From the NCBI GenBank assembly GCA_016870975.1, contig VGAE01000001.1, forward strand, positions 1-64,000: DNA of 64,000 nucleotides, given 5' to 3'. The notes under the pieces were generated by a model, which was given only the letters and a program-made list of their open reading frames with translations, was not told the DNA's origin and made no database searches. Below are positions 1 to 64,000 of the stretch, piece by piece (the first letter of the stretch is position 1; each line of letters begins with the position of its first letter). The position numbers and the translations under genes are program-made. The DNA comes from Actinomycetota bacterium (GTDB lineage: Bacteria > Actinomycetota > Actinomycetes > Nanopelagicales > Nanopelagicaceae).

Positions 1-1
1 A

Positions 2-895
2 AAGCGGGCACATTTCATGGCGAATACTGATTCCTTTCGCCGTTGGCTAATGAATGAACCGCGCGGCCACCCGGCGATGAGCGGGGCTATTCTGCAGAAA
101 CCAACTCACCCCGAAGCCGATTGGGGCGTTGTCTATATAGAGGTATCAGGCTGTTTGCCTATGTGTGGACATGGAACGATTGGCGTAGCAACCGTCTTAG
201 TAGAACGCGATTTGGTTGAAGTTCACGAACCAGTAACAACAATTAAATTGGATACTCCCGTCGGATTAGTGATAGTCGACGTCAATGTAAAGAATGGCAA
301 GGCTGTAAATGTAACTCTTACCAATGTTCCTTCTTTTTTGCTTGCAGCAGATCAAGAGGTTGATGTTGTGGGATTCGGCAAAATTCAATACGACATGGCC
401 TATGGTGGTAATTTCTATGCCATAGTCCCCAGCCAAAGTGTCGGGATTGATTACAAGAGAGAAAATGGAAAAAAGTTTTTAGAGTTGGGGTTGCGCATTA
501 GCGATGCTATCAATCAACAAAACCGACCTGTCCATCCTGAAAATCCTGAGATTGCTATCTGTCACCATGTTGATTTTATTGCGCCAGGAAAAAATGGCTT
601 ACATTGGCGAAATGCCATGGCAATTTATCCAGGTTGGTTTGATAGATCTCCATGTGGAACGGGCACAAGCGCTCGACTCGCCCAGATGTATGCCCTTGGT
701 GAAATCAATGAAGATGAAGTTCTGTTAAATGAATCATGGATTGGGTCGGTATTTGAAGGCCGAATTAAATCAAGAACTAGAGTCGGCAATATTGATGCGA
801 TTGTTCCGACGATAACTGGTCGAGCCTGGATCATGGGTGAAGCCACTTGGATGCTGGATGAGAACGATCCATTTCCAGAAGGATTTATTGTCTAG
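2..895 (+). CDS. Proline racemase family protein (4-hydroxyproline epimerase-like), 5' truncated by the window edge
   Basis: Cofactor-independent epimerase or dehydratase of the proline racemase fold, acting on proline or hydroxyproline. Both signature cysteine motifs are present: MCGHGTIG near residue 50 and SPCGTGTSA near residue 212, the latter preceding the second catalytic Cys. The frame is open to the window edge (K-R-A-H-F before the first ATG at 17), and family members have about 30 more N-terminal residues, so the true start lies outside the window and ATG 17 is probably internal. With Cys at both active-site positions it looks like an epimerase or racemase rather than a Ser/Cys dehydratase. 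An aldehyde dehydrogenase follows 19 nt later, the usual partner in hydroxyproline breakdown to 2-oxoglutarate. The exact substrate cannot be told from sequence. Confidence 0.85.
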   Translation, partial: KRAHFMANTDSFRRWLMNEPRGHPAMSGAILQKPTHPEADWGVVYIEVSGCLPMCGHGTIGVATVLVERDLVEVHEPVTTIKLDTPVGLVIVDVNVKNGKAVNVTLTNVPSFLLAADQEVDVVGFGKIQYDMAYGGNFYAIVPSQSVGIDYKRENGKKFLELGLRISDAINQQNRPVHPENPEIAICHHVDFIAPGKNGLHWRNAMAIYPGWFDRSPCGTGTSARLAQMYALGEINEDEVLLNESWIGSVFEGRIKSRTRVGNIDAIVPTITGRAWIMGEATWMLDENDPFPEGFIV

Positions 896-914
896 AGGTA
901 AAGGGGTTAGGAAT

Positions 915-2228
915 ATGAAAGATCTAGTATCAAAAGCGCGAGGTGCTCAGCCGTCTTGGGCGAAAGATCCGATTGCTAGATCGGCTGCCCTCTCAAAAGT
1001 TGCAAAAGTTTTTCTCGATAATCGTGAGGTCATAATCAAATCGATGGTCGACGAGGTTAAGAAGCCGCTATCTGAAGCCCGCGGTGAGTTTGGTCGAGCA
1101 GTGAGCATCCTTGAATATTACGCACAAGCAGCGCTCGATCCACATGGAAATACAATTCCAACCTCTGAACCAAACCTAATTTTGGCGATTCGACGAGCTC
1201 ACGGAATTGCTTCACTAGTCACACCCTGGAATTTCCCGGTTGCAATTCCACTTTGGAAAGCCGCGCCAGCTTTCGCTATGGGAAATACAATCTTGTTAAA
1301 ACCTAGTGAATTCGCCACGGAGACAGCGCAATTAATCTTTAGATTAATTTCAGAAGTTCTTCCTGATGGCGTTTTCCAGGTCATCCCTGGCGATGGTGAA
1401 GTAGGTAAAACTTTGATAGCCGAGGCAGATGTTGTTTCATTCACAGGGTCGGTAAAGGTTGGCAAACAAGTTGTAGCTCAAGCCATCTCCCGAGGAATTC
1501 CGGTGCAAGCTGAAATGGGTGGACATAACCCAGCGATAGTCCTTCCTGATGCAGATTTAGGACTTCTAGCATCACAGTTCCCAACGGCAGCCTTTAGTTA
1601 TTCCGGCCAGAAATGCACAGCAACCCGCCGAGTTATCGTCGTGGGCGACAAGAAACGCCGTGATGAAGTGGCAGCGAGGCTGGTAGCAGTAACGGAGGCC
1701 CTCCAAGTCGGTCCCGCAGATGATGAAAAAACTTTTATCGCACCACTCATTAACAGCAGGGCCGTAACAAATTATTCTGCGGCGATTGAACGAGCAAGAA
1801 AGATTGGAAAGGTTTTGACCGGAGGGGAGATCGTGGACGAAGCAACTCGATTAGTTCGTCCAACTGTCACAGTCGAAGTTCCTCATGATGACCAACTTAT
1901 GTGTGAAGAGGTGTTTGCTCCTATCGTTCACATGGCTGACGTGCCAAATACGGCATCTGCGATAAAGCTGGCAAACTCGGTCCCTTATGGCCTCACTGCA
2001 TCAATACATACCCAGGATTTGGCCGCAGCTCTACAGGTTTCAGCTCGACTAATAACGGGAATGGTCAAGGTAAATGCTCCAACTGCGGGAGTTGATTTTC
2101 ACGCGCCTTTTGGTGGCACGAAAGATTCTTCATTTGGACCAAGAGAACAAGGAAAATTGGCGCTTGAGTTCTACTCCAGAATTCAAACTGTGACGCTCAA
2201 TGGCGGCAATGGGAAGTTTCCTTGTTAG
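915..2228 (+). CDS. NAD(P)-dependent aldehyde dehydrogenase, probably 2,5-dioxovalerate (alpha-ketoglutarate semialdehyde) dehydrogenase-like
   Basis: Oxidises an aldehyde to a carboxylic acid with NAD(P)+. Visible family landmarks are the TPWNFPVAIP oxyanion/cofactor segment, the KPSE cofactor lysine motif, FTGSVKVG, the catalytic Glu motif AEMGGHNPAIV and the nucleophile motif SGQKCTA. ATG 915 was chosen because an AGGTAAAGGGG ribosome-binding stretch lies just before it; an upstream ATG at 837 would overlap the previous gene by 59 nt. At 437 residues it is shorter than the usual 470-500, mainly at the N-terminus. Immediate coupling to a proline racemase family gene suggests it performs the last step of hydroxyproline degradation. 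This assignment rests on context and would need a close family comparison to separate it from succinate-semialdehyde dehydrogenases. Confidence 0.85.
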   Translation: MKDLVSKARGAQPSWAKDPIARSAALSKVAKVFLDNREVIIKSMVDEVKKPLSEARGEFGRAVSILEYYAQAALDPHGNTIPTSEPNLILAIRRAHGIASLVTPWNFPVAIPLWKAAPAFAMGNTILLKPSEFATETAQLIFRLISEVLPDGVFQVIPGDGEVGKTLIAEADVVSFTGSVKVGKQVVAQAISRGIPVQAEMGGHNPAIVLPDADLGLLASQFPTAAFSYSGQKCTATRRVIVVGDKKRRDEVAARLVAVTEALQVGPADDEKTFIAPLINSRAVTNYSAAIERARKIGKVLTGGEIVDEATRLVRPTVTVEVPHDDQLMCEEVFAPIVHMADVPNTASAIKLANSVPYGLTASIHTQDLAAALQVSARLITGMVKVNAPTAGVDFHAPFGGTKDSSFGPREQGKLALEFYSRIQTVTLNGGNGKFPC

Positions 2229-3043
2229 AAGCGATCTTTTTGGGACTGCTCCAAGGGCTGACTGAATTTTTACCGATTTCATCAAGCGCTCATATCAGAG
2301 TAGCCGGATTATTTAATCCGCAATCGGCTGATCCCGGAGCGACCTTCACCGCAATTATTCAAATCGGCACTGAACTTGCTGTGATTCTCTACTTCCGAAG
2401 AGAAATATGGCGCATACTCACAAATTGGACCCTTTCCATTTCAAAAAAGGCACATGATCGTACTGAAGCTAATTTGGGTTGGTTCATCATAATTGGCTCA
2501 CTACCTATTGTTCTTTTCGGCTACTATTTCCAAGAGACTATTAGAAACGAATTTAGGGCTCTCTGGTTGATCGCCGTAGTTCTTATAGTTGGAGGAATAT
2601 TCATTGGCTTGGCGGATAGATATGGAAGACACCAACGAGATCTCGTCGCAATGAAGCGCTCTGATACTTGGATTGCAGGATTAGCCCAAGCATTTGCACT
2701 AATTCCCGGCGTCTCAAGATCAGGAACAACTATTGGTGCCTTACGAATTCTGGGATTTAAGAGAGTCGATGCTCTTAAATTCTCTTTCCTGCTGGCTATT
2801 CCAGCTGTAATGGCAAGCGGCATCTTTGAATTGATTAATTCTCTCTCAAACCCTGAGCTATCGCGCTTTTCTGGTTTCGAAACTCTTGTGGCTACGCTCG
2901 TTGCCTTCATAGTCGGATATGCGGTTGTAGCTTGGCTGCTTAGGTTTGTTTCAAAATACTCTTTTATCCCATTCGTTATCTATCGTCTAATCTTGGGTTC
3001 AGCGCTCTTAATCCTTCTAAGTCTTGGTGTAATCGCCAACTAA
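2222..3043 (+). CDS. uppP: Undecaprenyl-diphosphatase UppP (BacA family)
   Basis: Integral membrane phosphatase that dephosphorylates undecaprenyl diphosphate and so recycles the lipid carrier for peptidoglycan precursors. The N-terminus carries the family motif LGLLQGLTEFLPISSSAH, and the second active-site motif PGVSRSGTT is present around residue 160. The remainder is a series of hydrophobic helices; 273 residues matches the family. The start is TTG at 2222, overlapping the aldehyde dehydrogenase stop by 7 nt, and no better start keeps the conserved N-terminal motif. It is probably co-transcribed with the two genes upstream although functionally unrelated. It converges on the hydrolase gene with no gap. 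Confidence 0.95.
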   Translation: MLEAIFLGLLQGLTEFLPISSSAHIRVAGLFNPQSADPGATFTAIIQIGTELAVILYFRREIWRILTNWTLSISKKAHDRTEANLGWFIIIGSLPIVLFGYYFQETIRNEFRALWLIAVVLIVGGIFIGLADRYGRHQRDLVAMKRSDTWIAGLAQAFALIPGVSRSGTTIGALRILGFKRVDALKFSFLLAIPAVMASGIFELINSLSNPELSRFSGFETLVATLVAFIVGYAVVAWLLRFVSKYSFIPFVIYRLILGSALLILLSLGVIAN

Positions 3044-3817
3044 TTATTGAGCGATAAGGGATTCTATAAATTCCAAAGAATGCTTGAATATCTTTTCGTT
3101 ATCAAAATCTAACGTGGCTACGTGATATGAATTATGAAGTTCGATTCGCTCTTTCCTCGCGCTTCCGATCTCGTTCATTATGATCTCAGTATTGCTGACT
3201 GGTAAAACATGATCTTCGGAACTGTGGAATAAGAGTGTGGGTACCGAGATCGCAGGAAGAACTGCTCGCGAGGCTTTCAATAATCGATTCAATTGCGCCA
3301 CGCCTTTTGCAGGAAGTGCGTCGTAACCCCACTCTGTGGTGCTTGGCTTCTTTATGTCGTCCCCAACAGGTGGCCGTTTTGGAACTATATGTTTTATCAA
3401 ATCAATAAAATGAATTGCTAGATCCTTGATATGAATCATCGGGTTCACCAGAACTATTCCTGTGACTTGGCCTGGCTGATGGGCTGCCGTGTAAAGAGCA
3501 TTGGCTCCCCCCATAGAGAGGCCGAATATCAATACATGAGAGCATTCGTTGCGAAGGGCATTGAATTCATGGGCAGATTTTTCAGTCCACTCTTTCCATT
3601 TGACTGTATTTAGATCCTGCCACCTAGTTCCATGTCCCGGAATCTGTGGAACTCGTACCGTGCAACCACTATCCGAAAGATATTCGGCCCAAGGTCGCAT
3701 CGAGGCCGGTGAACCGGTGAACCCATGTAACAAAAGAACTCCGACTTTTTCCAATTTTCCGTGGCCGCGACGATAGTAATCATTGAGCCATCCCGCTGGC
3801 GCACCTTCTGTTGCCAC
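3044..3817 (-). CDS. Alpha/beta hydrolase, carboxylesterase/monoacylglycerol lipase-like
   Basis: Serine hydrolase of the small carboxylesterase/monoglyceride lipase group. LLLHGFTGSP near residue 30 forms the oxyanion-hole HGF motif, GLSMGG near residue 100 is the nucleophile elbow, SSEDHVLP near residue 200 supplies the acid, and NSYHVATLD carries the catalytic His. There is no signal peptide, so it is likely cytoplasmic. Its 257 residues match the family. It has a paralogue at 44610-45698 sharing the HGF.GSP, RPWAE and PGHGT motifs, but that copy has a C-terminal membrane extension. It is divergent from the exonuclease gene at 3884. The substrate is unknown; a medium-chain ester or acylglycerol is a family-based guess. 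Confidence 0.85.
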   Translation of the reverse strand: MATEGAPAGWLNDYYRRGHGKLEKVGVLLLHGFTGSPASMRPWAEYLSDSGCTVRVPQIPGHGTRWQDLNTVKWKEWTEKSAHEFNALRNECSHVLIFGLSMGGANALYTAAHQPGQVTGIVLVNPMIHIKDLAIHFIDLIKHIVPKRPPVGDDIKKPSTTEWGYDALPAKGVAQLNRLLKASRAVLPAISVPTLLFHSSEDHVLPVSNTEIIMNEIGSARKERIELHNSYHVATLDFDNEKIFKHSLEFIESLIAQ

Positions 3818-3849
3818 GCACTAAGAGTAAAGGGAGTGTGTCAACTAAA

Positions 3850-3863
3850 CGACGATGTCGTCG
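3850..3863. promoter_or_regulatory. Palindrome in the divergent promoter region before the DnaQ/GIY-YIG gene
   Basis: The 14-nt sequence CGACGATGTCGTCG is an exact inverted repeat (CGACGA and TCGTCG around TG) in the 66-nt gap between two divergent genes. It is followed by TATCTTATAGAT, which holds plausible -10 elements about 10 nt before the GTG start. It does not match the Gram-positive LexA box well (CGAAC-N4-GTTCG), so an SOS role is not supported by the sequence. It may be an unknown operator or chance. Confidence 0.3.
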
Positions 3864-3883
3864 CTATCTTATAGATTCGCTCT

Positions 3884-5671
3884 GTGCTCAATTCACAACA
3901 GAATGACGAGGAAGCCTTCGGATGGCAACCATCTCTCGAAGAGGTTGAGTTAACGTTGGCCGAAACTACTTTTGTCGTTATTGATTTAGAAACAACAGGT
4001 GGCTCGCCGCGAGATTCGAAGATTACTGAAATTGGCGCGGTAAAGATTCGCGGCGGAGAAACCATTGGCGAATTTCAAACGCTTGTTAACCCCGACTCGC
4101 CCATACCACCATTCATCACAGTCTTAACTGGAATAACCGACACCATGGTTATCGAAGCTCCACGAATAGCTGAAGTAATTTTCTCTTTATTTGAATTCAT
4201 TGGCAGCGCTAAGGAAAGTGTCCTGGTTGCTCATAACGCGCCCTTTGATATTGGCTTTCTTAAGTCAGCTGCTGAAACTCTTAAATTAACATGGCCAAAA
4301 TATCAAGTTCTAGATACCGCTCGAATTTCTCGATATGCCTTATCACGTGACGAGGTAATCAATTTCAAATTACAGACACTGGCAAACTTCTTTGGTTCAT
4401 CCACAAATCCCGACCATAGAGCGCTCTCGGATGCTCGGGCTACTGTCGATGTTTTTCACGGAATTCTTGAGCGATTTGACTCTCTCGGGGTCTTTACACT
4501 CTCGGATTTGAAGTCTTTCTCTAATCGTGTAACCGATGCCCAGAGACGGAAACGTCACTTCGCAGATGGGCTGCCGTCATCTCCTGGTGTTTATATCTTT
4601 CGTGACGAACGCAATGAACCGCTTTATGTGGGCACTACTCGAAATCTTAAGAATCGGGTAAGGAGTTACTTCACCGCAGCTGAAACTAGGCGACGGATTC
4701 ACGACATGATTTCACTAGCGCAGAGACTCGATTACATTGACACTCCAACTATCCTTGAAGCCGAGGTACGCGAGTTACGTCTTATCAGTGAATTTCAACC
4801 ACGTTTTAATCGTCGTTCTCGCTTTCAGACTAGAGCAATCGCCGCAAAGCTCACTCAAGATGATTTTCCGCGTATGAGCCAAGTTCGCGGAGTACACCTA
4901 ATGGAAAGATCGGAGAGTTGGTTAGGGCCATTTAGTAGCCGAGATGAGGCGACTTTTGCCATCGAAGCAATCTATGAAGTTTTCCCAATTCGTCAGTGCA
5001 CCTCACGGATAACTTTAAAAAGTATGAAAAGTGCCAGCCCTTGTGCGCTTTTAGATATTGGAAAATGTGGCGCTCCCTGTATCGGCCTTCAATCAACCGA
5101 AAATTACTCAACAATCTCCGCCGAAGTTGCGAGCGCTATTGAGAGCGATGCCCGAATCGTGCTGCGAAAGCTCCTAGAGCGAATGCGCGATCTATCTCTT
5201 CAAGAGAGATTTGAGGAAGCCGCCCTTATTAGAAATCGTATGGGAGCTTTTGCAAAAGGCGCATGCCGCAGCCAGAGAATACGTTCTCTGACCGATATCC
5301 GAGAATTGATCGTGGCTCAAAAGATAGGTAAAGGTTGGGAAGTCTTCCTCATTCAATCTGGTCGCCTCGTCGCTTCTCGATTAACTGAATCTTCGCCGTG
5401 GAATGAGATTGAAGAAATAAAAATGCTAGGCGAAAAATTAGAGCCCTCAACTAAATCCCTTCCGGCATCCACGCACGAGGAGGTCGAGTTAATATTGCGA
5501 TTCCTTTATAACAACCAGGTCGAAATTCTCTCCTCCTCTGAACCTTGGCAAAGTCCCGTATTCGGTGGTGAGTTTCTTCGCGCTCAAATTGATGAAAATT
5601 GTTTTAAAACAGAGAATCTTGGTTACAAGGAGGATTTTGCGAACTCCTTCGACGCGCTGCGCCGCAGTTAA
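3884..5671 (+). CDS. DEDDh 3'-5' exonuclease (DnaQ-like) fused to a UvrC-type GIY-YIG endonuclease domain
   Basis: DNA-repair nuclease fusion known from actinobacteria (mycobacterial Rv2191 type). Residues about 28-190 form a DnaQ/epsilon-like exonuclease with D34 and E36 in VIDLETTGG, an HNAPFDIGFL ExoII motif, and HRALSDARATVDVF giving the His and last Asp. Residues about 228-310 form a GIY-YIG domain: PGVYIFRDE, PLYVGTTRNLKNRVRSYF, and a catalytic Glu in LEAEVRELRLI. The C-terminal 270 residues resemble the middle of UvrC/Cho, including a Cys-rich stretch (SPCALLDIGKCGAPC) and a UVR-like helix (RFEEAALIRNRM). It lacks the UvrC RNase H and HhH domains. GTG 3884 is the only start that keeps the domain intact. 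It probably nicks damaged DNA and degrades from the incision. Confidence 0.88.
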   Translation: MLNSQQNDEEAFGWQPSLEEVELTLAETTFVVIDLETTGGSPRDSKITEIGAVKIRGGETIGEFQTLVNPDSPIPPFITVLTGITDTMVIEAPRIAEVIFSLFEFIGSAKESVLVAHNAPFDIGFLKSAAETLKLTWPKYQVLDTARISRYALSRDEVINFKLQTLANFFGSSTNPDHRALSDARATVDVFHGILERFDSLGVFTLSDLKSFSNRVTDAQRRKRHFADGLPSSPGVYIFRDERNEPLYVGTTRNLKNRVRSYFTAAETRRRIHDMISLAQRLDYIDTPTILEAEVRELRLISEFQPRFNRRSRFQTRAIAAKLTQDDFPRMSQVRGVHLMERSESWLGPFSSRDEATFAIEAIYEVFPIRQCTSRITLKSMKSASPCALLDIGKCGAPCIGLQSTENYSTISAEVASAIESDARIVLRKLLERMRDLSLQERFEEAALIRNRMGAFAKGACRSQRIRSLTDIRELIVAQKIGKGWEVFLIQSGRLVASRLTESSPWNEIEEIKMLGEKLEPSTKSLPASTHEEVELILRFLYNNQVEILSSSEPWQSPVFGGEFLRAQIDENCFKTENLGYKEDFANSFDALRRS

Positions 5672-5676
5672 AATAT

Positions 5677-6108
5677 CTAGTAAGAGTTTTTAACGGTAAC
5701 TAGAGTCCCATTCTTAGATAGAACCGAGACCACTGTTCTGCCAATTGTAAATGGGTCAATTGGATGAGTGATCACGCCATCGGCCCTTGACCATCCTGCC
5801 AACCAGGCGTCTTGCGTTCGAGCAACAACGACAATTGTGGGCGGGCAATTAAAGAGCTCATCTTTAAATTGCTTTGCAAGGCCGAGCCCTCCCTCGGGAG
5901 TTGCCTCGCCATCCAAAATGAAGAGCGAAATCTTCTTTCGATTCTCGCGATTGCTCTCAACGGCAAAAAGACGGAGCGCATCGGCTGTTGCGAATTCGTG
6001 GATTTCATTGTCAGGAAACTCCGGCGAGAGCCCTTCACCCAAAGCTCTTATGAGAGATTTTCGGACGGTGGCATCGTCAGAGTAGATAACGATCGACAAC
6101 TTTGACAT
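5677..6108 (-). CDS. Stand-alone, partly degenerate response-regulator receiver domain
   Basis: A single CheY-like domain of 143 residues with no output domain. The acidic pair D11-D12 follows strand 1 (IVIYSDD), and D66 in LFILDGEAT is at the phospho-acceptor position. The conserved Thr of strand 4 is not evident (VVVARTQD), and the invariant Lys of strand 5 is replaced by His in VITHPIDPF. Phosphorylation could still occur, but the signalling switch is probably altered. It is transcribed divergently from ctaE, and a receiver-like gene beside the oxidase cluster is seen in other actinobacteria. No sensor kinase is nearby. Its role, possibly protein-protein regulation, is unknown. Confidence 0.7.
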   Translation of the reverse strand: MSKLSIVIYSDDATVRKSLIRALGEGLSPEFPDNEIHEFATADALRLFAVESNRENRKKISLFILDGEATPEGGLGLAKQFKDELFNCPPTIVVVARTQDAWLAGWSRADGVITHPIDPFTIGRTVVSVLSKNGTLVTVKNSY

Positions 6109-6215
6109 GAGTGGAGTCTAGAGGCAGATTCGTGATGAGTCTCACTGGTGAGCAGCCCCATATTCGCCGGGGCGGAGTGGGCAGTTAGCCTTACTTTTGC
6201 GGAATAATCGAGGCT

Positions 6216-6839
6216 ATGTCCAGTACGGTAGCTATCACACGACTCAATAGACCAAATATTGTTGCCGTAGGAACCATCGTGTGGCTCGCCAGTGAGTTGA
6301 TGTTCTTCGCCGCTCTCTTTGCAATGTATTTCACTACCCGCGCAGTGCAAGGACCTGAGAAATGGGCCGAAGGCGTTGAGATGTTAAATGTTCCGTTTTC
6401 GGCGATAAACACAACCGTTTTGGTTCTCTCCTCTGTAACTTGCCAATTCGGAGTATTCGCTGCCGAGAGATTTCAAAACGCGAGAACTGGAGGCATTTTC
6501 CAATTATCAAAATGGGGAATGCGTGAATGGTTCGCTCTCACTTTTGCTATGGGGGCATTCTTCATCGGCGGCCAGATCTATGAATATGCTGAACTTGTTC
6601 GCGAAGGTTTGACGGTCTCGTCCTCTCCTTATGGATCGGTCTTCTACCTCCCTACCGGCTTTCATGGACTTCATGTCACGGGCGGCTTAATCGCATTCTT
6701 AATTGTGATGGTGCGTGTCTCTAAAGCGAGGAAGTTTGGTCACCAACAGGCGACCACCACAATCGTTGTCTCTTACTACTGGCACTTCGTTGACATTGTT
6801 TGGATCGCGCTCTTCTCTGCAATTTATTTGGTGCATTAA
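6216..6839 (+). CDS. ctaE: Cytochrome c oxidase subunit III (CtaE)
   Basis: Membrane subunit III of the aa3-type terminal oxidase, which stabilises the proton-pumping subunit I. The 207-residue protein has five hydrophobic helices, shorter than the seven-helix mitochondrial form, as is normal in actinobacteria. Landmarks are [16 protein letters not shown] near the N-terminus, [12 protein letters not shown] and the C-terminal [14 protein letters not shown] helix. It is the first gene of ctaE-qcrC-qcrA-qcrB; its stop overlaps the qcrC ATG (TAATG at 6837-6841), so the two are translationally coupled. The divergent neighbour is the receiver-domain gene. Confidence 0.95.
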
Positions 6840-7657
6840 TGAATCCACTTCTAAGAATCTTCGAAAAACTATCTAGGTATCGTCGCCATAAATTTGCTGG
6901 ACCAGCGCTACTTATCACGGGGCTATCACTTGCCGGAATTGGATTCTCCGTAGCGCAGGCAGCGACCACAGAGATTCAACAGATAACAACTTCGGACAAA
7001 GCTTCATTAATCGCCGAAGGTAAAGAAATTTTCGCCCGTGGATGCTCCTCCTGTCACGGTTTAAATGCAGAGGGCGCCGGAGCTGCACCTTCACTAATTG
7101 GCGTGGGCGCTGCTTCAGTTGATTTCCAGGTGGCTACTGGTCGTATGCCAATGGCCGACATGAGCCAACAGGCAATGCGAAAGGAGCCGGTTTATAACGA
7201 GGCTCAAGTCGCAGCGCTTGCTGCCTACGTGGCATCTCTTGCGCCGGGACCAGCAGCCGTTACAAATGAAGAATTAGCATGGGAGCGAAGCGGAGATACC
7301 GCCCTTGGCGGAGAACTTTTTAGAACTAATTGCGCGATGTGCCACAACTTAGCAGGACAAGGTGGCGCACTTACTCAGGGCAAATATGCGCCAACGGTAA
7401 TGGGTGTCGAGCCACGACATATTTATGAGGTGATGGTTACGGGTCCGCAGGCAATGCCAGTATTTGCAAACACAGTTTTGACCCACGATGAGAAGCTTTC
7501 AATTATTAAGTGGATCAAGCACGCTGAGAATGAACCTGCACTCGGCGGAGCGGCGCTGGGTCGAGTTGGTCCAGTTACAGAAGGTCTACTTGCTTGGACG
7601 CTCGGACTCGGCCTATTAATTGGAATTGCTGTCTGGCTAACCACAAAGGCTAGGTAA
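6839..7657 (+). CDS. qcrC: Menaquinol-cytochrome c reductase, diheme cytochrome c subunit QcrC
   Basis: Electron carrier of the bc1 complex that passes electrons directly to the aa3 oxidase in an actinobacterial supercomplex. Two class I heme c motifs are present: CSSCH (in GCSSCHGLNAEG) and CAMCH (in NCAMCHNLAGQGG), each with a downstream Met-containing segment. An N-terminal hydrophobic signal/anchor (residues about 18-40) and a C-terminal helix (LLAWTLGLGLLIGIAVWL) hold it in the membrane with the heme domains outside. ATG 6839 overlaps the ctaE stop and gives 272 residues, normal for the family. Two CxxCH motifs and no separate cytochrome c gene here fit the actinobacterial design. Confidence 0.95.
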   Translation: MNPLLRIFEKLSRYRRHKFAGPALLITGLSLAGIGFSVAQAATTEIQQITTSDKASLIAEGKEIFARGCSSCHGLNAEGAGAAPSLIGVGAASVDFQVATGRMPMADMSQQAMRKEPVYNEAQVAALAAYVASLAPGPAAVTNEELAWERSGDTALGGELFRTNCAMCHNLAGQGGALTQGKYAPTVMGVEPRHIYEVMVTGPQAMPVFANTVLTHDEKLSIIKWIKHAENEPALGGAALGRVGPVTEGLLAWTLGLGLLIGIAVWLTTKAR

Positions 7658-7660
7658 CAA

Positions 7661-8665
7661 ATGAGTAATGAAAATAGCGGCGCAGTTGAAAAGCTAAGCG
7701 ACCCTGGACTTCCGGAGCATGTACAGCGTAAAACAGATGTAGATCCACGTGCAGCCAAAAAAGCTGAACGACAAGTATCGATACTCTTTGCCTTATCCGC
7801 TGTCGGAACTATTCTTTTTATCTACTCATATATCTGGATTCCAGAGGATACTTTTATTTTCTTGCCGATCACAGGCACTACAAACGCTCACCAGCTATTT
7901 CTTGGCCTGGGTCTTGCGATGGCTCTATTTTTTATTGGAATGGGAGCGGTGCATTGGGCAAAGACTCTCATGCCAGATCACGAAGTTGTTGACTACCGAA
8001 AAGAGCAGCGTTCAAAAGATGAAGATCGCGCTGCCTTAGTCGCCACAGTCAAAGAGGGTGCGGCAAATGCTGGTCTTGGTCGAAGACCCCTTATCAAGCG
8101 AACTTTGGGGGTAGCTCTTGGTTTAGTTGGGCTCTCACCCTTACTACTTCTTCGAGATTTAGGACCTCTTCCAGGTGATGAATTGACCAAGACAAATTGG
8201 AAGCAAGGTACTCGTCTTGTCACAGATCCGGGAGACCGCCCTATTCGACCATCAGATCTTGAGGTTGGTGGCGTTGCACAAGTTCAACCAGCTTTTCCGG
8301 CAGGAAAGGTGAGACACCTGGACGACATCGCAAAAGACTCCGTGCTTCTAGTTCGTTTGCGGCCGGAAGAGTTCAATCTCGATACAGAGAGACTCTCTTG
8401 GACTCATGAAGGAATAATAGCATTTTCGAAGATCTGCTCTCATATGGGTTGCGCAGTTGCTCTCTACGAACAGACTACGAAGCATCTTCTCTGTCCTTGC
8501 CATCAATCAACCTTTGACGTCACGCGCGCGGCGAAAGTTATCTTTGGACCATCCGCCAGACCTCTGCCACAATTACCTATAACTGTCGATAGCGAAGGTT
8601 ATTTGGTCGCTCAAGCGCCATTTAATGAAGCGGTCGGCCCGAGCTTCTGGGAGCGTGATTCGTAA
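7661..8665 (+). CDS. qcrA: Rieske iron-sulfur subunit of the bc1 complex (QcrA)
   Basis: Carries the 2Fe-2S cluster that accepts electrons from menaquinol. The cluster-binding pair is present as CSHMGCAVAL (Cys, His) and CPCHQSTFD (Cys, His) in the C-terminal third. Three hydrophobic helices occupy roughly residues 38-60, 75-100 and 145-165, the three-helix N-terminus typical of actinobacterial QcrA, in contrast to one helix in proteobacteria. The 334-residue length is normal. The gene starts 3 nt after the qcrC stop and ends directly against qcrB, so all four genes form one operon. Confidence 0.95.
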   Translation: MSNENSGAVEKLSDPGLPEHVQRKTDVDPRAAKKAERQVSILFALSAVGTILFIYSYIWIPEDTFIFLPITGTTNAHQLFLGLGLAMALFFIGMGAVHWAKTLMPDHEVVDYRKEQRSKDEDRAALVATVKEGAANAGLGRRPLIKRTLGVALGLVGLSPLLLLRDLGPLPGDELTKTNWKQGTRLVTDPGDRPIRPSDLEVGGVAQVQPAFPAGKVRHLDDIAKDSVLLVRLRPEEFNLDTERLSWTHEGIIAFSKICSHMGCAVALYEQTTKHLLCPCHQSTFDVTRAAKVIFGPSARPLPQLPITVDSEGYLVAQAPFNEAVGPSFWERDS

Positions 8666-10258
8666 ATGACTGCACGTGAACGCCTTGCTGGCGGAACGGC
8701 TAATTTCATCGATGAGAGAACCGGCGCTGCCAAATGGATGAAGAAGACTCTGACCAAAGTCTTTCCTGATCACTGGTCATTTATGCTCGGTGAGATCGTT
8801 ATGTACTCCTTTGTCATTCTCCTGCTCTCGGGAACTTTCTTAACTTTCTGGTTTGACCCATCCATGAAAGAGGTGGAATATGAGGGTTCATATGAGCCAC
8901 TTAGTGGAGTAAAGATGTCGGCCGCGTATGCGTCAACCCTAAACATCTCATTTGATGTCCGCGGCGGCCTATTGATGCGCCAGGTACACCACTGGGCAGC
9001 GCTCATTTTTATGGCTGCGATGGTAATTCACATGATGCGCGTCTTCTTTACTGGCGCCTTCCGCAAGCCACGTGAGTTGAACTGGATTATCGGTGTCGCA
9101 CTTCTAACGCTCGGAATCGTTGAGGGTTTTCTCGGCTACTCCCTTCCAGATGATTTGCTTTCAGGTACCGGTATCCGTATTGCTGAGGCAATTCTCCAAG
9201 CGATACCGGTGGTTGGCTCTTATCTCTCCTACTTCTTATTTGGCGGAGCTTTCCCTGGCGAAGTTTTTGTACAGCGAATTTATGCGGCGCATATTCTCTT
9301 AATTCCAGGAATTATGCTGGCGCTCATTACCGTCCACTTGATGTTGGTCTGGTACCAGAAGCACACTCAATATCCTGGCCCAGGCAAAACCGAGAAAAAT
9401 GTCGTCGGTTATCCATTAATGCCGGTGTATATGGCTAAAGCTGGTGGTTTCTTCTTTATTGTCTTTGGTGTGACAGCGTTCCTCGGAGCGGTGGCATCTA
9501 TAAACCCAATCTGGATTTATGGTCCTTATAACCCCGGTCAAGTTGGCGCTGGCTCGCAACCCGATTGGTATATGGGTTGGCTAGATGGACTGGTACGTCT
9601 TGCTCCCCCAATCGAGACTCACGCCTTTGGGCACACAATCTCATGGAATATTTTGATTCCAGGATTAATAGTTCCCGGAATTATCTTCACGCTCCTTGCC
9701 TTCTATCCATTTATTGAGCAGTGGATGACCGGCGATAAGCGGGAACACCATATTCTTGATCGACCACGTAATAATCCAAATCGCACCGCAATTGGCGCCA
9801 TGTCACTCACATTTACTCTTGTTGCATTAATCAATGGCGGTAATGACTTGATTGCTACTCATTTTGATTTGTCAATTAATCAAATCATGTGGTTCTCACG
9901 AATCGGAATAATCGCTCTTCCGCCGTTGGCATTTGTAATTACAAAACGTATCTGTCTCTCGTTGCAACGTGCCGATCGAGAGCTAGTGCTCCACGGTCGT
10001 GAAACTGGTCGCTTAGTTATGTTGCCTCACGGTGAATTTATTGAAGTTCATGAACCACTTTCACCAGAGAAGGCCTATCTGTTGTCTCATCATGAACAGA
10101 ATCCACCGCTCGCCTTGAATAGCGAAGACGCTCAAGGCGTAGCCAACCCACAAGGGTTAAAGGGACGTGTTCGTTCACGGTTTTCTAGAGCTGCGCAAGA
10201 ACAGGTTGCGAAGCCAACCCCTAAAGAAGTATTGGAGCTGGAGGAGGGCCACTACTAA
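8666..10258 (+). CDS. qcrB: Cytochrome b subunit of the bc1 complex (QcrB)
   Basis: Binds the two b hemes and the quinol oxidation/reduction sites. Paired heme-ligand histidines are visible in HHWAALIFMAAMVIHMMRVF and in HILLIPGIMLALITVHLMLV. The Qo-site loop reads PDWYMGW, the actinobacterial version of the PEWY motif. At 530 residues it carries the long C-terminal cytosolic extension (after about residue 420) typical of actinobacterial QcrB. The ATG abuts the qcrA stop. Its 3' end overlaps the convergent SRPBCC gene by 4 nt. It is the last gene of the ctaE-qcrCAB operon. Confidence 0.95.
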   Translation: MTARERLAGGTANFIDERTGAAKWMKKTLTKVFPDHWSFMLGEIVMYSFVILLLSGTFLTFWFDPSMKEVEYEGSYEPLSGVKMSAAYASTLNISFDVRGGLLMRQVHHWAALIFMAAMVIHMMRVFFTGAFRKPRELNWIIGVALLTLGIVEGFLGYSLPDDLLSGTGIRIAEAILQAIPVVGSYLSYFLFGGAFPGEVFVQRIYAAHILLIPGIMLALITVHLMLVWYQKHTQYPGPGKTEKNVVGYPLMPVYMAKAGGFFFIVFGVTAFLGAVASINPIWIYGPYNPGQVGAGSQPDWYMGWLDGLVRLAPPIETHAFGHTISWNILIPGLIVPGIIFTLLAFYPFIEQWMTGDKREHHILDRPRNNPNRTAIGAMSLTFTLVALINGGNDLIATHFDLSINQIMWFSRIGIIALPPLAFVITKRICLSLQRADRELVLHGRETGRLVMLPHGEFIEVHEPLSPEKAYLLSHHEQNPPLALNSEDAQGVANPQGLKGRVRSRFSRAAQEQVAKPTPKEVLELEEGHY

Positions 10259-10728
10259 GCCTTCTGCTCCACCATTTTCTTCAGCAATACTAAGCTCTTA
10301 GCTATCGCCTTTTCCGCGTAGCTAAAAGCATTTCTTCGTCTTAGCAACCATTGATAGGGCGAGGGTCTGCCATCGAAACTCTCGACTACTCTGACCTTTC
10401 CATTTCCCAACTCTGTTAGTTCATAACGCCACACCCACTTTCCAACGTGGCGCCAGGCGATTAATTCGTTTTGGTCGAACTCCGTAATGTAATTGGTAAT
10501 GTGATACGGAATCCCTATTTTCATTTTCATGCCAAATTTTGAGCCCAAAGTTAATGTTTCAGGGCCCCAATTAACGCTTTTTACTGAATTTGAACCATCA
10601 ATAAGGGGATGCTGAGTTGGATCAGTCAGAAGTTCGAAAATCTCAGAAGCGCTGCCCTCGATTTCAATTTGAGCAGATTTAACCTTTGGGTCGCCGCTCT
10701 GAAGAATTTCTGAGCGAATTTCAGCCAT
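10255..10728 (-). CDS. SRPBCC (START-like) family protein at the end of the cta operon
   Basis: A 157-residue protein with the polyketide cyclase/START-like pattern: an N-terminal strand with ASEIFELLTDPTQHPLIDG, a central GSKFGMKMKIG, and a C-terminal helix. ATG 10728 overlaps the ctaF stop by 8 nt and begins the conserved fold; an upstream start at 10782 would run 62 nt into ctaF. The fold makes a hydrophobic ligand pocket, but no ligand can be inferred. Overlap with ctaF suggests co-expression with the oxidase, so a role in oxidase assembly or lipid/heme handling is possible but unproven. A second SRPBCC protein is at 46675-47109. Confidence 0.75.
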   Translation of the reverse strand: MAEIRSEILQSGDPKVKSAQIEIEGSASEIFELLTDPTQHPLIDGSNSVKSVNWGPETLTLGSKFGMKMKIGIPYHITNYITEFDQNELIAWRHVGKWVWRYELTELGNGKVRVVESFDGRPSPYQWLLRRRNAFSYAEKAIAKSLVLLKKMVEQKA

Positions 10729-11125
10729 GGTGGCTTCGGTTCGGTTTCTCGTACTCAAGGACAAAACCCATAATTGAGACAATCAGAGCGCCGAGTGCGA
10801 TAAGTGTCATCCACCAACCAATTACTAGACCTATTCCAACAGCTGTGACGGATGCGGCTACAGGTAACGGCCACCAAGAGTGAGGACTGAAAAAACCTAA
10901 TTCGCCGGCACCATCAGCAATCTCAGCAGTTAGATTGTCTTCCGGAAGGACGCCGCCGGTTCGGCGATTGGAGAACCAGAAATAATAACCAATTATCAAA
11001 GCCAATCCTGCGCTCAACGCAAGCGCGGTTATACCTACAGGCTCATTGGACATCTGCCAATATACGACGGTTACAAGCGCGTAGAAAAAGAAGAGAAAGA
11101 GAAATAGCTGGTAGCCAAATTTCAT
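10721..11125 (-). CDS. ctaF: Cytochrome c oxidase subunit IV, actinobacterial type (CtaF)
   Basis: Small accessory membrane subunit specific to actinobacterial aa3 oxidases. The 134-residue protein has N-terminal hairpin helices (about residues 5-52), a polar loop, the motif [14 protein letters not shown], and two further helices, which is the CtaF pattern. Its ATG overlaps the ctaD stop by 4 nt, and its stop overlaps the SRPBCC gene. Identification rests on this topology and on the ctaC-ctaD-ctaF order, which is conserved in the phylum. Confidence 0.9.
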
Positions 11126-12789
11126 TTCTTATGTCCATCCTCAATTGCGGCATGCTCCGGATGATGCAGGTCAAAAGCTGGACGCTCCGAGCGGATGCGT
11201 GGCATGGAATAGAAATTATGTCTAGGCGGTGGGCAGGAAGTCGCCCATTCTAAGGAAGCGCCATAACCCCATGGATCGTCTACTCCAACTTTAGGAGCGC
11301 TCTTGGTAATCCAGATATTGATAAAGAATGGAATCATGGATAGCGCAAGTAGGGCTGCGCCTACCGTTGAAACCATATTCATAAATGTAAAACCGTCAGT
11401 GGCTAGATAATCTGCATATCGACGAGGAAAGCCTTTAATTCCTAACCAGTGCTGAATTAAAAAGGTAGTGTGGAAACCGATAAAGAGCGTCCAGAAATGA
11501 ACCTTTCCGAGCGTTTCATTTAACATCCGTCCGGTCATCTTCGGCCACCAGAAATAGAAACCAGCAAACATCGCAAAGACCACGGTTCCAAAAAGAACGT
11601 AATGGAAGTGAGCAACAACGAAGTAAGAGGCGGAGACCGCAAAATCTAAAGGTGGGCTCGCCAAAATAACGCCGGTTAGACCGCCGAGAAGGAATGTAAT
11701 CAAAAAGCCCATCACAAAGAGCATCGGAGTCTCAAAAGTCAGCGAGCCCCGCCACATCGTTCCAATCCAGTTGAAGAATTTAACTCCGGTAGGGACAGCA
11801 ATCAGGAATGTCATAAATGAGAAGAATGCGAGGGAAACTTGGCCAGTTGCGTACATATGGTGGGCCCAAACTGCAACTGAGAGTGCGGCAATTGCAATAG
11901 TTGCCGCTACCAAACCCTTGTATCCGAAAATTGGCTTTCGACTAAATACTGGAAGAATTTCGGTGGCAATTCCAAAGAACGGTAGCGCCAAGATGTAAAC
12001 CTCGGGATGACCGAAGAACCAAAAGAGATGCTGGAAGAGCATGGCTCCACCGTTAGCCGGGTCAAAGATATGCGAGCCAAATAATCGATCAGATTCCAAA
12101 CCGAGAAGAACTGCAGCCAGCGGTGGGAAGGCAATCAAAACCAGAATTGAAGTTAGGAGAACGTTCCAGGTGAATATCGGCATTCGAAACATCGTCATAC
12201 CCGGCGCACGCATTGTGAAGATCGTTGTAACAAAGTTGACGCCACCAAGAATTGTTCCGAGTCCGGAGACAGCTAATCCCATAATCCAGAGATCCGCGCC
12301 GATGCCGGGCGAATAACTAGAGTTTGAAAGTGGAGCATAAGCAGTCCAGCCAAAGGAGGCCGCTCCTCCCGGGGTTAAAAATCCGGCGGTGGCAACGGTT
12401 GCGCCAAATAGGTAAAGCCAATAGGAGAACATATTCAGACGCGGGAAAGCGACATCGGCTGCACCAATTTGCAGCGGCATGATTACATTTGCGAAACCGA
12501 CAAACAGAGGCGTGGCAAACATCAGAAGCATGATCGTGCCGTGCATTGTGAAGACTTGGTTGTACTGCTCTGAACTGAGGAATTGGAGCCCTGGTTGAGC
12601 CAGTTCAGCGCGAATTGCTAGCGCGAGTACTCCGCCAATCAAGAACCAAATAAAAGATGTAATCAGGTAGAGGTAACCGATTACTTTGTGGTCAGTTGTA
12701 GTCAGGATTTTGACGGCGAGCTGGCCTTTAGTCAGCTTTCGCAGAGGAATGTACTCGCGCTCTTCTGGTTTCGTCGCGTAAGTTGTCAT
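11122..12789 (-). CDS. ctaD: Cytochrome c oxidase subunit I (CtaD)
   Basis: Catalytic proton-pumping subunit holding heme a, heme a3 and CuB. Seen: HGTIMLLM (heme a His near residue 83), [12 protein letters not shown] with the CuB His, the E of the D-channel and the cross-linked Tyr (H261, E263, Y265), HH at 310-311, K337 of the K-channel in [10 protein letters not shown], and the heme ligands H394/H396 in VVAHFHYV. The segment just before reads VSASYF: the residues equivalent to bovine H368/D369, which bind the non-redox Mg/Mn ion, are Ser386 and Ala387. The loss is mirrored in subunit II. Length of 555 is normal. It overlaps ctaC and ctaF by 4 nt each. Confidence 0.96.
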
Positions 12790-13544
12790 GCGTTCGCTCC
12801 TACTTTAAGGGAACCAATATATGTTTGGTATTCCGCAGGCGTCACCACTTTTACAGTAAAGAGCATTTGGGAGTGTTGTCTTCCACAAAGGATGTTGCAG
12901 CGCCCCGGATAAGTTCCAAGTTCGTTTGCGGTGAACTCAACTTGATTCTCTGCACCGGGAATACTTTGGATCTGCATCATGAACGCTGGAATCCAAAAGC
13001 CGTGGACAACATCTGAGGCCGTTATTTTGAATCGAACCCTCTCTCCTTGAGGCATGTAAAGGGTCGGCGGTTGTGCTGGCGTGCCAGTTACGGTCGTTCC
13101 TGGGCCGGCATCTTGATAGGTGAATTGCCATGACCACTGGAATGCATTGACAGTTACATCATGAACATCGGTGGCTGTGATTGGCGAAACCTCTTTGATC
13201 TCATTCTGAGCTCGCGCGGTGTATCCGAATAGAACTGCGATAATCAAGAACGGAATTACGGTGTAAGCAATCTCAATTGGGACGTTGTACTGAAATTGTT
13301 TAGGAAATTTTTCATCCTTTTTACGATGAAAAATCGCCGGCCAGATAATTAAAATCATGGTGAAAACGCCAACTACCGCTGCAGCAATCCAGGCGCCTTG
13401 CCAGAGAGTGAAAGAGTGTTGATTCACGCTTGAAACGTTCCCCGTAAAACCAACGCCTCGAAATTCCTCGGATGAGCATCCGGCAAGAATTAAGACTGAG
13501 GGGAGTGTAGATATTGCCGCGAGAACCCGACGCTTTAATCGCAC
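12786..13544 (-). CDS. ctaC: Cytochrome c oxidase subunit II (CtaC), lipoprotein
   Basis: Holds the binuclear CuA centre that receives electrons from QcrC. A signal peptide ends in the lipobox LILAGCSS (Cys23), followed by two membrane helices (about 50-70 and 92-110) and an external cupredoxin domain. CuA ligands are H181, C216, C220, H224 and M227. The residue between the cysteines that is normally Glu (bovine E198, whose backbone binds Cu and side chain binds Mg/Mn) is Ile218. The start is GTG 13544. A TACTAT -10-like element lies about 10 nt upstream, so the transcript may be nearly leaderless. First gene of ctaC-ctaD-ctaF-SRPBCC. Confidence 0.95.
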
Positions 13545-13600
13545 TCTCTAAGGATAGTAGTCACTCGCGGAAGCGCCGATTAGGAGGTAGCGTTCCAAGG

Positions 13601-14686
13601 GTGTCCCCCATCACAAACCTAGATTTTCGAAGTGAGCTTCGCCAATCCGCCAGGTCTCAGCAAGCTCTAATTGATGCATTGGATTTGGCCGGATTGGATC
13701 CCCGAAAAATCCATCATGGCTCGGCTCGGTTACGAAATGCTTTAGGTGAAGCGCGCGAAAGTATCGCAACCGATCTGGAAATCTCACCATCAAATATCGA
13801 ATTTGTTGGTGAGTTAGGTATGGGATTTTGGCTGGCGATTGAAGGAATGCTGCGCTCATCAGAGGCTCCCTTTGTTTATTCGGCAATCGACCGTCAACTC
13901 GTACATGCAATTGCGCGTCAAGAGAAGGAACGAAAAGTAATAGAGCTACCCGCGCCTCACTCCGGCGTAGTTGATTATGAGGATCCAAAAATTCCAAACG
14001 ATTCACTTATATCTTGGCAAGCGGCAAATAGAGAGACCGGAGTTCTGCAAGCTAATCCAAAGCGCAGCTCTCTAAGAGTTTTTGCCGATATGACAGCTAC
14101 TATCAATCCGAGCGCGCTGCCTCCGCAATGGGTCGCAGCAATCTGGGATCCGAGAAGTTTCTCTGGACCAGAGGGATTGGCGATATTAGCGATATCTGAT
14201 GAATTAGATACCTGGAAGAACCCGCTGCCGAATCTCGATAATCGAAGGAGTTTTGGCTCTCATTCTAAGATTGCAGTGATAGCAACGGCAGTCGCGCTTC
14301 GTGATTGGATGCGAAACCGAGGAGCCCTGGAAGGGCAATTGAATAATTTGAATTCACAGTTACGCTCTCTAATTAGGAAGAGAATACCTGGAGCGCGAAT
14401 CGCTGGAGCAGAGACCGGTGATCCACAACGGATCTCGTTCATCGTCGATGACATAGTTGCTGAGCAATTGCTGCGAGAGATGGAGAAATCTCAGATACTT
14501 ATTGATGCTGGTTCAGCCTGTTCCGCGGCGGAGCTATCTCCCAGCCACGTACTTTCGGCTATGGGTTTTGGCGAAGCTGGTCAGTTGCGAATCACATTAA
14601 AGGCAGAGCACGACGAAGCTGCTATCGAAAACCTTGCAAAAGGTCTCGAAACCGAGATTGCTAAATTACGTTCGAGTTCTAATTAG
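13601..14686 (+). CDS. Cysteine desulfurase (NifS/IscS)-like protein lacking the PLP lysine
   Basis: Aligns by eye along the whole length of class V aminotransferase-like cysteine desulfurases: LHG-like start (IHHGSARLRNALGEARESIA), NRETGVLQ (canonical N-E-T-G-V), D163 at the PLP-nitrogen Asp, and GSACSAAELSPSHVL with the sulfur-accepting Cys307. The block that should read S-x-H-K-F-x-G-P-K-G reads D-P-R-S-F-S-G-P-E-G, so the Schiff-base lysine is Ser186. The His-x-A catalytic segment and the PLP Gln are also not recognisable. It therefore cannot be a conventional desulfurase; it may be a pseudoenzyme. GTG 13601 was chosen because it starts the fold and follows AGGAGG at 13582-13587. It converges on erpA with a 4-nt overlap. 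Confidence 0.75.
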   Translation: MSPITNLDFRSELRQSARSQQALIDALDLAGLDPRKIHHGSARLRNALGEARESIATDLEISPSNIEFVGELGMGFWLAIEGMLRSSEAPFVYSAIDRQLVHAIARQEKERKVIELPAPHSGVVDYEDPKIPNDSLISWQAANRETGVLQANPKRSSLRVFADMTATINPSALPPQWVAAIWDPRSFSGPEGLAILAISDELDTWKNPLPNLDNRRSFGSHSKIAVIATAVALRDWMRNRGALEGQLNNLNSQLRSLIRKRIPGARIAGAETGDPQRISFIVDDIVAEQLLREMEKSQILIDAGSACSAAELSPSHVLSAMGFGEAGQLRITLKAEHDEAAIENLAKGLETEIAKLRSSSN

Positions 14687-15024
14687 TTGAAAGAGTCGCC
14701 GCAGGCGCAGGAGCCTTGGGCATTTGGATTATCAATAGTGAAGCCCTGTTTTTGAATCGTATCCACAAAATCAATTGTGGCGCCCATCAGATAAGGCGTA
14801 CTCATTTTGTCAGTAACAACTTTTACGGTGCCAAATTCTGAGATGGAATCGCCATCTAACGCACGATCATCAAAGTAGAGTTGATATCGAAGTCCAGAGC
14901 AGCCACCTGGTTGTACGGCCACGCGTAATCGCAAATCGTCGCGACCTTCTTGTGAAAGAAGTGAAGCAACCTTCTCCGCTGCGACCTGGGTAAGGACAAT
15001 TCCGGTCTTGGTATCCGTGCTCAT
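14683..15024 (-). CDS. erpA: HesB/IscA-type iron-sulfur cluster insertion protein
   Basis: A-type carrier that delivers Fe-S clusters to apoproteins. The three cluster cysteines are present: Cys in PGGCSGLRYQL and the C-terminal pair in GSCACGDSF. The 113-residue length matches ErpA/IscA. ATG 15024 follows AGGAGT; an upstream start at 15114 would overlap nadA by 27 nt. It is divergent from nadA, whose product needs a 4Fe-4S cluster, and convergent with the NifS-like gene. Actinobacteria usually make their clusters with a SUF system encoded elsewhere, so this is the accessory carrier. Confidence 0.92.
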   Translation of the reverse strand: MSTDTKTGIVLTQVAAEKVASLLSQEGRDDLRLRVAVQPGGCSGLRYQLYFDDRALDGDSISEFGTVKVVTDKMSTPYLMGATIDFVDTIQKQGFTIDNPNAQGSCACGDSFN

Positions 15025-15087
15025 CGCGACTCCTATCGATTGAAAATTTCGCTCTGATTTTACTCTGGAGGAGAGGATAATGCGGCC

Positions 15088-16236
15088 ATGGCCAAAGTTC
15101 TCTCTGAATTGCATCTCCTCGGAAGAGAGTCAGATCTCTCGAGCGAGCGGGGTGTCTCCTGCACCGGTGAACTGCCTGAGCCAAGCGATCCAACGCTAGT
15201 TGAGCGGGCCGCGACGGCAAGAGAGAAATTAGGCAAGAGGACGCTAATCCTGGGCCATCACTACCAGCGCGATGAGGTCATTGAATTTGCGGATATAACT
15301 GGTGATTCATTCAAATTAGCTCGCGCAGCTGCAGATCGCGGAGATAGTGAATTCATTGTTTTCTGTGGCGTACATTTCATGGCAGAGAGTGCGGATATCC
15401 TGACTAGCCCTAAACAACAAGTTGTACTACCCGATTTGGCGGCTGGATGTTCAATGGCAGATATGGCCGCGTCTAATCAAGTAAGAGATGCTTGGGAGAT
15501 ATTTGAAAAATTGGGAATTTCTCGAAAGACAATTCCGATTACTTACATGAATTCAAGTGCCGCAATAAAAGCATTTACCGGAGAAAATGGCGGAAGTATC
15601 TGTACCTCTTCAAATGCAGAAAGAGCAATGAGATGGGCTCTTGAAAATGGCGAAAAAATATTCTTTCTTCCCGATCAACATCTTGGTCGAAATACCGCGG
15701 TTCTCCGCCTTGGACTTAATTTGACTGATTGCGTCGTTTGGAATCCATGGAAAAATAATGGCGGCTTAACTGATGATGAAATACGCGGCGCGAAGATAAT
15801 TCTTTGGCGTGGGCACTGTTCAGTACATGGCCGATTTACATTAGAGAACGTAAAGGAGGTGCGAGCCCGCGTACCGAGCGTGCAGATCTTGGTCCATCCG
15901 GAATGCCAATATGAGGTAGTGAGCGCTGCCGATGTCGTAGGAAGTACGGAGAGCATCATTAAAACCATTGAAGCTGCACCGCAAGGATCTTCTTGGGCCA
16001 TCGGAACTGAGCTAAACCTCGTAAAGCGACTCGCCCGCGATAACCCCGGAAAAAAGATTACTTTTCTAGATAGGACAATCTGTTATTGCTCCACAATGAA
16101 TAGGATCGATTTACCGCATCTGGTCTGGGCGCTGGAGTCCCTGGTTCGCGGTAAAGTCATAAACCAAATCAAAGTTCCTGAGAAAACCGCTAAAGAGGCA
16201 CGAGTTGCGCTGGAGCGCATGCTCGCCCTACCTTAA
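15088..16236 (+). CDS. nadA: Quinolinate synthase NadA
   Basis: 4Fe-4S enzyme that condenses iminoaspartate with dihydroxyacetone phosphate to quinolinate in de novo NAD synthesis. Visible motifs are GHHYQRDEVIEFADITGDS, FCGVHFMAESADIL (first cluster Cys), GGSICTSSNA (second), and FLDRTICYCSTM (third). Length of 382 is usual for the long actinobacterial form. It begins 63 nt from the divergent erpA start. No nadB or nadC is adjacent, although these often follow in actinobacteria, so the partner genes must lie elsewhere or be replaced. The DUF3043 gene follows after 5 nt. Confidence 0.96.
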   Translation: MAKVLSELHLLGRESDLSSERGVSCTGELPEPSDPTLVERAATAREKLGKRTLILGHHYQRDEVIEFADITGDSFKLARAAADRGDSEFIVFCGVHFMAESADILTSPKQQVVLPDLAAGCSMADMAASNQVRDAWEIFEKLGISRKTIPITYMNSSAAIKAFTGENGGSICTSSNAERAMRWALENGEKIFFLPDQHLGRNTAVLRLGLNLTDCVVWNPWKNNGGLTDDEIRGAKIILWRGHCSVHGRFTLENVKEVRARVPSVQILVHPECQYEVVSAADVVGSTESIIKTIEAAPQGSSWAIGTELNLVKRLARDNPGKKITFLDRTICYCSTMNRIDLPHLVWALESLVRGKVINQIKVPEKTAKEARVALERMLALP

Positions 16237-16241
16237 CTGTC

Positions 16242-16760
16242 ATGAGCGAGAAAAAAGGTAGACCAACGCCGAAGCGTAAAGAAGCCGAGAAAGAACGTGT
16301 TCTAAAACGTCTGGCTCCAGCGGCGACGAAAGAAGCGAAAAAACTGCAGAAGAGGCAATCACGTATTGTGCGCAGCGCCCAGCGCGAGGCATATATGCGC
16401 GGCGACGAGAGCGCGCTACCGCCTCGCGACCGTGGCCCAATTCGAAAATTTGTAAGAGATTACGTAGATGCTCGCAGATCCATCGGAGAATTTTTCTTGC
16501 CGGTAATCGTATTAGTTCTATTTATGACAATCGTGCCGGTGATTCAAGTTCAACTCGCTGCGATAATTTTGATGTACTCAATTCTTGGACTCTCTTTTAT
16601 AGATGGTTTCTATTTAAGTCGGAAGATAAAGCGTGAAGTAACAAAGAGATTCCCTGGCGAGAACTTGAAGGGTGTCGGAATGTACGGCTGGCTTCGCTCC
16701 ACACAGATTCGACGACTACGTGCGCCGCTGCCTCGAGTAACTCGCGGAACTAAGCTCTAG
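16242..16760 (+). CDS. DUF3043 family membrane protein
   Basis: A conserved actinobacterial protein of unknown function. The first 80 residues are highly basic and predicted helical (KRKEAEKERVLKRLAP, KEAKKLQKRQSR), with the family motif RGPIRKFVRDYVDARRSIGEF. Two hydrophobic helices follow (about 84-105 and 108-125), and then a short basic tail. The position next to nadA recurs in the phylum in my recollection. A nucleic-acid or ribosome-facing cytoplasmic tail on a membrane hairpin is a reasonable picture, but no function is known. Confidence 0.82.
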   Translation: MSEKKGRPTPKRKEAEKERVLKRLAPAATKEAKKLQKRQSRIVRSAQREAYMRGDESALPPRDRGPIRKFVRDYVDARRSIGEFFLPVIVLVLFMTIVPVIQVQLAAIILMYSILGLSFIDGFYLSRKIKREVTKRFPGENLKGVGMYGWLRSTQIRRLRAPLPRVTRGTKL

Positions 16761-16766
16761 TCTGAA

Positions 16767-17768
16767 CTAAGCTCTGGGTTTTGGAGATTCGGTCTTTGCT
16801 GGATCTTTCTCGGGAAGTGTTCCGAGAGCTTTATCAATCTCACGCATAGTTTCCGCGCTCAATTGGACACCGCTAGCAGCAACATTTTCTTTAATCTGTT
16901 CCGGTTTAGATGCGCCGATTATTGCGCTTGAAACATTGGGATTTTGCAATACCCAGGCTACAGCCAGCTGAGCCAGAGTAAGTCCCTCATTTTTTGCGAT
17001 CGGCTTCAATTGTTGAACAGCTGTTAGGACCTCATCTCGCATCCATCGCGAAATCATCGATGCCCCGCCCTTCTTATCAGTCGCTCTTGAACCTGCGGGC
17101 GGTTTCTCGCCTGGGCGATATTTACCGCTCAAAGCGCCTTGCGCTATCGGGGACCAGACGATTTGGCCAATGCCTTTTGATTTGCAGAGCGGAACAACTT
17201 CTTTTTCTATTACACGCCAAAGCAGTGAATATTGGGGCTGGCTAGAAATAAATTTATCGAATCCACGACGTTCTTGAATTCGGAGCGCTTCCTTAATTTC
17301 TTCAGATCGCCACTCTGAGAATCCAATATAGAAAACTTTTCCTTGACGAATTAGGTCGTCGCAGGCACTTAAACTTTCTTCGAGTGGAGTTTCGTAGTCA
17401 AATCGGTGGAATTGATACAAGTCGATATGGTCAGTTTGAAGTCTCTTTAGAGAGGCGTGAACTGATTCCAGAATATGCTTTCTAGATAGTCCACGATCAT
17501 TCTTTCCAGAGCCAGTTGGCCAATAAACCTTCGTCAATAATTCGTATGACTCTCGCCGCACTCCTTTTAGAGCTCTTCCCAGTACAGATTCTGCGCGAGT
17601 TCCAGCATAAACATCTGCGGTATCTAAAGTTGTTATCCCGAGTTCAAGCGCCGTTCGAACACATTTGGTGGCAGCTTTCTCCTCAACTTGAGAGCCATGG
17701 GTCAGCCAATTTCCAAAGGTAATTTCGCTGACATACATTCCGGAATTGCCAAGTTTGCGATGTCTCAT
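16767..17768 (-). CDS. Aldo/keto reductase (KCNAB/YghZ-like)
   Basis: NADPH-dependent carbonyl reductase with a TIM-barrel fold. The catalytic tetrad is visible: Asp and Tyr in TLDTADVYAGTRAESVLGRAL, Lys in ELLTKVYWP and His in YQFHRFD. The C-terminal cofactor motif reads VSSAIIGASKPEQI. The short loops and the VVPLCKSKGIGQIVWSPIAQG segment resemble the potassium-channel beta-subunit/YghZ subgroup. Length of 333 is typical. It sits between DUF3043 and gcvT with gaps under 30 nt; no pathway link is apparent. Confidence 0.9.
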   Translation of the reverse strand: MRHRKLGNSGMYVSEITFGNWLTHGSQVEEKAATKCVRTALELGITTLDTADVYAGTRAESVLGRALKGVRRESYELLTKVYWPTGSGKNDRGLSRKHILESVHASLKRLQTDHIDLYQFHRFDYETPLEESLSACDDLIRQGKVFYIGFSEWRSEEIKEALRIQERRGFDKFISSQPQYSLLWRVIEKEVVPLCKSKGIGQIVWSPIAQGALSGKYRPGEKPPAGSRATDKKGGASMISRWMRDEVLTAVQQLKPIAKNEGLTLAQLAVAWVLQNPNVSSAIIGASKPEQIKENVAASGVQLSAETMREIDKALGTLPEKDPAKTESPKPRA

Positions 17769-17794
17769 GGGTAAAGGTTAGCGTCTAGCAGGAG

Positions 17795-18898
17795 TCACTT
17801 GACTCGTGACTCTACAAATGGCGGTTTGACCACTTCAGCCTCAAGTAACTTTCCTCGAACATCAATCGAAACTTTTGCCCCAATCTCGATATCTCTCTCA
17901 AGGAGCGCGAGGGCAATTCCGCATTTGAGAGTCGGTGAGAAAGTTCCACTCGTAACAACTCCGATTGGCTTTCCGGCAAACGTAACTGCCATACGCAGCC
18001 TGGGGATTCCTTTTTCCAATAGTCGGAGTCCTCTAAGTAGTCGCTTGGGGCCAAACTCACGCTCCTCTAATAAAACTTCACGTCCCCAAAAACTATTTTT
18101 CTTCCAACCTACCGCCCAGCCTGCATTAGCTTGAACTGGAGAGATTTCGAGTGAGAGTTCATGGCCATGTAATGGATAGCCCATCTCGGTACGCAACGTA
18201 TCGCGGGCACCCAATCCACAAACTCTGCCCCCGAAATTTAAAATCTCAGTTGAAAGTACATCCCAGATCTTTGGCGTATCTGTCCATGAAGGAAGAATTT
18301 CGAATCCATATTCACCGGTGTATCCGGTACGACAGATAATTACTTCAGCATCTTGAATAGTTGCGACTTGGAAAGACATGTATGAGAGATCAGTTGCTAT
18401 GCCTAGTTTCTCTAAGACATCCTTGGATTTTGGACCTTGCAGCGCTAATACCCCAAACTTTTCGTGACAATCAGTAATAGAAATACTTTTTGAATTATTG
18501 CCGTCCTGCAGACGCCGGACAACTTCTGCAGTGTTAGCCGCATTTGGAACGAGTAGAAAATTATTCTCTGATTTTCGGTAGGCAATTAAATCGTCAACTA
18601 CGCCACCCGTTTTTGGATCACAGAGCATCGTGTACTGAGCCTGTCCATCGCTAATTTTTATCAGGTCGTTGGTGAGCGCTTCATTTAGTAATTCGAGTGC
18701 TCCCTCGCCAATAACTTCGGCTTTCCCAAGGTGCGAAACATCGAAGAGTCCAACATTTTCTCTAACGGCGGTATGTTCATTGACTACCCCGCCACCTGAA
18801 GTTGCCGGATATTCAATTGGCATTCCCCATCCACCAAAGTCTGCAAGCTTCGAACCGAGTGCGCGATGCTTCTCATGTAATGGCGAATATCGTGACAC
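17795..18898 (-). CDS. gcvT: Aminomethyltransferase, glycine cleavage system T protein
   Basis: Transfers the methylene group of aminomethylated GcvH to tetrahydrofolate, giving methylene-THF and ammonia. Family signatures include SPLHEKHRALGSKLADFGGW, the catalytic-Asp region VRENVGLFDVSHLGK, TGYTGEYGFEI and CGLGARDTLRTEMGYPLHGHEL. The C-terminal beta-barrel shows VTSGTFSPTLKCGIALALL. Length of 367 is typical. The start is GTG 18898. Other glycine cleavage genes are not in the window. The pepA start lies 17 nt away on the opposite strand, so the two promoters overlap each other's coding starts or the mRNAs are leaderless. Confidence 0.95.
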   Translation of the reverse strand: MSRYSPLHEKHRALGSKLADFGGWGMPIEYPATSGGGVVNEHTAVRENVGLFDVSHLGKAEVIGEGALELLNEALTNDLIKISDGQAQYTMLCDPKTGGVVDDLIAYRKSENNFLLVPNAANTAEVVRRLQDGNNSKSISITDCHEKFGVLALQGPKSKDVLEKLGIATDLSYMSFQVATIQDAEVIICRTGYTGEYGFEILPSWTDTPKIWDVLSTEILNFGGRVCGLGARDTLRTEMGYPLHGHELSLEISPVQANAGWAVGWKKNSFWGREVLLEEREFGPKRLLRGLRLLEKGIPRLRMAVTFAGKPIGVVTSGTFSPTLKCGIALALLERDIEIGAKVSIDVRGKLLEAEVVKPPFVESRVK

Positions 18899-18915
18899 TC
18901 CAATAACCTAGCCCA

Positions 18916-20406
18916 ATGTCCAAGATCAGCGCGAGTGAAACTCCAACGTCAGATGTCATAGTCATCGGCCTTGCAAAAGTTGAAAGTAGGGATGGAAAGA
19001 AATTTCGCCCGGTCAGTTCTGGCTTCAAAATCGACGAAGTCTCTCTTGCAAAGGCCCTCGCTGAAATTGGCGCAACAGGAGCAAAGGATGAAGTACTCAA
19101 GCTTCCTGGCATCAATCAAAAACTGCTGGTCGTAACCGGTCTCGGAGCGCACGCAGAAAACTACAGCCATGAAACGCTTCGCGCAGCAGCCGGGGCGGCA
19201 GCCAGATCACTCGCCGGAATCAGGAAAGCTTCTTTCTCTCTTCCGCATAAAGATTCGACAGGTTTTGCCGCGATCGCAGAGGGTGCGCTCCTTGGCTCTT
19301 ACTCATTCGACAGGTTTCGCGGAAAGACGAAAAATGATCAGAAACCACCTCTTGCCTCAATTGAAGTTCAAACTCGATTCGGTCGAGAGAGATCTATTTT
19401 GCGAAGGGCTGAAATTCTTGCTAAGAATACGCATCTGGTCCGAGATTTAATAAATACGCCACCCAGCCATTTAACTCCCATTACATTCTGTGAAGATATT
19501 AGATCGCTTGCTAAGAAACTTACGCTAAAAATTGAAATTACTTCAGATAGCCAATTGAAAAAATTAGGATTCGGTGGAATTATTGGCGTCGGACAAGGAT
19601 CGGCTAATCCGCCACGGCTGTTGCATATCTCCTATCAACCCAAGGGCGCCAAGAAATCTCTCGCATATATTGGTAAAGGAATAACTTTTGATACTGGTGG
19701 TTTGGCGCTAAAACCTGCTCAAGGTATGGAGGCAATGAAATCTGATATGAGTGGTGCGGCTGCTGTCTGTGCCGCAATTCTGGCCATTGCAGAGCTGAAG
19801 TTGCCAATACGTATCGATGCTTGGGCCCCGCTCGCAGAAAATATGGTCAGTGATAATGCGACTAGACCAAGTGATGTCATAAAGATTTATGGGGGCAAGA
19901 CGGTTGAAGTTCTCAATCCAGATGCCGAGGGCAGATTGATTCTTGCTGATGCCTTGGTACGTGCAGCTGAAGTTGCTAAAGCTGATAAGAAAAGGAAGTT
20001 TGAAGGTCTGGTCGACGTAGCTACTCTCACGGGCGCTCAGGTCGTTGCGCTAGGAACTCGAACCAGCGCTGTTATGACAAATGACGAATCACTTTCGAAG
20101 AGGTTTTTGTCGTGCGCGGAATCAACAGGTGAATTGTTCTGGCCAATGCCACTTCCCGAAGATTTGCGGGCTTCATTAGATTCACCCGTTGCGGATATCG
20201 CCAATATTGGTGAGCGAATGGGAGGAATGTTGGTAGCCGGACTCTTTTTGAGAGATTTCGTAGCGCCCGAGACCCCTTGGCTACACCTCGATATTGCCGG
20301 GCCTGCATATAACGAAAAATATCCCCATGGATACACTCCGGTGGGCGGTACAGGTGTCGCAGTTCGCACTCTCGTCGCGCTCGCTGAAGTAACTGCACGT
20401 CGCTAG
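18916..20406 (+). CDS. pepA: Leucyl aminopeptidase (M17, PepA)
   Basis: Two-zinc cytosolic aminopeptidase that trims N-terminal residues in peptide turnover. The catalytic C-terminal domain shows YIGKGITFDTGGLALKP (metal Lys and Asp), MKSDMSGAA (Asp), and the signature NPDAEGRLILADAL (Asp, Glu, Arg). The N-terminal macro-like domain (about residues 1-170) is present, so the hexameric enzyme is full length at 496 residues. It stands between gcvT and the lpdA-E2 pair, an order familiar from actinobacteria. Confidence 0.95.
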   Translation: MSKISASETPTSDVIVIGLAKVESRDGKKFRPVSSGFKIDEVSLAKALAEIGATGAKDEVLKLPGINQKLLVVTGLGAHAENYSHETLRAAAGAAARSLAGIRKASFSLPHKDSTGFAAIAEGALLGSYSFDRFRGKTKNDQKPPLASIEVQTRFGRERSILRRAEILAKNTHLVRDLINTPPSHLTPITFCEDIRSLAKKLTLKIEITSDSQLKKLGFGGIIGVGQGSANPPRLLHISYQPKGAKKSLAYIGKGITFDTGGLALKPAQGMEAMKSDMSGAAAVCAAILAIAELKLPIRIDAWAPLAENMVSDNATRPSDVIKIYGGKTVEVLNPDAEGRLILADALVRAAEVAKADKKRKFEGLVDVATLTGAQVVALGTRTSAVMTNDESLSKRFLSCAESTGELFWPMPLPEDLRASLDSPVADIANIGERMGGMLVAGLFLRDFVAPETPWLHLDIAGPAYNEKYPHGYTPVGGTGVAVRTLVALAEVTARR

Positions 20407-20470
20407 TGCTGGCAGGATAGGTTCCGGAAGGGCGTTGTTGAATCGGTAAGAGAAGAGCAGGAGAGCTAAG

Positions 20471-21838
20471 TTGGCAAATTTTGATCTAGTGGTCCTAGGT
20501 GGCGGAAGTGGCGGATACGCCTGCGCTCTGCGAGCTTCGCAACTTGGATTATCGGTTGCCCTAATAGAGAAAGAAAAACTCGGCGGCACCTGTCTCCATC
20601 GCGGATGTATCCCAACAAAGGCCCTTCTTCACTCCGGTGAAATAGCAGATAATGCAAGAGAGGCGTCAGCATTTGGCGTTAAGGCCGAGTTTCATGCGAT
20701 AGATATGGCTGGGGTTAATTCTTACAAGGATGGCGTTATTTCTCGTCTCCATAAGGGTCTACAGGGTTTAGTTAAATCTCGCGGTATCACTTATGTGGAA
20801 GGCAATGGAAAATTAATTTCCAAAGATAGTGTTGAAGTTTATGGCGAAAAGTACGTCGGGAAAAATGTTGTTTTGGCGACTGGCTCTTATGCTAAAACAC
20901 TGCCTGGACTCGACATCGATGGTGCACGAATTATTACCAGTGATAATGCGCTTCATATGGATAAGGTTCCAAAATCCGTTATCGTCTTAGGCGGCGGGGT
21001 AATTGGTTGTGAATTTGCCTCCGTTTGGCGCTCTTTTGGTGCAGAGGTAACCATTATTGAAGCCCTACCTCATCTTGTTGCGTTAGAGGATGAATCATCA
21101 AGTAAACAGCTAGAGAGAGCCTTTAGAAAGCGCGGCATAAATTTTGAATTGGGAACTAAGTTCAAGAGCGCAACCAAATCCAAAAAAGATGTAACAGTAA
21201 CTTTGGAAGATGGCAAGACATTCTCGGCTGAACTCTTGCTAGTAGCGGTTGGGCGAGGTCCAGTTTCAGAGAATTTGGGTTATGAGGCTGCTGGGATAAA
21301 GATGGAACGCGGGTATGTAATTGTCGATGAAAAGTGTCGGACAAATGTCCCGGGAATTTGGGCAGTCGGTGACCTAATTCCAACTCTCCAATTAGCTCAT
21401 GTGGGTTTCGCAGAAGGAATACTGGTCGCAGAAGAGATTGGCGGATTAAATCCTCGACCTATTAATTACGATGGAGTCCCAAGAATCACCTACTCTGAGC
21501 CAGAAGTCGCATCTGTCGGTTTAACTACAGCTGGCGCTAAAGCGCGTGGTGTAGATGTCGTTGAATTGAATTACGATTTAGCTGGCAATGGAAAAGCCCA
21601 GATTCTAAAGACTGCTGGGTCGATAAAATTAGTGGCGCAAAAAGATGGTCCGATTCTTGGGATACATATGGTTGGCTCTCGAGTTGGCGAACTCCTGGCT
21701 GAGGCCCAATTGATCTTTAATTGGCAGGCCGAGGCTATTGATGTTGCGCCGTTAATTCATGCCCACCCAACGCTCTCAGAAGCAATGGGAGAAGCGCATC
21801 TCGCTCTAGCTGGAAAACCACTTCATGCACATGGATAA
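20471..21838 (+). CDS. lpdA: Dihydrolipoyl dehydrogenase (E3)
   Basis: FAD enzyme that reoxidises lipoyl groups of 2-oxoacid dehydrogenases and the glycine cleavage system with NAD+. Seen: FAD-binding VVLGGGSGGYACALRA, the redox disulfide GGTCLHRGCIPTKALL, NAD-binding VIVLGGGVIGCEFASVW, ATPGLDIDG-type strand (LPGLDIDGARI), WAVGDL, and the C-terminal HAHPTLSEAMGEA with the catalytic His-Glu pair. The start is TTG 20471, supported by AGGAGAG just upstream; no ATG keeps the Rossmann strand. Length of 455 is normal. It is followed after 26 nt by the E2 gene, so E2 and E3 are co-expressed. Confidence 0.95.
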   Translation: MANFDLVVLGGGSGGYACALRASQLGLSVALIEKEKLGGTCLHRGCIPTKALLHSGEIADNAREASAFGVKAEFHAIDMAGVNSYKDGVISRLHKGLQGLVKSRGITYVEGNGKLISKDSVEVYGEKYVGKNVVLATGSYAKTLPGLDIDGARIITSDNALHMDKVPKSVIVLGGGVIGCEFASVWRSFGAEVTIIEALPHLVALEDESSSKQLERAFRKRGINFELGTKFKSATKSKKDVTVTLEDGKTFSAELLLVAVGRGPVSENLGYEAAGIKMERGYVIVDEKCRTNVPGIWAVGDLIPTLQLAHVGFAEGILVAEEIGGLNPRPINYDGVPRITYSEPEVASVGLTTAGAKARGVDVVELNYDLAGNGKAQILKTAGSIKLVAQKDGPILGIHMVGSRVGELLAEAQLIFNWQAEAIDVAPLIHAHPTLSEAMGEAHLALAGKPLHAHG

Positions 21839-21864
21839 TCTGAATACGGAATGGAGAATATGAG

Positions 21865-23553
21865 ATGACCTTCTCGGTGAAGATGCCCGCTCTTGGCGAG
21901 AGCGTCACTGAAGGAACTGTCACCCGCTGGCTAAAGGCGGAAGGTGAAGAAGTCGCACTCGATGAGCCATTGCTTGAAGTCTCTACAGATAAAGTCGATA
22001 CCGAAATTCCATCGCCTGCAGCTGGAGTATTAGAAAAGATTGTCGTAGCAGTCGATCAGACAGTAGCTGTGGGAGCTGAATTGGCACTTATTGGCGATGG
22101 CGCTGGTTCTGCACCACAGCCGGTAGTTGAGAGACCCGCCGCTACCTCCGCAACAACGCCCGCACCTTCCTCTTCCCCAACGCCCACGGCTACCTCAATT
22201 GCAACTTCCAGTACAACAACTAGCGCAGCAACTATTGTTGCCATGCCTGCTCTCGGTGAATCTGTCTCCGAGGGAACTGTAACTCGTTGGTTAAAGTCGG
22301 TCGGGGATCCCGTAAAGGTAGATGAGCCATTACTTGAAGTGTCTACAGATAAAGTCGATACTGAAATTCCAGCACCAGCAACTGGAATCCTTCTCTCTAT
22401 TGATGTGCCGGTCGATGCCACAGTTCCGGTTGGAGCTCGCTTGGCTTCCATCGGTGAAAGCAGCGCATCTTCACCAGCAACACCTGCTCCAATTTCGCCG
22501 GCTTCCAGTGCGCCGATAACTAGCGCGCCTGTTGCACAACCTCCAATTCAAACCTCACCTCAAGTTATTCCTGTTACACAAAGCGTTGCTACTGCTCCAG
22601 CGAAGTCAAGTGGGGCGCTAGTCGATGCTTACGTAACTCCAATTGTAAGAAAACTTGCCCATGAAAATGGGGTTGATCTTGCGAAGGTGAAGGGAACTGG
22701 CGTCGGCGGCCGAATAAGAAAAGAAGATGTCCTCTCAGCAGTAGCGAAGCCGAATATCTCTTCGGCACCAATAGTTTCCTCTACTCCAATAACGAACCAG
22801 CCACAGTCTCCATCAAAACCGATTGCAGCTTCGCCACTTCGTGGCACAAAAGTTACGATGTCACGTCTCCGCAAGGTAATTGCCGCTCGTATGTTGGAAT
22901 CACTTCAAATAAGTGCTCAATTAACGACCGTTATTGAAGTCGATATAACTCGTATTGCCAGATTGCGCGAACAGGCTAAAGCAAACTTCGAGAGTCGTGA
23001 AGGCGTGAAATTGAGCTTCTTGCCATTTTTCTCGGTTGCGGTCTGTGAAGCGTTAAAAGTTCATCCAGTTCTCAATTCCTCCGTTGAGGGTGATGAGATT
23101 ACTTATCACGCTTCGGAGCACCTAGGTATTGCCGTTGATACAGAACGCGGTTTGCTAGTTCCAGTAATTCGTGATGCCGGCGATTTAAATATGGGTGGTA
23201 TTGCACGCAAAATTGCCGATGTAGCTACGCGCACTCGAGATAATCAAATCTCCCCTGACGAACTGGGTGGCGGAACTTTCACTATTACTAATACGGGTTC
23301 GCGTGGCGCCCTCTTTGATACGCCAATTATCAATCAACCTCAGGTTGCAATCCTCGGAATTGGCTCCGTGGTGAAACGTCCCATGGTGGTTAAGGGCGAA
23401 GATGGTGGCGAAACAATTGCCATTAGATCTATGGTTTATCTTGCGCTCTCTTACGACCATCGCATTGTTGATGGCGCTGATGCAGCTCGTTTCCTCTCCA
23501 CTTTGAAGGAGCGGTTAGAAGCTGGCAGATTCGACTCAGATCTAGGACTCTAG
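21865..23553 (+). CDS. sucB: Dihydrolipoamide acyltransferase (E2) with two lipoyl domains, SucB/AceF type
   Basis: Core acyltransferase of a 2-oxoacid dehydrogenase complex. Two lipoyl domains cover residues about 3-78 and 124-198, with lipoylated lysines K43 and K163, each in STDKVDTEI. Pro/Ala/Ser/Thr-rich linkers follow. A peripheral-subunit-binding domain spans about 256-293 ([29 protein letters not shown]). The catalytic domain begins near 325 and carries [16 protein letters not shown] with the active-site His and Asp. Whether it serves pyruvate or 2-oxoglutarate dehydrogenase is unclear: actinobacteria annotate it as SucB but use it in pyruvate dehydrogenase. LipB and LipA, which lipoylate it, are encoded 5.3 kb downstream. 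Confidence 0.93.
21961..22010 (+). repeat. Intragenic repeat: lipoyl-domain coding unit duplicated 360 bp downstream
   Basis: The 50 nt at 21961-22010 recur at 22321-22370 with only three differences (positions 12, 21 and 42 of the unit). Both encode the [17 protein letters not shown] segment around the lipoylated lysine. Two of the three changes are synonymous third-position differences that I can verify by reading the codons. Near-identity at DNA level suggests recent gene conversion or strong homogenisation between the two domains. Confidence 0.85.
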
Positions 23554-24449
23554 TGGCAAACCCGCCGCAACGAATTGCGATAACCGGAGCGACCGGAATG
23601 ATTGGCTCAGCGCTGGTGGGCCACCTAAAATCTGAAGGACATACCGTGCAGAAGTTCGTTCGTCGCAAAACCATTACATTTGATGAGGTCTCCTGGGATC
23701 CAAAGAGAGGTGATATTGACCTTGCGGCGCTTAAAGGCGTAGATGCAGTAATCCATTTAGCAGGTGCTAATGTCGGAGATAAGCGTTGGAGTAAGAGTTA
23801 TCGCGCTGAGATATTGAATTCAAGATTACTTGGAACTACCACAATTGCGAATGCGGTATCCCAGTTAAAGCCTGCTGTATTTATTTCAGCTAGCGCAATT
23901 GGTTGGTACGGAGAAACTGGAAATCGCGCTGTTACCGAAAGTGATCGCCCAGGTGATGATTTCTTAGCCGCAGTCTGTAAAGAGTGGGAAGCTGCAGCAG
24001 ATTTAGCTAAAGATGTCCGAACTGTAAAACTTCGAACAGGTTTAGTCTTGGAACCAAATAGCGGCGCACTTGGAAAGATGTTGCCACTTTTTCGCCTGGG
24101 GCTTGGCGGAAAACTTGGAAATGGTCGTCAGTGGTGGTCGTGGATAACTTTGCACGATCAGATTCGAGCCATCTGTTATCTGCTTGAAAGTGATTTAGTT
24201 GGCGCGGTTAATTTAACTTCACCAAATCCAGCAACTAACCAGGAATTCACCTCGGCTTTAGCGAGAGCGCTTCGTCGGCCGGCGCTTTTTCCAGTCCCGA
24301 GTTTGGCGCTCAAAATCGTTCTCGGTGGATTTTCTTCAGAAGTTTTGGGGTCAAAACGAGTTATGCCCCAAAAATTAACTGATGCCGGTTTCACTTTTGA
24401 TTTCCCTCATCTAGCGCCAGCCCTCGATGCGCTTATCGATAAAAGCTGA
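23553..24449 (+). CDS. TIGR01777 family NAD(P)-binding epimerase-like protein (SDR39U1/YfcH)
   Basis: Atypical short-chain dehydrogenase with the N-terminal nucleotide-binding motif ITGATGMIGSALVGHLKSEG and the family pattern VSWDPKRGDID, VIHLAGANVGDKRWS, SASAIGWYG. The SDR Tyr-x-x-x-Lys motif is weak, as usual in this family. 298 residues is typical. The GTG start shares its first base with the E2 stop (TAGTG). Position next to E2 is conserved in actinobacteria and is the best clue to function, but no reaction is established. The 3' end overlaps the convergent FAD oxidoreductase by 17 nt. Confidence 0.88.
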   Translation: MANPPQRIAITGATGMIGSALVGHLKSEGHTVQKFVRRKTITFDEVSWDPKRGDIDLAALKGVDAVIHLAGANVGDKRWSKSYRAEILNSRLLGTTTIANAVSQLKPAVFISASAIGWYGETGNRAVTESDRPGDDFLAAVCKEWEAAADLAKDVRTVKLRTGLVLEPNSGALGKMLPLFRLGLGGKLGNGRQWWSWITLHDQIRAICYLLESDLVGAVNLTSPNPATNQEFTSALARALRRPALFPVPSLALKIVLGGFSSEVLGSKRVMPQKLTDAGFTFDFPHLAPALDALIDKS

Positions 24450-25584
24450 TTGAATTCGCAACAACTTTTCCACTAAGTAATGCGCCCTGTTGCGAGGGCA
24501 GGTTTCGCCAGTCTCCCGCACACCAGACGCCATTAATCTTCAAATCGGAGGCTAATTCACTTCTAGGAGCTTTAAATGGCAACGAATAAGGAATTTCTCT
24601 TTTAGCTAGCAATCGCCAATCCACTGTTGCCACTTGCCAGAGATGCGCAAGCTGGTTCTTTACAGAGGATTCGCTGGCCGCCGTTAATGTAGTTGCTGCT
24701 AGCAAGGTGCGCCCCCCCGGCGCAAAGCTAGGCGCTACATTTGACAAAGCTATTGTATTTACAACCGGTCCTTGACCGCCGACTCGTAGGAATTTACTAG
24801 TGACTTCTCCCTCAGGAATGTCAAAGTACCAAGTTTCACTGTAGTTCATTTTTGGCGCTTCTACCCCAAGTAACTGACTTGCTGTTACTGGATCGGTAGC
24901 AACGACTACTTCATCGGCTTCAAAGTCGCCATTTGATGTAATTACTTTTCGTGGCAAAACTGATTGAACTTCGATACCAAACTCGATATCAAGGCCTGCC
25001 GCCAGCGCTTCGGAGGCACGTCCAACGCCACCGTCAACTAACACCGGATTCCCTTTGATAAACCAATGAATTAACTCCCGGACAACGCGATTGGAAATCA
25101 ATGTGACATCAGTTAACACGACGCCATCAAGGAAAGGCTTCAAAATATTAGCTAGAAGTTTTGGAGAATCAGCAAGCGCTTCTCCAAACGTCTTATCCTC
25201 AGTTGCTCGGCGAAGGTACTTTAGAAACGCTATCTTCTCAGAAATAGAACCGAATTGGCCGGAAAGTAAGTCGGGAACGAATCTTAGGTCACTTCGTGGA
25301 TCGCCAACTTTGAAAATTCGATTACCTTCAACGATTTCAACTCCCTTTGCCAATTTATAGCTTGAAATGCCCTCCATAATCACAGTTTCACGTAACGCGG
25401 CATAACTTGGGTTAACAACTTGGAAACCACAATCAATGGTGAAGCCTTCCACAAAGTCAGTAGTGATTCTGCCTCCGAGCCGATCACTTTTTTCTAGAAC
25501 TTGAACGGTAAAGCCTCGCTCTTGTAAGGCTTGGGCGCAGTTCAATCCAGCCCATCCCGCTCCACAAATCAAGGCGTGCGGCAT
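24433..25584 (-). CDS. FAD-dependent oxidoreductase (flavin amine oxidase/phytoene desaturase-like)
   Basis: Begins with a classical dinucleotide-binding motif, CGAGWAGLNCAQALQERG, followed by the GGRI.T motif (RLGGRITTDFVEGFTIDCG). VVVATDPVTASQLL in the middle and WCAGDWRNLPSQQGALLSG at the C-terminus complete the FAD contacts. This architecture is shared by protoporphyrinogen oxidases, amine oxidases and carotenoid desaturases. Length of 383 is at the short end. It ends the minus-strand run MMPL-Gfo/Idh-FAD protein, with its ATG overlapping the Gfo/Idh stop by one base. No substrate can be named; no carotenoid genes lie in the window. Confidence 0.8.
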   Translation of the reverse strand: MPHALICGAGWAGLNCAQALQERGFTVQVLEKSDRLGGRITTDFVEGFTIDCGFQVVNPSYAALRETVIMEGISSYKLAKGVEIVEGNRIFKVGDPRSDLRFVPDLLSGQFGSISEKIAFLKYLRRATEDKTFGEALADSPKLLANILKPFLDGVVLTDVTLISNRVVRELIHWFIKGNPVLVDGGVGRASEALAAGLDIEFGIEVQSVLPRKVITSNGDFEADEVVVATDPVTASQLLGVEAPKMNYSETWYFDIPEGEVTSKFLRVGGQGPVVNTIALSNVAPSFAPGGRTLLAATTLTAASESSVKNQLAHLWQVATVDWRLLAKREIPYSLPFKAPRSELASDLKINGVWCAGDWRNLPSQQGALLSGKVVANSISFYR

Positions 25585-26600
25585 TATCTAAAGCTTTCCC
25601 ACTCTCTGGCCTGATCTATTAGCCGAGCAACATCGAGAGCAAATTCGCGATTAATGGGCATCTGCGAATTATCTTTCAGCGCTTCTTTTACGAGACGATA
25701 AAACTCAACATAATTTCCGGCGACGCCCGGATGATTGATCGCCCCATCACCTCTCCAAATTTCAAATTCACTCGTCGCGGCACTTTTATCTTGCCATCCA
25801 GATTCTTGTGGCTTCAATCCAGCTCGCAACATAGCTTCTTGTGGATCGAGCTCTCGACAGATTAGCGCACCAGATCTGCCAAGTAGCCTCACGCGAGGAC
25901 CAGGTGCCCCTGAAATAGAACTTGCACTCAAATGAGACTCAACCCCAATCTCATGCTTCAGGATTAGAAAAACGTCATCGTCGGAGACGTTCTTAACGCT
26001 CCTAATAGATGAATATTTCAATTCGGCTTTTCCAAATAGGTGTAGCGCGATAGAAATCAAGTGAGTTTGAAGATCTAAGAGAATTCCGCCACCCTCAACT
26101 GAACTAAGTGATTCTCGCCAAGAATCTAGATTGGGCTCTGGGCGAAACCTTTCAAATCTAGATTCATACCTAAATAATTCACCCATTGAATTGGCCTCAA
26201 TTAACGCCTTAATTGTCACGGTATCACTATCAAAGAGTCGATTGAAGAAAGCGGTTAATGGAATATCTTGACGTTCTGCATAGTCAAATAGTTCGAGTGT
26301 TTCGTAATAGTTTCGGCCGACAGGTTTATCTACGACAACTGGAATTCCTGCGTCTATCGCAAGCTTGGCATGTTCAACGTGATATTCGTTGGTAGAGGCA
26401 ACGACGACTAGGTCTAATTCTTCTACTACCAACTCTTCCGCAGATGCCAGAATTGTTGCAAGCGGAAAATCTTTATGTGCTTCACCTTTCTTTTCAATCG
26501 AGCGAGAGGCGATGGCGGCAACGAAGAATCCTGCGGCTTGGAGCAATGGAGCGTGAAAATAACGGCCAGCTAAGCCGTATCCAATGACTCCTACGCGCAT
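25584..26600 (-). CDS. Gfo/Idh/MocA family oxidoreductase
   Basis: NAD(P)-dependent sugar or polyol dehydrogenase fold. The N-terminal Rossmann motif reads VIGYGLAGRYFHAPLLQAAG; the family lysine motif is VVVDKPVGRNYYETLEL (equivalent to EKP), and GGGILLDLQTHLISIALHLFG matches the conserved catalytic His region. 338 residues is usual. It sits between the MMPL exporter and the FAD oxidoreductase with one-base overlaps, so the three are co-transcribed. A second, only distantly similar Gfo/Idh member is at 45695-46672. Substrate unknown. Confidence 0.87.
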   Translation of the reverse strand: MRVGVIGYGLAGRYFHAPLLQAAGFFVAAIASRSIEKKGEAHKDFPLATILASAEELVVEELDLVVVASTNEYHVEHAKLAIDAGIPVVVDKPVGRNYYETLELFDYAERQDIPLTAFFNRLFDSDTVTIKALIEANSMGELFRYESRFERFRPEPNLDSWRESLSSVEGGGILLDLQTHLISIALHLFGKAELKYSSIRSVKNVSDDDVFLILKHEIGVESHLSASSISGAPGPRVRLLGRSGALICRELDPQEAMLRAGLKPQESGWQDKSAATSEFEIWRGDGAINHPGVAGNYVEFYRLVKEALKDNSQMPINREFALDVARLIDQAREWESFR

Positions 26601-28774
26601 CAGTTTTTCTGATGTTGCAACTTAGATGGCCACCAGATTTTTGGTCCGATGACTTTGACTAGTGCTGGCACCAAAAGTGAGCGGACCACAATTGTGTCGA
26701 GCAATACTCCGAAAGCAACTGCAAAACCGATTTCTGCCAGAAAGACGAGTGGTAGAACTCCGAGAACACTAAATGTTGCAGCGAGCACGACTCCCGCGGA
26801 AGTTATGACTCCGCCAGTTACTGTGAGTCCCTTAATAACGCCTGCGCGAGTGCCAATCTTCCTTGCTTCTTCGCGCACTCGGGTCATCAAGAAGATGTTG
26901 TAATCGATGCCTAAAGCGACTAGAAAGACGAAGGCAAACAGCGGGAACGATGCATCGGTTCCGGCAAATCCGAAAATGTGCTCGAAGACTAGTGCGCAGA
27001 CGCCAAGTGTTGCAGCGAAGGAAAGGACAACTGTTGCTAGTAGGAGTCCAGCGGCCAAGATGCTTCGTAGGAGAAGGCCAAGAATTATGGCGATAAGAAT
27101 TAAAACTGTTGGAATTATTACTCGATTATCTCGTTTAGAAGATTCATCGATATCAAATCCAACGGCTGTCTGACCGCCGATTAAGACGCTCTCATCCACC
27201 GACTTTGCGACTTCTCGCATCGCCGGTATCAATTCTTTTGCCTCCGAGGAATCAGCTGGAACATTTAGCGTTGCATAGAGCAGCGCTCTGTCGTTAACCA
27301 CTTTTATCTCTGAGGTTGGTTGTCGAGTAACCGGATCGACTTCAGTAACTGGAACTACGCTAGCTATCTCCGGGATGCCACGAATTGCTGCAGAAACCGC
27401 ATCGAGTTTCGCTAAAGGCACAATTACTTCGACCGGAGAGCCTTCACCACTTGGAAAATGTTCGCCTAACTTCTCTAGTCCAATTACCGAATCAGTACGC
27501 GAGGTAAATGCCTCAGTCTGGGAGAGGCCATCGCTCTTCAAAGTTGTAGCGAAGCCGGAGAAGATTATTAGCCCGACCGCAGTTGAAATCCAGATTGGCT
27601 TCGGTCGGCGATCGACCAAATTTCCAATCTGTGACCAGAAACCAGATAACTTCTCATCAACATCATCAAACTTAGGAATCCTTGGCCAAAACACCCAGCG
27701 ACCGACCACCACGAGCAGCGAAGGAAGCAAGGTCAAAGCAGCGAACATCGCAGAGGCGATTCCGATAGAACCAACTGGTCCTAAGCCGCGGTTGCTCGAG
27801 AGATCGCTTAAGAGCAGAACCATTAGACCCGCGATGACCGTAGAACCTGAAGCCAGAATCGGTTCGATGACGCCGCGCAGGGTGATCCGCATAGATTCGT
27901 ATCGAGATTCGTGGTGATGTAACTCTTCTCGATATCTGGAGATGAGTAAGAGCGCATAATCAGTCGCTGCGCCTAGGACAAGTACATCCAGAATTCCTTG
28001 TGTCTGTCCATTCAAATCCACCACATTAGCTTTAGCAAGGTAATACACAATCATCGTTGCCAGTCCAAGCGCAGTACCGGCGGTAAAAAGTGGAATGATC
28101 CAAAGAATTGGAGAGCGATAAACCAAAATCAAAATTATCGCCACAACAATTAACGTAGTCCGGAGCAAAGTAGTATCGATTGAACCAAAAGCATCAAATA
28201 AATCCGACAATATTCCACCGGGGCCAGTTACATGAGAATCTATTCCTGGAACCGAATTCTTCATTTCCTCTCGAATGAATTCCACAATTAACGGAAGGGC
28301 AGGCTCATCTCCTATATTTTCGCCAGCAATGTCGGCATTTAATTGAACATTTATTAGCGCTGCTTTGCCATCTGCTGATGGAATTGCCTGTAGCGGAATT
28401 CCCGGAGCAAAATAATCTGAGAGCGGCTTGCCTGATTCAGGAAGAACTTTACTTCCCAGGGTTGCGGCAAACTCATTTATTTTTTGGAAACCAGGTGGGT
28501 TTCTTGCGGGGTTCAGCTCGCCGACAAAGATTAGTAGCGTAGGAAGTAAGTTTGCAGTCTGATCCTGGAACTTCACAGTTATCTTGCTGGCGGCGGTAGA
28601 TTCAGCGCTATTTGGTAAGAAAGCTGAGTTATCGTTTTCTTGAACATTGGATATCTTGGAAAACGCTTGTCCAGAGAACCCGCCGATAGCCAGCCAAGCG
28701 ATGATGATCACAATCGCAATCCAAAGGGCTCTTCTTACCTTACCGCGTAGCTTCTTCTCGTCAGTGATAGTCAT
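26600..28774 (-). CDS. MMPL/RND-family membrane transporter
   Basis: Large RND-type exporter of the actinobacterial MMPL/YdfJ group. It has one helix near residue 15-35, an external loop of about 130 residues, five clustered helices (roughly 190-360), a second external loop, and five more helices (about 535-700). That is the duplicated MMPL layout. Conserved helix segments GAATDYALLLISRYREEL and ALGIDYNIFLMTRVREEA carry the D-Y/F pair of the proton relay. ATG 28774 gives 724 residues and follows the lipB promoter gap; an in-frame start at 28930 would overlap lipB by 80 nt. It may export lipids or peptides. Confidence 0.88.
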   Translation of the reverse strand: MTITDEKKLRGKVRRALWIAIVIIIAWLAIGGFSGQAFSKISNVQENDNSAFLPNSAESTAASKITVKFQDQTANLLPTLLIFVGELNPARNPPGFQKINEFAATLGSKVLPESGKPLSDYFAPGIPLQAIPSADGKAALINVQLNADIAGENIGDEPALPLIVEFIREEMKNSVPGIDSHVTGPGGILSDLFDAFGSIDTTLLRTTLIVVAIILILVYRSPILWIIPLFTAGTALGLATMIVYYLAKANVVDLNGQTQGILDVLVLGAATDYALLLISRYREELHHHESRYESMRITLRGVIEPILASGSTVIAGLMVLLLSDLSSNRGLGPVGSIGIASAMFAALTLLPSLLVVVGRWVFWPRIPKFDDVDEKLSGFWSQIGNLVDRRPKPIWISTAVGLIIFSGFATTLKSDGLSQTEAFTSRTDSVIGLEKLGEHFPSGEGSPVEVIVPLAKLDAVSAAIRGIPEIASVVPVTEVDPVTRQPTSEIKVVNDRALLYATLNVPADSSEAKELIPAMREVAKSVDESVLIGGQTAVGFDIDESSKRDNRVIIPTVLILIAIILGLLLRSILAAGLLLATVVLSFAATLGVCALVFEHIFGFAGTDASFPLFAFVFLVALGIDYNIFLMTRVREEARKIGTRAGVIKGLTVTGGVITSAGVVLAATFSVLGVLPLVFLAEIGFAVAFGVLLDTIVVRSLLVPALVKVIGPKIWWPSKLQHQKN

Positions 28775-28850
28775 AACTCGCAATCTTAGGCCAGGCGCCC
28801 TTTCGCACCGATCAGAAGCGATACACGTCCCTTGAAAGTAGGCTAAGGGG

Positions 28851-29495
28851 GTGAGCACAACCACATCTGCGCTGGCAATTCGGCAAATGGGAATCGTTGA
28901 ATATGAAGCTGCGTGGGATCTACAGCGCAATCTCCATCAGAAAGTTGCGGCTGGCGAGTTAGAAAATTCTTTGCTCCTATTGGAGCACTCCCCTATATTT
29001 ACCGCGGGTCGCCGCACAATTAATTCGGAGCGGCCCATTGATGGTTCAAAAGTTATTGATGTCGATAGAGGTGGCAAGATAACTTTTCATGGACCCGGCC
29101 AAATTGTTGGTTATCCAATCGTAAAATTGCGAGAGCCAGAAAATGTTGTTGGATTTGTCCGCGAAATCGAGTTAGCGTTAATTGATTTCTGCATTTCACT
29201 TCGAATCCCTGCAGAGAGATATTGCGAAAGAAGTGGCGTTTGGATCAGAGATGGAAAAGGAGATCGAAAAATTGCCGCTATCGGAATAAGAGTCGCTAAG
29301 GGCGTAACGATGCATGGATTCGCTATCAACATTAATCCTGATCTCTCATACTTCAATCGAATTATTCCCTGTGGAATACCTGATGCAGGTGTTACTTCAT
29401 TAAGCAGAGAACTTGGTAGAGAGGTTTCGATTTCTGAGGTTTTACCTTCCCTAATCGAGCGAATCAGCGAAGCCCTGAAGAAAGTTGCGATTTGA
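28851..29495 (+). CDS. lipB: Octanoyltransferase LipB
   Basis: Moves octanoyl from acyl carrier protein to lipoyl-domain lysines, the first step of endogenous lipoate synthesis. Seen: [30 protein letters not shown] with the substrate-binding glycine-rich loop, [29 protein letters not shown] with the catalytic Lys, and [14 protein letters not shown] with the catalytic Cys. Length of 214 is normal. The start is GTG 28851. The stop overlaps the lipA ATG (TGATG), so the two lipoate steps are coupled. It serves the E2 protein at 21865 and presumably GcvH. Confidence 0.96.
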
Positions 29496-30427
29496 TGATT
29501 GCTCCAGAAGGAAGGAAGCTTCTTCGAATTGAGGCGAGAAATTCAGAGACGCCGATAGAGAAGAAACCGGAGTGGATAAAAACTCGAGCGAAAATGGGTC
29601 CTGAATATATGTCTCTTAGATCTCTCGTTTCTCGTGAAGGCTTACACACTGTCTGCCAAGAGGCAGCCTGTCCAAATATTTTTGAATGTTGGGAAGATCG
29701 CGAAGCTACATTTCTTATAGGCGGCGAACAGTGCACGCGTCGTTGCGATTTCTGCAACATAGACACGGGAAAGCCTGAGCCTTTAGATCGAGATGAGCCG
29801 CGCCGAGTCGCTGAATCTGTTCGTTCCATGTCACTTCGCTATGCAACTGTAACCGGAGTTGCCCGCGATGATTTGGATGATGAAGGCGCTTGGCTATATG
29901 CCGAAACTATTCGGGCAATACACGATATTAATCAAGATTGTGGCGTCGAGATGTTGGCTCCGGATTTCTCTGGAAATAGTGAGCTGTTAATTCAAGTATT
30001 TGATTCAAAACCCGAGGTTTTTGCCCATAATCTCGAAACTGTTCCCCGTATATTTAAACGGATTAGGCCTGCATTCAATTACGAGAGATCGCTAGATGTA
30101 ATCTCAAAGGCACGAGATTTTGGATTAATCACCAAATCTAATTTAATTTTAGGATTAGGAGAAGAGCGAGCGGAAGTTTCACAAGCGCTCGCAGATCTCC
30201 GATTCACTGGTTGCGATCTGATAACCATCACCCAATATCTTCGACCATCACCTCGGCATCATCCCGTGGAGCGATGGGTCAAACCGGAAGAATTTGTCGA
30301 ACTTGCAGCTGAGGCAAAGTCACTTGGGTTTCTTGGCGTTATGAGTGGTCCGTTAGTTCGTTCAAGTTATCGCGCTGGTCGCCTGTATAAAGAAGCGATG
30401 GCAGCACGAGCAGTTAGTAATGGCTGA
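29495..30427 (+). CDS. lipA: Lipoyl synthase LipA (radical SAM)
   Basis: Inserts two sulfurs into octanoyl groups using two 4Fe-4S clusters. The auxiliary cluster motif is [13 protein letters not shown] (C-x4-C-x5-C) and the radical SAM motif is [11 protein letters not shown]. The C-terminal RSSYRAG supplies the conserved Arg-Ser-Ser ligand of the auxiliary cluster. ATG 29495 overlaps the lipB stop. 310 residues is typical. Its last 8 nt overlap the following plsC gene, forming a lipB-lipA-plsC-DUF4191 operon. Confidence 0.97.
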
Positions 30428-31151
30428 ATTCGTCTATCCCCCAGTCATTGGGATATTCAAAGGCCTATGGAAATCCCTAGGCTTGAGATTCAGTTTCCAA
30501 GGTCAATCCCATGTGCCGCGAAAAGGCCCCGCTCTACTTGCTATGAACCATGTTAGTTATTTGGACTTTGCAATTGCAGGAACTGCGCTGCTCTCATCAA
30601 AAAGACTCGCTCGCTTCATGGCAAAACGAGAAATATTTGATCATCCAATCGCGGGTCCATTAATGCGCGGCATGAAGCACATTAGCGTTGATAGAAAAAA
30701 TGGTGGTCCGTCTCTCGTCGCCGCACTTAAGGCGCTGGAAAAAGGTGAAATCGTTGGCGTCTTTCCGGAGGCAACAATCTCCCAGAGTTTTGAGTTGAAG
30801 GAGATGAAAACAGGGGTCGTCAGATTGGCGATTGAATCTGGCGCTCCAGTATTACCTACGATTATTTGGGGAAGTCAGAGAATCTGGACTAAACGTCAGC
30901 CCAGGAATTTCACTAGATCAAATATTCCAATTACTGTAGCAATTGGAGAACCTCTTTACTTCACTAAAGATGAAGACCCAGATTTAGGCTTAATCAAATT
31001 AAAGCAATCGATGACGAAGTTACTTAGCGAAGTGCAAGAGAATTATCCTGATCCCCATATCGGCCAACGCTGGGCACCCGCCCGCCTAGGGGGAACCGCA
31101 CCGACTCCTGAGATGGTTGAATTGGATAAGCGAAAGAGAAAGGATTCCTAA
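30420..31151 (+). CDS. 1-acyl-sn-glycerol-3-phosphate acyltransferase family protein (PlsC-like)
   Basis: Lysophosphatidic acid acyltransferase family, making phosphatidic acid at the membrane. The catalytic box is NHVSYLDF (H-x4-D), and the substrate box is [11 protein letters not shown] (the family's FPEGTRS position, here with Ala-Thr-Ile). [17 protein letters not shown] is the third block. 243 residues is normal. Departure from EGTRS could alter acceptor choice. It overlaps lipA by 8 nt, an uncommon insertion between lipA and DUF4191. A second PlsC-like gene with a canonical box is at 43790-44551. Confidence 0.87.
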
Positions 31152-31152
31152 A

Positions 31153-31827
31153 GTGTTTGGACGGAGGAAGAGAGACCCAAAAGAGAAACGCTTTAAAACA
31201 ATTCGGGACGCTTATGCCTTGGCAAAGGGTAAGTATTCCTTTGTTCTCTTGCGCTGCCTCGCAGTCTTTGCTCCACTCTGGGCACTTGGCATTGGCATTG
31301 GATCAATTTGGAACCGTCCTGGTTATGCGGCATTTGTTACTCTCCCGATTGCATTATTAGGCGGATTCTTCTTCTTTACTCGGCTCGCAAGTAATGCGGC
31401 TTACGCTTCTATTGAAGGACAACCGGGAGCGGGCGCCAGCGTTTTGATGTCGATAAGACGAGGTTGGACCGTCACTCCCGCAGTTAACGTAAATAAGAAT
31501 CAAGATATGGTCCATCGTGCAGTTGGACGTCCCGGTATTGTCTTGGTTGGTGAAGGTGGCATGGCGGTTCGGGCCTTGCTAAATGATGAACGTCGCAAGA
31601 TGGAGAGATTCGCACCAGGCGTTCCTATTCATGAGTTAATCGTTGGTAATGATGCGGATCAGATCTCAGTTAAAAAATTACAACGGAGAATGAAGAAATT
31701 TCCTAAGAAGTTAGCTGCAATTCAATTGAGAGAGTTACGGGCAAGGCTAAAGTCCATTGGAGGAATGAGTATTCCAATTCCAAAAGGACCCATGCCAAAG
31801 AATTTGCGAATGCCAAAGCCTCGATAG
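31153..31827 (+). CDS. DUF4191 family membrane protein
   Basis: Actinobacterial conserved protein of unknown function, recognised from its lipA-glnA location and pattern: a basic N-terminus, two hydrophobic helices (about residues 32-50 and 58-78), then a soluble region with VLVGEGGMAVRALLNDERRK and a Lys/Arg-rich C-terminus. GTG 31153 comes directly after the plsC stop and gives 224 residues with the RRKRDPKEKRFKTIRDAY start typical of the family; a start at 31117 would overlap plsC. It converges on the RDD gene. Confidence 0.82.
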   Translation: MFGRRKRDPKEKRFKTIRDAYALAKGKYSFVLLRCLAVFAPLWALGIGIGSIWNRPGYAAFVTLPIALLGGFFFFTRLASNAAYASIEGQPGAGASVLMSIRRGWTVTPAVNVNKNQDMVHRAVGRPGIVLVGEGGMAVRALLNDERRKMERFAPGVPIHELIVGNDADQISVKKLQRRMKKFPKKLAAIQLRELRARLKSIGGMSIPIPKGPMPKNLRMPKPR

Positions 31828-31830
31828 CTC

Positions 31831-32193
31831 TTAACGCACGCGCAGAACTGTCGTCTTACTAAATTTTTCGTGATAACCCCGGCCTTCGCTATCAATCAAT
31901 AGAGCGGGTATAACAAGTGCGACTAAAAAGGTCCTCAAGAAAGCGGAACTGGTTTTCACAAAGAGATAATCCGGCCAGGTAACAACTCGTATACCGAACA
32001 CCCGCTTTCCAATAGACGCGCCTCCCAGTGCCGTCAGTAATCCAACTTCAATCACAAATACCGCCAGCCGGGCTAGCGATGGAGCAAGCGAACTTGCTTG
32101 GAGCGGATAGATCAACGCCACGGTGAATGTTGCGATCGCCCAATCCACGGAAAGCGCGCCTAGGCGCCTTGGAAAACTAGCTCTCTCTCCCAT
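31831..32193 (-). CDS. RDD family membrane protein
   Basis: Small 120-residue membrane protein with the family motif RRLGALSVDW near the N-terminus (R and D of RDD), hydrophobic helices at about 15-32, 42-60 and 88-105, and the conserved GGASIGKRVFGIRVV segment. RDD proteins are variously linked to ion exchange; function is not established. The gene lies between DUF4191 and glnA, an order kept in many actinobacteria, and is divergent from glnA. Confidence 0.85.
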   Translation of the reverse strand: MGERASFPRRLGALSVDWAIATFTVALIYPLQASSLAPSLARLAVFVIEVGLLTALGGASIGKRVFGIRVVTWPDYLFVKTSSAFLRTFLVALVIPALLIDSEGRGYHEKFSKTTVLRVR

Positions 32194-32218
32194 GGGCGAA
32201 CGCTAGCCCAGCAGATGG

Positions 32219-32234
32219 GAAACATAGATGTAAC
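32219..32234. promoter_or_regulatory. Possible GlnR-like site upstream of glnA
   Basis: GAAAC-N6-GTAAC at 32219-32234 matches the two half-site types of the actinobacterial nitrogen regulator GlnR (GTnAC and GAAAC spaced by 6), though in the opposite order on this strand. It lies 94 nt before the glnA ATG, in the only long non-coding stretch near that gene. Downstream, CCTAG (32278-32282) can pair with CTAGG (32306-32310), a short leader stem ending at a purine-rich ribosome-binding stretch. This is a weak, pattern-based call. Confidence 0.3.
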
Positions 32235-32327
32235 AAGGCGGTCATGCCTCATTCACGGCGAACATCTACGCTTCAGGCCTAGGACATCGGAGTCCGGATA
32301 GCCGGCTAGGAAGAAAAGAGTAATTCA

Positions 32328-33758
32328 ATGTTTAAATCTTCATCTGAACTGATTAGTTATATAAAGAAAGAGGGCGTGGCGCTCGTTGATGTGCGCTTCA
32401 TAGATTTGCCAGGAATTCAGCATCACTTCAATGTCCCTGCCCATGAGATAACAGAAGATGTATTCACAAATGGCTTTATGTTTGACGGTTCCTCAATTAG
32501 AGGCTTCCAATCAATTCATGAATCCGATATGAAACTTCTACCTGCGGCAGAAACCGCCTTTATTGATCCGTTCCGCAAAGAGAAAACTTTGGTAGTCAAT
32601 TTTTCAGTCGTGAATCCCGATGACAATTCTCCTTATTCTCGCGATCCGCGACAGGTCGTAAATAAAGCTGTCGAATATATGCGCTCCACCGGAATCGCCG
32701 ATACTGCATATTTCGCCCCGGAAGCAGAGTTCTATGTATTTGATCGAGTGAGATATCTGACCGGGATGAACACCGGTTATTACGAAGTTGATTCATATGA
32801 AGGCGCTTGGAACACCGGAATTGTTGCCGATGCCGATGGCACGCCAAATCGCGGTTATCGCACACGTATCAAGGGCGGTTACTTCCCAGTTTCTCCAACA
32901 GATCAATTCGCAGATCTCAGAGATCAAATGGTCATGAATCTTGAAAAAGTTGGACTATCGGTCGAACGAGCTCACCATGAAGTGGGTACGGCTGGACAGA
33001 TGGAGGTCAATTACAGATTTAATGACATCCTTCATGCTGGCGATGACTTAATGAAGTTTAAGTACGTCGTTCGAAATACCGCATGGCAAGCTGGCAAGAC
33101 CGTCACCTTTATGCCAAAGCCACTCTTTGGTGATAACGGTTCCGGAATGCACTGCCATCAATCACTTTGGAAAGATGGAAAGTCGCTCTTCTGGGGTGAT
33201 GGATATGCAAATCTCTCAGATATAGCTCGGTGGTATATCGGCGGAATCTTGAAGCATGCTCCATCGTTACTCGCGTTTACTAACCCAACCGTTAATTCAT
33301 ACAAGCGTCTGGTCCCTGGTTATGAAGCTCCGGTTAACCTGGTTTATTCTGCGAGAAATAGATCAGCCTGTATTCGAATTCCAATTACTGGTTCCAGTCC
33401 AAAGGCCAAGCGCATCGAATTTCGCTGCCCTGACCCATCTTCGAATCCATACCTGGCCTTCTCCGCAATTTTGATGGCTGGTCTTGATGGAATTACCAAC
33501 AAAATCGAACCACCAGCTCCGGTCGATAAGGATCTCTATGAATTGCATGGCGATGAGGCTAAGGCAATCCCTCAAGTTCCTGGTTCGCTAGATGCGGTAA
33601 TCGACAGCCTTGAGGCCGACCACGAGTTCCTCACCAAAGGTGGCGTATTCACAATAGACTTGATTGAGACTTGGATTAACTGGAAGCGTCAATCAGAGAT
33701 TGATTATGTTCGTCTAAGGCCGCACCCAGCTGAATTCGAACTCTATTTCGATATCTAA
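32328..33758 (+). CDS. glnA: Glutamine synthetase, type I
   Basis: Dodecameric ATP-dependent enzyme that assimilates ammonia into glutamine. Signatures: FDGSSIRGF (latch/Asp50 region), [11 protein letters not shown] (metal Glu), [32 protein letters not shown] (ATP-binding His), [17 protein letters not shown] and NRSACIRIP. The adenylylation Tyr is visible in [12 protein letters not shown], so GlnE-type control is plausible. Length of 476 matches the GSI-beta form of actinobacteria. A 134-nt gap upstream holds a possible GlnR-like site and a leader stem. ATG 32328 follows AAAAGAG at good spacing. Confidence 0.97.
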
Positions 33759-33759
33759 A

Positions 33760-34974
33760 TCAGCCAACGTTACGCAATCGCGCCACAAGTGGCGGATGGG
33801 TGTAATTGAAGGCGACGTAGAGCGGATGTGGAGTCAAGTTTGAAAGGCTATCTGTAGATATTTTGGAGAGCGCCGAGCGCATCGGCGCTCTCTTATAAGT
33901 TTGAGCAGCAAAAGTATCTGCAGCTAACTCATTCCTTCGAGAAAGTGAATTGTTGATTAGGCCAAAAACTATCTGTAGCGGGGTCAACAAAATAAAAAAT
34001 GTAAGAGCCGAGAGGTGGAAACTAGGGGTTGCAGCACCTAGTGTTTCTGAAAGTTGGTCGTACTGTAAAGCCCAACCAAATAGGGCAAAGATGGCAAATG
34101 TTTGAAAATTCGAGGCGGTAAACGATGCTAAGGTATGGCGCTTCTTGTAATGGCCAATTTCATGGGCAAGCACCGCAACAATTTCATCTTGAGTTAACTT
34201 CTCTATTAGTGTGTCAAAAAGAACAATAGTCTTACTTTTACCAAGACCACTAAAAAATGCATTTGCCTTAGTTGAGCGTTTAGAACCATCCATGACATAT
34301 AGATTCTTGAGCGAATATCCTTGGCTATCGCAGTAATTCGAAATAGCTGTCCTAAGGTCTCCGCCTGGTAGCGGGGTCAATTTATTGAAGAGCGGCAGTA
34401 TCAGCTTGGTGCCAAACATGAACATAAACAGGGAGACGGCGGCAACCAATGCCCAGGCATAAATCCAGAAACTCCCTTGGAATTCCTGGTAAAGCCAGAT
34501 CACCAAGGCCAAGACCGGTCCACCAATTACCAAACTGATCAAAGTGCCTTTTACAGAATCAACGATAAACAATTTGAGTGTGGTCGTATTAAAGCCGTAT
34601 CTCTTCTCTATCGAAAAAGTGGAATAAAGCGTAAACGGAAGTGAAATCCACCAAGAAATTACAGATAACAACCAAATAAAGACTAGGGAGGTCAACAGAG
34701 CGTTATCTATAGATTTTGAGATTTGCCGGTCCAGATCTGCAAACCATCCAAATGTCAGCGCGAGAATTAAGACTGAGAGGGAGAGTGCGCTTGAAAGCAG
34801 GCTTGAACGGTTTTTCTCTGCACCATATTTAATGGATTTCTCTCGGCCTGTTTTATCATATAAATCAGCAACTAAGGGATCCGGTTTCTTGAGGGCACTT
34901 CCTTGATTTAACTGTTCCAGCGATGCCTCTAATACAAAGGCAGCGACCAATGTGAAAACGATTAATTCGATCAT
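33760..34974 (-). CDS. M48 family membrane metalloprotease (CAAX protease Ste24-like)
   Basis: Integral membrane zinc protease. The active-site motif HEIGH is in AVLAHEIGHYKKRH, and a downstream Glu in RRNELAADTFA is the third zinc ligand. The N-terminal half has several helices, and TKANAFFSGLGKSKTIVLFDT matches the Ste24/HtpX substrate-groove strand. 404 residues fits the Ste24 group, longer than HtpX. Likely role is quality control of membrane proteins. Its ATG overlaps the stop of the upstream DMT transporter by 4 nt. Confidence 0.9.
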   Translation of the reverse strand: MIELIVFTLVAAFVLEASLEQLNQGSALKKPDPLVADLYDKTGREKSIKYGAEKNRSSLLSSALSLSVLILALTFGWFADLDRQISKSIDNALLTSLVFIWLLSVISWWISLPFTLYSTFSIEKRYGFNTTTLKLFIVDSVKGTLISLVIGGPVLALVIWLYQEFQGSFWIYAWALVAAVSLFMFMFGTKLILPLFNKLTPLPGGDLRTAISNYCDSQGYSLKNLYVMDGSKRSTKANAFFSGLGKSKTIVLFDTLIEKLTQDEIVAVLAHEIGHYKKRHTLASFTASNFQTFAIFALFGWALQYDQLSETLGAATPSFHLSALTFFILLTPLQIVFGLINNSLSRRNELAADTFAAQTYKRAPMRSALSKISTDSLSNLTPHPLYVAFNYTHPPLVARLRNVG

Positions 34975-35897
34975 ACTTCCCGTTTCCTCCTACTTTCACT
35001 AGTTACGACAACTAAAACGCCGAGGATAATGATTATGCCTCCGATAGCGTAATCCAAAGTGATTACCTCATTGAGAAATAGGACACCTAAGAGGACGGCA
35101 ATCACAGGATTAACGTAAGCGTATGTGGCAACGAGCGATACCGGAGCGTTCACTACTAGCCAGAGATAGGCAGTAAAGGCAATAATTGAACCGACAAGGA
35201 CGAGAAAGCCTAACCAGAACCAAGATTCAAAAGAGCTCTGACTAAATTTGGAGAATCTCTCGCCTCTTATTAGTCCAGAGAAAATTAGGGCAAAACTTGC
35301 AGCAAGCATTTCTATTGCGGTAAAGAGCAGCAAGTTCTTGGGCAATTGAAGCTTGGGGGCTATGAAAGTAGAAAATGCCCAAATAAAGTTTCCAATAACC
35401 ACTAGAGATATATAAAACATAACTTCCTCCGAATTTGAACTGCTAATCGGTTTAATTCCACCTGGTTTTACGAGTATTACAACCCCAGCAAATCCAATAA
35501 GAGTCCCTAGCCAAGTTAATCCTGGAATCGACTCTCGACTTAAAGTCCTAAACAACACAACCCATAACGGCAAGGCCGCAATAATCAGAGAGGCCACACC
35601 CGTCGGGATGTGCTTCTCCGCAATTGCAACCGTCCCTATTCCAACTGCCAATGCGCCTATACCTAGCGTGGAAGCTGTTAGATATTCGCGCCGCGGAATC
35701 TGCAACACGGTGCGACCCGACTTCATCATTAAGTAGATCAGAATCAAAGTTGAGGCAGCGAAAAAGCGGACTCCCATTGAGAGCAAGGGCGGCATACTCT
35801 CGACCGCCTTGGCAATACCGAAATACGTGGAGCCCCAGACAATGTAAACAGTCCAGAGCGAAATCCAGGTTCTCGAGCGGAGACTCATGCCGGTCAC
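34971..35897 (-). CDS. EamA/DMT-family transporter
   Basis: Ten-helix drug/metabolite transporter made of two EamA repeats. The N-terminus has VYIVWGSTYFGIAKAVESMPP, the typical first-helix pattern (WGs.f), and the repeat half-ends read IPTGVASLIIAALPLWVVL and NAPVSLVATYAYVNPVIAVLLG. About 305 residues is normal. An in-frame ATG at 35888 (third-to-fourth residue) is an alternative start. Family members export amino acids or metabolites; the substrate is unknown. A second DMT member with weak similarity is at 52101-52952. Confidence 0.87.
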   Translation of the reverse strand: MTGMSLRSRTWISLWTVYIVWGSTYFGIAKAVESMPPLLSMGVRFFAASTLILIYLMMKSGRTVLQIPRREYLTASTLGIGALAVGIGTVAIAEKHIPTGVASLIIAALPLWVVLFRTLSRESIPGLTWLGTLIGFAGVVILVKPGGIKPISSSNSEEVMFYISLVVIGNFIWAFSTFIAPKLQLPKNLLLFTAIEMLAASFALIFSGLIRGERFSKFSQSSFESWFWLGFLVLVGSIIAFTAYLWLVVNAPVSLVATYAYVNPVIAVLLGVLFLNEVITLDYAIGGIIIILGVLVVVTSESRRKREV

Positions 35898-35940
35898 CCA
35901 GTAAATCTAGGGAGAAACAGAGAGGTATTTACGCCATATG

Positions 35941-35965
35941 TTTGCAGATGCAAATGTTATTGCAT
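35941..35965. promoter_or_regulatory. Nur-like palindromic operator before the CbiM transporter operon
   Basis: Two overlapping inverted repeats sit 7-31 nt before cbiM: TTTGCA-GA-TGCAAA (35941-35954) and ATGCAA-N6-TTGCAT (35948-35965), both perfect. They resemble the Nur (nickel Fur-family regulator) motif of Streptomyces, tTGCaa-N5-ttGCAA, but with one extra spacer base. Being directly before a cobalt/nickel uptake operon makes a metal-responsive repressor site likely. The regulator gene is not in the window. Confidence 0.5.
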
Positions 35966-35971
35966 TAAGGT

Positions 35972-36655
35972 ATGGGAATGATTATTGCCAAACTCCATAT
36001 CCCAGATGGCTTCATCAATATCCCCATTAGCGCACTTTTTGGAGTTCTCTCCATCGCCTTTATTGCAATCTCGCTTCGAAGAGTTGGAGCGGCGCTCGAT
36101 GATCGGACTACCCCTCTGTCTGGACTCACTGCAGTCTTTATTTTCGCAGCCCAGATGATTAATTTTCCCGTTGCCGCGGGCACAAGTGGCCATCTTCTCG
36201 GAGCCGCACTGGCCACCGCCCTAGTAGGGCCACACGCTGCGACGTTGGCACTGACAGTTGTCCTCGGCGTTCAAGCGCTCCTATTCGCAGATGGTGGATT
36301 GAGCGCCCTTGGGCTAAATGTTTTTAACATCTCAATTCTCGCTGTTTGGGTTAGCCATCTACTCTTTACAACGCTTCGAAAAATTTTCGCCAAATCGAAA
36401 TCCGGTGTAGCTGTAGCTGCAACTATTGCCGCATATATCTCAGTTCCAATCGCCGCTCTTGGTTTCTCATTTCAATATGCACTTGGTGGAGCTGGAACAA
36501 TTTCTGCGACCACGGTTACATCAGCTATGGTCGGGACTCACTCATTAATCGGTTTAGGAGAAGCACTAATCACTTTTATAACTATCTCTTCAATTCTTGC
36601 AACTCGATCCGATTTAGTTTACGGATATAAACCGGCTCTAGAGGTTCGCGGATGA
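35972..36655 (+). CDS. cbiM: Cobalt/nickel ECF transporter substrate-capture membrane protein CbiM
   Basis: Metal-binding S-component of a group of ECF importers for Co2+ or Ni2+. The N-terminal LHIPDGF follows the initiating Met closely, as needed because the extreme N-terminus and an internal His bind the metal. Later blocks (NFPVAAGTSGHLLGAALATALVGP with the conserved His, LFADGGLSALGLNVFNI) are standard. Two ATGs (35972 and 35978) are possible; the second has TAAGG at better spacing and places Met nearer to HIPDG. 227 or 225 residues. It overlaps the PDGLE gene by 4 nt and is probably controlled by the palindromes just upstream. Confidence 0.94.
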   Translation: MGMIIAKLHIPDGFINIPISALFGVLSIAFIAISLRRVGAALDDRTTPLSGLTAVFIFAAQMINFPVAAGTSGHLLGAALATALVGPHAATLALTVVLGVQALLFADGGLSALGLNVFNISILAVWVSHLLFTTLRKIFAKSKSGVAVAATIAAYISVPIAALGFSFQYALGGAGTISATTVTSAMVGTHSLIGLGEALITFITISSILATRSDLVYGYKPALEVRG

Positions 36656-36957
36656 AGAAAAAAATTGGGCGCTTCTACCTCGCATTCTTTGCAGCGTCGT
36701 TGGTTGTCGCTGGAGCACTCTCTTTTTATGCCTCATCTCATCCAGATGGGCTTGAAAAAGTTGCCGAAGATGTGGGTTTTCTTGAAACTGCGAAGGATTC
36801 CTCTGTATCCGGATCACCACTTGCCGATTATGGTATTTCCGGACTTGAAAATGCCCGACTAAGCGTGGGTTTATCTGGTTTAATCGGCGTTCTTGCCACC
36901 GCCGTTGTCGCTTATCTAGTCTTTGCGATTTCCAAGAGAATGAGAAAAAGCAAATAA
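36652..36957 (+). CDS. PDGLE domain protein (CbiN-like component)
   Basis: A 101-residue protein with two membrane helices (about 9-27 and 72-92) and an external loop that begins with the family motif HPDGLEKVAEDVGF. PDGLE proteins replace CbiN in many actinobacterial cobalt/nickel ECF systems and are needed with CbiM for metal uptake. The ATG overlaps the cbiM stop by 4 nt. Loss of either helix is not seen; the gene looks intact. Confidence 0.9.
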   Translation: MKKKIGRFYLAFFAASLVVAGALSFYASSHPDGLEKVAEDVGFLETAKDSSVSGSPLADYGISGLENARLSVGLSGLIGVLATAVVAYLVFAISKRMRKSK

Positions 36958-36959
36958 AG

Positions 36960-37055
36960 CTAAATGAGCAGCATCACCACGGCCACGACGTAGGTGAACG
37001 TCTTTATCTTCACCGTCATACTCTTATTCATAACTTATCCCCAGAAACTAAAATC
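36960..37055 (+). other. Open, His-rich 5' extension of cbiQ without a usable start codon
   Basis: Read in the cbiQ frame, these 32 codons stay open and give EQHHHGHDVGERLYLH, then RHTLIHNLSPETKI, joining TTG 37056. The HNLSPETK portion matches the conserved N-terminus of CbiQ, so this is almost surely coding in origin. No ATG, GTG or TTG is in frame. An ATG at 36964 is one base out of frame and hits a stop after 9 codons. A one-base deletion just after that ATG would explain the arrangement. Confidence 0.6.
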
Positions 37056-37736
37056 TTGAGTGTTTTCTTATTCATGCTTGTTGTAGTAGCTACTCCGATT
37101 CAAAATTATGTTGCCTATATCTGCTTTCTGCTCATAATATTAATTTTAACTCGGCTAGCCCAGATTCCCTTTCGAACACTTTTTCTTAGATCTTTAATTG
37201 AGATTCCCTTCATACTATTTGCAATTTTGATGCCTTTCTTTGGCACGGGTGAGAAGGTTGATTTTTTTGGACTTAGCCTTTACGAGTCTGGCTTATTGGC
37301 TGGTGCCTCAATCATCGCGAAAGGAACAATAGGTGTCTTTATGTCAATAATTCTCTCTGGAACCACTAGTGCCAGAGCAATACTGAAAGGGCTAGCTCGA
37401 TTGAAAATTCCAGCGCCGATCTTGGGAATCGCCAGTTTTATGACTCGATATTTGAATGTGGTCAATAACGAATTAATTCGCATGAGAATTGCGAGAGAAT
37501 CCCGCGGTTTTCAAGCAAAAGGAGTTCGATCTTGGCGAGTCCTTAGCCAAACTCTCGGCGCTGTGTTTATCCGCTCATACGAGCGCGGAGAGAGAGTTTA
37601 TCTCGCCATGTTAGCGAGAGGCTTCCAAGGGAAGATGCCCGCCGATAATGGCGGTCACAAGACTGATTTACAATCGGCATTCTTGCTTCCAGGCGCCGCA
37701 GGAATTATCTCGGTAGCAACAGGATTATTTTTATGA
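37056..37736 (+). CDS. cbiQ: Cobalt/nickel ECF transporter transmembrane component CbiQ (start uncertain)
   Basis: Scaffold membrane protein (T-component) linking CbiM to the ATPase. Helices occupy most of residues 1-130, and the cytoplasmic coupling helices carry the two characteristic Ala-Arg-Gly type motifs: RIARESRGFQAKG and LAMLARGFQG. The TTG at 37056 gives 226 residues but omits the conserved HNLSPETK segment, which lies in frame just upstream. The true N-terminus may start about 30 codons earlier if a one-base frameshift is corrected. The 3' end overlaps cbiO by 4 nt. If only TTG 37056 is used, the first cytoplasmic segment is missing. Confidence 0.85.
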   Translation: MSVFLFMLVVVATPIQNYVAYICFLLIILILTRLAQIPFRTLFLRSLIEIPFILFAILMPFFGTGEKVDFFGLSLYESGLLAGASIIAKGTIGVFMSIILSGTTSARAILKGLARLKIPAPILGIASFMTRYLNVVNNELIRMRIARESRGFQAKGVRSWRVLSQTLGAVFIRSYERGERVYLAMLARGFQGKMPADNGGHKTDLQSAFLLPGAAGIISVATGLFL

Positions 37737-38476
37737 ACAATAAATTTAGTTTACGAATCAAAAACTTAGCATATGCCTATCCAGATGGCCATCAAGCACT
37801 CTTTGGTGTAAATCTTGAAATTCGAAAAGGTGAGCGAGTTGCTCTTCTTGGACCAAATGGTGCCGGTAAAACTACTTTGGTGCTTCATCTAAATGGAGTT
37901 ATTCCTACTCAGCAAGGCAGCGTCACGGTAGTCGATACTTTGGTCGATACAAAAAACGTGGAAAGTTTGCGACATGTTAGAGAAAAAGTTGGGATAGTTT
38001 TTCAAGATCCGGATGACCAGCTATTCATGCCAACAGTCGCACAAGACGTCGCGTTTGGTCCTTATAATTCAGGAATTCGCGGCGATGAATTAGCAAGAAT
38101 CGTTGATGAATCTCTCGTGAAAGTGGGAATGCTCGACTACAAGGATCGCCCGCCCCATCATCTTTCCTTTGGACAACGGAGAAGAGTTGCAGTCGCAACG
38201 GTCTTGGCTATGAATCCAGAAATTCTTGTTCTAGATGAACCGTCCTCCAATCTTGATCCTGCTTCGAGAAGGGAGCTAGCGGAATTCCTCCGCTCTCTTG
38301 ATGTAACAGTTCTCCTTGTTACTCACGATCTGCCTTATGCACTTGAGCTTTGCGAGCGCTCAGTGATTTTAGCTGGGGGTGTGGTTACAGCTGATGAGCC
38401 AACCTCGCAACTTTTTGCAAAGCCGTCATTCCTTGCCGAGCATCGCTTGGAATTACCCGCCGGCTTTCGACTTTAA
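37733..38476 (+). CDS. cbiO: Cobalt/nickel ECF transporter ATP-binding protein CbiO
   Basis: ABC ATPase powering the CbiMQ transporter. Walker A is GPNGAGKTT, the Q-loop is VFQDPDDQLFMPTV (the DPDDQ form typical of ECF ATPases), the signature is LSFGQRRRVAVA, Walker B is ILVLDEP and the switch is VTHD. Length of 247 is normal. The signature has Phe instead of the usual first Gly (LSGGQ), a known CbiO variant. It overlaps cbiQ by 4 nt and converges on the SDR gene by 4 nt. The single ATPase probably works as a homodimer. Confidence 0.95.
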   Translation: MNNKFSLRIKNLAYAYPDGHQALFGVNLEIRKGERVALLGPNGAGKTTLVLHLNGVIPTQQGSVTVVDTLVDTKNVESLRHVREKVGIVFQDPDDQLFMPTVAQDVAFGPYNSGIRGDELARIVDESLVKVGMLDYKDRPPHHLSFGQRRRVAVATVLAMNPEILVLDEPSSNLDPASRRELAEFLRSLDVTVLLVTHDLPYALELCERSVILAGGVVTADEPTSQLFAKPSFLAEHRLELPAGFRL

Positions 38477-39306
38477 TCCAGAAAAAAATCTAGTAAGAAG
38501 TCTTTCGTGCCAGGGACTACGGCATATTTATCAAGATCTGTAATTCCCGCCGAAGCTAGAACCTCATCATCGACAAAAAAGTTACCGGTGCATTCAGCGC
38601 TGGTCCGCTTCAGAATTTCATAGGCGGCATCAGCCAAAATCTCTGGCTTTCTACAAGCTGCGGTATCGATTCCCGGAATCATCTGCAGGGCGGCGGTATC
38701 TATTGCGGTTCTTGGCCAGAGCGCATTAATGGCTATGCCATCTCTACGAAATTCTTCGGACATGCCTAGAACGCACATACTCATTCCATACTTTGCCATT
38801 GTGTAGGCAACATGATTCTTAAACCATCTAGCTTTCATGGAAAGTGGTGGCGAGAGCGTCAAAATATGCGGATTCCTGCCAGCTTTTGCCGAATCCTTTA
38901 AATACGGAATAGCAGCTTGTGAGGTCAAGAATGTGCCTCGCACATTTACATCAAACATCAGGTCAAATCGCTTGGCTGGCGTGGCAAGTGTCGGAGTTAG
39001 GTTTATCGCACTTGCGTTGTTGATCAAGATATCTAATCCGCCAAATTCAGAAACTGTCTTGGCTATGGCTTGCGCTATCTGCTCTTCATCGCGAATATCG
39101 CATTGAATAGGGAGTGCGGTTCCGCCAGCCACCTTGATTTCATCGGCAGCCGTAAAAATTGTTCCTGGTAATTTCGGATGTGGATCGGCAGTCTTAGCCG
39201 CAATTGCGACCTTGGCGCCATCGGCGGCGGCGCGAAGCGCTATCGCAAGACCGATACCTCGTGAACCTCCAGTTACAAAAATTCTCTTATCTTTAAGGGG
39301 GATCAT
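38473..39306 (-). CDS. Short-chain dehydrogenase, HSDL2-like
   Basis: NAD(P)-binding SDR. The nucleotide motif is VTGGSRGIGLAIALRAAADG, NNAS follows strand 4, and the catalytic Ser (LTLSPPLSMKARW) and Tyr-x-x-x-Lys (YTMAKYG) are present. The long AKTADPHPKLPGTI insertion and ALWPRTAIDTAA resemble the hydroxysteroid dehydrogenase-like protein 2 subgroup. Length of 277 fits a version without the SCP2 domain. Its ATG overlaps the enoyl-CoA hydratase stop by 4 nt, which points to fatty-acid or acyl-CoA metabolism, but no substrate is shown. Confidence 0.87.
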   Translation of the reverse strand: MIPLKDKRIFVTGGSRGIGLAIALRAAADGAKVAIAAKTADPHPKLPGTIFTAADEIKVAGGTALPIQCDIRDEEQIAQAIAKTVSEFGGLDILINNASAINLTPTLATPAKRFDLMFDVNVRGTFLTSQAAIPYLKDSAKAGRNPHILTLSPPLSMKARWFKNHVAYTMAKYGMSMCVLGMSEEFRRDGIAINALWPRTAIDTAALQMIPGIDTAACRKPEILADAAYEILKRTSAECTGNFFVDDEVLASAGITDLDKYAVVPGTKDFLLDFFLD

Positions 39307-40046
39307 TTAACTCGTTTCGAAAGAAAGGCCATAAAAGCGTCTCTTGCTTCATCTGATTGAAGTGCCATTTGGAATAACGCGCCTTCTGCTCGCATTACCG
39401 CAGCGACTTTTTCATGTAGCTCGCTTTTCAAGAGAGCTTTAGTTTTAATTACGGCATTGGGAGGCTGTGCGGCTACTTTCTTGGCAAATGCCATTGCAAC
39501 TTCTAGCGGGAAATCTGAAATCTCGGCAACCAAACCGAAAGTCTTTGCAAGATTTGAATCAAATGGTTCACCACTTAAGAAAACTTGGCTAGCGATTTGA
39601 TGACCAACAAGTCTTGGGAAAAGAAGCGAGGATCCAGCCTCTGGAACCAATCCCAAAGAGACGAAGGGCATCGAAAATCGAGTTTCCGGGTGAGCAGTCA
39701 CATAATCGCAATGTAGAAGCATGGTCGTTCCAATTCCCACTGCATTTCCTGAGACGGCTGCAATCAGTGGTTTAGCAAAGTTATGTACCGCCTCCAGAAA
39801 ATTCATTACCGGCGAGCCAGATTCAATAGGTGGTTCATTTAGAAAATCGAAGAGATCATTTCCGGCTGTGAAGTGTTTAGAGGTTGTGGTCATGACAGCA
39901 GCTCTAACGCCAAAATCTTCATGAGCTTCATTTATCGCATTGGCCAGTTCCTGGTACATCTCACGCGTCAACGCATTCTGCTTCTCCGGGCGATTTAACT
40001 GAAGAACGAGTATCGAGCCGTCAATTTCTCGCTCAATCAAACTCAT
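39303..40046 (-). CDS. Enoyl-CoA hydratase/isomerase family protein
   Basis: Crotonase-fold acyl-CoA enzyme. N-terminal VLQLNRPEKQNALTREMYQ is the signature; the oxyanion-hole backbone is in SKHFTAGNDLFDF and AVSGNAVGIGTTMLLHCD. At the two usual catalytic Glu positions the sequence reads FSMPFVSLGLVPEAGSS, keeping Glu in VPEAGSS (the isomerase-type position) but not the first Glu. An enoyl-CoA isomerase activity is therefore more likely than hydratase. 247 residues. First gene of the two-gene unit with the SDR. Confidence 0.88.
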   Translation of the reverse strand: MSLIEREIDGSILVLQLNRPEKQNALTREMYQELANAINEAHEDFGVRAAVMTTTSKHFTAGNDLFDFLNEPPIESGSPVMNFLEAVHNFAKPLIAAVSGNAVGIGTTMLLHCDYVTAHPETRFSMPFVSLGLVPEAGSSLLFPRLVGHQIASQVFLSGEPFDSNLAKTFGLVAEISDFPLEVAMAFAKKVAAQPPNAVIKTKALLKSELHEKVAAVMRAEGALFQMALQSDEARDAFMAFLSKRVK

Positions 40047-40060
40047 TTGGCAATCCTATA

Positions 40061-40099
40061 GATAAATAAGAAGCACCCCTATTGATTTATAGGGGTGCT
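40061..40099 (-). terminator. Intrinsic terminator of ino1
   Basis: AGCACCCCTAT (40072-40082) and ATAGGGGTGCT (40089-40099) form a perfect 11-bp stem with a 6-nt loop. On the minus strand it is followed by TCTTATTTATC (40071 down to 40061), a U-rich tail. It lies 11 nt past the ino1 stop and before the downstream enoyl-CoA hydratase start, so it ends the PadR-ino1 transcript. Confidence 0.85.
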
Positions 40100-40109
40100 A
40101 CAGAACCCG

Positions 40110-41195
40110 CTAGCTATTTCGCTTTCCGCTGATAAATTCTTTGGTGCGAATTAGGGCGTCTTCGTCGGTATATTGCTCAGGAGGCGATTTCATAAAGTAG
40201 CTCGAGGGTGAGAGCAATGGTCCGCCAATCTTGCGATCCAGCGCCAACTTAGCGCAGCGGACTGCGTCAATAATTACGCCCGCTGAGTTTGGTGAATCCC
40301 ACACTTCTAACTTGTATTCGATGTTTAGAGGAACATCGCCAAAGGCGCGACCTTCGAGGCGAACGAAAGCCCATTTGCGATCATCCAACCAGCGGACATA
40401 GTCCGAAGGTCCGATATGCACATTGCCCTCACCTAAATCGTAATCAAGCTGGGATGTCACCGACTGCGTTTTTGAAATCTTCTTCGACTCTAGGCGGTCT
40501 CGCTCCAACATATTTTTAAAGTCCATATTTCCGCCAACATTGAGCTGATAAGTGCGATCCACTTTTACGCCGCGATCTTGGAATAACTTGGCCAGGATTC
40601 TATGAGTAATAGTTGCGCCAACTTGAGACTTGATGTCATCTCCAACGATTGGTAGCCCCGCCTTGGTAAATTTATCTGCCCATTCTGGAGTTGACGCGAT
40701 AAACACTGGAAGTGCATTTACAAAAGCACATCCAGCATCCAGGGCACATTGGGCATAAAACTTGGTAGCCTCTTCTGAGCCAACCGGTAAATAACAGACC
40801 AAGACATCGACTTTTGCCGCTTTCAATTCAGCAACTACATCAACCGGAGTTGCTTTAGATTCAGTGATTGTCTCGCGATAGTAGCGACCGAGACCATCAT
40901 GTGTCGGACCACGAAGAACGGTAACTCCACTCTTTGGGACATCAGCAAATTTAATGGTGTTGTTTTCGCTAGCCCAAATCGCATCGACTAGGTCTCTGCC
41001 GACTTTCTTATCGTCAACGTCAAAGGCTGCTACAAATTTAACGTCGCGAACGTGATAACCACCAACTGCGACATTCATCAATCCGGGTATCTCTTCGTTA
41101 TCAGGCGCATTTTTGTAGTACTCGACTCCCTGAACCAGTGAATTGGAGCAGTTGCCGACACCGACAATTGCGACACGGATTTCTTTATTTGACAC
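40110..41195 (-). CDS. ino1: Inositol-3-phosphate synthase
   Basis: NAD-dependent isomerase turning glucose 6-phosphate into inositol 3-phosphate, the first step to phosphatidylinositol, its mannosides and mycothiol in actinobacteria. [20 protein letters not shown] is the nucleotide-binding start; [36 protein letters not shown] and [12 protein letters not shown] are signature blocks. GTG 41195 gives 361 residues, shares its first base with the PadR stop (TAGTG) and follows AAAGGAAG. An upstream in-frame start at 41276 would overlap PadR by 82 nt. It pairs functionally with the PimB-like enzyme at 49184. Confidence 0.95.
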
Positions 41196-41737
41196 TAGGA
41201 CTTCCTTTCCGAATTGATCATCTCTTCGAGCCAAGCGATCTCTCGCTCCGCTGTCTCTAAGGAATGGCGGCGCCACTCCACTAGGTACTTATCGAGACCA
41301 ACTGCAGAGCGATCTAAATCCGCTCGGAGTATGTCGGCTCGCTCTTGAAGTCGGCGTAACCGACCCTCAAGAATTCTTAATCGATTTCTTTTTGATGTTG
41401 GGCTAAAGAATGCGACATGAACTTCAAAATTATCATCTTCCCAAGCTGCAGGGGAAATGCGTTCGGTTAATTCATCAAAGCGATCTTTACCTTTTTTTGT
41501 TATTGAATAAACTAATCGGGTTCGTTTAGAGCGGCCACCCTTGGGAACTGATTCTTGTTCCACTAAGCCAACTTCGGTCATGCGACGAAGTTGTGGGTAA
41601 AGCACCGAAAATGAGAGAGCGCGAAGTGGACCGAAAATTGTCCGAAGTCTTTTTCTTAATTCATAACCGTGGAGCGGGTCCTGAGAGAGCAGTCCGAGTA
41701 GGGCGAATTCCAAGGATTCTGATCGCGATCGCGCCAT
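41195..41737 (-). CDS. PadR family transcriptional regulator
   Basis: Winged-helix repressor. [23 protein letters not shown] is the diagnostic N-terminal HTH start, and [19 protein letters not shown] is the recognition region. The C-terminal 90 residues form helical dimerisation arms with [22 protein letters not shown] 41737 is preceded by GAGAGGGGGG at suitable spacing; a start at 41767 would fall within the palindrome. The stop overlaps the ino1 start, an arrangement widespread in actinobacteria, so it is expected to control inositol synthesis and itself. The likely operator is 29-43 nt upstream. Confidence 0.93.
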
Positions 41738-41765
41738 GCCCGCCCCCCTCTCATATCTACTAGAC

Positions 41766-41780
41766 ATATCGATTCGATAT
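41766..41780. promoter_or_regulatory. Perfect palindrome before padR-ino1, candidate PadR operator
   Basis: ATATCGATTCGATAT is a perfect inverted repeat of 7-nt arms around a single T. It lies about 29-43 nt upstream of the PadR ATG on the minus strand, where a -10/+1 region would be expected. PadR proteins bind dyad-symmetric AT-rich sites and commonly autoregulate, so this is the best operator candidate. Confidence 0.55.
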
Positions 41781-41873
41781 ATCGGGCGTAATTTAAGCCG
41801 AAGGGAGCGCCCAGCTCAAGTTCCGCCCCGGGTTATTTTTCCCAGCTGAAAGGTGCTCAAAAAAATCGCAGTC

Positions 41874-41977
41874 TAGGGCGCCCATACCTTCGGGCAAGGC
41901 GAAAGCGCGCCTACTCTGCTTGTTTAGGGGGCCTCCGTCGCTAACCAACGGGCACGCTAGAAATGAGGATTGATCAG
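41874..41977 (+). ncRNA. Structured 5' leader of the broken uracil permease gene
   Basis: The G+C-rich stretch before the remnant's GTG can fold well on the + strand. TAGGGCGC (41874-41881) pairs with GCGC-G-CCTA (41905-41913, one bulged G); inside, CC-ATA-CC-TTCG-GG-CAA-GG makes a second stem capped by a UUCG tetraloop. A following CCGT/ACGG stem and an ATGAG/CTCAT pair (flanking the ribosome-binding site and start) may extend it. I recognise no known riboswitch class. ATCAGGTGAGCCT across the start codon loosely resembles a PyrR-binding loop with two mismatches. Confidence 0.4.
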
Positions 41978-42362
41978 GTGAGCCTTGTCTCATGGAAGCT
42001 CCACGGAAATGAAATGAGCATATTGGATCGCTGCCGTCGGAGCGATTGTGCTTTCCATTTCACCTAAATTCGGCGCAGTTCTAAGCGCAATTTCAGGTGG
42101 CGTACTTGGGGGAGTTCAAGTCGCACTATTTGGAATGATTGGAATTCTCGATGCCAAGAATTGGATTGAATCTCGCGTCAATTTCGCAGATTCAACAAAT
42201 TTGGTGCTGGCTGCTTCCGCAATCATCATCGGCATCGCCTATATTTCTTGGACAAGCGGTGATTTCACATTTAATGGAATCATTAATGCAACTCTTGTTG
42301 CTGTAATTGGATATCGCGTATTCCATACAATCTCCAAATCAAGAGGAACTAGCGCTGCATAA
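41978..42362 (+). pseudogene. Uracil permease (NCS2 family) remnant with a large internal deletion and frameshift
   Basis: GAGGA (41965-41969) precedes GTG 41978, which reads VSLVSWKLHGNEM; the SWKLHGN opening is typical of actinobacterial uracil permeases. From about 42018 the homology resumes in another frame at the C-terminal end of the same family: AYWIAAVGAIVLSISPKFGA, VALFGMIGILDAKNWIESRV, then NFADSTNLVLAASAIIIGIA. About 310-330 internal codons, including the transport core helices, are gone, and the two ends are out of frame. A GTG at 42048 gives a 104-residue open frame covering only the last helices, unlikely to be functional. An intrinsic terminator follows at 42379. Confidence 0.75.
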
Positions 42363-42378
42363 TTAGCTAAGTTCAGAG

Positions 42379-42415
42379 CAGAGGCGGAAAAATTCTCCGC
42401 CTCTGTTTTATTTTT
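42379..42415 (+). terminator. Intrinsic terminator after the uracil permease remnant
   Basis: CAGAGGCGGA (42379-42388) and TCCGCCTCTG (42396-42405) form a perfect 10-bp stem with a 7-nt loop, followed by TTTTATTTTT (42406-42415). It lies 16 nt past the remnant's stop and 26 nt before the lysE start, so the former gene was a single-gene transcription unit. Confidence 0.88.
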
Positions 42416-42441
42416 CAAATATTTTCGTAGATAATTGCTAT

Positions 42442-43077
42442 ATGCCGATTCCCATCAGATTTCCGGAATACCTAGTTGCATCAGTGCTCATAATTCTGGC
42501 CCCTGGTCCGAGTGTGCTTTTTGCAATTGCGCGAGCAATTGCTTGGGGTCGGGCTACTGCAGTTGCCACCGTGGTTGGGAATGCGCTAGGTATGTTTGCG
42601 CTTTCTATTTTGATTGCATTTGGCCTTGGTCCAATTCTCGAACGAAGTGAGTTGGCATTTATCACCGTTCAAATTCTTGGCGGCCTATATCTAATTTATC
42701 TCGGAGTAGATGCTCTTAAGCATTCAAGAATTGCTGCATCCGAGATGGTAAATCAAGGAGACATCAAGCCTTCCCATCTTCGTTCAATTAGAGATGGTTT
42801 CTGGGTCGGCGCTCTCAACCCTAAAGGTCTAGTGTTTTTTGCAGCGATACTCCCCCAGTTCTTAGATCGGGATGGAGCAAATCTCACCGGCCAACTTCTC
42901 TTAATGGGAGCAACCTTTGCAATTCTGGCAATAATCGGAGATGGAACTTGGGGGTTACTGGCAGGAACTGTGAGGGAATGGATGGCGAGTTCACCCATGC
43001 GCTTAGTGCTTCTGCGACGCCTCGGCGGTGCGGTAATTATCTTGCTCGGCCTCTTTACGCTGATTTCCGTGGCGTAG
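42442..43077 (+). CDS. LysE/RhtB family amino-acid exporter
   Basis: Six-helix exporter family. FPEYLVASVLIILAPGPSVLF carries the LysE signature PGP in helix 1, GLYLIYLGVDALKHSR ends helix 3, and DGFWVGALNPKGLVFFAAILPQF has the conserved N-P-K motif of helix 4. 211 residues is normal. It follows the terminator of the permease remnant and has its own ATG at 42442. It likely exports homoserine, threonine or a related amino acid, but the substrate cannot be read from sequence. Confidence 0.92.
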   Translation: MPIPIRFPEYLVASVLIILAPGPSVLFAIARAIAWGRATAVATVVGNALGMFALSILIAFGLGPILERSELAFITVQILGGLYLIYLGVDALKHSRIAASEMVNQGDIKPSHLRSIRDGFWVGALNPKGLVFFAAILPQFLDRDGANLTGQLLLMGATFAILAIIGDGTWGLLAGTVREWMASSPMRLVLLRRLGGAVIILLGLFTLISVA

Positions 43078-43114
43078 CCCGAGTTTGTCAGGACGCAACG
43101 GCACAATCACGTCC

Positions 43115-43789
43115 ATGAGTAAAGCTCGCGAATTTATCAGCCCCAGCGATCTAACTTTCTCCTGGGATAACTGCCACCGTTGTCTCTGGCTATATTACAA
43201 CCACGGACTAAAAGCTCCTTTATTCTTCCCACTTGTTGGTGAACTATCTGCCCTACAAGAAGGCCACTTCGCTAGCGCAACCTCGAGAGATCTTCACCCG
43301 GAAATACCTGAAGGCCGTGTTGTAGGTAAAGGTGGATGGGTTAAATCAATTCCAATTCCAATAAACGGAAACTCTTCGCCCTTTGCCATTAGAGGTAAAT
43401 ACGACTTATTGATGGAGTTTTTAGATGGTACCTACGGCATTATTGATTGCAAATTCCAAGGAAAAGATAACGATAAAAGTGAGTTCTACTCCCCTCAGCT
43501 AGAGGCATATGCATTCTCGCTCGAGAATCCTGCAACAGATACACCAAAGAAAGTATCGGTATTAGGTCTCTTGGTCTGGTCCCCCAAAAAGCCAGTAGGA
43601 AACCCGAGCGATGGATTTAATCTCGAATTAAATAGCTCATGGTTCCCAATAAAACGCGACCCCGTTGCCCTTGCAAATCGGTTGACCGAATTTATATCGA
43701 TGGTCTCCGGTCCCGCGCCAGTAAGAGATAGCTCTTGCGAGAATTGTAAATTTATCTCAGAACGTCGTGAAGTTTTTGGCGCTGAATAA
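43115..43789 (+). CDS. PD-(D/E)XK nuclease family protein with four clustered cysteines (Cas4/AddB-like)
   Basis: RecB-type nuclease fold. The core reads GKYDLLMEFLDGTYGIIDCKFQ: an Asp after strand 1 and the Asp-x-Lys (DCK) catalytic pair, followed by SPQLEAYAFSLE with the motif-III Gln. Cys20 and Cys23 (DNCHRCLW) near the start and Cys208 and Cys211 (SSCENCKF) near the end are placed like the 4Fe-4S ligands that clamp Cas4 and AddB, though as 2+2 rather than 1+3. ATG 43115 begins the conserved SPSDLTFSW segment; 224 residues. No cas genes, CRISPR repeats or helicase are near, so its partner is unknown. Confidence 0.72.
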   Translation: MSKAREFISPSDLTFSWDNCHRCLWLYYNHGLKAPLFFPLVGELSALQEGHFASATSRDLHPEIPEGRVVGKGGWVKSIPIPINGNSSPFAIRGKYDLLMEFLDGTYGIIDCKFQGKDNDKSEFYSPQLEAYAFSLENPATDTPKKVSVLGLLVWSPKKPVGNPSDGFNLELNSSWFPIKRDPVALANRLTEFISMVSGPAPVRDSSCENCKFISERREVFGAE

Positions 43790-44551
43790 CTAACGCTTTT
43801 TTCTACCACGTTTCTTTACGGGCTTCTTATTGCGTTCCGCTTCTATCGCCTCTTTAGCCTGAGAGGCATAGATATCCACATACTCTTGTCCCGACATCTC
43901 TTGTAACTTGTCCATAATCTGGTCTGTCGCTTTCCTTAATTTTTCAGGATCGCTGCCGTTCTCGACTCCTTGAAAATACATCGGTTGACCAAACTTCATC
44001 TCGACTCGTAGAATTTTTGGAATCACTTTGCCAGTCGGTTGAATTTCAGCAGTATTGAACATTGCAACTGGAATGACTGGAGCTCCCGATTCGTAGGCAA
44101 GTCGAGCAACGCCCGTGCGACCTCGGTATAAACGTCCATCAGGAGAACGCGTTCCTTCCGGATAGATTCCAAGACACTCTCCTTTGGCGAGGACGCATAG
44201 ACCAGTTAAAAGAGCCGCCTCAGATTTTGAGCCGCCAGCTCTATCAACCGGAACTTGTCCAAGTGCTATGAAGGTTAGCTTTTTGAGGAGTCCTTTAGGT
44301 CCAGGTGAAGTGAAGTACTCGCTCTTCGCAAGAAAGGTCACCTTCCTTGGGATAACTAGCGGCATGAAGATTGAATCGCTAAAAGAGAGATGATTTGAAG
44401 CAATTATTACCGGACCCTGTGCTGGAACATTTCTAAGTCCACTTACCTTCGGTCTAAAGAGCAATGTTAAAACAGGCATCAGAAAAGATTTAAGTAATCC
44501 ATATGCAACCTTGTCGCCTTGAACGACTGAGGGTCGCCTCCGAAGCGCCAT
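43790..44551 (-). CDS. 1-acylglycerol-3-phosphate O-acyltransferase (PlsC family)
   Basis: Membrane-associated acyltransferase for phosphatidic acid synthesis. The catalytic box is SNHLSFSDSIFMP (H-x4-D) and the substrate box is YPEGTRSPDG, both canonical. TGVARLAYESGAPVIPVAMF follows. The C-terminus ends in a lysine/arginine-rich tail (KKPVKKRGRKKR) that may bind membrane phosphates or simply aid anchoring. 253 residues. A GGGGT/ACCCC inverted repeat at 44552-44570 lies just before its ATG. It is divergent from the hydrolase at 44610 and convergent with the nuclease gene. Confidence 0.9.
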   Translation of the reverse strand: MALRRRPSVVQGDKVAYGLLKSFLMPVLTLLFRPKVSGLRNVPAQGPVIIASNHLSFSDSIFMPLVIPRKVTFLAKSEYFTSPGPKGLLKKLTFIALGQVPVDRAGGSKSEAALLTGLCVLAKGECLGIYPEGTRSPDGRLYRGRTGVARLAYESGAPVIPVAMFNTAEIQPTGKVIPKILRVEMKFGQPMYFQGVENGSDPEKLRKATDQIMDKLQEMSGQEYVDIYASQAKEAIEAERNKKPVKKRGRKKR

Positions 44552-44609
44552 GGGGTTAATTTACGACCCCTATGCCTTGACCTGACAAACCTGTGACAAA
44601 ATCGAGCGT

Positions 44610-45698
44610 GTGAGCATTCCAAATGCTGAGCCATTTCACCTAGCTGGCAATGAAATCGCCATTTTGATGATCCATGGATTCTCCGGTTCGCCAGTATCTA
44701 TTCGACCATGGGCAGAAGGTTTACATGCGGAGGGTTATTCCATTTATGCACCACGCCTTCCCGGCCATGGAACTACTTGGAGCGAGATGAATGAAACTAC
44801 CTGGCAAGACTGGTACCAAGAAGTAGAAAAGGAATTTGAAAGTATTCGAGTTAAGCATCGGCGAATTTTTGTTGCGGGCTTCTCTATGGGTGGAGCGCTC
44901 GCTCTCCATCTTGCTGCTGAGAGAGGCAGAGAAATAGAAGGCTTGCTCTTAGTCAATCCATCAATTGGCGATGACCGATTAATAATGTCGTTTGTCCCGC
45001 TGATTAAATATCTCATTCCCTCGGTTGCCGGACGCAGAACCGATGTAGCGGCCCCAAATCCACCTAGGCACAGTTATGGTCGAACCCCGTTAAGAGCGCT
45101 GCATTCGCTACAGAAATTGTGGCGAAAGGTGCGAAGTGAACTACCCGCAATAGATCTACCCTTAATGATTGGCTATTCAATTCAAGATCATGTAGTAGAT
45201 CCCAAATTCTCAGAAATTGTCATAGATAATATTTCCTCGGTAGATATTCGAGAGATTATCTTTGAAAACTCATTTCACAACGTTGCATTGGATTACGACT
45301 TGTCACAACTAGTCTCAGAATCGCACACTTTTGTCCGAGATGTCTTAACGGGCGAAGTCGCCACCGAAAGTTTGATTGATGAGGAATTCGATTCGATAGT
45401 TGCCGGACTATCACTTGATGAATCAACTCCAACTGATTATCTAGATGAACTAGAAGAAACCAGCGTTGAGGTCTACGCAGGCGACAATAAACCGCTGCCC
45501 ACGCTAACTATCGTTCAACGAGCGGCGCTCGTTGGAGTTATCGGCGGTCCTTCCTACATTCTGGTCACGGCCTTATCCCCGTTAGATCTTCTGGGTATTG
45601 GATTTTGGCCAGGTGCCATCGCACTTATTGCCGGCGTTATTACTTTTTTCTGGCAGATGAAACCCGAACCAGATGATGAGAATGGCGTAGCGCTATGA
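44610..45698 (+). CDS. Alpha/beta hydrolase with C-terminal acidic linker and membrane helices
   Basis: The first 250 residues are a monoacylglycerol lipase/carboxylesterase-like hydrolase: LMIHGFSGSP (oxyanion hole), GFSMGG (nucleophile), SIQDHVVDP (acid) and NSFHNVALD (catalytic His). It is the paralogue of the gene at 3044. Unlike that copy it continues with an acidic, low-complexity linker (about 262-300) and two hydrophobic helices near residues 308-345, ending in a short charged tail. This suggests a membrane-tethered esterase. The start is GTG 44610, preceded by a TTGACC -35-like element at 44577. Its 3' end overlaps the Gfo/Idh gene by 4 nt. Confidence 0.8.
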   Translation: MSIPNAEPFHLAGNEIAILMIHGFSGSPVSIRPWAEGLHAEGYSIYAPRLPGHGTTWSEMNETTWQDWYQEVEKEFESIRVKHRRIFVAGFSMGGALALHLAAERGREIEGLLLVNPSIGDDRLIMSFVPLIKYLIPSVAGRRTDVAAPNPPRHSYGRTPLRALHSLQKLWRKVRSELPAIDLPLMIGYSIQDHVVDPKFSEIVIDNISSVDIREIIFENSFHNVALDYDLSQLVSESHTFVRDVLTGEVATESLIDEEFDSIVAGLSLDESTPTDYLDELEETSVEVYAGDNKPLPTLTIVQRAALVGVIGGPSYILVTALSPLDLLGIGFWPGAIALIAGVITFFWQMKPEPDDENGVAL

Positions 45699-46672
45699 GC
45701 AAAATATTTAAATGGGGGGTGATTGGTACCGGTGGTATCGCTCGAGCTTTTGCCAAAGATCTTGAACTAAGTGATGGACATCGTGTTACACATTTCGGAT
45801 CAAGAACTCTCTTAAAGGCGGAGGCGCTAGCAAGAGATTTTGGAGCGACGCCGCTGGCGGGTTACGACAACTTAGTTAACGCCGACGTTGATGCTATTTA
45901 TATTGCAACGCCGCATTCGACACACTCTCAGAACGCCATCCTCGCACTCTCAGCCGGTAAGCCAGTATTAGTTGAAAAGCCTTTCTCGGGCAACGCTCAA
46001 CAAGCTAGCGAAATGATTGAGGCTGCAAATTTGCACCATGTTCCTTTGATGGAGGCGATGTGGAGTCGATTCCTGCCAAATTTCATTCGTTTGCGGGAAA
46101 TTGTAAATAGTGGAGCAATCGGTCAAATAATTTCGGTTCAAGCAGATCACGGCCAACCACTCCCAAAAGATCCCTATTTTCGATTGCATGCACCCGAATT
46201 AGCTGGCGGAGCGCTACTTGATTTAGGCGTCTATCCGATTTCGCTGGCTTCAATGCTTTTAGGTCGTCCGGTAAAAATAATGTCACAAGGTGAAATTAAT
46301 GAAGCCGGAGTTGACTCTCAAACATCGATGATTTTTGCTTATAAAAATGGCGCGCAAGCAATTTTGACAACTACATTACTTGTTAGAACGCCTTGTATTG
46401 CAACGATTGTTGGAACCCTGGGAAGAGTGGAGATAGATAGTAATTTTTATACACCAACTTCTATGCGAACTATTATCAAGGGTGAAACCATTGAATATCC
46501 CAATACATATGTGGGTCATGGTCTGCGCGAGCAAGCTCTAGCCTTTGAGGCAGTGATTAAATCCGGAGATATTGAAAGCAAGATAATGAGTCATAATGAG
46601 AGTTTGGAGATTATGGAAACTATGGATGAAATACGAAAACAGATTGGGTTGAAGTATCCCTTTGAAGTTTGA
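45695..46672 (+). CDS. Gfo/Idh/MocA family oxidoreductase (dihydrodiol dehydrogenase-like)
   Basis: NAD(P)-linked dehydrogenase. VIGTGGIARAFAKDLELSDG is the nucleotide-binding start, VLVEKPFSGNAQQA carries the catalytic-site Lys-Pro, MEAMWSRFLP and GGALLDLGVYPISLASMLLG match the dihydrodiol/xylose dehydrogenase subgroup. 325 residues. It overlaps the membrane-tethered hydrolase by 4 nt, so both are likely made together; the hydrolase might release a substrate for it, but this is speculation. Confidence 0.88.
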   Translation: MSKIFKWGVIGTGGIARAFAKDLELSDGHRVTHFGSRTLLKAEALARDFGATPLAGYDNLVNADVDAIYIATPHSTHSQNAILALSAGKPVLVEKPFSGNAQQASEMIEAANLHHVPLMEAMWSRFLPNFIRLREIVNSGAIGQIISVQADHGQPLPKDPYFRLHAPELAGGALLDLGVYPISLASMLLGRPVKIMSQGEINEAGVDSQTSMIFAYKNGAQAILTTTLLVRTPCIATIVGTLGRVEIDSNFYTPTSMRTIIKGETIEYPNTYVGHGLREQALAFEAVIKSGDIESKIMSHNESLEIMETMDEIRKQIGLKYPFEV

Positions 46673-46674
46673 AG

Positions 46675-47109
46675 TTAGCCGTCCAGTTTCTTCTTTAGCT
46701 GCGAGAGCGCCGCTTCGATGGTCGCCATCTCAGCTTTTCTACGCATCATGTCAGGCACGGGCATTGAGACCTGGACATTTAAACTATATGTGACTTCGCA
46801 GTTATCGCCGTCATCCTTGATTGAATAACTCCCGGTCATTTCGGTCATTAGATCGGCTTCTTCTAATGTGAATGAAATTGAATTTGGAAATGCGGAATAG
46901 TCGTAATTTAGTTTGGCGCGATCTTTAAGAACGCCTGCTTCAATCTTCACAGTCGCAGAAGTGGGACGGCCCGAGCCATCACGTTCATGAACCTCGACCT
47001 GCTTGATGGTCGTTGACCAATTAGGGAAACTCTCAAGATCTGCTAAGGTCGCCGAAACATCGCCAGCTGAGGCCTCGATAGTTACCGTCTTTGAGGAGAT
47101 TTCTTCCAT
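46675..47109 (-). CDS. SRPBCC family protein (polyketide cyclase/COQ10-like)
   Basis: A 144-residue START-like protein. TVTIEASAGDVSATLADLESFPNWS is the family's strand-helix opening with the F-P-x-W pattern, then strands with VTYSLNVQVSMPVPDMMRRK and a C-terminal helix. In mycobacteria such proteins lie beside an acyl-CoA synthetase, as here with the divergent fadD 51 nt away. A ligand-binding or lipid-handling role is plausible. Its ATG is at 47109. Confidence 0.82.
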   Translation of the reverse strand: MEEISSKTVTIEASAGDVSATLADLESFPNWSTTIKQVEVHERDGSGRPTSATVKIEAGVLKDRAKLNYDYSAFPNSISFTLEEADLMTEMTGSYSIKDDGDNCEVTYSLNVQVSMPVPDMMRRKAEMATIEAALSQLKKKLDG

Positions 47110-47160
47110 GTGGTGAGGTTACCTCTTCCGATAGGCCCTCTCTACCAGTAGTTTTCCGCT

Positions 47161-48948
47161 ATGACTGAATTCTTCGTACCAGCTCTTGAACCCGCAGCAA
47201 CCACCGGTAACTTGACCAACCTGATCGCAGAACGCGCCTGGTTTGAACCAGAGCGCATCATGGTTTCCCGACCTCTTGGCGATGGTTGGCTTCCGGTAAA
47301 TGCCCGTGAATTGGAAGCTGAAGTGCGAGCAACTGCCAAGGGATTGATTGCATCGGGAGTTGAGATCGGTGATCGCGTCGCAATCATGGCCCGTACTCGA
47401 TACGAATGGATGATTCTTGATTTCGCAATCTGGTTCGCCGGAGGTGTCCCAGTTCCAATTTATGAAACATCTTCACCGGAACAGGTCGATTGGATCCTCA
47501 CTGACTCACACTCAGTAGCAATAATCGTTGAGACACCACAACTCAAAGATCTAATTACTCCAGTTCTTCCTAGCTTTACCAAGAACTGTTGGACGATGAC
47601 TGAAAATGTCCTTTCTCAATTGTCTTATTTAGGTCGTGATATTTCTGATGCTGAAATTGATCGTAGACGAAGCGCCTTAACTCCGGACACGCTGGCCACT
47701 TTGATTTATACCTCTGGCACGACAGGAAAACCGAAGGGTGTCCAGTTAACTCATGGAAGCTTCCTCTCGGAGTGCGGAAATGTCGTTATGGGAGCATCGG
47801 ATCTTTTCCTAAAACCCGGTGGTTCTACTCTCTTGTTCCTCCCAGTTGCGCATGTTTTTGGTCGCATGGTGCAGATTGGTTCGTTGCGTGCTGGACTTCA
47901 CCTGGCGCATTGCGGAGATGTGCTTGGACGATTAAGTACCGATCTTGCATCATTCAAGCCAACATTCGTGTTGGCGGTGCCGCGAATTTTTGAGAAGGTT
48001 TACAACAGCGCTGAATCTAAAGCTGATGCAGCCGGAAAAGGTGCGATTTTCCGTAAAGCTGCGAATATCGCAATTGAATACAGCCGTTCACTCGATGAAG
48101 GCAAAGTGCCACTTGGGTTAAAGGTTAAGCACGCACTCTTTGATCGCCTGGTTTATTCGAAGATTAGAAATGGACTTGGCGGTCGAGTTGAGGCTGCGAT
48201 ATCCGGTGGCGCACCACTTGGAGAGCGCCTTGGTCATTTCTTCCGAGGCGCAGGTGTTCGAGTTCTCGAAGGTTATGGCCTTACCGAAACAACAGCCGGT
48301 GCAACCTTGAATCTAACAACAGCACATAAAGTTGGATCAGTTGGAAGACCAATTCCTGGCACCACCATAAAGATTGCAGACGATGGTGAAGTTTTAATAA
48401 AGGGACCAATCGTTATGAGAGGTTACTGGCAGAACGATGCCGCAAATAGTGAAGTCTTCTCAGATGATGGTTACTTCAAATCTGGAGACCTTGGAAAGCT
48501 AGATGAAGAGGGATATCTCTATATAGTCGGCCGTAAGAAAGAATTAATCGTTACCTCTGGTGGAAAGAATGTCGCACCTGCGGTTCTAGAGGACCGGCTA
48601 CGTGCTCATCCGCTGGTGAGCCAATGTATTGTTGTTGGAGATAACCAACCCTATATATCAGCGTTAATCACGATCGACCCCGAAGCAATTAAAGGTTGGA
48701 TTACTGCAAACAAGAAAGATGGCGCAACGGTTGCGGACCTAACCAATGATCCAGACCTCATCTCAGTAATTCAAACTGCGGTTGACGAGGCAAATAAGGC
48801 TGTCAGCCGAGCTGAATCGATTAGGAAATTCAAGATTCTGCCAGTTGATTTCACGATTGCTGGCGGACATCTAACCGCAAAACTCTCTGTGAAGCGTCAT
48901 GTGGTGCAAAAGGAGTTCGCCTCCGAAATTGCAGAGCTCTTTGCCTGA
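47161..48948 (+). CDS. AMP-dependent long-chain acyl-CoA synthetase (FadD15-like)
   Basis: Activates fatty acids with ATP to acyl-CoA. Core motifs: TLIYTSGTTGKPKGVQLTH (A3/P-loop), VLEGYGLTETTAGATLN (A5), GEVLIKGPIVMRGYW, FKSGDLGKLDEEGYLYIVGR (A7/A8) and GKNVAPAVLEDRL; the C-terminal lysine is in GGHLTAKLSVKR. Length of 595 and the N-terminus NLIAERAWFEPERIMVSRP match the actinobacterial FadD15 group. It supplies acyl-CoA to the thiolase/FadB pair at 58.6-61.9 kb and to acyltransferases. A LuxR HTH tail with no start lies immediately after its stop. Confidence 0.93.
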   Translation: MTEFFVPALEPAATTGNLTNLIAERAWFEPERIMVSRPLGDGWLPVNARELEAEVRATAKGLIASGVEIGDRVAIMARTRYEWMILDFAIWFAGGVPVPIYETSSPEQVDWILTDSHSVAIIVETPQLKDLITPVLPSFTKNCWTMTENVLSQLSYLGRDISDAEIDRRRSALTPDTLATLIYTSGTTGKPKGVQLTHGSFLSECGNVVMGASDLFLKPGGSTLLFLPVAHVFGRMVQIGSLRAGLHLAHCGDVLGRLSTDLASFKPTFVLAVPRIFEKVYNSAESKADAAGKGAIFRKAANIAIEYSRSLDEGKVPLGLKVKHALFDRLVYSKIRNGLGGRVEAAISGGAPLGERLGHFFRGAGVRVLEGYGLTETTAGATLNLTTAHKVGSVGRPIPGTTIKIADDGEVLIKGPIVMRGYWQNDAANSEVFSDDGYFKSGDLGKLDEEGYLYIVGRKKELIVTSGGKNVAPAVLEDRLRAHPLVSQCIVVGDNQPYISALITIDPEAIKGWITANKKDGATVADLTNDPDLISVIQTAVDEANKAVSRAESIRKFKILPVDFTIAGGHLTAKLSVKRHVVQKEFASEIAELFA

Positions 48949-48956
48949 TCGTTTGG

Positions 48957-49181
48957 AATGCTATCTCCCTTAAGAATCAAAGCGTTGGGCTGACCGCCCG
49001 AGAATTAGAAATCCTCGAAATCCTTCCCACGGGAGATACGGTTACTCAGATGGCCCAACACCTTTTCGTGACAGAGTCGACTATAAAGACACATCTGGCA
49101 GATATCTATCGAAAACTCGGCGAAACAAATCGCGTCCAGGCGATAAATGCCGCGAGAAGACTAGGACTGTTGCCTCATTAA
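48957..49181 (+). pseudogene. LuxR/NarL-type HTH tail with no start codon (gene remnant)
   Basis: From about 48957 to TAA 49179-49181 the frame reads LTARELEILEILPTGDTVTQ, then MAQHLFVTESTIKTHLADIY and RKLGETNRVQAINAARRLGL. That is a complete, well-conserved LuxR family C-terminal HTH. No ATG, GTG or TTG precedes it: the first is the ATG inside the HTH. The frame differs from the adjacent fadD frame, so readthrough cannot express it. The receiver or sensor part is missing, so it is the tail of a deleted response regulator. Good conservation suggests recent loss. Confidence 0.75.
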
Positions 49182-49183
49182 TT

Positions 49184-50350
49184 TTATGATTTAGCTGGAA
49201 TATTCAATATCTTATTAAATTCGCCAGACCAGATTTCCCAAGGCCAATTCTTATTTACAAATACTCTTGCCTGTCGGCTCATATTCAATCGAAGTTCTTC
49301 ATCTCTAAGAAGTTGTAGCGATCTTTCCGCTATCTCTTCAATATCTTCACCATTTACTACAAATCCAGTTTCTCCGTGAATCACTGCATCTGGTGCACCC
49401 CCAGAATTTCCGACTATGACTGGTAGGCCACAGGCGCTCGCTTCCAAATAGACAATTCCCAATCCCTCAACTTCTAATCCAAATAGTCTACTTCTGGCGG
49501 GCATGACGAAGAAATCCCCAAGCGAGAGATAGCTAGGTAGCTCCTCATAACTCACTCGGCCAAGAAATTTAACATTTTCAAATAAATCTAATTTCTTGCA
49601 GATACCTTCGAGTTCTTTTCGATAAGGACCTTCTCCGATAAGTAAGAGAGTAATCGTTGGAAATTCCCTCTTTATGATTGGAAGTGCTTCCAGTAGTCGA
49701 TCCTGGCCTTTTCGATGTACGAATCGTCCAACCGAAATTATGACTGGACCATCGGAGAGTTTTAGCTTTTCTCTTAACTCACCGCCTCGAGGACGAAAAT
49801 GCTCTACATCGATCCCTGGAGAAATCTGCACAAGTTTTTCACTTGGCACTGTCCTTGAGATTTCTTTCGCAGTGAAAGAGCCTAGATATCCAAAATGGTC
49901 TATATGGCGGGCGCTAAAACGCAGCAACCATGCGAAAGGTGGGACTTTTGCCCACCAAACCTCATGGCCATGGGTTAAAGCGACAACTTTCTTAATACTG
50001 GGTAGGCGCAACCATTTTGCAGATAAGCCGAGCGGAGCCGCGGCGCCAAACCAAATTAACTCAATCTCCTCTTCTCTGATAATTCGCCGCAAGGAAGCAA
50101 TCACCCTCGGTGTCGGTAAGAGAATGCGGCTGCGGTCGCGAATTACATTTACTCCGAAATTCCTCTTCCAAGTTAAATCGTAGTTTTCCGATTGAGATTG
50201 GCTTGAGGTATACACGGTAACTTGAGCTTGCGATAGCCGCTCCAATAACCCCTCAATAAAGGTTTCGATTCCGCCAGCGCGCGGCCCGAAATCATTGGTA
50301 ATTAGTAATACCCGAACCAATTTTTCCTTAGAGACGGCGAGCTCCGACAT
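49184..50350 (-). CDS. Glycosyltransferase family 4, PimB-like (phosphatidylinositol mannoside mannosyltransferase)
   Basis: GT-B enzyme. VRVLLITNDFGPRAGGIETF is the N-terminal nucleotide-fold start with the GGI loop; ALTHGHEVWWAKVPPF is characteristic of PimB/PimB' and MgtA relatives; ISVGRFVHRKGQDRLLEAL and the EGLGIVYLEASACGLPVI donor-binding motif (E-x7-E) are present. ATG 50350 gives 388 residues and overlaps the NlpC/P60 gene by 23 nt; an upstream start at 50452 would overlap by 125 nt. With ino1 in the window it likely adds the second mannose in phosphatidylinositol mannoside synthesis. Other GT4 roles remain possible. Confidence 0.82.
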   Translation of the reverse strand: MSELAVSKEKLVRVLLITNDFGPRAGGIETFIEGLLERLSQAQVTVYTSSQSQSENYDLTWKRNFGVNVIRDRSRILLPTPRVIASLRRIIREEEIELIWFGAAAPLGLSAKWLRLPSIKKVVALTHGHEVWWAKVPPFAWLLRFSARHIDHFGYLGSFTAKEISRTVPSEKLVQISPGIDVEHFRPRGGELREKLKLSDGPVIISVGRFVHRKGQDRLLEALPIIKREFPTITLLLIGEGPYRKELEGICKKLDLFENVKFLGRVSYEELPSYLSLGDFFVMPARSRLFGLEVEGLGIVYLEASACGLPVIVGNSGGAPDAVIHGETGFVVNGEDIEEIAERSLQLLRDEELRLNMSRQARVFVNKNWPWEIWSGEFNKILNIPAKS

Positions 50351-51341
50351 ATTTTTTGCGGCCAAAGAAATCACCAAATTCGGCGATCTGGACTCTCGCT
50401 CCTGGTCTTGGCGCATGAACCATCTTGCGCTTCCCAATATAAATTCCGACATGAGAGATTGGGCTACCGAAGAAAACTAAATCTCCGGGAAGTAAGCTGC
50501 CGCGAGCAACAGCGCGGCCATAACCAAACTGAGCTCTCGAGGAGTGAGGCAGTCGAACGCCTGATTGTTGGAATGCCCGCATTGTTAATCCGGAGCAATC
50601 CCACTTAATTGGACCGGACGCTCCCCAGACATAGTTATCGCCAATTTGTTTAACTGCATATCTAAGTGCAACTCCTGCTCTACCAGATACAGTATTTGCA
50701 AGACGCGCTTGTTCCTTCGAATACTTCTCACGCGCATCTTCGTCCATCGCCTGGAGGCGACGCAATCGCTCGCGATCTGCTTTCTCTAACTTAGATAACA
50801 ATTTTTCAGCCGCAGCTAATTTCTGTGCAACTTGCGCTGCTTGGGCGCGGTAGCGTGCTTCTGCGGCTTTAACCAGACTCAACTTATCTCCCACGGTGAG
50901 TGATGTAGCATCGAGGCGCTGTTTTGCGATAGCAAATTGACGTAACTTCAGAGATTGTTTACGAGTTACGCTCTCTAGCGACCCAGCAGCGGATAAATAT
51001 AGAGTTGGATCTGATGAGAAGAGAAGTTCGACACTCTCTCCCAATCCAGTCGATTTATATCGCGCGACTGCAATTGAGGCGAGTGATTTCCTAATCTCAT
51101 CAAAATTTTCTTTCTGACTGGCAGCTTCTTGTTGAACTGATGCCAGCTGTTTCTGGAGGCGCCCTAATTCAATCTTGGCTGCTTGAGCATTTTCGCCAGC
51201 TTCGGCGGCGTCTTCTTGGAGTCGTTCCACCTCAGCACGCACTCTCAAGAGATCTGGACTTGGCGCTGCTGAAACAGGTGGCGCCAGAGAGATTGCAAGC
51301 GCCACTGAGAAAAGTGAGGCAAAAATCTGTGGGCGGGTCAT
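50328..51341 (-). CDS. Secreted NlpC/P60 peptidoglycan endopeptidase with coiled-coil N-terminus
   Basis: Cell-wall hydrolase of the RipC/PcsB type. A signal peptide (about 1-25, ending APPVSAAP) is followed by a long coiled coil (about 30-210, rich in Glu/Lys/Ala heptads) and the catalytic domain from about 225. Catalytic residues: Cys in WDCSGLTMRAF, His in SHVGIYIG and a further His in MVHAPRPG. LLPGDLVFFG is the usual strand. 337 residues fits the FtsEX-controlled division hydrolase group. It lies between the small CxxC protein and the PimB-like gene in one minus-strand operon. Confidence 0.92.
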   Translation of the reverse strand: MTRPQIFASLFSVALAISLAPPVSAAPSPDLLRVRAEVERLQEDAAEAGENAQAAKIELGRLQKQLASVQQEAASQKENFDEIRKSLASIAVARYKSTGLGESVELLFSSDPTLYLSAAGSLESVTRKQSLKLRQFAIAKQRLDATSLTVGDKLSLVKAAEARYRAQAAQVAQKLAAAEKLLSKLEKADRERLRRLQAMDEDAREKYSKEQARLANTVSGRAGVALRYAVKQIGDNYVWGASGPIKWDCSGLTMRAFQQSGVRLPHSSRAQFGYGRAVARGSLLPGDLVFFGSPISHVGIYIGKRKMVHAPRPGARVQIAEFGDFFGRKKYVGARRL

Positions 51342-51373
51342 CGCTTTAGGCTAACCGCGTTCCCGGGAAGGGC

Positions 51374-51574
51374 TCAACCTGAGAGCGTTTCTCCCGCCTG
51401 GGTGTCTCCTCGGAGTTGAAATCTGAGCGGCGGAACCATCCCTCTTGAGGCGAGTAGATCGATCACCCGAGACTCTTCACTGCCCATAGAGCGTGGGTTT
51501 CCAATCAATACCGAGACCACACAGTCATCACACTTTATATCTCTTACTACACAAGAGTCGCAATCAATGATCAT
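51374..51574 (-). CDS. Small two-CxxC protein, conserved in actinobacteria
   Basis: A 66-residue protein starting MIIDCDSCVVRDIKCDDCVV, so Cys5/Cys8 and Cys15/Cys18 make two CxxC pairs as in a zinc ribbon. The C-terminal half has VIDLLASRGMVPPLRFQL, a pattern I recall in the short proteins beside NlpC/P60 genes in actinobacteria. ATG 51574 was chosen because the longer frame up to 51862 is antisense to the RibD-like gene. No signal or membrane helix. Function is unknown; metal binding is inferred from the cysteines. Confidence 0.65.
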   Translation of the reverse strand: MIIDCDSCVVRDIKCDDCVVSVLIGNPRSMGSEESRVIDLLASRGMVPPLRFQLRGDTQAGETLSG

Positions 51575-51622
51575 GTGATGAAGATATAGAGGGGCACTGA
51601 CATCGTTAGTACCTTTCTCACC

Positions 51623-52117
51623 ATGTCGAAAGTGCGCGCAAATCTCATCCTTGCCGAAAATGGAGCGACCGCGCTCAATGGAAGCTCTCGTTTCCTGAGC
51701 CCAAAGGCTGACCGGGAGCGATTTCAGCTTTTGCGAAGCCAGTCTGATGTGATTCTCATTGGTGGCAGAACCTACAGATCTGAGCCCTATCGAGGGATCT
51801 CTATTCCACTCCTTGTCGCTAGCCGCTCGATGCGTGAAATTGCACCTGGAGTTGAATTTCATAATTGCTCACCAGTTGAACTTATTTCGATTGCAAAAAC
51901 TCAATATCAATCAATTCTCATTGAAGGTGGAGTTGATTTCCTATCAGGCGTTATAAAGGCCAAGGTTATTGATGAGATCTTCTTAACTAGGGTGAAGATT
52001 AGTGGTGATGGAAAGCTATTTGATGAAGAAGATCTAAAGCAAAATTACCGAATGGCATCTGAAGAGGTTCTCGACGGTTTGAGCTTTGAACGTTGGGATC
52101 TCAACGACCCGATATAA
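51623..52117 (+). CDS. RibD C-terminal domain (dihydrofolate reductase-like) family protein
   Basis: Single-domain reductase with the DHFR-like fold. VRANLILAENGATALNGSS opens the family, SDVILIGGRTYRSEP is the strand-loop with the R-T-x-R nucleotide contact, and SILIEGGVDFLSG is the conserved GG motif. 164 residues, shorter than RibD-C in full RibD (about 215), so it is a stand-alone member. It could reduce a pterin or a pyrimidine in riboflavin synthesis; no rib genes are adjacent, so a general NAD(P)H reductase is as likely. It is divergent from the small CxxC gene and overlaps the convergent DMT gene by 17 nt. Confidence 0.8.
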   Translation: MSKVRANLILAENGATALNGSSRFLSPKADRERFQLLRSQSDVILIGGRTYRSEPYRGISIPLLVASRSMREIAPGVEFHNCSPVELISIAKTQYQSILIEGGVDFLSGVIKAKVIDEIFLTRVKISGDGKLFDEEDLKQNYRMASEEVLDGLSFERWDLNDPI

Positions 52118-52952
52118 ACGCAACTCCCGCAACCGCAAAAGCGATACCTAGATATTGAACTCTGTGAAGTCTCTCTCCGAGGAATCTAAAGGCCAAGATC
52201 GAAGTGAATATTGGGAATAGTGAGCCCAAAACCATCGCTATTGATACCAGACCTTTTGTAGTAGCTACTCCAAGTAAGAAATTTGCTAGAAAATCCGCGA
52301 TTCCTATAAATAGTAAAGTAGGAATATCAACTTTTGTAAAACCTCCTAGACTCCTTGCGCGTAGCGCGATAAATATGCAGATTGTTACGGAAGCTAGTCG
52401 CATCGTTGTCATGGTATGTAACGAATCAACTCTCGCTCCAATCGCAATAAAAGTTAGTGCACCTCCAAATCCCAGAGCTGCTATCACGGCGAAAATTAGA
52501 GGTCGGATTGGCAAACCACCTTTTACCTCCGGACCACTAGCCAAGAAAGCACCTATCAATGCAACTATAAGTCCGATAGTTTGTATGGAAGTTGGTCTCT
52601 CACCCTCAAGAAAAGCAATTGTCAACGGCATGAGGGCTGCCAGAGAAGCTATTGGGCTTACGACTCCCATTCTCCCGGTAGCAAGTCCAGTATAAAAAGC
52701 AAGGAGTCCGATGAATCCGGAAATTCCTGCGATTACTCCTGGGATGAAATAACCGGAAAAAGTTAAGTTCGGGGTTATAAATTCGCGGCCAAAAATTAAA
52801 GTTACCAGGATTGCGCAAATACCGAAAAGTAATCCAAAAAATTGAGAGACCCCAGTGACGGCAATTGAGCGAAATCTTTTGGAGAGGTTTCCAGCTAAAT
52901 AGTCGGCAGTTCCCCAGAGCAAACTTGACAAAAGCGCCAAAATTGAACCCAT
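52101..52952 (-). CDS. EamA/DMT-family transporter
   Basis: Ten predicted helices in two EamA halves. The start ILALLSSLLWGTADYLAGNL has the typical W-G-x-x-D first helix, GVVSPIASLAALMPLTIAFL ends the first half and KGLVSIAMVLGSLFPIFTSI the second. 283 residues, normal. It appears to be a single-gene unit on the minus strand, with the DUF3000 gene divergent 73 nt away. Substrate unknown. Confidence 0.85.
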   Translation of the reverse strand: MGSILALLSSLLWGTADYLAGNLSKRFRSIAVTGVSQFFGLLFGICAILVTLIFGREFITPNLTFSGYFIPGVIAGISGFIGLLAFYTGLATGRMGVVSPIASLAALMPLTIAFLEGERPTSIQTIGLIVALIGAFLASGPEVKGGLPIRPLIFAVIAALGFGGALTFIAIGARVDSLHTMTTMRLASVTICIFIALRARSLGGFTKVDIPTLLFIGIADFLANFLLGVATTKGLVSIAMVLGSLFPIFTSILAFRFLGERLHRVQYLGIAFAVAGVAFISGR

Positions 52953-53024
52953 AACGCCAACCTACCTGAGGGCGCTCCCACGCGCCTTCCGCCTCATTAT
53001 TAATGACTCTCCTACCCTTGGACG

Positions 53025-53582
53025 GTGGCGAGAGATGGCATTCAATTTCAGAAATTTTGTAGTGAGGCAAGAGGCATGCGTTTTAGACCAGAAATTTCAG
53101 TGACCGAGGTTCCCGCACCGGCGAAATTGGCTCCCTTTTCGATTGCATTTAGCGCGGATGTAATGATTGAAGATGATGATGTTGCAACGGGGCGTTTCGT
53201 TATGCTTCACGATCCTAATGAGCAAGAAGCTTGGTCTGGGACCTTCCGCTGCGTCACATTTGTTAGATCTGCGGTTGAAAGTGAGATGCAATCAGATCCG
53301 CTGATGTCAGACGTTGCCTGGACTTGGTTTCAGGATTCACTTAAAGAGGCAGCAGCGCCAAGTAAAGCAACAAGCGGAACGGTCACTCGAGTTTCAAGCG
53401 CATCTTATGGACAGATGGCAGATGCTGAACATTCTGCGGAAATTGAAATCCGCGCATCATGGACCCCAATTTCGGCGGAGAATTTAGAGCGTCATTTTCT
53501 CGCCTGGATCAGACTCCTTGAAGTTTCATCTGGATTAACACCGCTAGCCGATGGCGTAACTTCGTTAACTCCCAGGAATTAA
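53025..53582 (+). CDS. DUF3000 family protein
   Basis: Actinobacterial conserved protein of unknown function. Matches the family along its length: MRFRPEISVTEVPAPAKLAP, then GRFVMLHDPNEQEAWSGTFR, WTWFQDSLKEA and RASWTPISAENLERHFLAWI. GTG 53025 gives 185 residues with the FQKFCSEARGMRFRPE opening. Its stop overlaps the RNase D start (TAATG). The DUF3000-rnd pair is conserved in the phylum, often beside hemE, which is absent here. Function unknown; co-expression with RNase D is the only clue. Confidence 0.87.
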   Translation: MARDGIQFQKFCSEARGMRFRPEISVTEVPAPAKLAPFSIAFSADVMIEDDDVATGRFVMLHDPNEQEAWSGTFRCVTFVRSAVESEMQSDPLMSDVAWTWFQDSLKEAAAPSKATSGTVTRVSSASYGQMADAEHSAEIEIRASWTPISAENLERHFLAWIRLLEVSSGLTPLADGVTSLTPRN

Positions 53583-54871
53583 TGCGAAACCTAACCGCCC
53601 CTGGTGGCGGCACGCGGAAAATTATTGAAAGCGAAGCTCAGTTTTCGCAGGCGCTGCAAGATCTCGCTGGTGGGAGTGGTCCGATTGCCATCGATGCCGA
53701 GCGGGCTAGCGGCTTTAGATATAGCCCCCGGGCTTATCTGATCCAACTCAAAAGGCGAAACGGTGGGCTCCATCTCCTCGATCCGATTGCGCTGCGAAAT
53801 TCGCCCTTAATCGAGAAATTGTCCAAACTTATTTCAGAGAACGAGAGCATCATCCACGCAGGTAGCCAAGACCTGCCTTGTCTACGGGAATTCGGAATTT
53901 TTCCAAAAAAACTATTTGATACCGAGTTGGGAGCGCGCATAGCTGGCTTTCCCAAAGTTGGTCTGGCGCCACTTTGTGAAAATCTTTTAGAGATTTCGTT
54001 GGCCAAAGAACATAGCGCAGTCGATTGGTCGATTCGCCCACTAAGAAGTGAATGGCTGGACTACGCAGCCCTGGATGTTGCGGTGTTAATTGATCTAAGG
54101 GACAAAGTCGAAGCTGCGCTCCGAGACTCCGGCAAACTGGCGTGGGCTGAAGAAGAATTTGCCGCGGCGCTAAAAATGGAGCTTTTGAAGCCGCGACCAG
54201 AACCATGGCGTAGAACTTCAGGCATGCACCAGATTCGCTCGCGTTTTGATTTAGCGCTAATTCGCGCCTTATGGCAAGCCCGAGATGAGATCGCAAAAGA
54301 GATTGATCTTGCGCCAGGCAGATTGCTCAACGATTCGGTCATTATCGAATTGGCCAAGAATAAACCGAAGAAACGTGAGGATTTTCTAGATTTGCCTATT
54401 GTCAAAATGCGAATTCGCAACGAGATTCAATCGGGCTATATCGACCACTGGCTGGTAGTGCTCAATGAGGCTTATCTAATCCCCGAAGAGAATTGGCCAG
54501 AGATGCGAGCTCGCGGTGAATCGTTGCCTGCCCCGAGAATATGGCGTGAGAAGTTCCCAATTGCCAATGCTCAGCTCCAACATGTGAGGCGGAATTTGGC
54601 TGAAGTTTCGGAGAAATACTCTATTCCGCAAGAAAATCTTATTTCCCCCGACACATTAAAGAGAATAATCTTCAATTTGGGGAGGGAGGAAGTTTCGAAA
54701 TACTCAGAGCGGTTGGTATCGGAAATCAGCGCTGCCCTAAGTGATCTCGGAGCTCGAAAATGGCAGGTTGATCTTGTCGCCGATTCCATAGCGCGAGCGA
54801 AAAGTGAGTCAACACCTCCGCCCCTCCCAGGCGATACTGAAGATAGTTCGGAACCCGCGGGCAAAGAGTAA
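53582..54871 (+). CDS. rnd: Ribonuclease D-like 3'-5' exonuclease
   Basis: DEDDy exoribonuclease for RNA 3'-end maturation. GPIAIDAERASGFRYSPRAY gives the ExoI Asp and Glu, SIIHAGSQDLPCLREFGI the ExoII Asp, and EWLDYAALDVAVLIDL the ExoIII Tyr and Asp. An HRDC domain occupies about residues 215-295 and a second helical HRDC-like region about 330-410. Length of 429 matches actinobacterial RNase D. It is followed by a 59-nt gap with a strong palindrome before the iron transporter. Confidence 0.93.
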   Translation: MRNLTAPGGGTRKIIESEAQFSQALQDLAGGSGPIAIDAERASGFRYSPRAYLIQLKRRNGGLHLLDPIALRNSPLIEKLSKLISENESIIHAGSQDLPCLREFGIFPKKLFDTELGARIAGFPKVGLAPLCENLLEISLAKEHSAVDWSIRPLRSEWLDYAALDVAVLIDLRDKVEAALRDSGKLAWAEEEFAAALKMELLKPRPEPWRRTSGMHQIRSRFDLALIRALWQARDEIAKEIDLAPGRLLNDSVIIELAKNKPKKREDFLDLPIVKMRIRNEIQSGYIDHWLVVLNEAYLIPEENWPEMRARGESLPAPRIWREKFPIANAQLQHVRRNLAEVSEKYSIPQENLISPDTLKRIIFNLGREEVSKYSERLVSEISAALSDLGARKWQVDLVADSIARAKSESTPPPLPGDTEDSSEPAGKE

Positions 54872-54879
54872 GTGACTAA

Positions 54880-54903
54880 TTACGCAACAAAAATGTTGCG
54901 TAA
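54880..54903. promoter_or_regulatory. Perfect 10-bp inverted repeat, candidate operator of the iron transporter
   Basis: TTACGCAACA-AAAA-TGTTGCGTAA is a perfect dyad of 24 nt placed 27 nt before the binding-protein ATG. TAGGGT near 54919 could be the -10 element, putting the dyad over the -35 region, a classic repressor position. It does not match the DtxR/IdeR iron box. No U-run follows, so a terminator for rnd is unlikely. The regulator is not identified. Confidence 0.6.
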
Positions 54904-54930
54904 ATCGAGGCCGGATAGTAGGGTCTCTTT

Positions 54931-55935
54931 ATGATGAAAAAAAGTCTGAATCTCCTTTTCTCGCTAGCCCTTCTTTCCACGCTGGCCGCCTGTTCAAACA
55001 ATGCTGAGAACGGGGCGAGCTTGGTCATTTACTCCGGGCGCAGTCAGGAATTTATAGAACCCTTTTTTCAACGCTTTTCAGAAGTGAGTGGGATTGAGGT
55101 TGAAGTGAGATACGGAGATTCCGCAGCACTTGCTGCCCAAATCCTTGAAGAAGGGGAAAATTCCCCGGCTGACCTCTTCCTATCCCAAGATGCAGGCGCC
55201 CTCGGCGCGGTATCTGCAGCAAATATTTTTACAGCGCTCCCAGAGAATTTAACAGGCACAGTTGAACAGAAGTACAGATCCTCTAGTTCCGACTGGCTAG
55301 CGATTACCGGTCGAGCCAGGGTTATAGCTTTCGCCCCAGGCCGAGTAAAAAATCCACCAAATTCGATTGCTGCTCTGACTGATCCAATTTGGAAAGGAAG
55401 AATTGGCATCGCTCCCACCAATTCGTCTTTCCAAACATTTGTAACTGCCATGATTCAGAAGCAAGGAGAGTCGGTAACTGAATCCTGGCTTCGTGGACTA
55501 ATGACAAATTCGGTTAAGTTCTATGAGAAAAATAGTCTCATCGTCCAAGCAATCGATTCAGGCGAGATTGATGCTGGGCTAACTAATCACTATTACAAGT
55601 GGGAAGTCTCGAGAGAGTTAGAACGTCCGATCAATGTCGAGATTTCCTTTTTTGAGCCGGGAGATATTGGCAACCTAGTAAATGTCTCAGGCGCTGGAGT
55701 TTTGGCAAATAGCAAGAATCAAGATAAAGCTTTGCAACTCCTAGCTTTTTTACTAACTAAAGAGGAGCAAGCCAGGTTTGTGGCTGATGCCCAAGAATAC
55801 TCAATTGTTGATCCAAATCTACGTCCAGAAGGTTTGCCTGCTTTAGCTGAGATCAAGTCGCCAAATGTAGATCTAGCCTCTCTATCCGAGTTAGAAACTA
55901 CTCAACGCCTTCTCATTAAGGTCGGCATGTTATAG
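54931..55935 (+). CDS. Iron(III) ABC transporter substrate-binding lipoprotein (FutA/FbpA-like)
   Basis: Periplasm-facing binding protein anchored by a lipid: signal LLFSLALLSTLAACSN with the lipobox Cys at about residue 21. LVIYSGRSQEFIEPFFQRFS is the family start, and NHYYKW supplies the tandem Tyr that ligate Fe3+ in FbpA/FutA; RIGIAPTNSSFQTFVTAM is conserved. 334 residues. Two ATGs (54931, 54934) are equivalent. It begins an operon with permease and ATPase genes, with a palindromic operator candidate upstream. It likely takes up free or weakly chelated ferric iron. Confidence 0.9.
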   Translation: MMKKSLNLLFSLALLSTLAACSNNAENGASLVIYSGRSQEFIEPFFQRFSEVSGIEVEVRYGDSAALAAQILEEGENSPADLFLSQDAGALGAVSAANIFTALPENLTGTVEQKYRSSSSDWLAITGRARVIAFAPGRVKNPPNSIAALTDPIWKGRIGIAPTNSSFQTFVTAMIQKQGESVTESWLRGLMTNSVKFYEKNSLIVQAIDSGEIDAGLTNHYYKWEVSRELERPINVEISFFEPGDIGNLVNVSGAGVLANSKNQDKALQLLAFLLTKEEQARFVADAQEYSIVDPNLRPEGLPALAEIKSPNVDLASLSELETTQRLLIKVGML

Positions 55936-55938
55936 CAA

Positions 55939-57504
55939 ATGACAAGTCTAGATCCTGCAAGAGTTTTGAAGCGAGAGAGTCCCAATGACTCGAAAACTTC
56001 TCCACTTTTGATCATTGCAGGGTTTATGGCGCTCTTCATAGTCGCTCTTCCTTTGTTTTATTTGACCAAACGTGCTCTACAAATAGATGCTGAGACCCTG
56101 AGAATCGTATTCTGGCGCTTTAAATCTGCAGAGATCTTGATTACAACCATTTCGCTCTCTGTTGGAACGGCAATGATTGCCACTCTTCTCGGTATTGGAA
56201 TTGCTTGGTCTCTAAATAGCGTGGCTCTTCCTGGGTTAGGTTTAATTCGCGCTTTAGTTATTCTGCCAATTGCTATCCCCAGTTACGTCTTTGCCTATGC
56301 CTGGCTCTCTCTGGGTTTTCTACCAAAAGGATTTCTAGCTGCATTACTTGTGTTAACGCTTACGACTACTCCCTACGTTACATTAGCAGCATTAGCTACT
56401 TTTCAAAGAGTGGATTCTTCACAAATTGATGTGGCGCAAACCCTTGGATTAAATCAAATCGAAACTTTCCGTCGTGTAACTTTCCCCCAGATTCGTAATG
56501 CTGTTGCCGCTGGGTCACTATTGGTTGCGTTATATGTTCTAAGTGACTTTGGCGCAGTTTCGCTTCTTGGAGTCGACACCTTCACTCGAGCAATTCAAAA
56601 TACTTATCAAGGTAGTTTTGATCGAAGCAGCGCCTCTATTTTGGCATTACCGCTAGTCGCAATTTCTTCTCTTGTAATTTATGCTGAATCTAGTACTCGA
56701 CAACGATCTCGAGTCTTTACAAGTTCGGTTCGAATAGTGAAACGAGCTCCATTTAATCGTTCTAATCGCGCAAAGTTTTTAGCCCTGACATTTATCTTTG
56801 TCTATCTATCGGTCGCGCTGATCATGCCGCTATCGCTATTAATTAATAGGTTTATTTCTCGCCCAAAGCCAATTGATGTTGCCGCATTGATTCAAGCCTC
56901 CATTTCAACTATTAGCGTCTCTCTTCTTGGTGCCTTCTTTGCCTTATTGTTGGCTTTACCGGTTGCGGTATTGGCCGCTAGAAGGTCGCGACTGGGTTTA
57001 TGGTCAGAGCGAGGCGTTCTATTGGTTCATGCTCTCCCAGGAATCGTTATGGGATTAGCGCTCGTTTCCTTTGGCTCAGATTTTCCTACTGTTTATCAAA
57101 CGCTTGGCTTGCTCGCATTTGCTTATGCCATTCTCTTTCTTGCTAGGTCAGTGGGTTCGACTCGAACCTCAATTGCCAAAGTGCCAAAAAATCTCACCGA
57201 GATTGCTGCAACTCTTGGCCAGAATCGTTCCAAGATATTCCTGCGAGTTACGTTGCCAATAGCTGCGCCCGGAGTCCTTGCTGGGACTCTATTAGTCTTT
57301 CTCTCTGCCATGAAAGAATTGCCCGCAACTTTGATGCTCAGACCGACTGGTTTCGAAACACTAGCTACTGAAATATGGAATAACACCGCAATCTTTCGTT
57401 TCAGCGAAGCAGCTCCCTATGCTCTACTGCTCATTGTGATTGCTGCAATTCCAACGTTTTTAATTAGTCGTCCCGATAGAGATTTTGAAAAAGGCGGATA
57501 CTGA
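55939..57504 (+). CDS. Iron(III) ABC transporter permease, fused two-domain (FutB/FbpB-like)
   Basis: Inner-membrane channel with two permease repeats in one chain, as in FbpB/FutB. The EAA-type cytoplasmic loops are seen twice: QTLGLNQIETFRRVTFPQI and ATLGQNRSKIFLRVTLPIA, each ending a repeat of six helices. 521 residues is typical. It starts 3 nt after the binding-protein stop and overlaps the ATPase ATG by one base. MKELPATLMLRPTGFETLAT is the conserved C-terminal segment of iron permeases. Confidence 0.93.
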   Translation: MTSLDPARVLKRESPNDSKTSPLLIIAGFMALFIVALPLFYLTKRALQIDAETLRIVFWRFKSAEILITTISLSVGTAMIATLLGIGIAWSLNSVALPGLGLIRALVILPIAIPSYVFAYAWLSLGFLPKGFLAALLVLTLTTTPYVTLAALATFQRVDSSQIDVAQTLGLNQIETFRRVTFPQIRNAVAAGSLLVALYVLSDFGAVSLLGVDTFTRAIQNTYQGSFDRSSASILALPLVAISSLVIYAESSTRQRSRVFTSSVRIVKRAPFNRSNRAKFLALTFIFVYLSVALIMPLSLLINRFISRPKPIDVAALIQASISTISVSLLGAFFALLLALPVAVLAARRSRLGLWSERGVLLVHALPGIVMGLALVSFGSDFPTVYQTLGLLAFAYAILFLARSVGSTRTSIAKVPKNLTEIAATLGQNRSKIFLRVTLPIAAPGVLAGTLLVFLSAMKELPATLMLRPTGFETLATEIWNNTAIFRFSEAAPYALLLIVIAAIPTFLISRPDRDFEKGGY

Positions 57505-58559
57505 TGACCACGCTGGAAGTAACTGACTTGGGCGTAAAATTTGGAGAGCGTGAAATTCTCAAGAACCTCTCTCTTACCATTCCCTCCGGATCTTATGCAG
57601 CGCTACTAGGTCCATCAGGTTGCGGTAAGACGACTTTGTTACGAACGATTGCCGGCCTAATTCGACCCTCATCAGGAGCTATTCGATTCGGGAAAAAATT
57701 AGTAAGCGTCTCGTCACTTGTTCTTCCTCCACATAAGCGAAATATCGGGTATCTGCCACAAGAGGACGGTTTATTTCCACATCTAACTGTCGGCGAGAAT
57801 ATCGGTTTTGCATTAACGAGAAACGTTCAAGTCCTTGAGCGAAAAGCAATCATTGAAGAGATGATGGACTTAGTTGGATTAAATGGCTTTGAGAATCGAA
57901 AACCTCATGAATTAAGCGGTGGACAACAGACTCGCGTGGCTTTAGCAAGAGCTCTTGCTACGAAACCAGCAATAGTTCTTTTGGATGAGCCTTTCTCGAA
58001 TTTGGATCAAGCTTTGCGTGCAGATGTGAGCGAAGAGGTAGTTGCATTACTGAAGCGCACAAAGACGACTTCTTTGATGGTAACTCATGATCGAGAAGAC
58101 GCACTTGTCTCTGCTGATGTAATAGCCTTAATGCGAGAGGGTCATGTAGTCCAATTTGGAACTCCTGAGAATGTTTATATGCAACCAATTTCTGCCGAAA
58201 TTGCAGAAAGCACCGGAGATGTAATCGAACTTCCGGCAAAACGATTCAAAGGAGGTCGACTGGTCTCACCACTCCATGGGGTTGCCAGCCGTGCTGCCGC
58301 GAGCGCAAAAACACAAAAAGCAGAATTGGGCACTCTCTTAATTAGACCTGAGGAAATCAAGGTTCATACGCCGAGCCGCAAGTATCCAAAGGCGATCATT
58401 CGTGAGATTCACTATTACGGCCACGATGCAATATTAGATTTAGAAATTTCTGGGCTGCGCAAGAATTTAAGAGTGAGAGTAGGTGGCCCCATTAGCTACA
58501 AAGTTGGGTCGACGGTTGGCGTTGAGCACTTCGGCCCAATTCGTTGGGTGAGTAGGTAG
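57504..58559 (+). CDS. Iron(III) ABC transporter ATP-binding protein (FutC/FbpC-like)
   Basis: ABC ATPase of the uptake system. Walker A GPSGCGKTT, Q-loop YLPQEDGLFPHLTV, signature LSGGQQTRVALARAL, Walker B IVLLDEPFSNLD and H-loop VTHDRED are canonical. The last 110 residues form a TOBE-like regulatory domain (TLLIRPEEIKVHTP). The Q-loop wording with E-D-G-L-F-P-H is typical of the FbpC/PotA group. 351 residues. It ends the operon; the thiolase gene follows after 36 nt without a visible terminator. Confidence 0.93.
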   Translation: MTTLEVTDLGVKFGEREILKNLSLTIPSGSYAALLGPSGCGKTTLLRTIAGLIRPSSGAIRFGKKLVSVSSLVLPPHKRNIGYLPQEDGLFPHLTVGENIGFALTRNVQVLERKAIIEEMMDLVGLNGFENRKPHELSGGQQTRVALARALATKPAIVLLDEPFSNLDQALRADVSEEVVALLKRTKTTSLMVTHDREDALVSADVIALMREGHVVQFGTPENVYMQPISAEIAESTGDVIELPAKRFKGGRLVSPLHGVASRAAASAKTQKAELGTLLIRPEEIKVHTPSRKYPKAIIREIHYYGHDAILDLEISGLRKNLRVRVGGPISYKVGSTVGVEHFGPIRWVSR

Positions 58560-58595
58560 ATGACTGGGAAGGCTACCGACGAGTAGAGTTCTGCC

Positions 58596-59801
58596 ATGAA
58601 AACAGCCACCGCCAAAACCAACGTTGTATTAGTCGATGCCGTCCGCACTCCTTTTGGAAAAGCGGGAAGTCTTTACCAAGGGACTCGAGCCGATGACATT
58701 GTCATTCGGTGCATTAGAGGTTTACTAGAGAGAAATCCGCAAGTTAATCCCCGTGAAATTGATGAAGTTGCGATTGCTGCAACCACCCAGTTTGGTGATC
58801 AAGGAATGAATATTGGACGCTCGGCAACGATTCTCGCGGGTATCCCAAATACAGTTCCTGGATACTCAGTTGATCGCTGGTGCGCTGGTGCAATGACTTC
58901 TGTGACGACACTTGCTGGCGCTATAAATATGGGAGCTTACAACTTGGCAATCGCTGGCGGGATTGAACACATGGGTAACCATCCAATGGGTGAAGGCTTT
59001 GATCCAAATCCTAGATATTTAGCCGAGAAGATTGTTGATACCGATGCGCTCTCCATGGGAAATACCGCTGAGAGATTGCACGACAAGCTCCCACATCTTA
59101 CGAAAGAGCGAGCCGATAAGTACGCACTAAATTCGCAGCTAAAAACGGCATCTGCTTACAAGGCTGGAAAGATCCAACCAAATTTAATTCCAGTCGCTGT
59201 TAGAAATCCAGAACAGGGTTGGGGCGTGGCAACGATTGATGAGCCGCCAAGACCTGGGACCACTCTCGAAGCTCTTGCTACCCTAAAAACTCCTTTTAGA
59301 CCAAATGGCCGAGTAACTGCAGGAAATGCTGCTGGGCTAAACGATGGTGCAACTGCGGCTCTATTGGCAAGTGAGAAGAAAACTCAAGAACTAGGTCTTC
59401 CTATAAAGGCTCAGTTGATTACCTTTGCTTTCGCTGGCGTTGAGCCTGAAATCATGGGATATGGACCAGTACCTTCAACAATTAAAGCCTTGGAATTGGC
59501 CGGACTTGGAATTGAAGATATCGGACTATTTGAGATTAACGAAGCATTTTCAATTCAAGTTCTCTCCTTCTTAGATTATTTTGGTATCGCCGACGATGAC
59601 CCTAGAGTAAATATTTACGGCGGAGCGATAGCAGTTGGTCATCCGCTCGCCTCATCTGGAATCCGTTTGATGCTCAATCTTGCTGAAGGTTTTAAAGAGC
59701 ACCCTGAAGTTCGCTACGGAATCACCACTATGTGTATAGGTCTCGGAATGGGTGGCACCGTAATCTGGGAGAACCCTCACTTCAAGGCAAAGGGCAATTA
59801 A
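58596..59801 (+). CDS. fadA: Acetyl-CoA acyltransferase (3-ketoacyl-CoA thiolase)
   Basis: Cleaves 3-ketoacyl-CoA to acetyl-CoA in beta-oxidation. The nucleophile Cys is in SVDRWCAGAMTSV, NEAF is the conserved substrate motif, AVGHPLASSGIR gives the catalytic His and MCIGLGMGGTVIWE the second Cys. 401 residues. The N-terminus VVLVDAVRTPFGKAGSLYQG is typical. It is followed by the FadB homologue 2 nt after its stop. The order rnd...fadA-fadB-dxs-acnA is familiar in actinobacteria; here the iron transporter has been inserted after rnd. Confidence 0.95.
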   Translation: MKTATAKTNVVLVDAVRTPFGKAGSLYQGTRADDIVIRCIRGLLERNPQVNPREIDEVAIAATTQFGDQGMNIGRSATILAGIPNTVPGYSVDRWCAGAMTSVTTLAGAINMGAYNLAIAGGIEHMGNHPMGEGFDPNPRYLAEKIVDTDALSMGNTAERLHDKLPHLTKERADKYALNSQLKTASAYKAGKIQPNLIPVAVRNPEQGWGVATIDEPPRPGTTLEALATLKTPFRPNGRVTAGNAAGLNDGATAALLASEKKTQELGLPIKAQLITFAFAGVEPEIMGYGPVPSTIKALELAGLGIEDIGLFEINEAFSIQVLSFLDYFGIADDDPRVNIYGGAIAVGHPLASSGIRLMLNLAEGFKEHPEVRYGITTMCIGLGMGGTVIWENPHFKAKGN

Positions 59802-59803
59802 AG

Positions 59804-61903
59804 ATGAGCGAAGCTACAGCACCTGAGGAGGTAGTCTCTCGAGCCCTGCTACGGGAAGTTGATCTCTCGCTATTCGGCTTTAACGGAAAACTCTCCCTCA
59901 TCTCATTGGATAACGGAATGGAGCACAACCGACCTAATACTTTGGGTCAAAAATCATTGCAAGAATTGGACGCCGCCCTTACCAGTGCAGAATCAAGCGA
60001 TTCGGCAGCTATCGCAATCACAGGTAAGCCATTTATTTTTGCCGCTGGTGCTGACCTTTCAGGATTACCTTTTCTTAACGATAAGAAAATAGCCCTACAA
60101 ATTGGTAAATATGGACACGATCTCTTCAAACGTTTGGGACGAAGCAAAAAGCCTACATTCGCATTTATTAATGGTTTAGCCCTCGGTGGTGGTCTTGAAA
60201 TTGGATTACATTGCAATTATCGAACTCTTGCCTCCACAGCATTTACGGCTTTGCCTGAGTGTTTCTTAGGTCTCGTTCCAGGTTGGGGCGGTGCAACTAT
60301 CCTTCCTAAACTGATTGGTCCAGAACGTGCGGTAAAGGTCATCATCCAAAACGCACTAAATAACAACACGATGATGAAGGCCAAAGATGCGCTCGAGATT
60401 GGCGTGGTTGATTCTGTTTTTGAGCCAGCAGATTTCTTGGAGAAATCTTGCGCATTTGCCGCGAATATCCTCTCTGGAAAGAAAAAGATTGAGCGAAGTG
60501 ATTTTACGAAAGATGCAGCGGCATGGGAGAAATCTATAGAGATTGGTAAGGCAGCTGTAGCCAAAAAATATGGTGGCGCTGACATCGAATCTCCTCGACG
60601 CGCATTGGAGTTAATATCAGCGGCAAGAACAAACACTTTAGATCAAGGGTTTGATGCTGAAGACCAAGTTCTAGCGGAACTTGTTATGGGCGATCCGCTC
60701 CGTGCTTCACTTTACGCATTTAATTTAATTCAAAAGAAGCGTAAGAAAGTTGAGGGCGCTCCAAAGCCAGCATTGGCCCGTAAAGTTACCCGAGTTGGAA
60801 TCGTTGGGGCAGGCTTGATGGCCTCTCAGCTCGCACTTCTGTTCATGAGAAATATGAAGGTGCCAGTCATCATCACGGATCTTGATCAGGCGCGCGTTAA
60901 TAAAGGTATTTCATGGATTTACTCTGAAATTGACAAGTTAGTTGAGAAGAAGCGATTGCATGAAGAAGGTGCGCGACGTTTAAAAGGTCTGATTACAGGG
61001 TCGGTAGATCAGAAAGTGTTTGCAAACTGTGACTTCATAATCGAAGCTGTTTTCGAAGAACTTTCAATAAAGCAGAAGCTTTTCAAAGATTTGGAAAAGA
61101 TAATTACACCAGAATGTGTACTAGCAACAAATACCTCGTCCCTTTCGGTTGAAAAAATGGGAGAAAGTTTAAATAATCCGGAGCGGGTTGTTGGATTCCA
61201 TTTCTTTAATCCAGTCTCTGTTATGCCACTTCTAGAGATAGCCCGAACATCTAAAACGGATGATGCCACCACAGCAACTGCTGTAGCAGTTGGCAAAGAT
61301 CTCAAGAAAACAATGATTATCTGCAAAGACGCTCCTGGTTTCGCAGTAAATCGCCTGCTGACTCGCTTTATGGGTGAAGTTACTGATGCCATTGATGAAG
61401 GAACGCCTTATGACGTTGCAGATAGCGCCTTACGACCACTTGGTTTCCCCATGTCACCTCTTGAGTTATTTGGACTGGTGGGGCCCGGAGTTGCCCTACA
61501 TGTATCCAAAACGCTCAATGCTAATTTAGGCCCCCGCTACAAAGTTTCTCCAACAGTTTCAAGATTGGTTGAGCAAGGGGTGAAATCTTTTTATCTGAGA
61601 GACGAGAGTGGAAAAATGAATCCAAATCCCCAAGCTCTCGACTTGGTAGAAAAAGGTAACTCTCCATCAACTGCGGATCGGGTTAGAGAGCGTGCCTTGA
61701 AAGCGCTAGCCGAAGAGGCGAAGATGATGCTGGATGAGGGCGTTGTAGCCACACCGTCAGAGATTGATCTATGCATGCTCTTAGGAGCGGGCTGGCCAAT
61801 GCATCTTGGTGGGATTTTGCCTTACTTAGATCGCGAAGGAATTAGCGTTGCGGTTTCTGGTCAACGCTTCCATCCTCCCGGAGTTGCTTCACTTCCCCAG
61901 TAG
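59804..61903 (+). CDS. fadB: Fatty acid oxidation complex alpha subunit (enoyl-CoA hydratase/3-hydroxyacyl-CoA dehydrogenase)
   Basis: Bifunctional enzyme. Residues about 25-235 form an enoyl-CoA hydratase: AAGADLSGLPF and NGLALGGGLEIGLHC make the oxyanion hole, and ALPECFLGLVPGWGG gives the Glu pair region. Residues about 325-510 form the NAD domain, with VGIVGAGLMASQLALLF, and the dehydrogenase His in RVVGFHFFNPVSVMPLLE. A C-terminal helical domain, repeated, follows (PGFAVNRLLTRFMGEV). ATG 59804 gives 699 residues and follows the fadA stop by 2 nt; an upstream in-frame start at 59732 would overlap fadA. It works with FadD and the thiolase to make acetyl-CoA. Confidence 0.94.
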   Translation: MSEATAPEEVVSRALLREVDLSLFGFNGKLSLISLDNGMEHNRPNTLGQKSLQELDAALTSAESSDSAAIAITGKPFIFAAGADLSGLPFLNDKKIALQIGKYGHDLFKRLGRSKKPTFAFINGLALGGGLEIGLHCNYRTLASTAFTALPECFLGLVPGWGGATILPKLIGPERAVKVIIQNALNNNTMMKAKDALEIGVVDSVFEPADFLEKSCAFAANILSGKKKIERSDFTKDAAAWEKSIEIGKAAVAKKYGGADIESPRRALELISAARTNTLDQGFDAEDQVLAELVMGDPLRASLYAFNLIQKKRKKVEGAPKPALARKVTRVGIVGAGLMASQLALLFMRNMKVPVIITDLDQARVNKGISWIYSEIDKLVEKKRLHEEGARRLKGLITGSVDQKVFANCDFIIEAVFEELSIKQKLFKDLEKIITPECVLATNTSSLSVEKMGESLNNPERVVGFHFFNPVSVMPLLEIARTSKTDDATTATAVAVGKDLKKTMIICKDAPGFAVNRLLTRFMGEVTDAIDEGTPYDVADSALRPLGFPMSPLELFGLVGPGVALHVSKTLNANLGPRYKVSPTVSRLVEQGVKSFYLRDESGKMNPNPQALDLVEKGNSPSTADRVRERALKALAEEAKMMLDEGVVATPSEIDLCMLLGAGWPMHLGGILPYLDREGISVAVSGQRFHPPGVASLPQ

Positions 61904-61929
61904 CGCTTTGGGAGTACCAGCCCGAAATT

Positions 61930-62363
61930 TGGAGAGCAATGGCTTGTGAGGTTATCCCTAAATCCTCGAGAATCTGATTTCGTTTAGCATGTTCAAAAAA
62001 CTCAAGCGGGGCGCCAATTGAGTGAATCGGTATCTTAATATCAAGCTCACGGAAGCCTTCTGAGAGGGTACTTGCGATGCCACCATGCGATATGCCATAT
62101 TAGACAACAACTTTTTGAGAATACTTTTCCGATAACTTTGCAAGAAACTCTATCTGCAGCGGCTTTACCCGACGTGGATCAATAACTGTTACGCCAACGC
62201 CTTCTCTGTTCGCCTGAGTTGCAGCGTCAACAGAGATCTACGCCATTGCACCGACGGCAATAAGTAAGATATTGGTACTTTCGCCACGGTATCGAAAATC
62301 TATTCCATTCCGACTCTCGAAAGCGGGCATCTCGGTGCCAATAATTCCCTTGGGATATTGCAT
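61930..62363 (-). pseudogene. dxs: dxs (1-deoxy-D-xylulose-5-phosphate synthase) C-terminal remnant with two in-frame stops
   Basis: The 481 nt between fadB and acnA have no intact gene. On the minus strand one frame from ATG 62363 reads MQYPKGIIGTEMPAFES, then NILLIAVGAMA-stop, VGVTVIDPRRVKPL, KVVV-stop, ISHGGIASTLSEGF and PLEFFEHAKRNQILEDLGIT. These are the successive blocks of the Dxs C-terminal transketolase domain. The stops are TAG at about 62240 and TAA at about 62099. The N-terminal 70-75% of the gene is absent, and acnA begins 21 nt away, matching the usual acnA-dxs neighbourhood. The gene is dead here, so another isoprenoid route or a second dxs copy is expected. Confidence 0.85.
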
Positions 62364-62384
62364 AATAATTATCTAAACTAATTT

Positions 62385-64000
62385 TCAGCCAACGAGTGAT
62401 CTGAGTACATATTGCATGATTCCGCCGTGGCGATAGTAATCAGCTTCTCCCGGCGTATCTATACGAACCTTGGCTTGGAACTCAATTTTGCCGGCTGTTA
62501 CTTTGACATACTCTGGGATTTTTCCATTATTCAAGTCGGTAACTCCTGATATAGTGAAAGTTTCCGATCCGGTAATTCCAAGACTCTCACTATTTTGATT
62601 ATCTAGAAATTGCAGCGGTAAAACTCCCATTCCAATCAAGTTGGATCGATGAATTCTTTCAAATGACTCTGCTATTACAGCGCGAACGCCCAATAGCACC
62701 GTTCCTTTCGCTGCCCAATCACGTGAAGATCCAGACCCATATTCTTTGCCGGCCAGAATTACCAGAGGAATATTTGCGGCTTGATACGCCATAGAGGCTT
62801 CGTAAATTGTTGTCTGCTTTCCTTCATCAAGAAAGTTCTTTGTGAATCCGCCTTCCACACCATCTAATAATTGATTCCTAAGTCGGATATTTGCGAAAGT
62901 GCCTCGGATCATTACTTCATGATTACCTCGCCGCGAACCGTAGGAATTGAAGTCGGCTTTATCAACGCCATGCTGCAGCAGATAATTGCCTGCGGGTGAA
63001 TCAGCCTTAATAGAGCCAGCGGGCGAAATATGATCAGTTGTAACCGAATCGCCTAACTTCGCCAAAACTCGAGCTCCTTGGATATCAGCGACCGGTCGCG
63101 GATTTTTAGGCATACCTTCAAAGTAAGGCGGCCTTCTCACATAAGTTGATTTCGGATCCCATTCAAATACTTTTCCGCTCGGAGTCTCTAGAGAAGTCCA
63201 CCTATGGTCGCCCGCAAAAACGCTGGCATAATCTTTTTTGAACATCTCTGATGAAATAACAGAGTCGATTACAGATTGAACTTCATCCGGTGTCGGCCAG
63301 ATATCCTTTAGAAATACTTTTTTCCCATTTAGATCTTTACCTATCGGATCTCTTTCAAAATCATGATCCATAGATCCTGCTAAAGCGTAAGCAACTACTA
63401 GAGGAGGGGATGCAAGATAGTTCATCTTTACATCTGGGCTAATTCGACCTTCAAAATTCCTATTTCCAGATAAAACAGCCGCAACTGCAAGATCATTATC
63501 GTTAACCGCTTTACTAACTTCACTTGGTAATGGTCCAGAGTTTCCAATACAGGTCACACATCCGTATCCGACTAGATTGAACCCAAGTTTCTCAAGGTAA
63601 GGAGTTAAGCCTGCTTTTTCATAGTAATTTGTGACGACTTTAGATCCAGGAGCAAGTGTCGTCTTTACCCAAGGTTTGCTGGTGAGTCCTCGTTCTGATG
63701 CTTTTTTCGCAAGTATTCCGGCGCCAATCATCACGCTGGGATTCGATGTATTTGTGCACGAAGTAATTGATGCAATTACAACCGAGCCGTGCTTAACATT
63801 TCCCTGTTTGCCATTTACGTTGACGGGGATTGCGCCCTTTGCAGATTTCTCACCGAGGTATCCGGGAAGCGATTTCTGGAAAGAAGCCTTAGCCTCCGCA
63901 AGAGGAACGCGATCCTGAGGTCTCTTTGGCCCAGCGATAGACGGCACAACTCTTGCAAGATCAAGCTCTAGATGCTCTGAGTATCTTGGCGTGGCATTGG
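62385..64000 (-). CDS. acnA: Aconitate hydratase A, C-terminal portion (5' truncated by the window edge)
   Basis: TCA-cycle enzyme converting citrate to isocitrate. The fragment holds 538 of about 900 residues. Cluster cysteines are in [20 protein letters not shown] and [17 protein letters not shown] (GCVTC), and the swivel domain shows [20 protein letters not shown] with the substrate Arg-Ser-Ser region, and [19 protein letters not shown]. The frame stays open to base 64000 ([19 protein letters not shown] at its start), so the true start is outside; the GTG at 63947 is internal. The stop at 62385 is followed by the dead dxs fragment. Confidence 0.96.

Follow-up and report, generated by a model that had tools for sequence, protein, structure and literature searches.

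We analyzed a 64,000-nucleotide stretch of DNA (the window) from an actinobacterium of the Nanopelagicaceae, in which a gene for a NifS/IscS-like protein without the lysine that binds pyridoxal phosphate (PLP) is flanked by cytochrome oxidase genes on one side and by genes for an Fe-S carrier and quinolinate synthase on the other. The genes of the locus and the residues discussed below are as follows:

11122..12789, minus strand: ctaD, cytochrome oxidase subunit 1, a conserved neighbour
12786..13544, minus strand: ctaC, cytochrome oxidase subunit 2, a conserved divergent neighbour
13601..14686, plus strand: Lys-less NifS/IscS-like protein of 361 aa, GTG start at 13601, stop at 14686
13706..13708, plus strand: Lys36, a Lys in 55/65 Nanopelagicaceae sequences and an Arg in every Lys186-containing orthologue
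13892..13894, plus strand: Arg98, aligned at the catalytic His position (His104 of E. coli IscS)
14027..14041, plus strand: N-R-E-T-G (residues 143-147), retained in the alignment
14087..14089, plus strand: Asp163, the PLP-N1 Asp position, retained by family conservation
14147..14149, plus strand: Asp183, aligned where active orthologues have an invariant Ser
14156..14158, plus strand: Ser186, aligned at the PLP Schiff-base Lys position
14495..14566, plus strand: Cys-loop segment I-L-I-D-A-G-S-A-C307-S-A-A-E-L-S-P-S-H-V-L-S-A-M-G
14588..14590, plus strand: Arg330, the substrate-carboxylate Arg position (IscS Arg354), retained by family conservation
14683..15024, minus strand: A-type Fe-S carrier (ErpA-like), a convergent, conserved neighbour
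15088..16236, plus strand: NadA, quinolinate synthase of the long type (PF02445, 4.8e-100), the proposed client

The order ctaD and ctaC (minus), NifS-like gene (plus), erpA (minus) and nadA (plus) is conserved class-wide. Convergence with an A-type Fe-S carrier, noted in an earlier sequence-only reading, is borne out, the NifS-like gene ending 4 bp inside the carrier gene (14683). A longer ORF with a TTG start at 13514 is unlikely to be in use, since the MSPIT start of the window protein is common to its relatives. Open-licence papers on pseudo-desulfurases or an actinobacterial NifS-TusA locus did not describe this arrangement.

The cysteine-desulfurase layout recognized from the sequence is corroborated by domain, structure and model searches. 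The protein scores 28.3 bits against Pfam Aminotran_5 (cut-off 21.5) and matches IscS and NifS entries of the PDB with E values down to 1.8e-9, the best sequence match being Archaeoglobus fulgidus IscS. Its AlphaFold2 model (39 sequences; pLDDT 91, pTM 0.90) superposes on Nfs1, IscS and A. fulgidus IscS with Z scores of 37-39 across 340-358 residues, and Foldseek returns TM values of 0.85-0.89 against IscS-type structures, so that a class-V aminotransferase/IscS fold is predicted. The curated equivalog cut-off for NifS (TIGR03402) is missed, at 75 bits versus 531.

Among the hallmarks of group I cysteine desulfurases, the window protein has the catalytic Cys on a mobile loop; the PLP Schiff-base Lys, the catalytic His and the PLP-phosphate motifs S-G-T and S-x-H are absent. 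Alignment leaves the N-E-T-G motif, Asp163, the Cys307 loop and Ser186 in the Lys column where they had been placed before; residues 306-312 of the loop have pLDDT < 50 in the model. The catalytic-His segment had been called unrecognizable, which proved wrong: it reads SAIDRQ, with Arg98 in place of the His. Residues 71-73 are E-L-G at the PLP-phosphate S-G-T position. In E. coli IscS, H104 and K206 variants show zero desulfurase activity (PMC9978102).

The same losses run through the family. Relatives were taken from GTDB genomes and from named records (Candidatus Nanopelagicaceae), the latter giving 24 loci through an alignment query of contigs (a single-protein query returned none), and residues were counted in 69 sequences. 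The PLP Lys is missing from all 69, its position being filled by Ser, Ala, Tyr, Asn, Ile, Val and a few others, which rules out a sequencing error in one genome. S-G-T survives in only 0-6% of these sequences, the catalytic His has become Arg in 61/68 and Lys in 5, and Ser183 has become Asp in 56/69 (81%). Every sequence retains Cys307, Gly304, Ser305, Ser315, Val317, Asn143, Glu145, Gly147, Gly189 and Pro190; Asp163 and Arg330 are retained in 96-99%, and P-S-H-V-L of the Cys loop in 96-100%. Family-wide loss of Lys, His and phosphate site with complete retention of the Cys supports the earlier suggestion of a pseudoenzyme holding a reactive Cys. One genome (G035; C11, C47) carries two divergent NifS-like copies, each with TusA, and two loci (L112, L116) from records that bear the names Bifidobacterium breve (MAG) and Clavibacter sp. 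BS5 are of the Nanopelagicaceae type, the records being probably misnamed.

Could the protein still be a PLP enzyme, through a relocated lysine or non-covalent binding? A search for a nearby lysine found none at or adjacent to site 186 of the window protein, which has Arg185. The sole candidate substitute, Lys36, is 85% conserved in Nanopelagicaceae in place of an invariant Arg, but it is missing from the other 15% and from all other Lys-less lineages, and we judge it unlikely on account of this patchy conservation. Some PLP is still bound by E. coli IscS K206A (PMC9978102); here, however, the pocket has lost S-G-T and the stacking His and has Asp for Ser183, which suits neither PLP nor its phosphate. 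We regard persisting PLP chemistry as very improbable.

A decaying gene, as the sequence-only reading had also proposed, or an assembly artefact would fit the fast evolution of the protein (74% identity to the nearest relative versus 89-98% for its neighbours) and the few interrupted copies in draft genomes (G011, G024, G025). Yet the frame is open and conserved family-wide, Arg98 and Asp183 are newly conserved, and dN/dS is about 0.07-0.20 (Nei-Gojobori; sequence pairs with unsaturated dS), as under purifying selection; for the window gene and its nearest relative it is 0.13 at a dS of 1.4, which is near saturation. Decay is refuted as a general explanation and, with artefact, hardly credible. 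Taken with residue conservation, these ratios place the Cys loop and the reshaped pocket under purifying selection, and PLP binding outside it.

Beyond Nanopelagicaceae, most orthologues have a complete site (VEHS, SAHKWGGP). The Lys is present in copies from many families and missing in copies from about ten; the Lys-less copies outside Nanopelagicaceae come from f22, f23, f29, f32, f33, f34, f40, f42 and f45, and the Cys is kept in 19/19 of them. Parsimony on the protein tree, whose backbone is weak, counts 8 changes, and a single Lys-less clade is not rejected on that tree (p 0.32). A tree of the neighbours CtaC and ErpA rejects such a clade (p 3.6e-5; 7 changes), which makes repeated loss of the lysine, or transfer into the same spot, the likelier history.

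The clearest companion of the gene is nadA. In a set of 151 Nanopelagicaceae genomes, the NifS-like gene and NadA agree in presence throughout (151/151): the same 17 genomes lack both, namely 15 of genus g40 together with G027 and G169. Several complete g40 genomes have neither gene at the locus, where erpA and a PfkB-like kinase remain; the g40 losses may be one event, and given the close spacing, co-loss could partly reflect physical linkage. At two loci (L214, L219; G094, G139) the kinase lies between ctaC and erpA, with the NifS-like gene and NadA gone. In a wider sample of 201 genomes, six incomplete ones are unclear or discordant: NadA is found without a clear NifS-like gene in G189, G207, G223, G229 and G230, and the reverse holds in G236.

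Actinobacterial NadA comes in two types that switch within families, a long one ending V-C-x-C-S-T-M and a short one mostly with C-x-x-M-K-M (class genomes; loci L242-L249 compared with L230-L241). In other families, where carriers were set by a score threshold, synteny-checked for a sample (two were assigned by hand from synteny), and where kinship among mostly draft genomes inflates counts, 138 of 140 carriers have long-type NadA, two have none and none has the short type; non-carriers have the short type in 51 cases, the long type in 25 and no NadA in seven. Long-type carriers and short-type non-carriers coexist inside f9, f14, f17, f26, f33 and f42. At 11 of 12 long-NadA loci for which no orthologue had been called, a NifS-type gene lies within about 5 kb of nadA, containing the Lys in ten and being a divergent Lys-less orthologue in G242; at the twelfth, nadA sits at a contig edge. 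At one locus (L233, G239) a pair of distinct NifS genes, both with the Lys, lie next to each other at 11237 and 12459, about 4 kb from nadA. Eight short-type loci show no NifS-type gene near nadA, the one match, 7 kb off, being an unrelated SufS-like gene. The NifS-like gene is genetically linked with nadA, as in NadA-dedicated NifS, and its association with NadA is well supported by comparison of these genomes. Because other families keep the Lys beside the same NadA type, its ancestral function was enzymatic.

A second companion, frequent in relatives, is a TusA-like ORF with a C-P-x-P cysteine directly downstream of most orthologues, Lys-less ones included. In f19, which we take to be a Streptomyces-like family, the orthologue and a TusA domain form one in-frame fusion (L054, L132-L152). 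TusA occurs in 75/151 Nanopelagicaceae genomes, nearly always directly beside the NifS-like gene; in most of these copies the second TusA motif, A-W-C, has become A-W-A or A-W-S, and the C-P-x-P Cys is retained. No TusA occurs in the window's genus, where the NifS-like gene abuts erpA, and as an invariant partner TusA is rejected there.

This pairing, and the near confinement of TusA to the locus in Nanopelagicaceae, would suit a protein that serves sulfur traffic other than NadA, passing persulfide with TusA to tRNA thiolation, molybdopterin or general Fe-S assembly, the NadA link being a by-product of gene order. We think this unlikely: the gene stays in the window's genus though TusA is missing, NadA type predicts its presence in many families, and erpA persists where the NifS-like gene and nadA are both gone. 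The earlier idea of a sulfur or cluster chaperone fits our results, with a shift of emphasis, as the adjoining ErpA is a weaker clue than NadA, to which the main link runs, with TusA added in relatives.

The genome also has a canonical IscS (C1:115310, SAHK) and a SufS (C5:60430); a SufU-like gene, the only NifU_N gene found there, adjoins SufS. No iscU-like partner adjoins the NifS-like gene, whose neighbours are ctaC and erpA. The presence of a canonical IscS, together with a complete IscS fold whose predicted retained surface would permit dimer contacts, invites a reading as an inactive subunit or regulator that forms a heterodimer with housekeeping IscS and directs the sulfur of that enzyme towards a client. 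A purely regulatory subunit, though, would not need 100% conservation of the Cys loop, and the protein is just 29% identical to the IscS of this genome, which makes this reading quite improbable.

NadA-NifS precedents, the Lys-less A. fulgidus IscS and the inactive E. coli variants instead make Cys307-based NadA maturation the best reading. We give a probability of roughly 55% to a NadA-dedicated Fe-S maturation factor turned cysteine-only relay or cluster ligand, its NadA link drawn from comparison and its chemistry inferred. On this reading the window gene represents, in Nanopelagicaceae, an actinobacterial NifS-like protein dedicated to NadA, a [4Fe-4S] quinolinate synthase, and usually working with a TusA-like persulfide carrier. 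With the PLP site dismantled in Nanopelagicaceae and several other families, the protein would no longer extract sulfur from cysteine. The housekeeping enzymes, IscS or SufS-SufU, may deliver sulfur or a ready-made cluster with the help of TusA or ErpA, and NadA may be loaded or repaired through the mobile Cys307 loop, which would either relay persulfide or bind a cluster transiently. The parts that we infer are physical contact with NadA, the source of sulfur and what the loop does chemically. Against this maturation factor count the window's genus, where a relay would have to run TusA-free, the lack of an adjoining iscU-like partner, the close spacing of the genes, and the Lys-bearing versions that other families have beside the same NadA type.

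More tentatively, and with somewhat less than even confidence, we propose that a NadA-dedicated desulfurase has repeatedly, in about ten actinobacterial families, become a cofactor-free protein for NadA maturation or repair through its Cys loop alone, desulfurase chemistry being inessential to the partnership. Two questions meet in this conserved locus, the role of Lys-less IscS proteins such as those of archaea and why NadA often has its own NifS. Natural versions with and without the Lys beside the same client make the role of the Cys loop testable apart from desulfurase chemistry. Such genes should not be annotated as cysteine desulfurases.

Several known systems share parts of this arrangement. 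E. coli IscS and Nfs1 have in common with the window protein the fold, the mobile Cys loop and the Asn, Glu, Asp and Arg pocket residues, but they possess the PLP Lys, the His and the phosphate cup, all three of which it lacks. The f19 NifS-TusA protein, a syntenic orthologue of the window gene, likewise has Lys, His and phosphate cup, as well as its fused TusA, whereas the window protein has none of these. Closer in kind are A. fulgidus IscS (4EB5/4HVK; Lys199 to Asp) and Methanosarcina acetivorans IscS1, NifS/IscS folds in which the PLP Lys is replaced and the Cys loop kept. A. fulgidus IscS reportedly shows no desulfurase activity and ligates a [2Fe-2S] cluster through a Cys (PMC7585200), and similar ligation of a cluster by the window protein is our proposed alternative to a relay. 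It has lost only the Lys, with the S-x-T and His motifs kept, and pairs with IscU, whereas the window protein has lost its entire PLP site, its gene has no iscU beside it and the linked client is NadA. Dedicated partners of NadA are known elsewhere: B. subtilis NifS acts in NAD synthesis (PMC6522883), and NadS of C. glutamicum is grouped with nadA in ndnR-nadA-C-S (PMC11995493). Like the window protein, both are NifS-type proteins tied to nadA and NAD synthesis, but they are annotated as PLP-dependent cysteine desulfurases, which, judging by its residues, the window protein should be unable to be. In plants, SufE3 is a fusion of SufE and NadA (PMC5890173), a dedicated sulfur supply to quinolinate synthase that resembles the role proposed here with a helper of unrelated fold.
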